Shown: positions 1 through 43,781 of the stretch, piece after piece
Layout of the letters: the number at the start of each line of letters is the position of its first letter
Numbering within the stretch: position 1 is the first letter of the stretch
Source: an uncultured Flavobacteriales bacterium
GTDB taxonomy: Bacteria; Bacteroidota; Bacteroidia; CAIKAF01
DNA: 43,781 bases
NCBI GenBank assembly: GCA_903837495.1
Contig: CAILUT010000005.1
Span: 1 to 43,781, forward strand
Direction of reading: 5' to 3'
Translations under genes and position numbers: made by a program
Notes under the pieces: model-generated
Told to the model about the DNA's origin: nothing
The model's input: only the letters and a program-made list of their open reading frames with translations
Database searches by the model: none

Positions 1-72
1 CACTTGTTGATATGCAATAAAGCAAAGTGCAAATAAGGCAAACCAATAATATAAACTCTTTGATGTCTTCAT
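1..72 (-). CDS. partial ORF, N-terminus of a membrane or secreted protein
   Basis: An ATG at 72-70 opens a frame that runs off the left edge of the window with no stop (24 codons). The visible residues begin MKTSKSLYYW and continue as a hydrophobic stretch (FALFALCFIAY), so this looks like a signal peptide or first membrane segment. It starts 17 nt after the stop of the upstream gene on the same strand and would be the third gene of the second cassette-like unit. The function cannot be judged from so little sequence. Confidence 0.5.
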   Translation of the reverse strand, partial: MKTSKSLYYWFALFALCFIAYQQV

Positions 73-89
73 TTTTTGAAAGTATCTCG

Positions 90-758
90 CTATAATGTTG
101 TCGTTCTATTTTTCATTTTGTCATAAAGGTCTTCAATAACCTTTTTGCCTTCAATTAATTCATCTCCTGATATACTCGCTTTTTTTGCCTTCCATAAATT
201 GGGAATTGACAACTTTCCTTGAGAAAGAGAATACATCCAAATTAAGTCTATAAAGTTTATAAATAGATTTAGCCTATAAAATAATGATGGATTTTTAATG
301 TCAAACCCCATTTTACCTAATGTCCTATCATTGAAGAAGTATGATGTCCCAACTATATTTACCGTTTCTGGTATGCTTTTATTCTCAATTAGCTCAATTT
401 TTTTTATTAATCCTTCAATGTGGTACAACAATAGCTTAGTTCTTATTTCAATTCCTGCTCTATATTTTCTCATTACAAATAAGTAGTCAAAACTACCGCC
501 ACTGTGTAAGTCTATTTGACGGTCGTTTGCCATATAGCCAAGTAACATTGGTGAATAATACTTGTATACACCGATAAGTCTAAAAAGTGGTGTAACGGCA
601 AATTGTCCAATAGGTATATAAATTATGAATAGTAAATAAAATATTGGTTGAGAATATCCTTTCTCAATAATTGAAAGTGCTGGCAAAAAACCAAATAGCA
701 GCAATAAAAGGGCTTCAATCCATTGTAATATCTTTGGTTGTTTATAGAAGTCATTCAT
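90..758 (-). CDS. hypothetical membrane protein of the second cassette
   Basis: This is a 222-aa protein that I do not recognise. The N-terminal part holds two hydrophobic segments (about residues 14-32 and 38-60). The rest is mixed and partly charged, ending in a Lys-rich tail, so the likely form is a membrane anchor with a cytoplasmic domain. Its ATG overlaps the stop of the upstream zincin-like gene as ATGA (758-755), which implies translational coupling and a joint function. The DNA is clearly more AT-rich than the chromosomal genes further right, as in the rest of the 1-4.4 kb block, so horizontal acquisition is likely. No conserved catalytic motif is visible. Confidence 0.75.
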   Translation of the reverse strand: MNDFYKQPKILQWIEALLLLLFGFLPALSIIEKGYSQPIFYLLFIIYIPIGQFAVTPLFRLIGVYKYYSPMLLGYMANDRQIDLHSGGSFDYLFVMRKYRAGIEIRTKLLLYHIEGLIKKIELIENKSIPETVNIVGTSYFFNDRTLGKMGFDIKNPSLFYRLNLFINFIDLIWMYSLSQGKLSIPNLWKAKKASISGDELIEGKKVIEDLYDKMKNRTTTL

Positions 759-1402
759 ATTCGTGCTGTCGTTTTTCGTTCAATATTGCGACCATAAAAG
801 TATGAGGCTTTTTCTTCAACATTATCGTATGTTACTACTTCTTTATCCCTATGAAATTCAAAATAACAGAGCAGTGCAAAGTCACCTGAAGACATTGCGG
901 TATGGCAGAGTAAAATACCTAAAATTGTCAATGACCAATTATAAGAAGAAATTGTAAGTAATAATAGCAATATCATTGAAATTGAAATAAAAGGGGCGAG
1001 TACAACTATTCTGAATTCATTCTTATTAGCAACAAATTTGTCAGCAAGTGCCAAAAAGTAAAACTTCTTTATGTTTGAGTCATAAGATGTATTTTTTGCT
1101 CCCTGCGATTTATAAGCTAAAACGTGAATGTATTCGTGCAAAGGAACTAATAAAAAGGCGATTGAAAAACCAATAAAATAGTGGTATGCCCAATCTAAGT
1201 TTGTTAACATTTCCTGCTGAAAATTAACAACAAACAAAAAGATTGCTATCAAAAGAAAAAAAATATTTAGTCCATAAAATACAATTGAAATTGTCGTCCT
1301 TTTATTAAGATATTTTCTTAGAAATACTGGCAGTTCCTTGTGTTCTAACTTGTCAAGCAGAAAATATCCTTTTTCTGGCAGTTGGTCTGGTCTAATTTTC
1401 AT
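755..1402 (-). CDS. putative zincin membrane protease, DUF3267-like
   Basis: The product is an integral membrane protein with an HEXXH-type zinc motif (HEYIH) at the end of a hydrophobic segment (IGFSIAFLLVPLHEYIHVLAYK). This matches the architecture of DUF3267 putative zincin peptidases. At least four hydrophobic segments are visible. I chose ATG 1402-1400 (MKIRPDQLPEKG) rather than the upstream TTG at 1432, because the TTG lies inside the attC core site and has no usable leader. It is the first gene of the second cassette-like unit and is coupled by ATGA to the next gene. Family assignment is from memory of the motif pattern. The substrate is unknown. Confidence 0.75.
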   Translation of the reverse strand: MKIRPDQLPEKGYFLLDKLEHKELPVFLRKYLNKRTTISIVFYGLNIFFLLIAIFLFVVNFQQEMLTNLDWAYHYFIGFSIAFLLVPLHEYIHVLAYKSQGAKNTSYDSNIKKFYFLALADKFVANKNEFRIVVLAPFISISMILLLLLTISSYNWSLTILGILLCHTAMSSGDFALLCYFEFHRDKEVVTYDNVEEKASYFYGRNIERKTTARI

Positions 1403-1426
1403 TTCTAAGTGTCGTTTTAAAATGCC

Positions 1427-1558
1427 GCACAACGTTTTCGGGCTTGGCGAAGGTGGCGATTTTCACCACAAATATTCATACGAAGCACACACTTCAAATT
1501 TACGAAAAACTGTCATACGAAGCACTAAACCGCCACTTTTGCCAAACCGCTGTTAGGC
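1427..1558 (-). other. attC-like recombination site (132 bp)
   Basis: Read on the minus strand, the element begins with R'' box GCCTAAC (1558-1552) and ends with R' box GTTGTGC (1433-1427). Between them is an imperfect inverted repeat: 1444-1458 against 1531-1545 pairs at 13 of 15 positions, and both mismatches can form G-T wobbles. This gives the long imperfect hairpin typical of integron attC sites, and the length fits the known range. A 13-bp direct repeat (TCATACGAAGCAC at 1476-1488 and 1513-1525) lies in the loop region. The R'' box and flank (GTTAGGCACAGTTGT read on plus) match the other end of the cassette in inverted orientation at 14 of 15 positions. Confidence 0.75.
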
Positions 1559-2928
1559 ACAGTTGTCCTTCTTTCTATGTAGTTAAGTTCGTTTGTCAGC
1601 ATTCGTTTTGCTTCGTTAATGCTGTCTTTTTTTAATGGTATTCCTAAAATTAAAACAGTATTTGTTACTTCATTTATTCCATTTCTGTAAATTATTTTTT
1701 TGGGAGGTTCAAGTTTGTCTGAGGGGTAACAAAGAAAACCGTATTTAAGATCCGTTTTACTAAACGAGGAATAGGCCATTATTTGATGTAAATCATGTCT
1801 GTGGTCTTCTTTTAGTTTTTCACTTTTGCTGTCTTTATTATATAGATTCGATTTATATTTAGCATCGATAAATACTAAAAAATCATTTTTTTGATAAATA
1901 GCATCCGGTTCAATGTGTTTTAATTCCCAAGGATAGTGATATGAAGTTTTTGAATGAAACTTGAAGTTTGAAAACAATTTGCCACCCATTTCCTTTGCTA
2001 CTTCTTTAAAAATGTATTGAACAAATTTTTCAAACACATCTGAAAAGTCAACACGCCAAGCAGTGCTGTCAACCAATTTATATTTCAATATTTTGTTAGC
2101 TTGTTCTTTGCAAATTTTTATTGAAGGATTATCAGATGATTTAATTAAAATAGAATTACATGATTTAGGCTTGTGCAAATAAAGCTTCTCTTCAATAAAA
2201 GACAACCTAGATCTTAATGCATTCTTTATTCTTTGTGGGGTATTTGAAGAAAGTAATTCGATTTTGCAAATATCAAATACATATCGGATCTCCGAGTATT
2301 CATGATGAAATTCGCTTAATATGTTTTTTCTTATTGGAAATTTTAAACGGTGCTCTACTTTATATTCGTAATTGATATATTTATTCCAATTTACTTGCCC
2401 TAATGGTTGACTTGATAATAATTCAACATTATCAAATTTCCTCCATGGTTTCATTAACAAAATTTCTAAAGATGTAATAAACTTAACTGCTTCTAGATAT
2501 AGTGGTGGTCTAAAGTTTTTTCCAGAGGCCAATGAAAGGCTATCAATTACTTCAGGGCTTATCGCTGTTCCAAGAAGATTAAGGATTTCAATATAATCTT
2601 GAAAACGATCGCTGCCAGTGAATCTTGGCATGACAACAAAGTCGCCTATCTGCTTTCCTGTATCTGGACTTCGTAATGGAATACTACCAATGAAACTTGA
2701 TGAACGAAAAGACAAAGAAGTATTTTGGTCTGTACCCTCAATTGAAGGCTGAACTCCAATAAATTTAAAGAGATCATTATTATAACTTATAAATTTTTGA
2801 AGGTATTGACCTATTACCCTAAGGTCAGCAGATTTAAACCATTTTTTTTTCAAATCAATCCCGTTTAACAGCTTTGATTTTTCTGTTAAGCAAAATATTT
2901 CATCAAATACTTCTAGTGATTTACTCAT
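1525..2928 (-). CDS. mcrC: McrC-like nuclease subunit of a McrBC-type restriction system
   Basis: This 467-aa protein is the likely DNA-cleaving partner of the adjacent McrB-like motor. The C-terminal half carries a PD-(D/E)xK nuclease signature: an acidic residue in VFEKFV (about E300), PD at 341-342 and FIDAKYK with D355 and K357. The N-terminal 280 residues are an uncharacterised McrC-type recognition or coupling region. Its ATG overlaps the mcrB stop as ATGA (2928-2925), so the two are one operon. The last dozen residues (TVPNSGLAKVAV) and the stop are encoded by the attC-like element, so the natural C-terminus is set by the recombination site. The known family role is GTP-dependent cleavage of modified DNA; the modification recognised here is unknown. 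Confidence 0.88.
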   Translation of the reverse strand: MSKSLEVFDEIFCLTEKSKLLNGIDLKKKWFKSADLRVIGQYLQKFISYNNDLFKFIGVQPSIEGTDQNTSLSFRSSSFIGSIPLRSPDTGKQIGDFVVMPRFTGSDRFQDYIEILNLLGTAISPEVIDSLSLASGKNFRPPLYLEAVKFITSLEILLMKPWRKFDNVELLSSQPLGQVNWNKYINYEYKVEHRLKFPIRKNILSEFHHEYSEIRYVFDICKIELLSSNTPQRIKNALRSRLSFIEEKLYLHKPKSCNSILIKSSDNPSIKICKEQANKILKYKLVDSTAWRVDFSDVFEKFVQYIFKEVAKEMGGKLFSNFKFHSKTSYHYPWELKHIEPDAIYQKNDFLVFIDAKYKSNLYNKDSKSEKLKEDHRHDLHQIMAYSSFSKTDLKYGFLCYPSDKLEPPKKIIYRNGINEVTNTVLILGIPLKKDSINEAKRMLTNELNYIERRTTVPNSGLAKVAV

Positions 2929-3926
2929 TCAAATAACGATTGATTAATTCTTGACATGAAATAATTATTGAATTCCTCCTTAGCACTACTTAAAAGCCCT
3001 TCTTGAATATATTCTTTAATTAGCGGAAAAATTTCATATTTAATTCTATTCGTCATTTCTTTAAAATTTAGTGCTATGAAATATCCCTGACCAGGTTGAA
3101 GCGAAAGTTCAGGGCTTGAAGCATGCCAATAAAAAATTTCGCTAACTTTTGTATAATCCTCTACAAAAAAGAAATTATCTGAGTTTTCAATTTCTAAAAC
3201 ATTGATATCAGTTAATTTTTTCTTTTTTCCAGAAATTGATTTTGGTTTTAAGTCATACCAGGCGAATCGCCTTCTTAATGCAAAATCAACAACAGCCAAG
3301 CTTCTATCAGCTGTGTTCATGGTTGCAATCACATATAAATTATCTGGTAATTTATCTATTTTTAAGTCGGAAGTTATTTCAATTTTGACCGAAGAAGCTT
3401 CCATTTTATGTTCAAATAAGTAGAATATTGGTCCTAATACATTGGCTAAATTCGCTCTATTAATTTCATCAATAATTAATACAACATTACCACTATTGGG
3501 TTTCTGCGCTTCCAATAAGGCCTCGGTAAATTTGCCAATAACTGGAATGTAGCTTATTGAATCTTTTTTAATATCAGGCCTGATACCATAAATAAAATCT
3601 GAATATGAGGTTTCAGCATGGAATTGAGTGAAAATAGAGACTGCATTTAATTTGTCTACTACTGCCTTTGCAGTTCTTGTTTTTCCAGTTCCTGGAGGGC
3701 CTTGAAGAACAACAAATCGTCTTTCTATCAAAAGCTTACTTACTTCATCTTCATCTATAGTATGGTCTTGCTTTAAAAATGGTTCAAGCGCTTCAGAAAT
3801 AGCTTTACGTTGTGGATCATTTGTTGCCCATTCTCTTAATTTTGCATATCCTGCAACAAACGCTGAGATAACTTTTTTACCAGTATCGGATTCTGGATCA
3901 TCTACAATTTGACATGCAGGAAGCAC
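2925..3926 (-). CDS. mcrB: McrB-like AAA+ GTPase, C-terminal part of a frameshifted gene
   Basis: This frame holds the motor domain: Walker A GPPGTGKT (residues 76-83 from the GTG at 3926), Walker B VLIIDE followed by INR, and the McrB signature MNTADRS with ALRRRF behind it. In the family this motor uses GTP and drives McrC. The frame is open back to 4028, and the residues encoded there (KTDFLDIETSLPRSF and onward) continue the sequence of the ORF ending at 4016. Adding one base in the short T run at 4028-4030 would join the two into one gene of roughly 490 codons. The GTG start at 3926 is therefore formal only. If the frameshift is real, the system is likely inactive. Confidence 0.85.
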   Translation of the reverse strand: MLPACQIVDDPESDTGKKVISAFVAGYAKLREWATNDPQRKAISEALEPFLKQDHTIDEDEVSKLLIERRFVVLQGPPGTGKTRTAKAVVDKLNAVSIFTQFHAETSYSDFIYGIRPDIKKDSISYIPVIGKFTEALLEAQKPNSGNVVLIIDEINRANLANVLGPIFYLFEHKMEASSVKIEITSDLKIDKLPDNLYVIATMNTADRSLAVVDFALRRRFAWYDLKPKSISGKKKKLTDINVLEIENSDNFFFVEDYTKVSEIFYWHASSPELSLQPGQGYFIALNFKEMTNRIKYEIFPLIKEYIQEGLLSSAKEEFNNYFMSRINQSLFE

Positions 3927-4015
3927 TTTGTCATAATTGTTTTTCTTTAATGTTTTTTTGAAATGGATAAGCTTTGGATTTTCTCTAAAACTTCTTGGAA
4001 GTGAAGTTTCAATGT

Positions 4016-4393
4016 CTAAAAAATCAGTTTACAAAAACCTTTTTCGTCTACTAGTTTTGAAAAAATTCTCCTTAAGCCCGGAAATGAAGCTGCCTCATAG
4101 TCATTTTTAAACCCGCTTGAGCCAATACCAAGACAAACAAGCCAAGGTTTAGTATTACCATTTGCGTCAACGTCTTGTGGATTACTTGGAAAAATTGTCA
4201 AAGAAAAATCATGAAAAACTCCACTTGGATCTTCTTCTGGATTTATGAAGCCAAAATAACCGCCATCGTCATTGAGTGCTTCAGCACTGGTATTATTTCT
4301 TTCGAATTCCTGACGATCTTTTGTCCAGTCAATTTTAGCACCAAATTCTTCGGCTTTTTTTTTAATAAACTTTCTGGTATTTTCTATGCTCAT
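4016..4393 (-). CDS. N-terminal part of the McrB-like protein (frameshifted)
   Basis: These 125 codons encode the modified-DNA-sensing or MrcB-like N-terminal region of the McrB homologue (from SIENTRKFIKKKAEEFG to LVDEKGFC). The frame then breaks and ends after three unrelated residues. The next frame resumes at 4028 with a sequence that reads naturally as its continuation, so this is not an independent gene. The ATG at 4393 has an AT-rich leader and lies 38 nt inside the cassette boundary at 4430/4431, the usual position for a cassette's first gene. Assignment to a MrcB-type N-terminal domain is an inference from position and general resemblance. Confidence 0.7.
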   Translation of the reverse strand: MSIENTRKFIKKKAEEFGAKIDWTKDRQEFERNNTSAEALNDDGGYFGFINPEEDPSGVFHDFSLTIFPSNPQDVDANGNTKPWLVCLGIGSSGFKNDYEAASFPGLRRIFSKLVDEKGFCKLIF

Positions 4394-4424
4394 ATTTTTA
4401 TGTTGTATGTTGTTTTACAATTGT

Positions 4425-4510
4425 GCCTAACTCATTTATACCCGCTATAAAACTTCCCCAATTCGCCGATTTGGATGTATAGGCGAAGTTTTATTTCCCG
4501 CTATACAAAG
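4425..4510 (-). other. candidate attI / cassette junction with hairpin
   Basis: On the minus strand the core GTTAGGC (4431-4425), continuing as GTTAGGCACAATTGT, marks the start of the first cassette. On its integrase-proximal side lies an 80-bp segment with an inverted repeat (ATAAAACTTC at 4447-4456 against GAAGTTTTAT further right, plus TTCGCC against GGCGAA) and a short repeat (CCCGCTATA) near both ends. There is no R''-like box on the integrase side, so attI fits better than attC. The hairpin could also simply be the transcription end of the integrase remnant. The junction is well supported; the attI role is an inference. Confidence 0.5.
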
Positions 4511-4521
4511 TATGGAATTTT

Positions 4522-4835
4522 TCACAAATCGTCAAAGGGCGAACGGATTTGTTGCAGGTTTTTGTTGCTTACACAGGTGTACATCTCGGTGGTTTTGCTG
4601 CTGCTATGCCCCAACAATTCCTGAATGTATCTTTGGTCTGTTCCCGATTCCAATAGGCGGGTGGAATAGCTGTGCCCCAACCAATGCAGACTGGCCGGTT
4701 TTGGGTTGCCAACCTTTTGCAGCGTTTGCTTTAACACCCGTTGCAAACTGCGTTCGCTGTATTTTTCGACCCCTTGCCGCCATACCCATAGAATTGAAAT
4801 TTCTGCTCCAGCAACAAGGCCGTTCTTGTCTGAAT
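4522..4835 (-). pseudogene. decayed tyrosine recombinase (integron-type integrase) C-terminal remnant
   Basis: The open part (from about 4773 to 4522) reads VEKYSERSLQRVLKQTL and continues to a clear tyrosine-recombinase C-terminus: LHWLGHSYSTRLLESGTD, RYIQELLGHSSSKTTEMY, and the family-typical tail IRSPFDDL. The catalytic Tyr and the second His box (LLGHSS) are present. The usual HxLRH arginine is replaced by Gly (HWLGH), and the HVS after the Tyr is CVS. Upstream of about 4773 the homology (RTALLLEQKF) continues in another frame, with a stretch apparently missing; the N-terminal three quarters of the gene are absent. It is therefore non-functional. It lies 3' end first towards the cassettes and is co-directional with them, as described for reversed integrons such as that of Treponema denticola. 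Confidence 0.75.
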
Positions 4836-4930
4836 TTTATTAAACCCAATTTATACCCAAATCCAAACTGTGATTCTATGGTATTGAAATCCAAACCATT
4901 AAAACAAATGATATGAGTTGCATTTAATAC

Positions 4931-5159
4931 ACGTTTAAAAACGGATAATTCCTGGAATCGTTGAAAACAAAGGGCGGAAAGCGGACAAAAAATCAACCGT
5001 TTCTTGGAACGAAAAATGGGAATGAGGTATTCAGCCCAAAAACCGCGCTACCGATTCGGGCCCCCTGGGGGGAAACGGCCCCCCACTACAAAGGTACGAC
5101 CGCGCGCCGCGATTATCCGTTCGGTAAACGTTTAACAAACGTTTAAAAACGGATAATTT
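4931..5159. repeat. 20-bp direct repeat pair and palindrome beside the integrase relic
   Basis: ACGTTTAAAAACGGATAATT occurs at 4931-4950 and again at 5139-5158. The second copy is the right arm of a larger palindrome: ATTATCCGTT near 5112-5121 pairs with AACGGATAAT at 5148-5157, and AAACGTTT elements lie in between. No gene is visible across 4836-5320, and other open frames there lack any recognisable protein. The repeats may mark an old insertion or deletion junction, or be part of a regulatory or recombination site. Confidence 0.55.
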
Positions 5160-5320
5160 CTGCAGGCCTTTGCAGAAAAGAAATTGCGGAGGGTTAAAAA
5201 CAAGATGGAAAATCGATTTTGGAATTTTTGCTGCGGATTGGTGGATTTTGCACCCTGGCTGTGGAGCTGGGGGCTAAATGGCTAAACCGATTTTGCAAAG
5301 CAATGCGGCATTGGGAACGA

Positions 5321-5463
5321 GGGGCGGCAGGGATTGAAGCGGGTAGAACGCAAGGGTGGCGGGGCCTGGCCCGCGTGGCGCGGAGGCGACCTTGGGAGCC
5401 CCTGCAAGCCCGCTGGGGCAGCCCCCGGCAACCGCGGACTACCGCTGAAAGCCCGGCTGCCGC
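5321..5463 (+). repeat. structured intergenic repeat, copy A
   Basis: This element of about 140 bp is bounded by inverted ends GCGGCAG (5324-5330) and CTGCCGC (5457-5463). It opens with GGGATTGAAGC, contains the conserved core GCGGAGGCGAC (5380-5390), and closes with GAAAGCCCGG. The inside is very GC-rich with nested hairpins. Three further good copies and one divergent copy occur in this window. It sits 3' of the TPR gene and encodes no protein. Confidence 0.8.
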
Positions 5464-5487
5464 ACAAAAAAAAACTATTGAAAGCGT

Positions 5488-7044
5488 TTACAGCTCCACC
5501 TCAATCCAATCCTGCTGAGGCAGTGCGCAGAGCAAAGACGCATCCAATGGAATGCCCGCATGGCTGCTTAACCAGTTTTCAAACGGAACCACTTCGTGGC
5601 CAAAAGGATCCCAGCGGTATCCAAGCCGCGAATCTTGAAGCATTTCAAGGGCATCTGGATTTTTCGCCCAGAAAGTTTTAAACTGAAACGATTCCATGCT
5701 CAGCGCGTGCAAGAGCCGAACCAAGGTAAACAACCGCTGACTCGGCTTTTCTTTTTCGCCCTGCCGCTGAATGCGGCGCTGTAAATTTGAAATCAAGCCT
5801 TCGGCCACATCAAATTGGCCCATATCGATGCGCAGCTGCAACTCAAAAACCTCTATGCCTAAAGACCAATCTTGCAGTTTTTGGCGGCGCAGCAGAGAAA
5901 GGGATTTCAATCCGGACTTTGCTTTGTGGGCATGGCCCATCATGAAATCCAAATACGCCAACAGGTATTGAACATGCTCCCGTTCGCTGTTTTGAAGCTG
6001 AGCTTGGTTCAACAGTTCCTGAAGAAAATGGGTTGCCTCAGCGTAATGTCCAATTTGAATGTAGGCAATGGCCTGGGCTGTAGCCACTTTTCGTCCGCTG
6101 TAGGAAGTCAAGGACGACAAAGACCGGGCCTCGTCTATGTGCTGTTTGGCTTGCTGAAATTGACGCAAGTGCATGGCGGCGGTCGTGGACTGCAAAGCGG
6201 CATTCACTCGGCGTATAGGACTACTAATGCCGGGGGTGGCCGACAGGAGGGTGCGCAGGGCTTGGGCTTCGGCAGCCTGATTCTCAAACGAACCTACCCC
6301 TTCCCAATACAGAATTTTCAACTGCGAAATCAGGTATTCAATGCCCCTTGCCGAGCGGCCCTGCAATTCAGAGCTCAAGCGTTTAATTTCGGCCGCCAAT
6401 TGCCGGTACGGCTGCTCTCCGCGGTATGGATTTTCTTTTTGAAACCCATATTTATAAAAAAGCAGTTCAGCCTGCCGCTCCAAACATGCCAGCCGACTGT
6501 AGTTTTCGGCTTGTTGCAGCATGGCCTCGCCTTTCTCCGAACTCAGCTGAGTGCATAGATGAATGTACAAAATGCGGCAGGCCGAACCCGCCAAATCATA
6601 CAGCTCATATTTCTGGCTGTCGCGCAAAACCCGCTGAAGCAATTCGTCGGATTCGGTCCTTAGGCCTTTGATTGAAAGGATCTCGGCAGAAATCAATGTC
6701 TTTTTAGCCCGCTGCCGGCTTAACCAAGTCGGGGCGTATGCCGTTCCTCTGCTTAAATTCACCTCCAACTGAAGCGATTCGAACACCTTTTCCTTAAGCC
6801 TTGCAACCAATTTCGAGAAGGTGCCTTCGTCCATATCTGGAAAAAGGTGGTTTTTCACCCCCTCATCGGAAAGATTTTTCAGCTTCGTATTGTCCGAAAT
6901 ATAGGAAAACAGTTTTAAGGTTTTAGGCTCGTATTCCCCGTATTTTCGGTTGAATCCGGCTATAAAAGCCGAAGTTGCCTCGATTTCGGCTGGGCCCATT
7001 GCCGCGGCGATTTGCCTGAGGCTTTCGGTGGTGTTTTTTCTCAT
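5488..7044 (-). CDS. alpha-helical TPR-like protein, function unknown
   Basis: The 519-aa product from ATG 7044 (MRKNTTESLRQIAAAMG) is almost entirely amphipathic helices, with TPR-like pairs in the C-terminal 300 residues (for example QAIAYIQIGHYAEATHFLQELL). The first hundred residues, including HLFPDMDEGTFSKLVARLKEKV, may form a separate winged-helix-like or helical domain. They resemble a widespread Bacteroidota family I know only as uncharacterised. A longer frame to 7239 is open, but its extra residues are low-complexity and translate what looks like leader DNA, so I prefer 7044. There is no signal peptide, so it is cytoplasmic. It is divergent from the tandem 53-aa peptide genes and could sense or regulate them; this is inference only. 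Confidence 0.85.
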   Translation of the reverse strand: MRKNTTESLRQIAAAMGPAEIEATSAFIAGFNRKYGEYEPKTLKLFSYISDNTKLKNLSDEGVKNHLFPDMDEGTFSKLVARLKEKVFESLQLEVNLSRGTAYAPTWLSRQRAKKTLISAEILSIKGLRTESDELLQRVLRDSQKYELYDLAGSACRILYIHLCTQLSSEKGEAMLQQAENYSRLACLERQAELLFYKYGFQKENPYRGEQPYRQLAAEIKRLSSELQGRSARGIEYLISQLKILYWEGVGSFENQAAEAQALRTLLSATPGISSPIRRVNAALQSTTAAMHLRQFQQAKQHIDEARSLSSLTSYSGRKVATAQAIAYIQIGHYAEATHFLQELLNQAQLQNSEREHVQYLLAYLDFMMGHAHKAKSGLKSLSLLRRQKLQDWSLGIEVFELQLRIDMGQFDVAEGLISNLQRRIQRQGEKEKPSQRLFTLVRLLHALSMESFQFKTFWAKNPDALEMLQDSRLGYRWDPFGHEVVPFENWLSSHAGIPLDASLLCALPQQDWIEVEL

Positions 7045-7319
7045 TTTACAACGTTTCTGGAACAAACCTACTTCAAATATCCGTAATGTCCAAATTTTTA
7101 ACTTTTGGTGTTTTTTTAAGACACGAAAGACCTCAAATTTGTTCCAGAAATAGTTCAAAACTATTTCGCCGCGTTCTTTCAAAACCTTGTTTACAATGGG
7201 GAATATACGAACTAAATCCGACATACCGCCGGCATACACGTTCTAAACATCCTTTAATTTAGACAACACAGGCTTCAACTTAAAATGTTTTTTACACACG
7301 CTTTCTAATTCCTTTCATT

Positions 7320-7481
7320 ATGAGTCCGCTAATCCTCCTTGTATCTATGCTGTTTAATTCTGGCACCTCGTTCGACATCATCGTTGATGAGATCGCCCAC
7401 CGCAGCGGAAAAGACATCATTGTCGATGAAATCGCACACTACGCCGGTTCCGACATCATTGTGGACGAAATCGCTCATTAA
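7320..7481 (+). CDS. 53-aa peptide with three DIIVDEIAH repeats, copy 1
   Basis: ATG 7320 to TAA 7481 encodes a short protein with a hydrophobic start (PLILLVSMLF) followed by three exact copies of the nonapeptide DIIVDEIAH, separated by RSGK and YAGS. The three repeats differ at several third codon positions but not in amino acids. The neighbouring copy differs from codon 5 on only by three synonymous changes, a pattern that argues strongly for translation and selection on the peptide. No known family comes to mind. It could be a multi-copy signal or bioactive peptide precursor, a RiPP-like precursor, or a self-assembling peptide. The hydrophobic start lacks the basic residues of a normal signal peptide. 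Confidence 0.75.
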   Translation: MSPLILLVSMLFNSGTSFDIIVDEIAHRSGKDIIVDEIAHYAGSDIIVDEIAH

Positions 7482-7676
7482 TTCCTTTCAACAACCCCTT
7501 AACACAAAATACCATGTCAACCTTAATCCTCCTTGTATCTATGCTGTTTAATTCTGGCACTTCGTTCGACATCATCGTTGATGAGATTGCCCACCGCAGC
7601 GGAAAAGACATCATTGTCGATGAAATCGCCCACTACGCCGGTTCCGACATCATTGTGGACGAAATCGCTCATTAAT
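7326..7676 (+). repeat. tandem duplication (194-bp period) of the small peptide gene
   Basis: About 155 bp are repeated at 7326-7482 and 7520-7676, near-identical from codon 5 of each peptide gene to just past its stop. The two first-codon regions and the leaders between copies differ, so each copy has its own 5' sequence. The period equals the distance between the two ATGs (194 bp). Confidence 0.9.
7514..7675 (+). CDS. 53-aa peptide with three DIIVDEIAH repeats, copy 2
   Basis: This paralogue of the preceding gene starts at ATG 7514 and differs in protein only at residue 3 (Thr for Pro). The nucleotide differences after codon 4 are ACC/ACT, ATC/ATT and GCA/GCC, all silent. The 32-nt gap between the genes has no terminator, so both are probably on one transcript, perhaps continuing to the 81-aa ORF at 7796. 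A leader of AT-rich sequence without a Shine-Dalgarno is normal for Bacteroidota. The function is unknown. Confidence 0.75.
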   Translation: MSTLILLVSMLFNSGTSFDIIVDEIAHRSGKDIIVDEIAHYAGSDIIVDEIAH

Positions 7677-7708
7677 CAAAATATATAAACGTTGGGAATA
7701 CAAAAAAT

Positions 7709-7761
7709 GGCAGGCCCGCTTAATTGGGGAAACGTTGGGATGAGTAGAACGCGGGCCTGCC
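7709..7761. repeat. inverted repeat with 11-bp arms between small genes
   Basis: GGCAGGCCCGC (7709-7719) pairs exactly with GCGGGCCTGCC (7751-7761) around a 31-nt loop. AACGTTGGGA occurs both just before the stem (7689-7698) and inside the loop. The loop end GAGTAGAACGC resembles the GGTAGAACGC found in the intergenic repeat family, so this may be a short derivative of that family. No T-run follows, so it is not a typical terminator. Confidence 0.6.
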
Positions 7762-7795
7762 GGGATAATACGAAGGTAAGCATAATTCAAATTTT

Positions 7796-8041
7796 ATGAA
7801 AGGTATTCCATTTACAACACGAATAAATTTTGAGTTAGGTGCAGAGTTCCGTGATTTGGCAGAAGCCAACGACAGCGTTGATGAGGTGTTAAGCGAGGTA
7901 GATCGGGTTATTGAATCTAGGTATTTTAATACCAACAAGGCAATCTTAGGTCCAACTGAAATGCTTCGCTGGTTGTGGTGGGAAAAAACCCGCCGCAGCT
8001 TCAAATTCCTAGCCAACGAAATGGCTGTCGCACCTTTTTAA
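7796..8041 (+). CDS. hypothetical 81-aa protein
   Basis: This small soluble protein starts MKGIPFTTRINFELGAEF, has an acidic helical middle (NDSVDEVLSEVDRVIESRYF) and a Trp-rich, basic C-terminal region (MLRWLWWEKTRRSFKFL). Codon use looks natural, and a strong terminator follows 50 nt downstream. The opposite-strand frame over the same DNA looks like a shadow. It lies in the same direction as the two repeat-peptide genes and could be the last gene of their transcript. I do not recognise the family. Confidence 0.55.
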   Translation: MKGIPFTTRINFELGAEFRDLAEANDSVDEVLSEVDRVIESRYFNTNKAILGPTEMLRWLWWEKTRRSFKFLANEMAVAPF

Positions 8042-8092
8042 TACTTTTTTAAGCATATTTATCGACTTCCTTTCTACACTTATTTTGGGTTC

Positions 8093-8141
8093 TAAAAAAA
8101 ACAAACCTCTCCATTTTTCCACGGAGAGGTTTGTTTTTTTT
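8093..8141 (+). terminator. strong rho-independent terminator (bidirectional)
   Basis: ACAAACCTCTCC (8101-8112) pairs with GGAGAGGTTTGT (8123-8134) over a 10-nt loop, with A and T runs on both sides. It ends the peptide/81-aa transcript on plus and could also serve the minus strand. Confidence 0.9.
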
Positions 8142-8356
8142 CATAGGTCCTGAACGGTCTTCAAGGCAAAGTTGGGTTTTCTTAGATGAAGGTGGGGGCG
8201 ATTTGGCTTTGGGCCCTGGATTGGAAAATACCAGCGGACATAAAACCCCACCCGTTTGCATTCAAATAAAGCTAGACCTTAACGCCTTCTGCTCCCTCGG
8301 GGCAGGTAGCCTTGACCTTAGCCTCAGGAATTTAAGGGTTCGTAGGGTTGCCGATG

Positions 8357-9250
8357 CTAATTCGGGACGACCAACCGAAAGCCAATGAAGTCGCTGCGGT
8401 AAGAAGGTATGCCGCTGCCGCGGTACGCAGAACGGCAATACCTGCCGTAGCCGAACCAACTGCCCCCACGCAAAACCCGATTCGACCCCGATGCAGGGCC
8501 CGAAGGGTTCGTTTGGCTGCCTCCCGAATAAGGTCCATACCAATCGCTGCACCATTCCATACCATTCCCATGCATATCGCATAAGCCCCAAGCGTTGGGA
8601 TTGTAAGACCCCACAGGCATGGTTTGACCCAGATAGTTTCCTATTGGGCAGGAGAAATAGGGGTAATTGCCGTAGTAGTTTGCTTGGTTGTTGCTTAAGC
8701 AGCTTCCCGAATAAAAAGGTGTGGTTGTTCCTGCCCGGCAAGCGTATTCCCATTCGGCTTCGGTTGGCAGCCTACAACCTGGACCAACCCATAGGGCAAA
8801 AGCCATGGCCTCGTTCCAATTTACGTTAATTGCAGGCCTGTTTACCCTGCTCCAACCTTCATCATCGGGCTTTTGCCGGCCCGTTGCATCGCAAAAAACA
8901 TCGCATTGGGCAAAGGGTGCCTCATACTTGCTCATTTTAAACCCGCTTATGGAAACGTCATGTTGGGGGCCTTCATTGCCATCTCTTTCAACTTCATTGT
9001 TGGGACTGCCCATGCTGAAAGTGCCAGAAGGAATTTGCTCCCATTCTATAGTTGCACCGGCATTCAAAATCCCAATCTCAAAAGAAACCGAATCTGCAAC
9101 CCCAATTGCATCGGATACAACCACCGTGTACTGCCCCGGCAACAGATTTATTCTGCTGGAGTCTGAACCGCCACCCTTAAACCAAACGTAGATATACGGA
9201 GGAGCTCCTCCCTTTGCTTTTAAGTGCGCATGACCATTTGAAAACCCCAA
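8357..9250 (-). CDS. SUMF1/FGE-like domain protein, apparently 5'-truncated
   Basis: The last 225 residues form a formylglycine-generating-enzyme (SUMF1) fold: IPSGTFSMGSP, the RPAINVNWNEAMAF block, RLPTEAEWEYACRAG, WGLCDMHGNGMEWC and NRVLRGGSW ending in FRLV. Residues 5-60 are the second half of an SprB-like/PKD-type repeat (GGAPPYIYVW, LPGQYTVVVSDAIG). There is no credible start: the first codon is TTG, an in-frame TGA sits at 9262-9260, and no signal peptide is present although the domain type is usually exported. Only one of the two active-site cysteines of true FGE is seen (C272, no partner five residues before), so sulfatase activation is unlikely. I read it as the 3' remnant of a larger surface protein. 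Confidence 0.75.
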   Translation of the reverse strand: MGFSNGHAHLKAKGGAPPYIYVWFKGGGSDSSRINLLPGQYTVVVSDAIGVADSVSFEIGILNAGATIEWEQIPSGTFSMGSPNNEVERDGNEGPQHDVSISGFKMSKYEAPFAQCDVFCDATGRQKPDDEGWSRVNRPAINVNWNEAMAFALWVGPGCRLPTEAEWEYACRAGTTTPFYSGSCLSNNQANYYGNYPYFSCPIGNYLGQTMPVGSYNPNAWGLCDMHGNGMEWCSDWYGPYSGGSQTNPSGPASGSNRVLRGGSWFGYGRYCRSAYRGSGIPSYRSDFIGFRLVVPN

Positions 9251-9411
9251 CCCCTTGCATCAACTTTGCTGTAGGTCAGCAACAAAACCGAATCCGGATC
9301 AAAACACCCCCAATTCCCCAGAGCAACCGCCCAAAGGATCACAAACCAAACACCCTGAATACCCATTTCATTGGCAATAAGGGCCAGAAAACGCCAACCC
9401 GAAGGTGCAGG

Positions 9412-9454
9412 TTAAAAAAAAATCCGCAAAACATCGAATTTCAATGTTTTGCGG
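9412..9454 (-). terminator. ssrA terminator
   Basis: Read on minus, CCGCAAAACAT pairs with ATGTTTTGCGG (hairpin 9454-9424) and a T-run follows (9420-9414). It sits 11 nt after the 3' end of tmRNA. Confidence 0.88.
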
Positions 9455-9465
9455 AAAAAAAAATG

Positions 9466-9831
9466 TGGAGCTGGCGGGAGTCGAACCCGCGTCCAAACAA
9501 GGCATTCAAAAGCTTTCTCCATGCGCAGACACCGAAGTATTGTCGGGAAGAGACTACGGTCGGTGACCCCCAAAGCCTTTCCTTAGTTCCTTATCTTAGG
9601 CCGGTGGCGGAACCAAACCGGCAGCATCCCGATGGATTGATGTCCCAATCCGGAGAAATCGGGAGGCCCTCCGGCGGAACAGCTTACTGCTAATCGCTTC
9701 GATTAGGCAGCTAGAGCGTAGTTGTTGTTGTCGGCACTTAACGTGTCGAAGCTTTAGATTAACGAGGTAAGGCAGCAACCCTCGGCACGCTTACAATTGA
9801 GCAACTCTCGCTGTCAATACCGGTCAGCCCC
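9466..9831 (-). ncRNA. ssrA: transfer-messenger RNA (tmRNA)
   Basis: The minus strand starts GGGGCTGACCGGTATTGACAG and ends with a T-arm (GGTTCGACTCCCGCC) and AGCTCC, which pairs with GGGGCT as the acceptor stem. CCA is not encoded. The internal reading frame at 9735-9703 encodes the proteolysis tag ADNNNYALAA followed by TAA. The 366-nt length fits one-piece bacterial tmRNA. With SmpB it rescues stalled ribosomes and tags the nascent chain for proteolysis. Confidence 0.97.
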
Positions 9832-9860
9832 AAAGAACGATGTTTAATGGACCGTTGCAG

Positions 9861-9868
9861 CAAAGGTA
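9861..9868 (-). promoter_or_regulatory. Bacteroidota -7 motif upstream of ssrA
   Basis: TACCTTTG on the minus strand matches the TAnnTTTG -7 consensus, about 30 nt before the mature tmRNA 5' end, which leaves a leader for RNase P processing. Confidence 0.55.
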
Positions 9869-9896
9869 CGCATTTCATTCCACAGTTGTTGGCCAA

Positions 9897-9930
9897 AAAA
9901 AAGGGCCCAGCTTTCGCCAGGCCCTTTGCT
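9897..9930 (-). terminator. terminator of the TSP3/OmpA gene
   Basis: On minus, AAAGGGCC and GGCCCTTT pair around a short loop and a run of T follows (into 9893). It lies 20 nt after the stop at 9950. Confidence 0.82.
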
Positions 9931-9949
9931 TTAATGCATCCCCTTAGGC

Positions 9950-12487
9950 TTACTCAAAAATCACGGTCATTTCTACCCTACGGTTCTTCTGCCGACCCTC
10001 TTCGGTAGCATTGTCGCCAATCGGTTGGTCGGGCCCATAGAACTTCACCATCAATCGGCCGCCCTCAATTCCTTTTTTCTGCAAGTACAGCTTCACGGCA
10101 GCGGCCCTGTTTTTCGACAAATTCAGGTTGCTGCTGCGGCTACCCACATTGTCGGTATGCCCTTCTATCAACAACATAAACTTCGGCTTGACCTTGAACA
10201 AATCGGCCAATTCATCCAATGAGGCATTGGAACTGCTTCGAATTACCGCTTTTCCTGTTTCAAATTCCAAATTATCAAACGCCTTGTCCAATATATCTTG
10301 ATCTTCTTTTGAAATCGGAGGACATCCGTCCAATTCTTTGATTCCAGGCGTGTTCGGACACTTGTCTTCAATGTCAATAATGCCGTCTCCATCTGTATCC
10401 GAATACGGACAACCGTTGTTTTCGGCTGGGCCTTTTTCATTCGGACACTTGTCGTCCTTGTCTTTAATGCCGTCGCCATCGGTATCGGCATACGGGCAAC
10501 CCTCTAATTCCCGCAATCCTGCAACCGTCGGGCATTTGTCAACATTGTCAAAAACTCCGTCTCCATCGCTGTCTGGACAACCTTGGTTTTCGCGTGGGCC
10601 AGGCAGATCTGGGCAGGCATCTTCCGAATCGGGTATGCTGTCGTTGTCGGTATCTGGACAACCTTTGAATAAAGCAATCCCCTTTTGGTCTGGGCAGGCA
10701 TCGTTGCGGTCAGCAATGCCATCTCCATCTTTATCTGGACATCCTTTCAAGGCAGACGGTCCGGCTTCGTTCGGACACTCGTCTTCCGAATCCTTCACTC
10801 CGTCTCCATCGGTATCTGGACAACCTTTAAAGGCGCGCACTCCGGCCTCAAACGGACACTCATCTAATGCATCAGGAATTCCATCTCCATCGCTGTCGGG
10901 ACAGCCCTTAAACTCCCAAACACCTGGCTTTTCCGGGCAATTGTCCTTGCGGTCCGACACCTGATCGTTGTCTCGGTCGCGCGGAGCCAAATGGGGAATG
11001 GGCACTTTTACACCAAAAAAGATATCCACTCCCGTACTGTAATCCTTAAACATCCAAGACAAAACAGAACCGCTGCCCACAAACAGCGGCCCCATGCGCA
11101 AAGCCAAACCCGCATTAAACTGGGTCAACGGATTCCAGCTCATCGGCAAATACGCTCCAAACCAGGGCATTTCATACCGAATCACGCCGGTTATCGAGCT
11201 CATGTTGTGCAAATTAAAATTGCCATATCCGTTGTTGGTCAGGGCAATCACTGGGCTTACATTTAAAAACACCCGATCTACAATTTGCCAATCGATTGTG
11301 GCAGTAAAGGTGGCGGGCAAGCCTACGGTAAAGGTTCTTGGGGCTTCTACTTTTAATACCGTGCCTGTATTGCTGGCAGCCAAGGCATCCAATGCGCCCT
11401 GCAAATCGGTTGCATTGTCAAAAATTCCCTCCGGAACATTGTTCACATCAATGGTATATTGGTAGGACTGCATGCTGTCAGAATGGTTAAAGCGAATCGA
11501 ACCAAAATCGTTCAAGGCCATTCCCACCCGTAGGGTGTATTTCTCTTTGTCTCGACGCCACAATCCGGTTTGCCCATCCATGTTGTATTGATACTTCGCG
11601 TATTTGGGCCTCCATTCATACACCACTCCAAAATCCAAACCCAATCCAAAACCGGTAAAATTAAAGGGATTGTACCCTCCTGAACTTATGGCATTGTTGC
11701 TCTCGCCATACATTAGGTTTCCGCGCAAAGCGCTAAATTCAGACGCATTTGGGTCATACTGGGCATAGGCTCCATCCATGTAGCCATAGCCGGCATTCAC
11801 TCCCAAAAGAAATTTCAAGGCCACGCCGGCTTTCAAGAAATGCTGTTTCTGGTCTATTGCAACCCGGCCATAGTGCAAGCCAATATCCATCCAACTCGCC
11901 GCCAAGGTGTTGGCAAACGAGTTGTCAAAATCCAAGGTATAGCTGTTGTTCAATGCCCCTTGAAACAGGTAGCCCGCTATGTTTTCTGAAAAAGACCCTA
12001 AGCTGGTGGCCGAAAACGAATTCCGCATGGAGGCGTTAACCAGCTGGGCAATGTCTTCACTTATGCTGCCAATGTTGGCCATTACCCGGTAGTTGGTGCT
12101 AATACCAATGCCGTCTTTGGGGGTAATTTGGAACATAAACGAGGGCAGCTGTATGCGCGTTGAGGTCATAAATTGCTTATTGCCCACCGTGTCGCGCACC
12201 AAATACAAGGAGTCAAAATCGTTGTAATTGTACTCGCTAAAAAGCCCTGGATTCAGCACCGGTTCTTTGCGCATTCCCAGGTAATTGTTCATCACATTCA
12301 GGTGCACCGAAAACAGGTTCACGTCCACCACATAGCGGTGATCCACTACATTGGCGGGATTTACATGAAGATTTTGAATGCCGGCCCAGTTGCCGCTGCT
12401 CAGTCCCGAAAAATCTTGAGCTTGAATTTGAGTCCCCAATATCAAAGAGGCAAAAGCAGCAAGGAATAAAAAGCGAAATTGGCGCAT
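9950..12487 (-). CDS. OmpA-family outer-membrane protein with thrombospondin type 3 repeats
   Basis: From ATG 12487 the protein has 845 aa: a signal peptide (MRQFRFLFLAAFASLILGTQIQ), then a beta-rich outer-membrane-type domain of about 480 residues (DUF5723/PorP-like, with NPAN near the start). Next come eight thrombospondin type 3 repeats (DxDGDGxxD...CP...GCP, residues about 502-723) that should bind calcium. A C-terminal OmpA peptidoglycan-binding domain follows (LLIEGHTDNVGS, KNRAAAVKLYL, GRQKNRRVEM). The upstream 18 codons to 12541 lack a good start and are excluded. The likely role is tethering the outer membrane to the cell wall. It is monocistronic, with its own terminator. Confidence 0.93.
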   Translation of the reverse strand: MRQFRFLFLAAFASLILGTQIQAQDFSGLSSGNWAGIQNLHVNPANVVDHRYVVDVNLFSVHLNVMNNYLGMRKEPVLNPGLFSEYNYNDFDSLYLVRDTVGNKQFMTSTRIQLPSFMFQITPKDGIGISTNYRVMANIGSISEDIAQLVNASMRNSFSATSLGSFSENIAGYLFQGALNNSYTLDFDNSFANTLAASWMDIGLHYGRVAIDQKQHFLKAGVALKFLLGVNAGYGYMDGAYAQYDPNASEFSALRGNLMYGESNNAISSGGYNPFNFTGFGLGLDFGVVYEWRPKYAKYQYNMDGQTGLWRRDKEKYTLRVGMALNDFGSIRFNHSDSMQSYQYTIDVNNVPEGIFDNATDLQGALDALAASNTGTVLKVEAPRTFTVGLPATFTATIDWQIVDRVFLNVSPVIALTNNGYGNFNLHNMSSITGVIRYEMPWFGAYLPMSWNPLTQFNAGLALRMGPLFVGSGSVLSWMFKDYSTGVDIFFGVKVPIPHLAPRDRDNDQVSDRKDNCPEKPGVWEFKGCPDSDGDGIPDALDECPFEAGVRAFKGCPDTDGDGVKDSEDECPNEAGPSALKGCPDKDGDGIADRNDACPDQKGIALFKGCPDTDNDSIPDSEDACPDLPGPRENQGCPDSDGDGVFDNVDKCPTVAGLRELEGCPYADTDGDGIKDKDDKCPNEKGPAENNGCPYSDTDGDGIIDIEDKCPNTPGIKELDGCPPISKEDQDILDKAFDNLEFETGKAVIRSSSNASLDELADLFKVKPKFMLLIEGHTDNVGSRSSNLNLSKNRAAAVKLYLQKKGIEGGRLMVKFYGPDQPIGDNATEEGRQKNRRVEMTVIFE

Positions 12488-12608
12488 AGTCAGGTCGATA
12501 TAGTTTTCAGAACAAAGTAACGAACCTCGGCCGAAGTTCAAACCGTTTTATCGTTTTTTAAAATAGAACTTGTAAACATGATTTCGTTAATTACCTGTGC
12601 TTTTTGGG

Positions 12609-12749
12609 GCGGCAGCCGGGCTTTCCGGGCTACTCCGCACCCAAAACCGGGGCCCAACGCCAGCCACAGCAGCTCCTCACGTCGCTCTGTGCCTGCAGTT
12701 GGGCCTGCCGGTTTTGGGTTTGCGGGGTAGCCTCGTCAATCCCTGCCGC
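12609..12749 (-). repeat. structured intergenic repeat, divergent copy E
   Basis: It shares the ends of the repeat family in reverse orientation (GCGGCAGCCGGGCTTTC at 12609-12625, and ATCCCTGCCGC to 12749) but not the conserved core. The centre instead holds a long stem, CCCAAAACCGG against CCGGTTTTGGG. It occupies most of the gap between the two OmpA-family genes, where no coding sequence is seen. Confidence 0.6.
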
Positions 12750-12772
12750 AGGCCAACCCACATAAAATCAAA

Positions 12773-12804
12773 ATCAAAAAAAAGGGGCCACAAAGGCCCC
12801 TTTT
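12773..12804 (-). terminator. terminator of the T9SS surface-protein cluster
   Basis: On minus, AAAAGGGGCC and GGCCCCTTTT pair around a short loop, with further T residues to 12773. It lies 15 nt after the stop of the PD40/OmpA gene. Confidence 0.85.
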
Positions 12805-12819
12805 CAAAATTTTCTGGAA

Positions 12820-14172
12820 TTACTTCGCCTTTTCCGAAAGAACAAACGATATCTCAGTTCTGCGGTTGGCGGCACGGCCTTCGGGCGTGTCGTTGGTTTG
12901 TGTAGGAACATTAAAGGCCTTCCAATCGGTACTAATCCGGCTAGAAGAAACACCCATGCCCACCAATTTCGACTTCACCGCCTCAGCACGGCGTTTGCTG
13001 TAGCTCATATTGATGGCCAAAGTACCAATGTTGTCGGTATGCCCAACTAATTTTACATTGATGGCTTTGTTGTCGTTCAATGCTTTGGCAACTGTGTTCA
13101 ACACCTCTTGCTCGTTGGGCGAAACGCCTTCAAAAGCAAAGTGCACTACATATACCTCGGCAGGAATTACAGGAGCAGGTTTTTCCACTACAACAGGAGG
13201 CTCTTCTTTCACTACTGGTTCTGGCTCTGGTTCTTTCACCACAACTGGTTCTGGCTCTGGAGTGGGCTCCTCAACCACCACCGACATTTTGGTGTAAAAC
13301 ACATCAGACAGGCCTCCTTTTTTGTTGCGGGCAAAGTAGGCGTCTCCGTTCTTATTGACAGAAAAATATCCATCAAAATTTTCGGTATTCACAGAGGCAG
13401 GCAGGGCTTGAGCCGCAGACCAGTTTGTCCAGCTATCGCCTTGACGTGCACTCATGTAGATGTCTAGGTCGCCCGCTCCACCGGGGCGGTTCGATGCGAA
13501 GAACAACAGCTGTCGGTCTGAATCGTAGAAGGGTGCAATTTCACGGTCAACCGTATTGACTCCACCCAAGCGAGCTGGGCCTTTCCACATGCTGCCTTCT
13601 TTGTAGATTACATATAAGTCTTCTTTCCCGGCACTGCCTTCTCCGTCCATGGCTAAGAACAGGGAATTGCCATCGCCACTTACATTTACACCATAAAAGG
13701 TTCCTTTGAAAGACAAGGCGGGAATGTCTAGGCTTTTAGGTGCTTCCCAACCGTTCTCGGTACGGTCAGAAAACGAAATCCCTATTTTCTTGGAATTCTC
13801 GACCTCGTAGCTGTTCATCAAAAACAGGCGATTCCCGTCGGTAGAAATACCAACCACGGCGTTGTTTCCTTGGTTGTTTAGGCTGCCGATGCTGTTTGAA
13901 GGGGCGCTAAAAGAAGCGGGCGACTCGGAGCCTTTGGCTTGCCAGATGTCATGCCCTGTAAACTTGCCGCCTACATTTCGGGAGTCAAACGAGCGAACAA
14001 AAAACATAGACTTGTCGGGAGCAACCAAGGGGTAGGTTTCTTCGGCCGAGGAATTGACTTTGCCTTCAAGAGATTGGGGCGTTGAAAATTCCAATTTGGG
14101 AAATTCCTGAGCGATCAAGCCTGAAACCAAGCCCAATGTCAGCATTCCAGAAGCAAAAATGCGAGTTACCAT
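12820..14172 (-). CDS. PD40/WD40-like and OmpA-domain protein (PorE/SprE-neighbour type)
   Basis: This 450-aa exported protein begins with a signal peptide (to about residue 21). A six-bladed-propeller-like region with PD40 motifs follows (SSAEETYPLVAPDKSMFFVRS, LLFFASNRPGGAGDLDIYMS). A Pro/Glu/Val-rich linker (about 295-335) leads to a C-terminal OmpA domain (KLVGHTDNIGTLAINMSYSKRR, GRAANRRTEISF). Its ATG overlaps the end of the upstream porP-like gene by 7 nt, so they are translationally coupled. The known PorE of type IX secretion combines TPR, PD40 and OmpA parts; this one lacks the TPR part. It probably anchors the PorP/SprF-like partner to peptidoglycan. Confidence 0.9.
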   Translation of the reverse strand: MVTRIFASGMLTLGLVSGLIAQEFPKLEFSTPQSLEGKVNSSAEETYPLVAPDKSMFFVRSFDSRNVGGKFTGHDIWQAKGSESPASFSAPSNSIGSLNNQGNNAVVGISTDGNRLFLMNSYEVENSKKIGISFSDRTENGWEAPKSLDIPALSFKGTFYGVNVSGDGNSLFLAMDGEGSAGKEDLYVIYKEGSMWKGPARLGGVNTVDREIAPFYDSDRQLLFFASNRPGGAGDLDIYMSARQGDSWTNWSAAQALPASVNTENFDGYFSVNKNGDAYFARNKKGGLSDVFYTKMSVVVEEPTPEPEPVVVKEPEPEPVVKEEPPVVVEKPAPVIPAEVYVVHFAFEGVSPNEQEVLNTVAKALNDNKAINVKLVGHTDNIGTLAINMSYSKRRAEAVKSKLVGMGVSSSRISTDWKAFNVPTQTNDTPEGRAANRRTEISFVLSEKAK

Positions 14173-15173
14173 AAGTAGCGGTTTTGTAAACGGTTAGGAT
14201 TAAAGAGGCGAACTCCCAAAACCACCTCATGGGTTCCGGTATTCACGTTGCGCAATTGGTTTAAAGAAAAATCATAGCTGTAAGCGAGGGTTAGGCAGGG
14301 CATCAGATTGACTCCGGCCATGGCTTGAACACCCATGTTGTGGCGGTAAGAACCTCCAATCCAGGCCAACTTTTTCCACCGAAGACGGGCTCCTGCATCA
14401 AAGGTGAGCGGATTGGTTCCGGCTATTTTCAGCAAGCCATTGACCTGAATTTCAAATTTATCTCCCAAAGGCCACATGGTTCCGGCCATCACAAAATGGT
14501 GAATGTCCAACATCGCATCGGTGGGCTGGTCGCCAAAATACACTTTGTTTTGCATCAACTGTTGGGCGGTGTAACCAACCCACCATTTTGGGGCATAAAT
14601 CAAGGCACCGGCGCTAATGTCAAGGTGGGTAAAACGGCTTCCCAAACCAACATACTGATCGTATAGGGGGTCGTTGTTTTCAAACATAAACACATCGCCG
14701 GTACGAATGCCGTGGTTTGACATACCAATAGAGGGACTAATGGCTGCCATCACGTTGCGGAACAACGGAATATGTAAGCTATACGCCAGTTGAAGTTGGA
14801 ATCGGTCAAACGCTCCGATCCGGTCGTACATAATGTTGGCACCTACGCCATGGCGCATGGACGAGTTTGATTCACGAAACAGCCTATCGTACAATGCGGT
14901 ATCTGAAAAGTGAAGGCTACCTGGATAGGGTTGCCGTTTTTGTTTCGCCAAATTCATGTGGGCACTTGCCCAGCCGGTCATTGGAGCACCGTCAACGCCA
15001 GACCATTGTTGGCGAAATCCAGTTTTAATGTCCAACATATCCTCAATTCCAGCAAAGGCGGGATTCACCATGAATCCATTCAGCTGAAACTGGTTGATTT
15101 GAGGGAGTTGTTGGGCGAACAATACGCAGCCCATCCAAGCAAATACACTAGAAAGGAATATATGTTTTTTCAT
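14166..15173 (-). CDS. PorP/SprF family type IX secretion outer-membrane protein
   Basis: The 335-aa product has a signal peptide ending about FAQ and the family-defining opening QINQFQLNGFMVNPAFAG, then FRQQWSGVDGAP. The rest alternates beta strands to the final strand VVLGVRLF. PorP/SprF proteins are outer-membrane beta-barrels that pair with a specific T9SS cargo, usually encoded just upstream, and help attach it to the surface. Here the upstream gene (15179-16231) is such a cargo, five nucleotides away, so the partnership is very likely. Confidence 0.94.
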   Translation of the reverse strand: MKKHIFLSSVFAWMGCVLFAQQLPQINQFQLNGFMVNPAFAGIEDMLDIKTGFRQQWSGVDGAPMTGWASAHMNLAKQKRQPYPGSLHFSDTALYDRLFRESNSSMRHGVGANIMYDRIGAFDRFQLQLAYSLHIPLFRNVMAAISPSIGMSNHGIRTGDVFMFENNDPLYDQYVGLGSRFTHLDISAGALIYAPKWWVGYTAQQLMQNKVYFGDQPTDAMLDIHHFVMAGTMWPLGDKFEIQVNGLLKIAGTNPLTFDAGARLRWKKLAWIGGSYRHNMGVQAMAGVNLMPCLTLAYSYDFSLNQLRNVNTGTHEVVLGVRLFNPNRLQNRYLW

Positions 15174-15178
15174 GGGAC

Positions 15179-16231
15179 TTATCGTATTAAGGTAAAGCTG
15201 CCCTTCATCAACGGAGTTTGTCCGTCTAGGTCAAGAATATAAAAATAGGTACCTGCAGGCAAGGCCTTTCCTTTGTAGGTTCCGTCCCAATACTGGGTGT
15301 TGTCCACGGCAGCGTAGATTTCTTGTCCGGTCCGGTTAAACACATAGGTTTTTACGTTCGGGTAAAGAACCAAGTTTTTAATGACCCAAAAATCATTCAC
15401 TCCATCGCCGTTGGGGGTAAATCCGGTGGCCACCGTTACGTTGCGTTCCACCTCTACAATAACGCTCGAGGTGTCTTTGCAGCCACTGGGGTCGGTGTAA
15501 TACACAAAATATTCGGTTGTGTACTCCGGCTCAGCATCGGTTACATTGCTGTCTGGGTGGGTCAAGGCCGTGGTTGGAAACCACTCGTAGGTCCCCCCGC
15601 TTGAACTTGCTGTCGCCTCCAACGTAACTTCATCTGTTAAATAGGTGAATTTATCGTCTCCGGCATCTACCACAGGAAGAATGTTCACCGTTACCACTAC
15701 GCTGTCGGTTGAAGTCAAACAACCTTGACTGTCTTCTGCATAAAAATAATAATTCACAGGGCTTCCAACCGCAATGACGGGGTTGTAATGGGTGGTGTCT
15801 GAAATTTTGCAATCCATTTGATTGCAAGACCAGGCATAGCGGTAGGGAGGGGTTCCTCCAAGCACAACCGACCTAAGTATAACGGGTTCCCACTGGCAAA
15901 CAGCGGTATCAAACCCAACGTCGGCCGACAATTTCGAGGGTTGGAGTACGGCGACTCCGTCTGAAATGGTGCAGCCCCCGGCATCCGTTACAGAAACATT
16001 ATAATAGCCCGCGGGCAAATTGGGAACAGTGGCAGCACCAGAAGGAGGCGTTGTTGACCACTGATAGGTAAAGGGGCCTGTGCCCCCATTCACCTGTACA
16101 GATGCCGATCCATCGGCATCTCCCCAGCAGGTTGTTGGTGTGGAATTCAAACTTAAGGTAAAGTTGCATTGACCCTTAAGTCCTAATCCCAACGATAAAA
16201 ACCCTGCTGCAACAAGTACGTGTCTTTTCAT
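15179..16231 (-). CDS. SprB-like repeat protein with gliding-motility C-terminal (CHU_C) domain
   Basis: This 350-aa secreted protein has a signal peptide (to about residue 20). An SprB repeat follows (TPTTCWGDADGSASVQVNGG, FTYQWS, LPAGYYNVSVTDAGGC), then a second PKD-like unit (GGTPPYRYAWSC) and a third (VDAGDDKFTY...TYEWFPTT). The C-terminus is the CHU_C/TIGR04131-type sorting domain: VATGFTPNGDGVNDFWVIKNL, YVFNRTGQEIY, WDGTYKGKALPAGTYFYILDL. This sends it out through type IX secretion. It is tiny compared with SprB itself. It heads the cluster with its PorP/SprF partner and an OmpA anchor. Confidence 0.93.
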   Translation of the reverse strand: MKRHVLVAAGFLSLGLGLKGQCNFTLSLNSTPTTCWGDADGSASVQVNGGTGPFTYQWSTTPPSGAATVPNLPAGYYNVSVTDAGGCTISDGVAVLQPSKLSADVGFDTAVCQWEPVILRSVVLGGTPPYRYAWSCNQMDCKISDTTHYNPVIAVGSPVNYYFYAEDSQGCLTSTDSVVVTVNILPVVDAGDDKFTYLTDEVTLEATASSSGGTYEWFPTTALTHPDSNVTDAEPEYTTEYFVYYTDPSGCKDTSSVIVEVERNVTVATGFTPNGDGVNDFWVIKNLVLYPNVKTYVFNRTGQEIYAAVDNTQYWDGTYKGKALPAGTYFYILDLDGQTPLMKGSFTLIR

Positions 16232-16273
16232 TCGGTTGGTTCTATATTAAAACAGGTGAACAAAGTATTAAAT

Positions 16274-16852
16274 TTATTTAACTTTTACCAATCGGCGCAC
16301 TTCTTTTTCGCCTTTGTGGTTCAATTCAAGCAAATAAATGCCCTGTGGTAAACTTTCTACTTTGTCGCGGATGGCCAAAGTTTGTCCTGCATCGGCAAGC
16401 AGGGTGCGCTTAAACAAGATTCTGCCGCTCAAATCCATAAGCGTTAATCCATAATTCCCAGAAGTGGCAAAGGTCAAATTCAGCTCGCGGTTAAACGGAT
16501 TGGGGCCGGCTTCCACCAAATCTAAGGCCGAAGTTTTAACCGGCGTTATGCTGGCCGTATTCAAATCCATGTTGGCGCAATCGGTTGTTGAGCAACTCAC
16601 ATTGCTCACAGACAAACAAACGGTGTGTATGCCCGGAAAAAAATACTGATTGCCCGGATGGATGTTGTAACTTACATTTCCGTTGCCAAAGTCCCAATAG
16701 TAATCCAAATACGGATCCAAGGTGTCGGGCAAGAACTGTACGTAGTTGTTTTCCACGAACTTAACCGTGAATGCAGAAGTAAAGTCGCAAAATTGAGCAG
16801 ACCCTAAACCAGAGAGGGCACTGAAACCGAAGGCGAATAGTAGTTTTTTCAC
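16274..16852 (-). CDS. PKD-domain secreted protein with T9SS type A sorting domain
   Basis: I chose the GTG at 16852 (reading VKKLLFAFGFSALSGLGSAQ, a clear signal peptide) over the TTG at 16882. A PKD-like domain (YYWDFGNGNVSYNIHPGNQY, HTVCLSVSNVSCST) is followed by a typical type A sorting domain (AGPNPFNRELNLTF, LMDLSGRILFKR, LPQGIYLLELNHKGEKEVRRLVKV). At about 192 aa it consists of one PKD unit plus the export tag, so it is likely a small surface or secreted protein. It lies upstream of the CHU_C gene on the same strand with a 42-nt gap. Confidence 0.88.
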   Translation of the reverse strand: MKKLLFAFGFSALSGLGSAQFCDFTSAFTVKFVENNYVQFLPDTLDPYLDYYWDFGNGNVSYNIHPGNQYFFPGIHTVCLSVSNVSCSTTDCANMDLNTASITPVKTSALDLVEAGPNPFNRELNLTFATSGNYGLTLMDLSGRILFKRTLLADAGQTLAIRDKVESLPQGIYLLELNHKGEKEVRRLVKVK

Positions 16853-16922
16853 AGCGTAAACTTTATATGGTTCTAACCACAAGTGTACGAAAAAAATATG
16901 GATTAATTGAAAACTTTAAGCC

Positions 16923-17708
16923 TCAAAGAAACGACCGCATTTTAGAAAGCGGGGGGCGTAAGGTGTAAATTCCCGGACTCAAAGACGGATTCGGAATCAA
17001 AACACCCATGCGGTGCAAATCGATTTTTACCGGCCAGGATCCGCTTTGGCAAAGGGTTTTCCAAGCCTTGTACATCCCGGGCGACCAGCGTATGTCGTCG
17101 AGCACAAACACAGCTCGGGGGCCTAGGCTTTCTAATATCAATTGAACATATTTTTCTGTAGCCTCTCCCTGATGATGCCCGTCCAACCAAATCAAAATGG
17201 GGCCCTTTGCACAGTCTGTCGTCAAGCGGTCAAGCGCAGAGGCCAAAACCACATCAAACCGGGAATGAAGCAGTTGAATGTTCAAATCTGGAAATTGACC
17301 AAAGTTTTTTTCTGCCACCAAAGACACCGGCTTAGCTCCCTCGATGGTAACTACCTTCCTTTGATTGCCGGCCAAATACAAGGTGGTAATTCCCAAACTG
17401 CTTCCCAATTCCAAGGCGGCAGAACAATGCAGGTGCTCGGCCAATATGGAAAGAAAGCGGCAGGCATCGGCAGGCAACAAGGTTTGTTTTGCCTGCTCTG
17501 ACACCCTTCTTCGGCACGGCCGTCCGGAACCGGGGTCCTGGAATTCTAAAGCCTCTTGACTGCGCTCCAACTCTCCCCTTCGCTTTTCAAATTCGGCCCA
17601 GTCCGCCTGCTCTATATTGCTCCTGAAGGCCTTTTGATACAATTCATACAGCCAAGGCGGATGCAGCCACCGGTCGTTGCTCGATGCAAGCAACCAGCTC
17701 AACCCCAT
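16923..17708 (-). CDS. class I SAM-dependent methyltransferase
   Basis: The nucleotide-binding motifs are AALELGSSLGITTLYLA (motif I), VVTIEGAKP (acidic end of strand 2) and PILIWLDGHHQGEATEKY, with FVLDDIRWSPGMYKAW after it. This fits the O-methyltransferase-like class I fold. ATG 17708 (MGLSWLLASSNDRW) is preferred; a TTG at 17768 would extend it 20 residues and overlap the permease stop by 8 nt. It follows the LolC/E-like permease gene on the same strand and is probably co-transcribed. The substrate is not evident. Confidence 0.85.
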   Translation of the reverse strand: MGLSWLLASSNDRWLHPPWLYELYQKAFRSNIEQADWAEFEKRRGELERSQEALEFQDPGSGRPCRRRVSEQAKQTLLPADACRFLSILAEHLHCSAALELGSSLGITTLYLAGNQRKVVTIEGAKPVSLVAEKNFGQFPDLNIQLLHSRFDVVLASALDRLTTDCAKGPILIWLDGHHQGEATEKYVQLILESLGPRAVFVLDDIRWSPGMYKAWKTLCQSGSWPVKIDLHRMGVLIPNPSLSPGIYTLRPPLSKMRSFL

Positions 17709-17760
17709 TTTCAGTTTCCACCCGCTCAACACCCTATTTTCTGCTTTTGTAACCGATTCG

Positions 17761-18984
17761 TTATGCAAATTTCAAAGCCTTTATAATGGATATCCGTCCG
17801 GCATAGGCTGCCGGCAACAGCATCGCCATCATGCCCAACATAAAAACACCTGCATTTAACGCAATACCACCCCAAACGGGCAAATACACCGGCACGTGGC
17901 TCAAGTAATACTGTTCTGGGTCCAAGGGCAGGGGCTGCCATATATATTGAATCAAAATCAACAGTCCCCCTACGGCATTTCCCATCAACATGCCTTGAAC
18001 AAGAATGCGGCCCGATTGCAGCCAAAATATTCGAAGCAGCATCGCCTGGGGCATGCCCAAGGCCTTCAATATCCCCACGGATTGGGTGCGCTCCAAAATC
18101 AAAATCAGCAGGGTCGATACCATGGCCAACAAACTAACGGTCGTCATTAAAAACAAAATAATCCGGGCATTCTGATCCAGTGTCGGCAGCCATTGAAACA
18201 CGTCTGGATAGCGCTCATAAATGGTAGAGGGATAAATATCTGCTGGCAACCATTCTGTGCTCATCAATTCCAATCCCTGCTGCAGCCCCTCTAAATCCAT
18301 CAAAAACACCTCGTGCCCCGACACCTGATTGCTGTTCCAACCATACAACTCTTGAACCGATTCCAAGGGCATTAACACCAAGGCCTGATCCATTTCATTT
18401 AGTCCGGTTTTGAATATTCCTTTTAGGCGAAAGCTTCTTCTTAGCGGGGTTTTTCGGCCCGACTTTAAATAGTATATGGGAATGGTTTGGCCTACTTTTA
18501 ACTGAAGGCGATGGGCCAAAGAGGCCGAAACAAAGGCATCTTTTTTGTCTGCTTGTCCGCTTGGCCAGGCCCCCTCTACCAAGCTGTTTTTAAAAAAAGG
18601 GGTCTGTTTCTGAAAATCGATGCCTTTCAACAATACTCCCTCCAGTTCCGACTCCGATTTCACAATCGCGGGTTTGGTGGCAAAGGGCTGCATGTGTTCC
18701 ACTTCGGCCATGTTTTGAATTCCCTTTATCCATGGGGCATCTCGTGCAATGGGCTGGGTTTCATCGGAATTTTCACGGGAAAATGCGAGCAATTGAATGT
18801 GGGCCGAAAAGTGCTCCATTTTTTGGGTTATGGCCGTTTTAAAACCGATGACCACCGAAATGGAAATCAGCATAACCGCCACACTTAGGGCAACGGTGGC
18901 CTTGGCAATCCACATTACTGGAGTTGAAAACCGGCCCGCCTGGGGTTGGGCAAAACGCTGGGCGATCAATCGCGACAAATCCAT
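17761..18984 (-). CDS. LolC/LolE-like ABC transporter permease
   Basis: The 407-aa protein has the FtsX/MacB layout: one N-terminal membrane helix (about 24-50), a large periplasmic domain (about 55-265) and three C-terminal helices. The FtsX core is ILERTQSVGILKALGMPQAMLLRIFWLQSG. Family members release lipoproteins from the inner membrane or move other envelope substrates with a separate ATPase, which is not encoded nearby. Start ATG 18984 lies 35 nt from the divergent namZ start, so the two promoters overlap. Confidence 0.9.
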   Translation of the reverse strand: MDLSRLIAQRFAQPQAGRFSTPVMWIAKATVALSVAVMLISISVVIGFKTAITQKMEHFSAHIQLLAFSRENSDETQPIARDAPWIKGIQNMAEVEHMQPFATKPAIVKSESELEGVLLKGIDFQKQTPFFKNSLVEGAWPSGQADKKDAFVSASLAHRLQLKVGQTIPIYYLKSGRKTPLRRSFRLKGIFKTGLNEMDQALVLMPLESVQELYGWNSNQVSGHEVFLMDLEGLQQGLELMSTEWLPADIYPSTIYERYPDVFQWLPTLDQNARIILFLMTTVSLLAMVSTLLILILERTQSVGILKALGMPQAMLLRIFWLQSGRILVQGMLMGNAVGGLLILIQYIWQPLPLDPEQYYLSHVPVYLPVWGGIALNAGVFMLGMMAMLLPAAYAGRISIIKALKFA

Positions 18985-18993
18985 GGATTCACG

Positions 18994-19001
18994 TATCTTT
19001 G
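18994..19001 (+). promoter_or_regulatory. -7 promoter motif of namZ
   Basis: TATCTTTG matches TAnnTTTG, 18 nt before ATG 19020. Confidence 0.6.
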
Positions 19002-19019
19002 ACTCTAAAGGTACGCTTT

Positions 19020-20192
19020 ATGCTTTTCAACTCCCTTTTTTCTGTTGTGTTTGCCCTTGGAACCGCAATTTCTTGCTTATCTCAATCCATTCAAACCGGA
19101 GCCGAACAAACCGAAGCCTATTTTCCGAAACTAAAAAAAAACAAAAAGGTTGGGGTTGTCGCCAATCAAACTTCGGTCATTGGTTCTCGACACCTCGTTG
19201 ACAGTCTAACCGCAGCCGGAATAAACGTAGCCGTCGTATTTGGGCCTGAACATGGATTTCGTGGCAGTGCCGGGGCGGGAGAACACGTCAACAGTGAACA
19301 GGACAGCAAGACGGGGATTCCCATTGTTTCTTTGTACGGCAAAAACAAAAAACCAAGCCCGGAACAATTAAACGGAATCGACATTCTGATCTTTGATGTT
19401 CAAGATGTAGGGGTACGCTTTTACACCTACATATCTACCATGTCGCTGGCCATGGAGGCCGCCGCCGAAAAAGGCGTGGAATTTTTGGTTTTAGACCGCC
19501 CCAATCCAAATGGAAATTACGTCGATGGCCCTATTCTTGAACCTGCTTGCAGCTCGTTCGTAGGAATGCACCCCGTTCCTATTGTGCATGGAATGACCGT
19601 CGGCGAGTATGCCAAAATGGTGAACGAAGAAGGTTGGCTCGCCGGCAGCATTAAAGCAAAACTCTCGGTCGTGGCTTGCAAAAATTACTCCCACAGCGAT
19701 GCCTACGTTTTGCCCATTCCCCCTTCGCCCAATTTGCCCAACATGGAGTCTGTTTATTTATACCCCAGTTTGTGTCTGTTTGAAGGAACGGCAGTGAGTG
19801 TTGGACGTGGAACCAACAAACCGTTTCAGCGGGTTGGTTTTCCTGCATTGAAAGGGCAGGTTGAGTTTACCCCCGTTGGAGTAAGTGCCGCCCCAAACCC
19901 TCCCTACAAAAACGAACTTTGTGGGGGGTATGACTTAGATAAATTTGCCATTAGCTACATCAGGCACTACCGCGGCTTGTATTTGCTTTGGCTTGAAGAC
20001 CTATACCAACGCTACCCAAAACAAGATAAATTCTTCAATTCCTTTTTTGACAAATTAGCCGGAACCCCAAAACTGCGGGAAGACATTCGGGCGGGCAAAA
20101 ATACAGACGACATTCGAGCTTCTTGGAAGGCCGGCATCGTTGAATTTAAGAAAACACGCAAAAAACACCTGTTGTATCCAGACTTTGAATAG
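19020..20192 (+). CDS. namZ: exo-beta-N-acetylmuramidase NamZ-like (DUF1343)
   Basis: From ATG 19020 (MLFNSLFSVVFALGTAISCLS, signal peptide) the 390-aa protein carries the DUF1343 signatures: VGVVANQTSVI, VVFGPEHGFRG, LIFDVQDVGVRFYTYISTMS and FLVLDRPNPNG. Known NamZ enzymes release N-acetylmuramic acid from the non-reducing end of peptidoglycan fragments for recycling. The signal peptide places it in the periplasm. The longer frame to 18924 runs through the promoter and is excluded. The thioesterase gene follows after 71 nt. Confidence 0.92.
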   Translation: MLFNSLFSVVFALGTAISCLSQSIQTGAEQTEAYFPKLKKNKKVGVVANQTSVIGSRHLVDSLTAAGINVAVVFGPEHGFRGSAGAGEHVNSEQDSKTGIPIVSLYGKNKKPSPEQLNGIDILIFDVQDVGVRFYTYISTMSLAMEAAAEKGVEFLVLDRPNPNGNYVDGPILEPACSSFVGMHPVPIVHGMTVGEYAKMVNEEGWLAGSIKAKLSVVACKNYSHSDAYVLPIPPSPNLPNMESVYLYPSLCLFEGTAVSVGRGTNKPFQRVGFPALKGQVEFTPVGVSAAPNPPYKNELCGGYDLDKFAISYIRHYRGLYLLWLEDLYQRYPKQDKFFNSFFDKLAGTPKLREDIRAGKNTDDIRASWKAGIVEFKKTRKKHLLYPDFE

Positions 20193-20263
20193 GCCCATTT
20201 TGCTGAACGTGCCCCTCATTCTAATCCCTTTCCAATAAACCAACTTCCCTTTTCATCTATACC

Positions 20264-20806
20264 ATGCTTAAGCCCAAACATCCAAAACAAAGTGAAGCCA
20301 TCACCACCGAAATTGTGATGCCCGACCATACAAACACCTTGGGCAATTTGATGGGGGGCAAACTGCTCCATTGGATGGATGTTATCAGTGCGGTTTCTGC
20401 CCACAGGCACTCCGGACGGGTGGTCGTTACTGCCTCTGTCAACAATGTTAGTTTCGGCAACCCAATTGCCCTGGGCGATATTGTAACCCTTCAAGCAAAA
20501 GTGAGCCGGGCCTTCACCTCAAGCATGGAAGTGTTTATCGATGTTTGGGTAGAACGGCAAGATACCGGCAAGCGGATAAAATGCAACGAGGCCATTTACA
20601 CTTTTGTGGCGGTTGACCAACGTGGGAATCCCATTCAAGTCCCCGAAATATCGCCCGAATCGGAAGAGGAACTGCTTCGGTACGATGGGGCCTTGCGCCG
20701 AAAACAACTCAGCCTTATTTTGGCTGGAAAGATGAAGCCCGACGAAGCTACGGAGCTGAAAGCTCTGTTTTCTTCGCCGCAGTCGAATCCCGAATCAACC
20801 CTATAG
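20264..20806 (+). CDS. acyl-CoA thioesterase (hotdog fold, YciA/BACH type)
   Basis: The 180-aa protein shows the hotdog thioesterase core: VMPDHTNTLGNLMGGKLLHW with MD after it, VVVTASVNNVSFGNPIALGD and CNEAIYTFVAVD. The Asn/Gly-rich NLMGGKLLHWMD block corresponds to the catalytic helix of the family. It hydrolyses acyl-CoA to fatty acid and CoA. The C-terminal 40 residues are an acidic and basic helical extension. It is cytoplasmic. Confidence 0.92.
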   Translation: MLKPKHPKQSEAITTEIVMPDHTNTLGNLMGGKLLHWMDVISAVSAHRHSGRVVVTASVNNVSFGNPIALGDIVTLQAKVSRAFTSSMEVFIDVWVERQDTGKRIKCNEAIYTFVAVDQRGNPIQVPEISPESEEELLRYDGALRRKQLSLILAGKMKPDEATELKALFSSPQSNPESTL

Positions 20807-20872
20807 CCGAAGCCTTGGGGCCTTTAATGCCGAAAAATGCAGCTGTAAAACCGCGGTTGGGCATTCTTTAAG

Positions 20873-20938
20873 CCCTGTACAGCGGAGCATTCGCCTTTTT
20901 CCTTTTAAGGAAAAGGGGCATTGCGTGTAAAAACAGGG
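20873..20938. terminator. long imperfect palindrome between convergent genes
   Basis: Outer CCCTGT/ACAGGG (20873-20878 and 20933-20938) encloses an inner stem in which GCATTCGCCTTTTTCC pairs with GGAAAAGGGGCATTGC around TTTTAA. It lies at the 3' ends of the thioesterase and fbp genes and may terminate both. Confidence 0.5.
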
Positions 20939-21976
20939 TTATGGCTTCAGGGCCGAATCTGCTTCGGCCAGAATGCAATCCATGGCTTTTTGAACCAAAC
21001 GGGGAGAGCCAATAAACAGGGGAACCCGCTGATGCAATTCCCGGGGCTGATAATCCATGATGGGGCGGTGCCCGTCGCTGGCCATTCCTCCGGCCTGCTC
21101 TACAATAAAGGCCAAGGGGTTGCATTCGTACAGCAGGCGCAATTTACCTAAAGGGGCCTTGGTGGTTGTAGGATACAGGTAGATTCCACCTTTAATTAAG
21201 TTGCGGTGAAAGTCGGCCACCAAGCTGCCGATGTACCGCCCGCTCAGGGCGACTCCCCCGCCTTCTCCTTTGCACCATCCGATAAATTCTTGCACACCTT
21301 GGCCGCAATCGCGCAAGTTGCCTTCGTTGATGGAATAATAGGGGCCGGTATCGGGGATGCGGATGTTTTCATGGCTCAAGCAAAATTCTCCAATAGAAGG
21401 GTCAAGGGTAAATCCATTTACGCCTCGACCTGTTGTAAAGACCAACATGGTTGAACTGCCATATATAACATATCCCGCTGCAACCAGATCTCTGCCGGGC
21501 TGTAGAAAATCCTCAAGTTGGGCGCTGCGGTTGGATTCGGTGATTCGGTAAATGGAAAAAATGGTGCCTATCGACACATTCACATCGATGTTGCTTGAAC
21601 CATCTAAGGGGTCGATGGCTACCACATAGGGGTGGCCGACGTACAATTGATCGTCAAAAGAGATAAATTCATCTTGCTCTTCCGAGGCTACTCCACAAGC
21701 CACTCCGCCTTGCCGTAAGGCAGCAATGAATTGTTGGTCTGCGAAAACATCTAATTTTTTTTGGCGTTCGCCCTGCACATTATCGGTGCCCATTTCACCT
21801 AAAATATTCACCAATCCCGCCTTTCGAACCTCTCTGCTCACAATTTTTGCCGCAACTCCAATGTCGTTTAACAGGGTGGTTAAATCTCCTTTGGCGTAAG
21901 GAAAATCTTTTTGTCGGTCTAAGATAAATTCAGGAAGCGTAACAATATCGCGCTTAAAACGGCGGGAAGAAAACAT
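20939..21976 (-). CDS. fbp: class 1 fructose-1,6-bisphosphatase
   Basis: The 345-aa protein matches class 1 FBPase along its length: [28 protein letters not shown], the metal-binding [42 protein letters not shown] and [19 protein letters not shown]. It removes the 1-phosphate of fructose 1,6-bisphosphate in gluconeogenesis. Length and motifs are normal. The start ATG 21976 has a TACATTTG motif upstream. Confidence 0.97.
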
Positions 21977-22002
21977 AGCAACAGGGTTAAATGGGTGTTA
22001 AG

Positions 22003-22010
22003 CAAATGTA
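22003..22010 (-). promoter_or_regulatory. -7 promoter motif of fbp
   Basis: TACATTTG on minus matches TAnnTTTG, 26 nt before ATG 21976. Confidence 0.5.
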
Positions 22011-22087
22011 AGAAACCCGCTCGATTTGGAACCCATATTTGAACTTAGGGTAGAAATTTTTTGAATTTTTAGCGACTTTTCCTTCTG

Positions 22088-23146
22088 TCATTTCAAAGCC
22101 AAGCAGGTCCGCATCAAATCTGCTTTGCGTTGAACTTCAATCCATTCGGATTCCGGTTTGGATTGAAGGGTAATGCCGGCACCGGCAAACAAAATGGCGG
22201 TGTGCGGTTGAATTTCGGCGCAGCGCAGGTTGACATAAAAGCGGGTTTGTTCCGTTTGCTGAAGCCCCAAATACCCTGAATAATAGGCTCGGGGTTGGTT
22301 CTCAAGGGCCTGAATTCGTTCAAAAACCTGAAAGGCTGGGAAAGCACCTACTGCGGGGGTCGGATGAATTTGAGCGGCAAGTCGGGCCACCTCTTCTTTT
22401 GGGAATGAATCCTCGGCCTCAGCAAGCACGCGGGTGCGCAGGTGTTTCAAATCGCCCATTTCAATTTCTTCCGGTTCGGTTTGAATGCTGGGTTTCAAAC
22501 CAAAATCCAAAAAAGCCTGTTGCAGGTATTGGGTTACCATGGCTTGTTCGCTCCGTTCTTTTGAGGTCCAATCGGGGTTTGAGGCAAGGCGTGTGCCAGC
22601 CAACGACCAGCTTTCAAGCACAGAACCGCGTTGTTGGACCAACACTTCGGGCGAGGCCCCAATCCAGGTGCCGAAGATGGGGCAGCTTAAATACCAAACC
22701 AAGGCTTGGGGATACCGAGCGCGCAGGGTCAAAAAAGTTTCAATCGGATTAAAGGAGCTCAACGAAACGGGCTGACGGACAGATAAAACCACCTTGCCTT
22801 CTTTGCCATTCAAGTCGTTTTGGATGGAAAGAACGCCCTTTTCGAATTCGGTTTTGCTTGTTTGTTGGTAGCTAAACTGAGAATTCCAGCCCTGCAATAG
22901 GGGCAGAAAACCCTGGGCATTTTCTGGGTTCAATTCGATTGCATCTTGAATGGGGATAGAAAAGCCCGGCAATCCACCTCCGGTATGAAAGGGCTGCACA
23001 ACCCAACGCTGGGTAATTTCTGGACTTGAATCTAGGGTTGAGCTAAATGCAACAGAGGCCTCTCCTGGAAAACCGTAAAGCCCTGTACACCGATTGTGAA
23101 GAACAGGGTTTTGAAACCAGGGTATCCAAGGTAGGGATTCCTTCAT
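22088..23146 (-). CDS. menF: isochorismate synthase (MenF/EntC family)
   Basis: The C-terminal 230 residues form a chorismate-binding domain: GASPEVLVQQRG, SLAGTR, LKHLRTRV, IHPTPAVGAFP, PRAYYSGYLG, FYVNLRCAEI, FAGAGI and SEWIEVQRKA. The enzyme isomerises chorismate to isochorismate, the first step to menaquinone in Bacteroidota. At 352 aa it is a little shorter than E. coli MenF, mostly in the N-terminus. It follows the threonine dehydrogenase gene by 33 nt, so it may share its transcript. A salicylate or anthranilate type enzyme is less likely given the TPAVG block. Confidence 0.9.
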   Translation of the reverse strand: MKESLPWIPWFQNPVLHNRCTGLYGFPGEASVAFSSTLDSSPEITQRWVVQPFHTGGGLPGFSIPIQDAIELNPENAQGFLPLLQGWNSQFSYQQTSKTEFEKGVLSIQNDLNGKEGKVVLSVRQPVSLSSFNPIETFLTLRARYPQALVWYLSCPIFGTWIGASPEVLVQQRGSVLESWSLAGTRLASNPDWTSKERSEQAMVTQYLQQAFLDFGLKPSIQTEPEEIEMGDLKHLRTRVLAEAEDSFPKEEVARLAAQIHPTPAVGAFPAFQVFERIQALENQPRAYYSGYLGLQQTEQTRFYVNLRCAEIQPHTAILFAGAGITLQSKPESEWIEVQRKADLMRTCLALK

Positions 23147-23179
23147 TGTTGGGTGGTAGGGGAAAGGGTTTGGAGCCGA

Positions 23180-24106
23180 TTAAAGGTGAGCAAGCATATC
23201 GGAAACCGTAGCGGCCAAATCGTACTGAGGATTCCAGCCCCAATCGGTTCGGGCGGCAGCATCGTCCATGCTTTTTGGCCAGCTGTCGGCAATCTGTTGC
23301 CTAAAATCAGGTTCGTAGCTTATTTGAAAATGAGCGATGTGCTTTTGTATTGCCTTAGCCAGCTCCTCGGGTGTAAAACTTAAGGAACCCACGTTGTATG
23401 AACCGCGTTGTTTAACCTGTTCGGCGGGGGCATTCATAAGTTCCAAAGTGGCCCGGATGGCATCGGGCATGTACATCATAGGCAGGGCGGTATGGGCCGA
23501 CAGAAAAGAGGTGTACTTGCCTTCTGCCTTCGCTTTATGAAAAATATCTACAGCGTAATCGGTGGTGCCGCCGCCGGGGGGCGAGCTGTAGCTAATCAGA
23601 CCTGGATAGCGCAAAGACCGAACATCGACCCCATGCTTTAAGTGGTACCATTCGCACCAGCGTTCTCCGGCGAATTTTGAAATGCCATAAATGGTGCTGG
23701 GTTCCGTTACCGTTGCCTGTGGCGTATTTTCGCGGGGGGTGGTTGGACCAAACACCGCAATGCTGCTGGGCCAGTACAGTTTTTTGATGTGGCCCTCTTT
23801 GGCCAGTTCAAGGCAGGTAAAAAGCGTATCCATGTTTAAGTTCCAACCCTTTTGGGGAAACTTCTCGGCCGTAGCCGAAAGCATGGCAGCCAACAAATAA
23901 ATTTGAGTAATGCCTTGGGTTTTGACGGTTTGGTACACCGCTTGGGCATCCATGGCGTCAAGAACTGCGTGGGGACCCGACATGGGCTGAGAAAACCTAA
24001 GATCAGAGGCCACCACGGCATCGGGCCCAAATTGATTGCGTAGGGCCAAAAGCAACTCAGTGCCTATTTGACCATTGGAACCGATTATCAGAATACGCTC
24101 TGCCAT
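23180..24106 (-). CDS. tdh: L-threonine 3-dehydrogenase, SDR type
   Basis: This is an extended short-chain dehydrogenase of 308 aa. The NAD motif is GSNGQIG (residues 9-15), and the catalytic pair is YGISK (about 140-144) with the upstream PSSIAVFG serine. LRYPGLISYSSPPGGGTTDYAVDIF is characteristic of GalE-like threonine dehydrogenases known from flavobacteria. It oxidises threonine to 2-amino-3-ketobutyrate. No kbl gene is adjacent. A -7 motif sits 18 nt upstream of ATG. Confidence 0.9.
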   Translation of the reverse strand: MAERILIIGSNGQIGTELLLALRNQFGPDAVVASDLRFSQPMSGPHAVLDAMDAQAVYQTVKTQGITQIYLLAAMLSATAEKFPQKGWNLNMDTLFTCLELAKEGHIKKLYWPSSIAVFGPTTPRENTPQATVTEPSTIYGISKFAGERWCEWYHLKHGVDVRSLRYPGLISYSSPPGGGTTDYAVDIFHKAKAEGKYTSFLSAHTALPMMYMPDAIRATLELMNAPAEQVKQRGSYNVGSLSFTPEELAKAIQKHIAHFQISYEPDFRQQIADSWPKSMDDAAARTDWGWNPQYDLAATVSDMLAHL

Positions 24107-24124
24107 ACCAATTTATATTGTTGG

Positions 24125-24132
24125 CAAAGATA
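24125..24132 (-). promoter_or_regulatory. -7 promoter motif of tdh
   Basis: TATCTTTG on minus matches TAnnTTTG, 18 nt before ATG 24106. Confidence 0.6.
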
Positions 24133-24148
24133 GAAAATAGCCTTGGGT

Positions 24149-24832
24149 TTATTGAACGGAAATCTGGGTTTTCGGGGCTTCAAACCGAGAACTTACAGAG
24201 CCGCCGGCGCTGGTGGCTTCGGTAAGGGTGGTCGTGAAATTCCGGTGCATCCATGCATCGGCAGTTCCGGGGCCCAGGGCATTGATTTTATTGGCCTCTA
24301 AAACCACCGAATTGCTTCCAGGATTGGTGGCCGTGAACAATTTAAGGTCGTTTTGAAAAGTTCCGTCAATGCTCACAAGAACGTCGTGGCCGTTCATCAA
24401 AACAGGGCCAACCCAATTCAAGGTATAGCTGCCGGTATTTTGAGTTAGGCTGGTAAAATTGGCCGGGAAAGCGATGGAATCGACCTGGCTGATGGGATTG
24501 GTGAACAGATTCCCATCGGCATCGGAGTATTCAAAAACACCTGCGCTAAGGTTGCCGGGGAATTCCAGTTCATAATAGGCCAAAAGATTTTTCCAGTCCA
24601 TGGGCTGTCCGTTAAATTGAACCGTTGCACCCCCAGATAAAAACAGCAAGGTTCCCAGCCCGTTGCTAAATCGATAGGAAGCTCGGGCATAGGTTTTGTC
24701 TTCGCTGCCGTTGTACACAAGGGTATAGGTCTGGTAAATTAAATCTTGCTGAACCGTGTCGGAATTCTCTCGGTTGCATGAAATAAAAAGGGCTGGAATT
24801 AGGGCCAAAACAAGAAAAAAGAAGGACTTCAT
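24149..24832 (-). CDS. hypothetical lipoprotein
   Basis: From ATG 24832 (MKSFFFLVLALIPALFISCN) there is a lipobox (LFISC) with Cys about residue 19, so the mature form is a lipoprotein. The remaining 210 residues are beta-rich with no recognised domain. Two codons of upstream frame (to 24841) are possible but leave the lipobox unchanged. It lies alone between tdh and a repeat element and has a -7 motif. Confidence 0.82.
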   Translation of the reverse strand: MKSFFFLVLALIPALFISCNRENSDTVQQDLIYQTYTLVYNGSEDKTYARASYRFSNGLGTLLFLSGGATVQFNGQPMDWKNLLAYYELEFPGNLSAGVFEYSDADGNLFTNPISQVDSIAFPANFTSLTQNTGSYTLNWVGPVLMNGHDVLVSIDGTFQNDLKLFTATNPGSNSVVLEANKINALGPGTADAWMHRNFTTTLTEATSAGGSVSSRFEAPKTQISVQ

Positions 24833-24849
24833 GGGAATCATGTTTAGTT

Positions 24850-24857
24850 CAAAGATA
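24850..24857 (-). promoter_or_regulatory. -7 promoter motif of the lipoprotein gene
   Basis: TATCTTTG on minus matches TAnnTTTG, 17 nt before ATG 24832. Confidence 0.6.
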
Positions 24858-24950
24858 GCAGCTTGTTTTAAAGAAAAGCAGGCAGACAGGTTAAATTTCA
24901 GGCATTTAAGCTGCTTTTAAATGGAAGGTGCACCTTAAAGAGTAAGGCCG

Positions 24951-25096
24951 CCTGCGGCAGGGATTGAACAAGGTAGAACGCAAGGGGGCGGCTGCTAGGG
25001 GCCGCGAGGTGCGGAGGCGACTTTAGGAGCCCCCGCAAACCCGCTGGCCCCTGCAGCTGCCACCGCGGACTACCTGAGAAAGCCCGGCTGCCGCCC
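24951..25096 (+). repeat. structured intergenic repeat, copy B
   Basis: Ends are GCGGCAG (24954-24960) and CTGCCGC (25088-25094). It contains GGGATTGAAC, GGTAGAACGCAAG, the core GCGGAGGCGACTTTAGGAGC and AGAAAGCCCGG. It lies in the gap between the lipoprotein and the 102-aa membrane-protein gene; no coding is seen there. Confidence 0.85.
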
Positions 25097-25149
25097 AAAG
25101 CATCGAAATTCGGGCTGCCCATATTCTTTTAAACCTCAACCTGTTTCTG

Positions 25150-25157
25150 TACCTTTG
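25150..25157 (+). promoter_or_regulatory. -7 promoter motif, near-leaderless
   Basis: TACCTTTG matches TAnnTTTG and ends 3 nt before ATG 25161, so the transcript would be almost leaderless, or the true start is downstream. Confidence 0.5.
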
Positions 25158-25160
25158 AAT

Positions 25161-25466
25161 ATGTCATTTTTGGGACGCAATGTTTTTAAGGCTCAGGCTC
25201 CGCGCAGGTTTGGCTATAAGCCTATGTATTACGATGTTAGCAAAGATCCCGAGGTATTGGAACAGCGAAAACGTTCTGTTTTACGTTCTAGAAGGCGGGA
25301 TCCTTTGTTGCATGGAGAGACGATGTATGAGCGCATGGCAGCCGCGAACGACCCCTTGTATGAGCAAAACAGCGATGCTTGGGAGCTGCAAATGGCTTGG
25401 GTTCGCCGAATTGGAACGGCCGTTATTGGAATTGCTGTAATAGCGGGATTGTACCGCTTTTTTTAG
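25161..25466 (+). CDS. small membrane-anchored protein
   Basis: The ORF at ATG 25161 encodes about 101 aa. It has a basic N-terminus (SFLGRNVFKAQAPRRFGYKP), a charged middle (RKRSVLRSRRRDPLLHGE) and one C-terminal membrane helix (RIGTAVIGIAVIAGLYRFF), so it is a tail-anchored cytoplasmic protein. The RFGYKPMYYD segment recalls short Bacteroidota proteins often mislabelled as riboflavin synthase beta subunit, but no ribH is nearby. It is convergent with the phosphohexomutase gene, one nucleotide apart. Confidence 0.8.
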   Translation: MSFLGRNVFKAQAPRRFGYKPMYYDVSKDPEVLEQRKRSVLRSRRRDPLLHGETMYERMAAANDPLYEQNSDAWELQMAWVRRIGTAVIGIAVIAGLYRFF

Positions 25467-25467
25467 C

Positions 25468-26859
25468 TTAGTTTTTGTTGGGAATCAGCGCCTGTTCGGC
25501 TGCATCCAGCAGGGCTTGGGTGTTGTGAGCCGAATCGGTTTCCCCATACAGCCTAAGCACAGGTTCGGTACCGCTGGCCCGCACGAGCAACCAAGCGTCG
25601 TTGGGCAGCATAAATTTAAATCCATCTAAGGTTTCAATGGCTTCAACTTTCCAGGTTCCAATGCGATCAAGGCCCAATTTGCAGCGTTGCATGGCCGTTT
25701 GTTTTTGGTTTTCGGTCAGATGCAAATCGCGTCGGTCGTAGTTAAAAGGACCAACGATGGCATAGACTTCTTGGATTAAATCGTCGAGCGACTTGCCCGA
25801 TTTGGCCATAAATTCCCAAATAACGAGTCCCATCCAAATTCCGTCGCGTTCTGGAATATGGCCTTTGATGGCAATGCCACCGCTTTCTTCTCCGCCCAGC
25901 AGCACATCTTCGGTCAGAAAATACCCAGTAATGTGTTTGAATCCAATTTGGGTGGTTTGCAGAGGCAGATTGTAATGGGCGCAGAGTTTTTGCAGTTTTC
26001 GGCTTACCGAAAAAGCGGCCACCACCTTTCCCGACATGCCTTTGTAAGCGACCATGTAGTGAATCAAAAGCAAAATAATGTGGTGGGAATCAATAAATTC
26101 GCCCGATTTGTTGAACAGTCCAATGCGGTCGGCGTCACCGTCGGTGGCCAATCCGCAGTCGATGTTGTTTTCAGATTGAATGAGGTGTTGAAATTCCAGC
26201 AGATTTCGAAGGATTGGTTCTGGGGCTTTTCCGCCAAAGAGTGGATTCCATTCGCTGTGAAAGTGCAACAGATTGGCATCAAATACTTGGCGCATAACGA
26301 ATTGTCCGGCTCCGAACATGGGGTCGTAAGCAAAACGGAAGGAACTGTTTCGAATGGAATGGAGGTCGAAATGAGATTCCAGCCTTTGGGCATACAAAGC
26401 CTGCATGTCGTAGATTTCGACTTGGGAGTCGGCCCAGGATACAGAAACTGCTTGGTCGATTAAATCCTCAATGTCTTGAATGTCGTTGGGCAGCAGGGGG
26501 CCGCCGAAATGGCCTTTTAGTTTGTATCCGTTGTAGGAAGGCGGATTGTGGGATGCGGTGATAACCACGCCCAGGCCTGCCTTTAGTTCGCGGGTGGCCA
26601 TTGACACCATGGGAGTGCTAACGGGGGCCGAGGCGGTAAAGGTTTTAATGCCATGTTGATGAAAAACGGCGGCGGCCTCTTGCATAAAACGCTGACCGGC
26701 AAAGCGGCAATCGTATCCAATCACAATGCTGGGATTCAGGTTGGGTTGTTGAAGCAGCCATTTAGCTACGGCCACCGACACCCGATTCACATTTTCGACG
26801 GTAAACTCTTCGGCGATAATCGCCCGCCAGCCGTCGGTACCGAACTTGATTTTTTTCAT
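25468..26859 (-). CDS. alpha-D-phosphohexomutase (phosphoglucomutase/phosphomannomutase)
   Basis: The 463-aa protein contains all family loops: the phosphoserine loop TASHNPPSYNGYK (about 100-112), the metal loop DGDADRIG (about 237-244), the sugar loop GEESGGI (about 320-326) and the phosphate-binding RASGTEPVLRLYGE near the C-terminus. It interconverts hexose 1- and 6-phosphates. The substrate preference (glucose or mannose) cannot be told from the loops. It starts 10 nt after the secA stop and may be expressed with it. Confidence 0.95.
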   Translation of the reverse strand: MKKIKFGTDGWRAIIAEEFTVENVNRVSVAVAKWLLQQPNLNPSIVIGYDCRFAGQRFMQEAAAVFHQHGIKTFTASAPVSTPMVSMATRELKAGLGVVITASHNPPSYNGYKLKGHFGGPLLPNDIQDIEDLIDQAVSVSWADSQVEIYDMQALYAQRLESHFDLHSIRNSSFRFAYDPMFGAGQFVMRQVFDANLLHFHSEWNPLFGGKAPEPILRNLLEFQHLIQSENNIDCGLATDGDADRIGLFNKSGEFIDSHHIILLLIHYMVAYKGMSGKVVAAFSVSRKLQKLCAHYNLPLQTTQIGFKHITGYFLTEDVLLGGEESGGIAIKGHIPERDGIWMGLVIWEFMAKSGKSLDDLIQEVYAIVGPFNYDRRDLHLTENQKQTAMQRCKLGLDRIGTWKVEAIETLDGFKFMLPNDAWLLVRASGTEPVLRLYGETDSAHNTQALLDAAEQALIPNKN

Positions 26860-26868
26860 GTCAAAGGG

Positions 26869-29800
26869 TTAATTTAAGAAACTGCCGCTGTATCCTACTC
26901 CTCCGATTTTTTGGCCGTGGCAGCTTTTAAACTTTTTTCCTGAGCCGCAGGGGCAGGGGTCGTTTCGTCCGATTTTTTCATCTGTGCGAACGGGCATTTT
27001 GGGCAGTTCATCGGAAGCAGATGGAACAGGCAGGGCGTTTGTGCTGGGCAAATCGGGTTTTGATGCTTTTAGAGGGGCGGGGGTAGGTGCAGGCCGAGCT
27101 GGGGCAGCAGGGCGGTCTTGAGCAATGCCAGCCCTCAAAAGGAAAGACAAGACCTCGTCGTTCAACTTAGCGAGGAAAGATTGAAACAGGCCAAATCCCT
27201 CTTGTTTGTACACCAACAAAGGGTCTTTTTGCTCGTACGAAGCGTGGTGGCTGCTGCTTTTCAGGTCGTCCATTTCGCGCAGGTGCTCTTTCCAGTGCAA
27301 GTCAATCAGAGCCAGAATAATGGATTTTTGAATGGTGGTAATGATTTCTCGGCCTTGATTTTCGTAGGCTTTTTTGAGCGGCACGGAGATTTGAATCATG
27401 CGCTGCCCGTCGGTGAGGGGCACCATGATGTTCTCGAACTTAGAACCTTCGTCCAAATAAACGCGCTCAAGCACAGGCCAAACGGCGGTTCTAATGCCTT
27501 CCATTCGTCGTGTTAAGCCGCTGTGAGCTTCTTCGAACAAGCGAGCGGCTTGTTCTTCGGCTTGGCCATCTAGGAATTCGGCCTCGGTAACGGAGGAGTC
27601 AACGCCCAATTTCCGTAGGGCTTCCATTCGGAATTCTTCTATGTTTCGGTTTTTGTAGCCCAGTTCTACAACTTGGTCGCACAAATCGTACAGCATATTT
27701 GAGACATCGAGGCTGATTCGTTTTCCATACAGGGCATTTCGCCTGCGCTTGTAAATGGCTTCGCGCTGAAGGTTCATCACATCGTCGTATTCGAGCAAGC
27801 GTTTTCGAGTTCCGAAGTTGTTTTCTTCGACCTTTTTTTGTGCCCGTTCTATGGAGCGGGTAATCATAGAATGGGTAATCACCTCGCCCTCTTTCAATCC
27901 CATGCGGTCCATGATTTTGGCCATTCGTTCGGATCCAAAAATGCGCATAAGGTCGTCTTCGAGCGAAACGAAGAAAACGGAAGAACCGGGGTCTCCTTGC
28001 CGTCCGGAACGGCCTCTAAGTTGTCGGTCAACGCGTCGGCTTTCGTGGCGTTCGGTGCCAATAATAGCGAGGCCTCCGGCGTCCTTTACTCCGGGGCCCA
28101 ATTTAATATCGGTACCCCTTCCGGCCATGTTGGTGGCAATGGTAACTGTTCCGGCCTTTCCGGCTTCGGCAACGATTTCGGCTTCTTTTTGGTGCAGCTT
28201 GGCGTTCAAAACCTGGTGTTTGATGTTGGCCATTTTAAGCATACGGCTAAGCAATTCCGAGATTTCGACCGAGGTAGTTCCCACGAGCACCGGGCGGCCG
28301 GCATCTACGTATTCCTTTACCTTATCGATGGTTGCGTTGTATTTTTCGCGCTTGGATTTATACACCAGGTCGTCTTGGTCTTTGCGTTGAATGTTGCGGT
28401 GGGTTGGAATCACCACAACGTCAAGTTTGTAGATGTCCCACAATTCTTTGGCTTCGGTTTCGGCGGTTCCGGTCATACCGGCCAATTTCTGGTACATCCG
28501 AAAATAATTCTGCAAGGTAATGGTGGCGTAGGTTTGGGTGGCGGCCTCGATTTTCACATTCTCTTTGGCTTCAATGGCTTGGTGCAAGCCATCGGAATAC
28601 CGGCGGCCGTCCATAATTCGACCGGTTTGTTCGTCCACAATCTTCACCTTTCCTTCCATTACCACATACTCGGTGTCTTTTTCGAACAAGGTATATGCCC
28701 GTACCAGTTGGTTTACCGTGTGGATGCGCTCCGATTTAATGGTAAAATCGCGCATCAACTCGTCTTTTTTCTGTAGTTTTTGTTGGGGATCGGGGTATTG
28801 AGTGTCGATTTGCGAAAATTCAGCGGCTATATCGGGAATTAAGAAAAAGTTTTCGTCGTCAAACCCTTGGCTAATGAGTTGCAGGCCTTTTTCGGTTAAA
28901 TCAACCGAATTGCCTTTTTCATCGATGACAAAGAAGAGTTCGTCGTCAATTTTGGGCATTTCTTTTTGTTGGTCCTGTAAAAAATGGTTTTCTGTTTTTT
29001 GGAGCATGGCCCGCATGCCCGATTCGGAAAGGAACTTAATCAGAGCGGAGTTTTTGGGGAGACCCCGGTGAGCCCGAAGCAGGTACTCGCTGGCCTTCCA
29101 TTTTTCATCTTTGCTGGCGTTTTCGGTGTTCAAAATCCGCTTGGCGTCAGAAAGTTGCGTGTTGATGAGTTTTTTCTGAACGGCGGCGAGCTTTTCGACC
29201 AGGGGCTTTAATTGCAGAAACTCTTGGTTTTCGCCTCGGGGGGTAGGCCCCGAAATGATGAGCGGTGTTCGGGCTTCGTCAATCAACACCGAATCCACCT
29301 CATCGATAATGGCGAATTGATGTGCACGCTGCACCAGTTGGTCTAGGTGGGTGGCCATGTTGTCGCGCAGGTAATCGAAGCCAAATTCGTTGTTGGTGCC
29401 GTACACCACATCGGCACAATAGGCCTGCCGGCGGGCGTCTGAATTGGGTTGATGCCGGTCAATGCAATCGATGGTCAAGCCGTGGAACTCAAAAATGGGT
29501 CCCATCCATTCCGAGTCGCGTCGGGCCAAATAGTCGTTTACGGTAACCACGTGCACGCCCCGACCCGATAAGGCATTCAGAAAAATAGGCAGGGTAGCCA
29601 CCAGGGTTTTTCCTTCGCCCGTGGCCATTTCAGCAATCTTGCCCTGGTGCAAGGCCATACCTCCAATCAGCTGAACATCGTAGTGAAGCATGTCCCAAAC
29701 AATTTCGTTGCCTGCGGCAGGCCAGCGGTTGGGCCAAATGGCCGTAGCTTCATCGCCATTCCCTTCTATTTGTATGTAGCTTTTGTTGGCCGCAATAGAA

Positions 29801-30219
29801 CGGTCAAAGTCATTGGCCTTAACCCGGATCTCTGGATTGTTTTTAAACCGGTTGGCCGTTTCTTTTACAAAGGCAAAGGCTTGTGGCAGGGCTTTTTCTA
29901 AGGCGTTTTTTAGGGTTTCCTGCAAAAGCCGTTCTTCTTTATCAACCAATTCGTAAATCTGCTCCTTCTCGGCATCGCTTGCATTGCCCGATTCAGCCTT
30001 GGAAACCAAGGCGTCTATCGCCGATTGGTGGCCTTCAATCTCTTTCCGAATGGCCAATTTTAAGTCTGTTACCTTGCTGCGAAAGGCATCGTTGCTCAAA
30101 CTTTGAAGGGGCTCCCAAGCTTGATTTATCTGCTGAACCACAACTTCCAGCTCCTTTACGTCTTTCCTATTTTTACCGCCGCCCAGCAAAGAGGCCAAAA
30201 AACGATCAATAATACCCAT
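26869..30219 (-). CDS. secA: preprotein translocase ATPase SecA
   Basis: From ATG 30219 (MGIIDRFLASLLGGG) the protein is 1,116 aa, long even for Bacteroidota SecA. Landmarks are the Walker A region EMATGEGKTLVATLP (about 196-210), DEVDSVLIDEARTPLIISGP (about 303-322), GRGTDIKLGPGV and RQLRGRSGRQGDPGSS of helicase domain 2, and DDVMNLQREAIYKRR. The C-terminal zinc-binding SEC-C motif is CPCGSGKKFKSCHG. It drives protein export through SecYEG. An in-frame extension to 30339 runs through an intergenic terminator and is rejected. Confidence 0.98.
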   Translation of the reverse strand: MGIIDRFLASLLGGGKNRKDVKELEVVVQQINQAWEPLQSLSNDAFRSKVTDLKLAIRKEIEGHQSAIDALVSKAESGNASDAEKEQIYELVDKEERLLQETLKNALEKALPQAFAFVKETANRFKNNPEIRVKANDFDRSIAANKSYIQIEGNGDEATAIWPNRWPAAGNEIVWDMLHYDVQLIGGMALHQGKIAEMATGEGKTLVATLPIFLNALSGRGVHVVTVNDYLARRDSEWMGPIFEFHGLTIDCIDRHQPNSDARRQAYCADVVYGTNNEFGFDYLRDNMATHLDQLVQRAHQFAIIDEVDSVLIDEARTPLIISGPTPRGENQEFLQLKPLVEKLAAVQKKLINTQLSDAKRILNTENASKDEKWKASEYLLRAHRGLPKNSALIKFLSESGMRAMLQKTENHFLQDQQKEMPKIDDELFFVIDEKGNSVDLTEKGLQLISQGFDDENFFLIPDIAAEFSQIDTQYPDPQQKLQKKDELMRDFTIKSERIHTVNQLVRAYTLFEKDTEYVVMEGKVKIVDEQTGRIMDGRRYSDGLHQAIEAKENVKIEAATQTYATITLQNYFRMYQKLAGMTGTAETEAKELWDIYKLDVVVIPTHRNIQRKDQDDLVYKSKREKYNATIDKVKEYVDAGRPVLVGTTSVEISELLSRMLKMANIKHQVLNAKLHQKEAEIVAEAGKAGTVTIATNMAGRGTDIKLGPGVKDAGGLAIIGTERHESRRVDRQLRGRSGRQGDPGSSVFFVSLEDDLMRIFGSERMAKIMDRMGLKEGEVITHSMITRSIERAQKKVEENNFGTRKRLLEYDDVMNLQREAIYKRRRNALYGKRISLDVSNMLYDLCDQVVELGYKNRNIEEFRMEALRKLGVDSSVTEAEFLDGQAEEQAARLFEEAHSGLTRRMEGIRTAVWPVLERVYLDEGSKFENIMVPLTDGQRMIQISVPLKKAYENQGREIITTIQKSIILALIDLHWKEHLREMDDLKSSSHHASYEQKDPLLVYKQEGFGLFQSFLAKLNDEVLSFLLRAGIAQDRPAAPARPAPTPAPLKASKPDLPSTNALPVPSASDELPKMPVRTDEKIGRNDPCPCGSGKKFKSCHGQKIGGVGYSGSFLN

Positions 30220-30305
30220 GAGGTTTTGCGTTTGATTGATGTACAGCACCAAAGGTAAAGGTTGGGAAGGAAAAATGGGTAAGCTGCCCAGATAAAAGGC
30301 CCTAA

Positions 30306-30333
30306 AAAGAAAAAAGCACCTTGCGGTGCTTTT
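30306..30333 (-). terminator. terminator of the DUF2795-like gene
   Basis: On minus, AAAAGCACC and GGTGCTTTT pair around a 4-nt loop (about 30333-30312) and a T-rich tail follows. Confidence 0.85.
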
Positions 30334-30335
30334 AA

Positions 30336-30557
30336 TCAATACTCGTCTTCGTTGAAAAAGAAGTCGTCTTTGGTGGGGTAATCAGGCCAAATGTCTTCAA
30401 TGGCCTCTAACAACTCACCGTCGTCTTCCAATTCCTGAAGGTTTTCAATGACCTCCATTGGAGCGCCGGTGCGCATGGCGAAGTCAATCAACTCGTCTTT
30501 GGAGGCGGGCCAAGGAGCATCTTCAAGGTAGGAAGCCAGTTCTAAAGTCCAGTACAT
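30336..30557 (-). CDS. small acidic protein, DUF2795 family
   Basis: The 73-aa protein begins MYWTLELASYLEDAPWPASK, matches the DUF2795 pattern of a short helical domain (ELIDFAMRTGAPMEVIENLQ), and ends very acidic (DDFFFNEDEY). There is no signal peptide. The function of the family is unknown. It lies between tRNA-Leu and secA with its own terminator. Family call is from memory of the sequence pattern. Confidence 0.85.
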   Translation of the reverse strand: MYWTLELASYLEDAPWPASKDELIDFAMRTGAPMEVIENLQELEDDGELLEAIEDIWPDYPTKDDFFFNEDEY

Positions 30558-30665
30558 ACTTGATAATCTTTACTTTAACAAAAAAGCAGAAGGAGTTCCT
30601 GCTTCATTTTCCACAAAAGTAACAAAATGAATTTCAAATAAAGAAGAGGAACAAAAACCTTTTTG

Positions 30666-30673
30666 TACTTTTG
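30666..30673 (+). promoter_or_regulatory. -7 promoter motif of tRNA-Leu
   Basis: TACTTTTG matches TAnnTTTG and lies 11 nt before the mature tRNA 5' end. Confidence 0.6.
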
Positions 30674-30684
30674 CCAACCAAATT

Positions 30685-30770
30685 GCCCGGGTGGTGGAAT
30701 CGGTAGACACGCAGGACTTAAAATCCTGTGGGCAGTGATGTCCGTGCGGGTTCAAGTCCCGCCCCGGGTA
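30685..30770 (+). tRNA. tRNA-Leu (anticodon UAA)
   Basis: The 86-nt sequence has acceptor GCCCGGG pairing with CCCGGGT, a D arm GTGGAATCGGTAGAC, an anticodon stem GGACT/AATCC with loop anticodon TAA, a long variable arm as expected for leucine, and a T arm GGGTTCAAGTCCC. The discriminator base is A, and CCA is not encoded. Confidence 0.97.
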
Positions 30771-30773
30771 CAA

Positions 30774-30807
30774 AAAGCTCTGCAACGATTCGTTGCAGGG
30801 CTTTTTT
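30774..30807 (+). terminator. terminator of tRNA-Leu
   Basis: AAGCTCTGCAACGA pairs with TCGTTGCAGGGCTT, followed by TTTTTT. Confidence 0.9.
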
Positions 30808-30849
30808 ATTTCGCCCCTCTCTTTTTTCTGTTCCTTTTTTTGATTTGGG

Positions 30850-30988
30850 GCGGCTGCGGGCTTTCACCGGTAGTCCGCAGTTGCCGGGGGCTGGCCCAGC
30901 GGGTTTGCGGGGGCTCCTAAAGTCGCCTCCGCACCTCGCGGGCCAGGCCCCGCCAACTTTGCGGGCTACTCGGTTCAATCCCTGCCGC
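30850..30988 (-). repeat. structured intergenic repeat, copy C
   Basis: This copy is in reverse orientation. On minus it begins GCGGCAGGGATTGAACC, contains GCGGAGGCGACTTTAGGAGC and ends GAAAGCCCGCAGCCGC. It occupies the gap between the tRNA terminator and the AT-rich two-gene insert. Confidence 0.85.
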
Positions 30989-31102
30989 AAACCCCAAGAT
31001 CCTTCTCCATACACTACTTAGCAATTCATCTCCTTTGACCCCTCCCCTTTTATCCTATTTCCGAGCAAACTTGAACTCAAGAACATTCCCTACCTTTACC
31101 TT

Positions 31103-31615
31103 ATGTTCAAAAATCTATTTCTTAAATCTGTCCTAAAAAATGACCCGAAATCATTTTGGTTCTTTTTGCTTTTCATTCTTTTGCAAACCTTCTTTACGTT
31201 TAAGGGAATTGAAAATTTCCCCTTTTTTAATTTTGGAATGTTTTCAGGTGAATTGCAAACCGAGTTCACCACATATGAAATTTACTCAGATGGAGAATCT
31301 ATTGTTCATTGTTTTTCAGATGAATCCTATTCAATCTTAAAAAGGAACATTGATGAATACCTTCGGATTAAAAAAAAATTATTGACGAAGAACGACATTA
31401 CTATTACGATAAAACGCAGAGTCCCGGAAAGTTGGGTTCCCTTTTTTGAAAAACAACTTACGAATAAATACATTAAGGATGTTCGTTTTAAAAAATGGGT
31501 TGTTCGCTTCACTAAATACCAAACCAAACGAACATTTGAACATTATACCATTTACAAAACAACCTTTGACCCGAAAACAAAGTACGAAACAAGGGAATTA
31601 ATTTTTAAAGAATGA
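31103..31615 (+). CDS. hypothetical protein with N-terminal membrane segment
   Basis: The 170-aa protein is basic. It has one hydrophobic segment (SFWFFLLFILLQTFFTFKGI, about 17-36) and a soluble, Lys-rich remainder with a beta pattern. I do not recognise it. Its stop overlaps the next ATG as ATGA (31612-31615). The DNA is much more AT-rich than the flanking housekeeping genes, which suggests transfer. It is possibly a partner subunit of the following membrane protein. Confidence 0.75.
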   Translation: MFKNLFLKSVLKNDPKSFWFFLLFILLQTFFTFKGIENFPFFNFGMFSGELQTEFTTYEIYSDGESIVHCFSDESYSILKRNIDEYLRIKKKLLTKNDITITIKRRVPESWVPFFEKQLTNKYIKDVRFKKWVVRFTKYQTKRTFEHYTIYKTTFDPKTKYETRELIFKE

Positions 31616-32454
31616 CACTCTTATTTGAAAATCTAATCTTCACCAAACGATTGATTTTGTTCTCTTGTTTGTTGTTCATCTTTCAAAGGTTTCTTATTGG
31701 TTTATCCTTGTTTGGGTTATCTGAACCTGAACTAATTTATGTTGGTTCAGACAACACCTATTGGATTTTACATCTTTTGAATATTCCTCAACTATCATTG
31801 AGGACTCCGTTTAATTGGATTATTGATATCTGTTTTGTTATCACAATTTTATCTCAAATTATCTGGGTTAAAAATAAATACCTTACCATTATTTCAATTT
31901 GTTTGACAACACTTCATTCAATTAGTTTCTTTTCTTGTTTGGGTAATCAGAATCACACCTATCTTGGAATCCTTTTCATTCAATTTCCACTTATTTTCAT
32001 TGATAACCGAGAACGGTTTTTAATCTGGTTCGCTGGTTTAAGGTATTATACCCTTTTTCTGTATGTATCTTCAGGATTTTGGAAATTGTTTAGAGGGAAC
32101 CTAGAAGAACCTGATAGGTTTATGAATGTATTTATCTCTCAGAATATTGATTATTTGGTGTCTTTTGACGGAAGTTTAATTCAAAACATCATTTATTGGA
32201 TGTTTCAATTATCATTTGATACTTTTTCGTTCTTTTGGATAGTCTTAACCTTTTTTCAATTGTCTTTAAGTATCGGGTTTTTCACTCGGAGGTTTGATTC
32301 TGTTTTAATGGTTTTGTTGTTTTTGTTCCATTTGGTCTCCGCTTTCTTTTTTCAGATTTGGTCCTTTTTCCCCGTAGCTATTCTTTTGTTTTCGTTCCTG
32401 GTAAAACCTTCTCAAAAGTTTAAAAGTGGGAGTACTGGGTTTCAAATCTCTTAA
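31612..32454 (+). CDS. polytopic membrane protein, HTTM/DoxX-like
   Basis: This very hydrophobic 280-aa protein has about seven membrane segments. The segment WFAGLRYYTLFLYVSSGFWK with LFRGN after it resembles the pattern in HTTM (vitamin K-dependent carboxylase-like) and DoxX-like proteins. The match is loose, so the family call is tentative. It is coupled by ATGA to the upstream gene. The last residues KSGSTGFQIS lie just before an unrelated remnant region, so the native C-terminus could have been altered. Confidence 0.7.
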   Translation: MTLLFENLIFTKRLILFSCLLFIFQRFLIGLSLFGLSEPELIYVGSDNTYWILHLLNIPQLSLRTPFNWIIDICFVITILSQIIWVKNKYLTIISICLTTLHSISFFSCLGNQNHTYLGILFIQFPLIFIDNRERFLIWFAGLRYYTLFLYVSSGFWKLFRGNLEEPDRFMNVFISQNIDYLVSFDGSLIQNIIYWMFQLSFDTFSFFWIVLTFFQLSLSIGFFTRRFDSVLMVLLFLFHLVSAFFFQIWSFFPVAILLFSFLVKPSQKFKSGSTGFQIS

Positions 32455-32583
32455 TTCAACGAATGAGGTTTGCATTATCGCATGGTTCAGTAAGCATTCC
32501 ACCAACTGAGTTTCAGTATAATTTTCCACTTTGTTATTCATGATTTCCTGCACCTCAGGCCCAGCCGCAATCTTTGAAATTGA

Positions 32584-33162
32584 GTGTTCAAAGCATTCAT
32601 CATCCAAATCTTGAAGAAAGCTGATGTCATTGATTATCCCGTTATTTTAACCCAACCACAAGCCATACAGGAACAGGTGGGGAACAATGTGGTGTTTTCC
32701 ATAGGAACTCCGAACACATCAAATTCCTTTCAATGGGAAGGAGATTTGGGTCTTGGGTTTCAAACCATGAATAGTGGTGGGCAATATGGAGGGGCAACCA
32801 CCAACCAATTAACGGTTTCCAACATCACTCAAAACAACAACGGTCAATTGTTCCGCTGCGTGGTTACAAACGACATTTGTTCCGTGGTCAGTGATACCGC
32901 AATCCTAACAATTAAACCCAACTCAGGATTCCTTGATTTCTCAGGTGGTTTTACATTAAATCCGAATCCCACCCAAAACAACCTCACCATTCAATTCAAA
33001 GACCCAGTTAATTCCAACTATTCCCTTTTGGATTTTAGTGGAAAGGAACTAAGAATTGGAAAAATGGAAGGGAAAGAACTGACCATATCTGTCCAATCCT
33101 TACCCGTTGGGGTTTATTTTATACGGATTGACGGGAAACAGATTCGGTTTATTCGAAACTAG
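32584..33162 (+). pseudogene. 5'-truncated T9SS cargo protein remnant
   Basis: The frame contains one Ig-like module (VILTQPQAIQEQVGNNVVFS, FQWEGDLGLGFQTM, TTNQLTVSNITQNNNGQLFR with CVV after it) followed by a type A sorting domain (FTLNPNPTQNNLTIQF, LLDFSGKELRIGK, LPVGVYFIRIDGKQIRFIRN). There is no signal peptide: the formal GTG start is directly preceded by an in-frame TGA, and the first residues look random. It is therefore the C-terminal end of a larger secreted protein. The 130 bp before it hold no clear gene. Confidence 0.75.
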
Positions 33163-33317
33163 AGGTCTAAACTTCTTGACCTAAAACACGTACCTTTAGG
33201 GACTCGAAAACCACCTTCAAAACGGTTCACATCGGGTGAAAAAGGACATCAAATTTGACACATATTTGTATCATTTTTTACAAGTGCTTGACATTCATAA
33301 CACAAAATATTTACCTT

Positions 33318-34994
33318 ATGAAGTTGTTTTTTGCCCGATTGCTCTTTGGCCTTTTGCCCTTTCTTTTGGCCCAACCCCTCCGCGCTCAATTTCTACAATC
33401 CGATTCGGACGACCGATTAAAACAATGGGTGGAATACTTGGCCTCCGATGCGCTTGAAGGCCGCCTTACCGGCAGTCAAGGCGAAAAAATGGCCTTTGAT
33501 TTCTTGTCGGAAAAATTCCAAGAATGGACCTTATCTCCCGCCCAAGGCGATAAATTCACCCAAGCCTTTGAATTCACCTGGGAAATTCTTCCCAGTCCGG
33601 AAGCCACTATAGAATGGGAAGCAAACGGCGACCGAACCGCCCTGAACGCTTACCCCATATCCGGCTGCGGCGAGGCCCTTATGCCCGGCACGGAATTCCT
33701 GAATTTGGGCTTTGGAATTGAAGATACCGCCAATGGCCATTCCGATTACCCATCGGCCTCAGATTTAGGCGGAAAGGTGTTTTTAATTGAGGCCGGCAGC
33801 CCCAAAAGCGACAATCCACATGCCGATTTTTCGCGCTGGACCCTGCTGGAACGTGCCCGTTTGGCCGCCCAACGCGGAGCCGGTGCTGTTTTATTTTACG
33901 GCGGAACCTCGGACGACAGTCCCTCAAAAACCATTGACCCCCACATTCATGCCATGCCAATTCCTGTTTGGTATTGCCTAGATGCTTTGCCCCAAAGCAA
34001 TGAGCCTGCTTTGATCTGGATAAACAGCTCCCTAAACCGAATCAAAAAAACCGGACACAATGTGGTGGCCGATTTAATCCGAAACAAAAACCTGCCTACC
34101 CTAATCGTTGGAGCGCACTACGACCATTTGGGCTGGGGCGAACGCGGCAGCCTGTACCGAGGCGAAAAGGCCATCCACAACGGAGCCGACGACAATGCCT
34201 CTGGCACCGCCTTAATGCTTGAATTGGCCCGATTCCTTGCCCAAACTAAAGACAAGCGATTTCTGCGCTTCAACTACCGATTTATAGGATTCTCTGGCGA
34301 AGAACTTGGTCTTTTAGGTTCAAAAGCCTTTGTTGAAGGGCCCGCTTTTCAACGGGAAGGCCTGTTAACCATGTTCAATATGGATATGGTAGGCCGCTTA
34401 GACCTACAAGAAAAAACCCTTCAAATACATGGAGCCGGCACCTCTCCGCGCTGGGCAACCCTGCTCGACAGCCTTAAACCCATCGGTTTGAAAATCAAAA
34501 CCAGCGAAAGCGGAATAGGGCCCAGCGACCACACTTCGTTTTATTTGCAAGATTTGCCCGTCTTGCATTTCTTTTCGGGCACCCACGACGACTACCACAA
34601 ACCCAGCGACGACCCCCATACCCTAAATTACCGTGGCATGACCGACATCGGAAACTACATGCTTCGAATCATAGCCCATGTTCCCGATGTGCTTCCCTTT
34701 AGCAAAACCAAAGCCCCCGAACAAGGAAAAAGCAAATTCAAAGTAACCTTGGGCGTGGTTCCCGATTACGGCTGGGAGAAAAAAGGCATGCGCATTTCGG
34801 GAGTTACCGAAGGCAAACCCGCAGCTCTTGCCGGACTGCAAAAAAACGATGTTGTGCTTCAATTGGGCGACCGCCCCGTTGACGATATTTATGGATACAT
34901 GGCTGCCCTGGGAAAATTTAAAAAAGGCGACCAAACAACGGTACGGATTTTGAGAGAAGAAAATCCTCTCACCTTCAAAATCACCTTCGAATAA
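33318..34994 (+). CDS. M28 family aminopeptidase with PDZ domain
   Basis: From ATG 33318 (MKLFFARLLFGLLPFLLAQP, signal peptide) the 558-aa protein carries the M28 zinc ligands: GAHYDHLGWGE (about 264-274), GADDNASGTALML (about 288), FSGEELGLLGSKAF (about 325), NMDMVGRLD (about 352) and DHTSFYLQDLPVLHFF. A PA-like insert lies between the N-terminus and the catalytic core (GAGAVLFYGG). A C-terminal PDZ-type domain follows (GMRISGVTEGKPAALAGLQ, NDVVLQLGDRPV). It probably acts in the periplasm or outside. Its stop overlaps the next ATG (TAATG), so the following gene is coupled. Confidence 0.93.
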   Translation: MKLFFARLLFGLLPFLLAQPLRAQFLQSDSDDRLKQWVEYLASDALEGRLTGSQGEKMAFDFLSEKFQEWTLSPAQGDKFTQAFEFTWEILPSPEATIEWEANGDRTALNAYPISGCGEALMPGTEFLNLGFGIEDTANGHSDYPSASDLGGKVFLIEAGSPKSDNPHADFSRWTLLERARLAAQRGAGAVLFYGGTSDDSPSKTIDPHIHAMPIPVWYCLDALPQSNEPALIWINSSLNRIKKTGHNVVADLIRNKNLPTLIVGAHYDHLGWGERGSLYRGEKAIHNGADDNASGTALMLELARFLAQTKDKRFLRFNYRFIGFSGEELGLLGSKAFVEGPAFQREGLLTMFNMDMVGRLDLQEKTLQIHGAGTSPRWATLLDSLKPIGLKIKTSESGIGPSDHTSFYLQDLPVLHFFSGTHDDYHKPSDDPHTLNYRGMTDIGNYMLRIIAHVPDVLPFSKTKAPEQGKSKFKVTLGVVPDYGWEKKGMRISGVTEGKPAALAGLQKNDVVLQLGDRPVDDIYGYMAALGKFKKGDQTTVRILREENPLTFKITFE

Positions 34995-36586
34995 TGACCA
35001 CGCACATCCGCCTTCTATTTCTGTTTTTTATTCTGCTGCCCAGCTTTTCGGCCTGGGCCCAAACTCCCACCAAAACCGAATCGGAATACGAACGCTACGT
35101 ACGGCAACAGCAGGCTTCTTTTCAAACCTTTGCCGAACGCCGAGAACAAGAAATGGACTCCCTGCGGCAGGCCGCCAACAAAGCGTTTAACGCCATGCTG
35201 AACAGGGAATGGAAAGAAGCCGAAAGCAAAAAAATCAGTTCCCCCTACCCGCGCCCCAAACCGGTTGAGCCGCCCAGAGCGGAAGAAAAAAAACAAGGGG
35301 AAGTTCAGTTGGTAGATAAAACAAAAAAAGAAAAAACAGTTGCCCCCAATAGAAACCGGGAAAACGAGGACCGCGTTCCGGCAGAAGAATCCAAACCTAC
35401 AAAAGCCCCTCCCATACCGGTGGAGCCAGCCCAAGCCGACCTGCCCGAAGTAAAACCCGTTCCCGAGCAAAAAGACGAACAGACCGAAGATCTGTCGGCC
35501 TTTCGCGACCTTGTCCTTGAAAACGTGCAAGCCTTTGGTTGGGATTGGTATATGCCGTCCATCACGCCTGGTTTTGATGCTCCCCAAGGCCCCATCAACG
35601 ACAAAACGATTGCGGCGGCTTACGCCCGTTGGATAGGCAGCGATCAGGAGCAATTGCTGGGGTATTTTAAAGCTTCGCAAAAAAAGTTCAATCTAAACGA
35701 CTGGGCTCTGCTCCTGCTTATCCGCAAACTTTCCGGCAAACTGGGCCACGACCCGGCTCAGTCTGCCGTTTTTGAGTGGTTTTACCTAACACAACTGGGC
35801 TACGATGCCATTTTAATGTATTCAGACCGGGAAGTATATGCCGGGCTGTGCTTTGCCGAAAAGGTATATGGGCGGTTCTTAGAAAAAGACGGGAAACGCT
35901 ATCTAATGCCCGAAGGGGCCCCTGCCAAACCTTACTATACCTACCAAAACCAAAACAGCTTTGCAAGCCGTCCCATTGAATTTAAAAATTTGGGGGCGGT
36001 GCAGGTAAACAGCGCGGGCAAAGAACGGTTGTTTGCTTTTCAGGTTCTTGGAAATGCCTACAAACTGCCCTTAAGTTACAACCCAGGTCGGGTGCAATTG
36101 TACGCGTCGTTGCCACAATCTGACATTCCATTTTATTTGAGCAACCGAGCTGCAGAATCCTGGTTGGGGGAAGCCAACCACCAAAAAATATCCAAAGAAC
36201 TCAGCCGATTTTCAAAGCCTATGGACAAGCTTAGGTTTTTGCATGCCTTGGTATTGCAGGGAATTCCATACCAAACCGACCAAGAGCAATTTGGAAAGGA
36301 AAAATTTTGCCTAACGGAAGAGACCTTGGATTATCCTTATGCCGATTGCGAGGACCGTTCCTTTTTGTTAAACCGGCTGATTCAGACCTTCACGAATTGG
36401 AAAACCATTGGGGTGCGATTTCCCAACCATTTGGCTTTGGCTGTGGCGCTGGATCCTGAACCGGGCATGGATGTTCTTAAGTACAAGGGGCGGCAGTGGG
36501 TGTATTGCGACCCGACGTATTTTGGTGCGGATGTAGGGCGTGTTCCGGCACAGTATGGGCAGGTGGGCTGGGTGGCGGTGGACTGA
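34994..36586 (+). CDS. secreted transglutaminase-like cysteine protease/peptidase domain protein
   Basis: The 530-aa product starts with a signal peptide (to about 23). A charged region with coiled-coil and Pro/Glu/Lys-rich linker character follows (residues 25-165). The C-terminal third has the transglutaminase-like triad: Cys in YADCEDRSFLL (about 451), His in PNHLALAV (about 477) and Asp in YCDPTYFGADVG (about 504). It is coupled to the M28 peptidase by TAATG, so the two probably work together in the periplasm. The substrate is unknown. The middle region (180-400) is not recognised. Confidence 0.88.
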   Translation: MTTHIRLLFLFFILLPSFSAWAQTPTKTESEYERYVRQQQASFQTFAERREQEMDSLRQAANKAFNAMLNREWKEAESKKISSPYPRPKPVEPPRAEEKKQGEVQLVDKTKKEKTVAPNRNRENEDRVPAEESKPTKAPPIPVEPAQADLPEVKPVPEQKDEQTEDLSAFRDLVLENVQAFGWDWYMPSITPGFDAPQGPINDKTIAAAYARWIGSDQEQLLGYFKASQKKFNLNDWALLLLIRKLSGKLGHDPAQSAVFEWFYLTQLGYDAILMYSDREVYAGLCFAEKVYGRFLEKDGKRYLMPEGAPAKPYYTYQNQNSFASRPIEFKNLGAVQVNSAGKERLFAFQVLGNAYKLPLSYNPGRVQLYASLPQSDIPFYLSNRAAESWLGEANHQKISKELSRFSKPMDKLRFLHALVLQGIPYQTDQEQFGKEKFCLTEETLDYPYADCEDRSFLLNRLIQTFTNWKTIGVRFPNHLALAVALDPEPGMDVLKYKGRQWVYCDPTYFGADVGRVPAQYGQVGWVAVD

Positions 36587-36603
36587 GTCATTCCCGTTTT
36601 CAT

Positions 36604-38133
36604 TCACTTCTTCCCCCAACTCCCCTTATCCAAACTCCGGTATTGAATTGCCTCGGCCACATGCTGTTGTTCAATCCGTTCCGAGGCCTCTAAATCGGCT
36701 ATGGTTCGGGCTACTTTAAGTATGCGGTCGTAGGCCCGAGCGGAAAGCTGCATCCGTGTCATGGCTAATTCCAGCAAGCGCTTCCCGCCTGCATCGGGTT
36801 GGCATTCTTCGCGAACCTGTGCCGGACTCATTTGGGCATTGTAGTAAACCGACTTGTCTTGCCGCCGGCCTAAACCATACCGCCGTGCCTGAACCACCCG
36901 CTCCCGAACGATCGCGCTGTTTTCCTGGCTGGGTGCATCCATCAATTCCTTCAATTCAACCGGAACCACTTCCAATTGAACATCTATCCGATCCATTAGG
37001 GGGCCACTGATTCTACCCAAATAGCGCTCAATGGTTATTTTTCCACATTCACAGGCCTTTTGAGGATTGTTGTAATGCCCACAGGGGCATGGGTTCATGG
37101 CGGCCACCAACATAAATCCAGCCGGAAAACTCACCGTCATCTTAGATCGTCCAATCACCACCACCCTATCTTCCAAGGGTTGCCGCATCACCTCCAAAGC
37201 GGTCCGCTTAAATTCGGGCAATTCATCTAAAAACAACACCCCATGGTGGGCCAAGGAAATTTCGCCCGGTTTGGGCTGGCTCCCCCCTCCCGTTAATGCC
37301 ACTTCCGAAATGGTGTGGTGGGGGCTGCGAAAAGGCCTGCTTGTCAACAGTCCGCTTTGGCCTTTGCCTACCGCTACGCTGTGTATTCTCGAAACCTCTA
37401 AGGCCTCTTCCCTGGTCATGGGAGGCAAAATGCCCGGTAGGCGCTTGGCCAGCATGGTTTTGCCGCTTCCCGGCGGACCAATCATCATCATGTTGTGCCC
37501 CCCAGCTGCGGCCACTTCCATGGCCCGTTTTACCCCTTGCTGCCCTTTAACCTCCGAAAAATTGGGACCAAAACCCGGTCCGCTGTCCAAAAGCAAGGAA
37601 TCGGCAACTTGAATGGATACCGGCCTTTGGCCCATTAGTTCCTCGCAAACTTGCCGCAAATGAACCGCCGGCCGAATTTCTATTTCGGTAACCACCGAAG
37701 CCTCTTTGGCGTTTTGATGGGGCAATATCGCTGTTTTCAAACCCAATTTGGCCGCCAACAAGGCCATGGGCAATGCCCCTCGAATGGGCAATATGCTGCC
37801 GTCCAGCGACAATTCCCCCATAATTAAGCAAGCCCCAAGGGGCTCGGCCGGAATTTGCCCCGAAGCGGCCAACATTCCCAATGCAATGGGCAAATCGTAG
37901 GCGGCACCCTCTTTTCGAATGTCGGCGGGAGCCATATTCACCGTGATTTTCTTCCCCGGTCGTTTGAATCCGCTGTGGTGCAAGGCCGCTTCTATCCTGC
38001 GCTCGCTCTCCTTAACGGCATTGTCAGGAAGTCCAACCAAATAAAACCGAAATCCATCGGCTGCATGTACCTCAAGTGTGATGGGAATGGCCTCAATACC
38101 ATACAAAGCCGCCCCTGTAATTTTTACGAGCAT
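36604..38133 (-). CDS. comM: YifB/ComM family Mg-chelatase-like AAA+ ATPase
   Basis: The 509-aa protein has the ComM layout. The N-terminal ChlI-like domain holds GLPDNAVKESERRIEAAL and INMAPADIRKEGAAYDLPIA-like blocks. The AAA+ core has Walker A GPPGSGKTMLAKRLPGILPP (about 218-237), LAHHGVLFLDELPEFKR and MNPCPCGHYNNP, and the C-terminal Mg-chelatase domain has LSARAYDRILKVARTIADLE. In bacteria with natural transformation, ComM is a branch-migration helicase that extends recombining strands. It is convergent with the preceding gene, 17 nt apart. Confidence 0.95.
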   Translation of the reverse strand: MLVKITGAALYGIEAIPITLEVHAADGFRFYLVGLPDNAVKESERRIEAALHHSGFKRPGKKITVNMAPADIRKEGAAYDLPIALGMLAASGQIPAEPLGACLIMGELSLDGSILPIRGALPMALLAAKLGLKTAILPHQNAKEASVVTEIEIRPAVHLRQVCEELMGQRPVSIQVADSLLLDSGPGFGPNFSEVKGQQGVKRAMEVAAAGGHNMMMIGPPGSGKTMLAKRLPGILPPMTREEALEVSRIHSVAVGKGQSGLLTSRPFRSPHHTISEVALTGGGSQPKPGEISLAHHGVLFLDELPEFKRTALEVMRQPLEDRVVVIGRSKMTVSFPAGFMLVAAMNPCPCGHYNNPQKACECGKITIERYLGRISGPLMDRIDVQLEVVPVELKELMDAPSQENSAIVRERVVQARRYGLGRRQDKSVYYNAQMSPAQVREECQPDAGGKRLLELAMTRMQLSARAYDRILKVARTIADLEASERIEQQHVAEAIQYRSLDKGSWGKK

Positions 38134-38348
38134 CGCGTTTCAAATTAAGTAAACGCCGGGGCAACTTCGACAGCTCAAAGGTACGAAGGTGCAACCAATG
38201 TGTCAAGTTCCCCATTGACAAACCTTGGCATCGCAACAAACCCTGATTTTTAGAACAACACATTGAAACGCCTGCCCTGAAACCGGAGCGCAGACTATGA
38301 ATTTAGCCTATCCGCCCGTTCTTAATCTTAGCGTCACCTTCCTTTTTC

Positions 38349-38356
38349 TATTTTTG
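38349..38356 (+). promoter_or_regulatory. -7 promoter motif of the lectin-like gene
   Basis: TATTTTTG matches TAnnTTTG, 17 nt before ATG 38374. Confidence 0.5.
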
Positions 38357-38373
38357 GTAGATATTGTTGTTTT

Positions 38374-39513
38374 ATGGTCCGAATCCTATTGCTATTTTTT
38401 GGTCTATTCCCTTGCAGCACCCTTATTTCTCAAGGCGTTTTGATTGGTGGCACGCCGCCCGCCCAACCCGATTCCTCGGCCCTGCTCGAAATACGGGCTC
38501 AAAACCGCGGCTTTTTACCTCCACGCCTTACCCCCGCTCAGCGGGATTCCATTGTTCAACCCGCCATTGGCCTGATGATTTTTAACCTGCAATCCAACTG
38601 CTTGAATTTTTACACAGGAGCGTATTGGTCTGAGGTCTGTGGCAGCTGCCAACCCCAACCCAGCCCTGCCTTGGCAGGCCAGCCCTCCAACCCGTCCATC
38701 AGCCAATGGGACACCGTTTTTCAAGCCGACTTCAACAACAACCAGGTGCCGCCCAACGTGAGCATGGCCGGAACCGCCACCGTTACCGGCGGGCTATTGC
38801 AGCTTACTCCCAATCAATCCAACACCGCCGGCAGGGTGGTTCTGCAACACGCTTCTCCTTCGCCCAGCTCGGAAAACTACGAGGTCTATTTTGACATGTA
38901 CCACGGGGGCGGCTCTGGAGCCGATGGACATACCGTTATTTTTGGCGATTCTCTGCAGATGGTAAATGTCTTGAACAACAGCTCGGCCAGCCAAACGCTG
39001 TCCGTAGATTTCTGCTCTTACAACAATTCTAGCTATTGCAATCGAATCAGCGTTAGTTACAACAACGTGTCGTTGGCCTTTTCGCAGCCCTTTACATGGC
39101 GAAACACGACGGTACCCGTTAAAATTGAATTGAATTCCACCGGATTAGCTGGGGTTTGGATCAACAACAGCCTAGTGTTAGGTCCCACCGCTTTGCCTTC
39201 AGCCTGGGCGAACACCAATAAAACAACCTGGAAATGGGGATTTACCGGCTATTGTGGGGGATTAGATGATTTTCACCGCTTGGACAATATTTTAATTCGC
39301 TGTGCTACGCGGTACTCCCTAAACTTGGCTGCGACACCCCCCGCAATCGGTACTGGAAGCTGGTCGGTTTTGTCGGGCCAAAATGGACAAGTTTCCAATC
39401 CAACCCAATCCAACAGCTCCTTTTCAGGGCAAATGGGCGAGCCCTATTCGTTGGAGTGGCAGGTTTCAAACGCATGTGGAACGGTTTCAGACAGCCTTTC
39501 TTTTTCCCATTAA
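38374..39513 (+). CDS. secreted protein with lectin-like beta-sandwich domain
   Basis: The 379-aa protein has a signal peptide (to about residue 20). A short Bacteroidota N-terminal module follows (SALLEIRAQNRGFLPPRLTP, GLMIFNLQSNCLNFYTGAYW). The central L-type-lectin-like or LamG-like domain (about 110-310) has QADFNNNQVPPNV and YEVYFDMYHGGGSGADGHTV. No T9SS sorting domain is visible at the C-terminus, which ends with a PKD-like remnant (WQVSNACGTVSDSLSF), so the gene may be shortened. The role is probably surface or extracellular glycan binding; this is inference from fold-like patterns. Confidence 0.72.
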   Translation: MVRILLLFFGLFPCSTLISQGVLIGGTPPAQPDSSALLEIRAQNRGFLPPRLTPAQRDSIVQPAIGLMIFNLQSNCLNFYTGAYWSEVCGSCQPQPSPALAGQPSNPSISQWDTVFQADFNNNQVPPNVSMAGTATVTGGLLQLTPNQSNTAGRVVLQHASPSPSSENYEVYFDMYHGGGSGADGHTVIFGDSLQMVNVLNNSSASQTLSVDFCSYNNSSYCNRISVSYNNVSLAFSQPFTWRNTTVPVKIELNSTGLAGVWINNSLVLGPTALPSAWANTNKTTWKWGFTGYCGGLDDFHRLDNILIRCATRYSLNLAATPPAIGTGSWSVLSGQNGQVSNPTQSNSSFSGQMGEPYSLEWQVSNACGTVSDSLSFSH

Positions 39514-39608
39514 AAAGAAATGGGCCAAGCACCTTACTGTTTTAATTCCACCATGCCGTCCATCTAAGCAATGGAAAATGAAACACAAAACAGCTTCGAA
39601 TTCGGTGC

Positions 39609-41063
39609 TTATTTCTTGGCAGGCGTAGGGGGTGTAATTCCATATTGGCAGAGCAAATAACTCAATGAAGCAACCGCCGCTGCACCCAATTCCAATTCCC
39701 GCTTATGCACGTTTTCAAACCGGTCGGTTTCGGCATGGTGAACATCAAAGTACCGTTGAGAATCGGGCAAAAAGCCAAACAAAGCTGCCCCAGTAGAGTG
39801 CAACTTTCCAACATCTGCACCGCTTCCCTCTGTGGTAATCAATTGCAATTGATAGGGCGTTAGGGCTTCCGAAAATCGATCTAAAAACTGCTTTGCTGCC
39901 GAACCTCCCAAACCCTGGGCATCGTACGAAAACCCTCGTGGGGTAAACCCTCCTCGATCCGATTCAATAGCCGCCACATGTAGAATTCCTTTGGTTTGCT
40001 CCTGAGCGGCGAACTCGGCATAGGCCTCGGCCCCCATTCCTCCATTTTCTTCGTTCATAAACAGCACACATCTAAAACTCCGCTTTGGGCGAACCGGCAT
40101 TTTGGCTAAAATCCTCAAGGCTTCGATGCTGTGGATGCAACCGGCGCCATCGTCATGGGCCCCTTCTCCGGTATCCCAGCTATCCAAATGTCCACCCGCC
40201 ACCACAATTTCGTTCGGAAATTGCCTGCCCCGAAGTTCTCCAATGACGTTGTAGGAAGGTTTCATTCCTAAATCGCGGCAGCTGAGCCGCAGCCCAACCC
40301 GCACCGAAGCCGAAGCAGCCAACATCTGCGAAAGCCTGCCTGCCTCAACTGTTGAAATGGCCAATCCGGGGATTTTCAGCTCTGAACGGTAAATCATAAC
40401 CCCCGTATGCGGATGGTGGTCCTCGCTTAGCGTCAAAGAACGTACCAGCACAGCAACAGCCCCTTTTTTTCCTGCCTCATCGGCCCCAAACACCCTGTTG
40501 CCTCCACAGGCCCCATACGAAGCAAAGGTATTGACGTTGCGGGGCTCCATGGCCTCGTTTAAAAACACGATTTTGCCGGCAATCTGCTCGGCGGGAGCCG
40601 ACTTTAATGCCTCAATGCCTGGCAATTCAACAACCTCAGCCTCCAACCATTGACCGTTTGTACCAATTGAGCCGCCCAAAGCAACGGCCTCCAAAGGCCG
40701 TTGGCTGCCCGGGCTTTTCAGCAAAACCTGGGTTTCACCCCGCTCCCAAGCGGGGACCATCACAGGTTGAAGCCAAACCGTATCGGCGCCGGCCTCTTTT
40801 AGCATTTGAGCGGTTAAATGCACCGCCTTTTCGGCATTTTCGCTGCCGCTAAGCCGAGCCGGGGCTTCTTTGCATAAGCGCCGAAGGTTCTCGTACGCTG
40901 CTCCGTTCACCAAGGCCCGATCGTAAATTTCCCGTACGGCATCTGCATCCGTTGGCTTAAATTCCTGAGCCCTTCCTAGCCCAAAACCCAAGGTCAAAAA
41001 ACCCAATACTAGGGATAGAACCCTAAGCTCGATGCCGCAAAAAGTAAAAATCCGCATATTCAT
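39609..41063 (-). CDS. M28 family carboxypeptidase Q-like peptidase
   Basis: The 484-aa protein carries a signal peptide (to about residue 32), a PA-type domain in the middle (IAGKIVFLNEAM) and the M28 core: VVAGGHLDSWDTGEGAHDDG, FMNEENGGMGAEAY, AAIESDRGGFTP and the C-terminal histidine in YFDVHHAETDRFE. These are the five zinc ligand positions of plasma glutamate carboxypeptidase-type M28 enzymes. The start is ATG 41063, with ATG 41057 also possible. It likely works in the periplasm or outer membrane on short peptides. Confidence 0.93.
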   Translation of the reverse strand: MNMRIFTFCGIELRVLSLVLGFLTLGFGLGRAQEFKPTDADAVREIYDRALVNGAAYENLRRLCKEAPARLSGSENAEKAVHLTAQMLKEAGADTVWLQPVMVPAWERGETQVLLKSPGSQRPLEAVALGGSIGTNGQWLEAEVVELPGIEALKSAPAEQIAGKIVFLNEAMEPRNVNTFASYGACGGNRVFGADEAGKKGAVAVLVRSLTLSEDHHPHTGVMIYRSELKIPGLAISTVEAGRLSQMLAASASVRVGLRLSCRDLGMKPSYNVIGELRGRQFPNEIVVAGGHLDSWDTGEGAHDDGAGCIHSIEALRILAKMPVRPKRSFRCVLFMNEENGGMGAEAYAEFAAQEQTKGILHVAAIESDRGGFTPRGFSYDAQGLGGSAAKQFLDRFSEALTPYQLQLITTEGSGADVGKLHSTGAALFGFLPDSQRYFDVHHAETDRFENVHKRELELGAAAVASLSYLLCQYGITPPTPAKK

Positions 41064-41283
41064 AGCTGTGAAAATAAGCCCAATACTACAAAAAGCAAGG
41101 GGATTGAAGCCGATGCGCTTGGCATTATAATCTGCCGGGAAGAATTTTTGGGTTTGAAAAGCTTAACTCTGAAATTAGATTCAATGATGGCCGTTTGTAT
41201 TCTAGAATCAAATGAACTTTTTAAAATCTGTGGTGAGTACGTTTGCTTTTGAAAGTACTGAATAAAATAATGTCTAGAAGAAT

Positions 41284-41655
41284 TTAATTTGTAAACTCAA
41301 TGATATGTGCACTTACTGTAACCGTCTTTTGAACAAAAAATGGCAGGATAAAGGTGACGTGGCTTTCATGAGTAACATTAATGATAGCCCTTGCTTTTCC
41401 AGCCATAAAAGCATGCTCCAACATATTTGATTTGGCTTTATCAACTAATGCTTTGTTAGTTATACCTCCTATACCTAAAAAATATGTTGCAGTTGAACTT
41501 CCACTAACTCTTTCAACCACCTCGAAATTCTTCATGCTTAAGTTAACAACAGAGGAATTACTATTAACATTTGAAACATATGCCGAATGAATACCGCAAC
41601 TGCTCAGGAAAAGAAAGAAAAGAGAAAATAGAAGAGCGTTTTTAAAATTAATCAT
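41284..41655 (-). CDS. small lipoprotein, DUF6567-like
   Basis: The 123-aa protein has a lipobox (FLSSCG, Cys about residue 20), so it is a lipoprotein. The mature part (KNFEVVERVSGSSTATYFLG, IGGITNKALVDKAKSNML, RAIINVTHESHVTF, PFFVQKTVTVSAHIIEF) matches the pattern of DUF6567/TRL-like Bacteroidota lipoproteins as I recall it. The function is unknown. The preceding 220 bp (41064-41283) contain nothing recognisable. Confidence 0.75.
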   Translation of the reverse strand: MINFKNALLFSLFFLFLSSCGIHSAYVSNVNSNSSVVNLSMKNFEVVERVSGSSTATYFLGIGGITNKALVDKAKSNMLEHAFMAGKARAIINVTHESHVTFILPFFVQKTVTVSAHIIEFTN

Positions 41656-42247
41656 AATTTAATGCTGAAAAAAGAGAATGAAACTAAAAGAAACAAAATA
41701 GAATAATTTCAAAATTAATAATTTGGGGGGGATCTTTGGTATCTGAGGCCTTAGATTTTTGATGTGAATGGATTATTATAAATAGAGACGCACCACAACT
41801 GCAACAGAAGAATAGAACCGCTTGGTAAGCCTGCCTTATCCTGAAAAAAAACGCGGCATAAAAAAGTGGTTGTTTCCCGCCTTGCATTCCCTTTCCTTCG
41901 CCAACCTCTTAACTCAACTCTCCTTGAAAAAATGGGGAACCGCCATATCATCCGTCTCAGGCCCATAATTTCCGCCCCTCGACTTCAACAAAATTTCCTT
42001 AACCTGTTCCTGAAGGCAATTCTGAGCCCCCTGGGTGAAGCGAGAAATTGCTTTTCGGCTTTTCTGCGAACCCCCATCAAACTTCAGGCGAAAAGAACCC
42101 GAACAGAGCTTGGCCAATCCTTGTGTGAGAAAGCAAAAATCAACAAAAAAAGGTGTTTTCACTTGAGATGAGGGAAAGGTAAGGGGGCTTTTTTGCTTGT
42201 CAAGGGGAATGCATCGCTTAATTTAATTTTATGTGGCGAAAGGTCTT
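41656..42247. other. long gap without a supported gene
   Basis: About 590 bp lie between the lipoprotein gene and repeat copy D. Overlapping short frames on both strands (about 41866-42171) show no recognised protein and conflicting coding. A low-confidence minus-strand peptide (MKTPFFVDFCFLTQGLAKL...) cannot be supported. The composition is mixed, with no strong hairpins seen. Confidence 0.5.
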
Positions 42248-42397
42248 GGGCGGCCTGCGGTAGGGATTGAACAAGGTTGCCCGCAAGGGTGGCGGGGATT
42301 GCCCCGCGCGGCGCGGAGGCGACTTTAGGAGCCCCCGCAAGCCCGCTGGGGCAAACCCCGGCAACCGCGGACAACCTGTGAAAGCCCGCGACCGCCC
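42248..42397 (+). repeat. structured intergenic repeat, copy D
   Basis: It begins GGGCGGCCTGCGGTAGGG, holds ATTGAACAAGG and the core GCGGAGGCGACTTTAGGAGC, and ends GAAAGCCCGCGACCGCC. It lies 3' of rdgB on the opposite strand. Confidence 0.82.
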
Positions 42398-42462
42398 TTC
42401 AAAATTTTAAATAACAGGGCAAAAAAGTCCAAGCTAAACGGGATTTGAAAGCCAAATCCGTG

Positions 42463-43065
42463 CTAAGAAAAGTTAGAGAAACCGGGCTGTCCCTTCAAAA
42501 AATCCAGCCAAGCTTCCAAAGCCCGCATCCGATGCGAACGGCGGTTTTTTTCTTCGGAATCCAATTCCGCAAAACTGCGTACATCGCCTGCCGCAACAAA
42601 CAAGGGGTCGTAGCCAAAACCACCGAAGCCACGGGCTTCCTCCAATAAAACCCCCGATACGGCTCCACTAAAGGTATGCATTTGCTGTCCATCAAAATAC
42701 GCCAACACGGTCCTAAATCGAGCGGTTCGGTTTGTCTTTCCTTGCATCAGGCTCAGCACCTTTTGCAGGTTGTGTGCCGCGCTGCCCTCAGGCCCGGCAA
42801 ATCGAGCCGAAAAAACTCCGGGGGCCCCATCTAGGGCATCGATCTCCAGCCCACTGTCGTCGGCCAAAACCGGCATTCCCAGGTGCGCGTAGGCTTGGGC
42901 CTTTAAAACCGCATTTTCTTCCAAGGTTTGCCCCGTTTCTTCCACATCATCGGTACATCCAAAATCTTCGGGACCTACCACCTTGAACCTATGCCCCAAA
43001 ATATCCTGAACCTCTTTTCTTTTATGGGCATTCCGAGTAGAGAGAAACAACGTATGGCCTTGCAT
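42463..43065 (-). CDS. rdgB: RdgB/HAM1 family dITP/XTP pyrophosphatase
   Basis: The 200-aa protein matches HAM1 along its length: FLSTRNAHKRKEVQDIL (substrate loop), EETGQTLEENAVLKAQAYA, LADDSGLEIDALDGAPGVFS (catalytic acidic residues), ARFRTVLAYF, GFGGFGYDPLF and RSHRMRAL. It removes non-canonical purine triphosphates (dITP, XTP) to monophosphates and protects DNA. It follows an SDR gene by 8 nt, so both are probably in one operon. Confidence 0.96.
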   Translation of the reverse strand: MQGHTLFLSTRNAHKRKEVQDILGHRFKVVGPEDFGCTDDVEETGQTLEENAVLKAQAYAHLGMPVLADDSGLEIDALDGAPGVFSARFAGPEGSAAHNLQKVLSLMQGKTNRTARFRTVLAYFDGQQMHTFSGAVSGVLLEEARGFGGFGYDPLFVAAGDVRSFAELDSEEKNRRSHRMRALEAWLDFLKGQPGFSNFS

Positions 43066-43073
43066 CGTTTCGT

Positions 43074-43781
43074 TTATTGGGAGGTTAAATACGCTTTAAC
43101 TGTATCGCTCAGGGTTTCTTTCAAGGGCCGAAAGCGAAAATTTGGGTGTGCAGCTAAAAACCGGTCCGAGGAATAGCGGTGATTCAGGGAGGAATTCAGC
43201 AGCATTTCATACGGCAGGGGCGAAGGCCAGGAAAAACGAGCCAGGCTCCATTCCATGGCTTTAGCCAATGGCAACAGGGCTGAGGCAGGCAAACGGTGTC
43301 GAGGGCTTGCCCGTCCAAATTCTTTGGCCATGCCCAACAAAACATCTTTCCAGGCAGCGTTTTCAGCGCACAAAATAAAACGCTGCCCCAGCGAAGGTTG
43401 CTCAATTTCATGCATCAAAGCCGAGGCAACATCGCGCGCATCTACAAAGCCAGTTGTTCCAGGTGGGAACCAACCAAGCCCCTTGTGTACCCGGGCAAAC
43501 AAAACGCCCGTCCCTGAATGCCAGGGGCCAGGACCAAGAATCACCGCGGGGCTCAACACCGTTGCCTTCAATCCTTCTTCCGCGGCTCTCCAAACCTCCA
43601 ATTCTGCTTGGTATTTGCTCAAGGCATACCAGGTATTCGCTGGGTCGTTTTTCCAAATTTGGGACTCATTGACCCGGGCGGGTTGAGAACTGCGCCCCAA
43701 GGCGGCGATGGAACTGATGTGAATCAGGCGGGCCTGAGGAGATTCCTGCTGCATTGCCTGAACAAGGGTTGCCGTACCCAG
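43074..43781 (-). CDS. NAD-dependent epimerase/dehydratase (extended SDR), 5' end outside window
   Basis: The frame is open to the right edge (LGTATLVQA precedes the internal Met at 43754), so the N-terminal Rossmann part is missing from the window. The visible portion has the catalytic serine region RLIHISSIAALG, YALSKYQAELEVW (YxxxK), and the family block ILGPG followed by GFVDARDVASALMHEIE. The C-terminus has the typical helical tail. The substrate is unknown. It is likely co-transcribed with rdgB, 8 nt downstream. Confidence 0.9.
   Translation of the reverse strand: MGTATLVQAMQQESPQARLIHISSIAALGRSSQPARVNESQIWKNDPANTWYALSKYQAELEVWRAAEEGLKATVLSPAVILGPGPWHSGTGVLFARVHKGLGWFPPGTTGFVDARDVASALMHEIEQPSLGQRFILCAENAAWKDVLLGMAKEFGRASPRHRLPASALLPLAKAMEWSLARFSWPSPLPYEMLLNSSLNHRYSSDRFLAAHPNFRFRPLKETLSDTVKAYLTSQ

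Follow-up and report, generated by a model that had tools for sequence, protein, structure and literature searches.

A candidate peptide-receptor signalling cassette in Bacteroidota: tandem repeat-bearing small genes divergent from a TPR protein gene

Introduction

We have analyzed a 43,781-nucleotide stretch of DNA (the window) from an uncultured Flavobacteriales bacterium, in which two adjoining genes each encode a 53-aa peptide with three perfect copies of the nonapeptide DIIVDEIAH. The question raised by this locus is what so small and repetitive a protein might do. A preliminary description, made from the sequence alone, had treated positions 7320-7675 as the feature and offered two kinds of answer, a precursor of several mature copies (a signal peptide, modified peptide or inhibitor) or a self-assembling peptide. 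The coordinates stand, but the two genes proved to be just part of a larger conserved cassette, whose main clue, a divergently transcribed gene for a TPR-repeat protein, had been missed.

Peptide genes of the window

The two propeptide-like genes lie on the plus strand at 7320-7481 and 7514-7675, exactly where they had been placed; the second is a tandem copy encoding the same peptide, and the assignment of both draws on their ORFs, purifying selection and orthologues. Both products read MS[P/T]LILLVSMLFNSGTSF-DIIVDEIAH-RSGK-DIIVDEIAH-YAGS-DIIVDEIAH, with the perfect units set behind a hydrophobic start and separated by the spacers RSGK and YAGS. Pairs of units inside one gene differ at 4-7 silent positions (~5.3 synonymous sites) with zero replacements, in agreement with the synonymous codon usage first described. 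This strong silent-site divergence rules out recent DNA duplication within a gene as the source of the perfect repeats. From codon 5 onward the two genes differ from each other at only three sites, all silent, again as first described, and their sequences suggest a pair that either arose by recent duplication or has been homogenised. No further copies occur in the genome of origin (2.5 Mb, 67 contigs). Comparison of the peptide genes of species G000 and G005 gave pS of 0.52-0.57 and pN of ~0.08. Together with the silent-only differences between units, these values support the earlier claim of selection at the protein level, and a pattern of translated peptides under purifying selection is supported at the sequence level. 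Pfam and NCBIfam searches with the peptides gave zero matches, and no homologue of either the peptide or the TPR protein was found among viral contigs.

Conservation within the genus

The locus is present in all five of the other genomes sampled from the genus, as arrays of at least two to six genes. A complete lack of homologues would have counted against the preliminary description; homologues were found in the genus, and the reading frame is intact in every one of them (G000, G005, G009 and G007). The peptide gene is present in two copies in G000, three in G005, at least five in G009 and at least two in G007, the array being split across two contig ends in G009 and lying at a contig end in G007. 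A peptide search gave no match in G006 and G008, but the 81-aa gene that follows the array led to the syntenic locus in both. At this place there are six (G006) and three (G008) genes for peptides of 55 aa, with another body and one IIVDELQH at the extreme C-terminus. Searched for as a DNA pattern, the C-terminal motif turned up in 5 of the 295 Bacteroidia genomes, every one of this genus and at this locus only, and zero times in a reversed control, which excludes a chance origin. The motif is thus kept across the genus while the peptide body changes. Since it is single and C-terminal in G006 and G008, the unit conserved across the genus, as read from these sequences, is the C-terminal motif behind a hydrophobic start, of which the threefold repeat is the form taken in one lineage.

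Other elements around the array

The putative divergent control region (7045-7319) contains a 13-bp inverted repeat, TTTCTGGAACAAA (7054-7066) and TTTGTTCCAGAAA (7138-7150). A repeat of equal length arose in 1 of 100 shuffles, and relatives keep it only in part. A common operator was sought across the family, and exact repeats exceeded chance in just a few intergenic regions. Between the array and the 81-aa gene there is a predicted RNA hairpin (7709-7761, plus strand) with an 11-bp stem and a conserved loop, TTGGGGAAACGTTGGGATGAG. Three of its stem pairs are altered on both sides, a result obtained from four distinct sequences only, and 18 of 500 shuffles scored as high. Five members of the genus each have one such hairpin, and the rest of the 295 genomes have none; this confinement rules it out as part of a general system. 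An ORF crosses it in some genomes, and its reading as coding sequence was rejected on account of the compensatory stem changes and a lost start codon. The Rfam search returned chance-level matches only, with no family assigned. The sequence AAACGTTGGGA occurs twice in 7686-7746, 5' of the hairpin and in its loop, and in G006 and G008 both copies appear to share one T to A change.

The 81-aa ORF (7796-8041, plus strand) has syntenic orthologues of 37-70% identity in other members of the genus and no Pfam match; it is a possible output gene. It is followed by a terminator-like hairpin with a T run (8099-8140, plus strand), read from the sequence and similar in relatives. Further downstream in the window are genes on the minus strand for a protein with a sulfatase-modifying-factor (FGE) domain (8357-9250; Pfam 2.4e-48) and for tmRNA (9465-9831; tag ADNNNYALAA). 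The regions 1525-3926 and 4522-4746 on the minus strand, upstream of the TPR gene, hold what we take to be McrBC-like restriction genes and a short tyrosine-recombinase fragment.

The TPR protein and its predicted structure

The 518-aa TPR protein is encoded on the minus strand at 5488-7044 (5491-7044 without the stop codon), divergently from the peptide array and with 275 nt between start codons. We propose it as a receptor on the grounds of family distribution, linkage to peptide ORFs, a structural model and its matches. The gene is single-copy in its own genome. A search with the protein recovered family members from 56 of the 295 Bacteroidia genomes, spread over 30 of 155 genera and numbering as many as five in one genome; a profile search extends the family to other classes of Bacteroidota. 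Of the 76 distinct family rows recovered, nearly all are full length, and members mostly measure 485-545 aa. Pfam TPR matches are many and weak across the family, the window protein's own scores being below the cut-offs; the TPR partner also lacks a signal sequence. No homologue was found in plasmid and phage records, and at that sensitivity there is thus no sign of an arbitrium-like mobile copy. NCBIfam NF058569, the BT2802 family ribose utilization protein, weakly matches three family members over its N-terminal ~140 positions, to which the likeness is limited (best 3.4e-8, far under the 550-bit cut-off), and it does not match the window protein. RapJ (4gyo) was matched in sequence at 1.5e-4, standing among generic TPR proteins.

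An AlphaFold2 model of moderate confidence (mean pLDDT 67), built from four orthologues, predicts five N-terminal helices (domain ~1-99) followed by a TPR superhelix (~109-470). The structure that VIA-align ranked first for this model is the complex of NprR and the peptide NprX (4gpk; Z 17.5, rmsd 5.3 A, 289 residues aligned over model positions 95-505). Apo NprR, RapJ with its peptide, a phage Rap and RapI follow at Z ~16-17, as do chains of LGN, an unrelated TPR protein that matches about as well as NprR. Foldseek E-values were weak. As a property of a model, the NprR-NprX match fits the receptor proposal and is no proof of it. The N-terminal domain alone (five helices, pLDDT 74) gave no good structural match, and no helix-turn-helix appeared for it among the Foldseek or VIA-align rows, although one may still exist.

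Association of small ORFs with TPR genes across Bacteroidota

Many distant relatives of the TPR protein (20-25% identity) also have small ORFs upstream. The encoded peptides (29-77 aa) have the layout of the window peptides but no evident sequence similarity to them: a hydrophobic start, a variable linker and a short conserved C-terminus, often in a tandem array. When a qualifying small ORF was required to be divergent and within 900 nt, 44 of 96 TPR family genes had one adjoining, compared with 9 of 157 control genes, which were the remaining genes at those loci (Fisher p = 4e-14, which overstates independence because the TPR rows are related to each other). At least two such ORFs adjoin 17 of the 96 and none of the 157. 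An earlier, looser rule had given 42 of 75, compared with 10 on the same strand and 6 in reversed sequence. Recurrence in many families is a stronger argument for linkage than the p-value. At about half of the family members no peptide was detected.

Examples of arrays include four near-identical tandem copies of MISAISTLLIAASLLIGSGSTENNSSSSSSQPTSGQIITNDEVGM and four copies of the 29-aa MIATISTILVAASILVGTSAIITTDQTGM. Elsewhere three ORFs end in IGTEQSGWGLK, one of them (locus L049) carrying the motif twice within a single gene. Other C-termini beside TPR genes are IITNDEVGM, IITTDQTGM, IIGLEETDF, IIWEAEGDDF and IIWETNEK, and in another class of the phylum the peptides end in IDRRED, IDRTED or IDRLED. 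Four loci of that class (L122, L124, L130 and L132) combine a conserved [IF]DR.ED end with starts of the form M.L..AIL..FG. Identity over the last eight residues is 1.00 in the single-motif type of family g1, 0.59 in g15 and 0.60 in f85, while the linkers show 0.42, 0.15 and 0.06, respectively; in family f33 the C-terminus shows no conservation. Peptide types cluster on the receptor tree, with 14 changes against a shuffled mean of 37.7 and none of 200 shuffles as low, a clustering that is partly plain shared descent. In each of the families f4, f10 and f46, two peptide types accompany two retained receptor paralogues.

A second class of partner, also divergent to the TPR gene, was seen at seven loci (L078, L080, L105, L091, L106, L085 and L068). 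These proteins of 90-105 aa have an ordinary signal peptide and often cysteines, e.g. CGV..QI..Y...IPGTCN...VYVVDG.IVGH.D, and they adjoin some of the members of one deep TPR clade. The two that were tested had no Pfam or NCBIfam match.

Proposed mechanism and alternative explanations

The reading that we prefer, towards which the evidence moderately tips, is that the tandem ORFs and the TPR protein form a peptide-receptor signalling cassette working like the RRNPP systems. Its export, cleavage, uptake, binding and output are steps that we infer. The ORFs would encode propeptides whose hydrophobic start of 10-16 residues targets the precursor to the inner membrane or carries it across. The ligand would be the short acidic C-terminal motif, here DIIVDEIAH, and three units in each of two precursors could yield up to six ligands per transcript. 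Proteolysis would free the ligand, and a peptide transporter would return it to the cytoplasm; uptake is feasible, since the genome encodes two SBP_bac_5 loci and POT-type transporters. The ligand would then occupy the groove of the TPR protein and switch the activity of that protein. What is regulated as output is probably the intergenic region that the divergent genes share and, in this genus, also the 81-aa gene that follows the array.

Several observations count for this cassette. The peptide genes are conserved, in frame and under selection, and the C-terminal motif is kept while the body changes. Small ORFs, single and in tandem, are linked to the TPR genes across the phylum, with the same layout for unrelated peptides and in another class too. 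Peptide type follows receptor clade, and three families pair two receptors with two peptide types. NprR-NprX is the best VIA-align match, with the Rap proteins close, and tandem pheromones are known (PMC11343458). On the other side, hydrophobic starts nearly all lack basic residues, unlike ordinary Sec signals, which makes export the weakest step. The comparable match of LGN, the moderate model confidence and the lack of a DNA-binding fold among the matches also count against the cassette, as do the many family members with no peptide detected, the unconserved C-terminus of f33 and the part of shared descent in the clustering. As for the peptide itself, the comparative evidence favours the earlier idea of a multi-copy precursor, because relatives carry the motif once at the C-terminus, L049, of another family, carries its own C-terminal motif twice and the TPR gene is linked phylum-wide; no support was found for the self-assembling, modified-peptide or inhibitor readings.

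The main rival, which we consider rather unlikely, would keep the small proteins in the inner membrane by their hydrophobic start, as tethers whose acidic C-terminal tail draws in the TPR protein from the cytosol or inhibits it, with neither export nor communication, much as EEVD tails bind TPR co-chaperones. Starts without basic residues, a conserved motif at the extreme C-terminus and a TPR partner without a signal sequence would all suit a tether. However, the window peptides have a hydrophobic stretch of ~9-12 residues, which is short for an anchor, internal motif copies, as in the window genus and L049, are hard to square with binding by a free C-terminal tail, and an acidic tail favours the outer face of the membrane. 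Tandem small peptides with hydrophobic starts, near a conserved RNA hairpin in this genus, also recall type I toxins controlled by a neighbouring gene or RNA. That explanation is improbable: conservation extends into the hydrophilic C-terminus, the partner that stays constant throughout the phylum is a TPR protein, and the hairpin, confined to a single genus, does not lie antisense to the ORFs. Hardly more credit, if anything slightly less, is due to precursors of a modified peptide or bacteriocin, which short precursors with a leader-like start, a repeated core and the FGE-domain gene downstream might suggest. Searches of curated RiPP and bacteriocin precursor families gave no match above cut-off, the ORF list of the G005 locus has no FGE-domain gene at the corresponding place, and no modification enzyme was noticed recurring beside distant loci.

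The widest form of the signalling reading would be phylum-wide, genetically encoded peptide pheromones of Bacteroidota with cytoplasmic TPR receptors, i.e. quorum sensing of the RRNPP kind in Gram-negatives. The pairs would be many and orthogonal, and repeats of the ligand within the gene and of the gene within the genome would raise ligand dosage. We regard this generalization as evenly poised between right and wrong.

Comparison with known systems

Bacillota and their mobile elements are where RRNPP-type peptide communication has been sought and described (PMC10075063). Searches of open-access full texts turned up no account of a comparable system in Bacteroidota, which is no proof that none exists. 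The cassette thus has the appearance of a Gram-negative signalling system, of peptide and receptor, that is new to the literature searched. Its recurrence in many Bacteroidota genera would give the phylum a candidate peptide language. The question lends itself to direct tests, since from every locus a particular short ligand (DIIVDEIAH, IIVDELQH, IITTDQTGM, IIGLEETDF, IDRTED, etc.) and a particular receptor can be predicted.

The nearest known logic is that of the RRNPP/RRNPPA systems of Bacillota (Rap-Phr, NprR-NprX, PlcR-PapR and AimR-AimP). As in those systems, a small propeptide gene directly adjoins a TPR-repeat protein gene (44 of 96 across the family), the C-terminal motif is ligand-like, several paralogous pairs can occur per genome, and the propeptides fall within the 10-100 aa criterion (53 aa here). 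The receptor likewise has TPRs, and its predicted superhelix is best matched by NprR with NprX. The differences are a Bacteroidota host, a receptor of ~518 aa whose N-terminal domain has no detected HTH match, acidic candidate ligands, leaders without basic residues and tandem arrays of whole genes; the cassette is known here from sequence and a model. The RRNPP survey used a default receptor length of 250-500 aa (PMC10075063), which the window protein exceeds at 518 aa. Export of RRNPP propeptides runs through Sec or PptAB, and the receptors have an HTH or a Rap-type helical bundle as N-terminal output domain; the candidate cassette shows a hydrophobic start that lacks basic residues and a five-helix domain with no clear match. 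We use RRNPP-like to describe how the cassette may work and do not class it as an RRNPP member, since it differs in receptor length and in phylum and no output domain was recognised. In phage Rap-Phr systems several mature pheromones can lie within one propeptide (PMC11343458). Like the Phr propeptides of the Bacillus phages phi3T and phi105, to which no sequence relation was found, the window peptides would offer more than one pheromone copy per propeptide beside a TPR receptor, here instead as three perfect copies per gene in genes that are themselves repeated.
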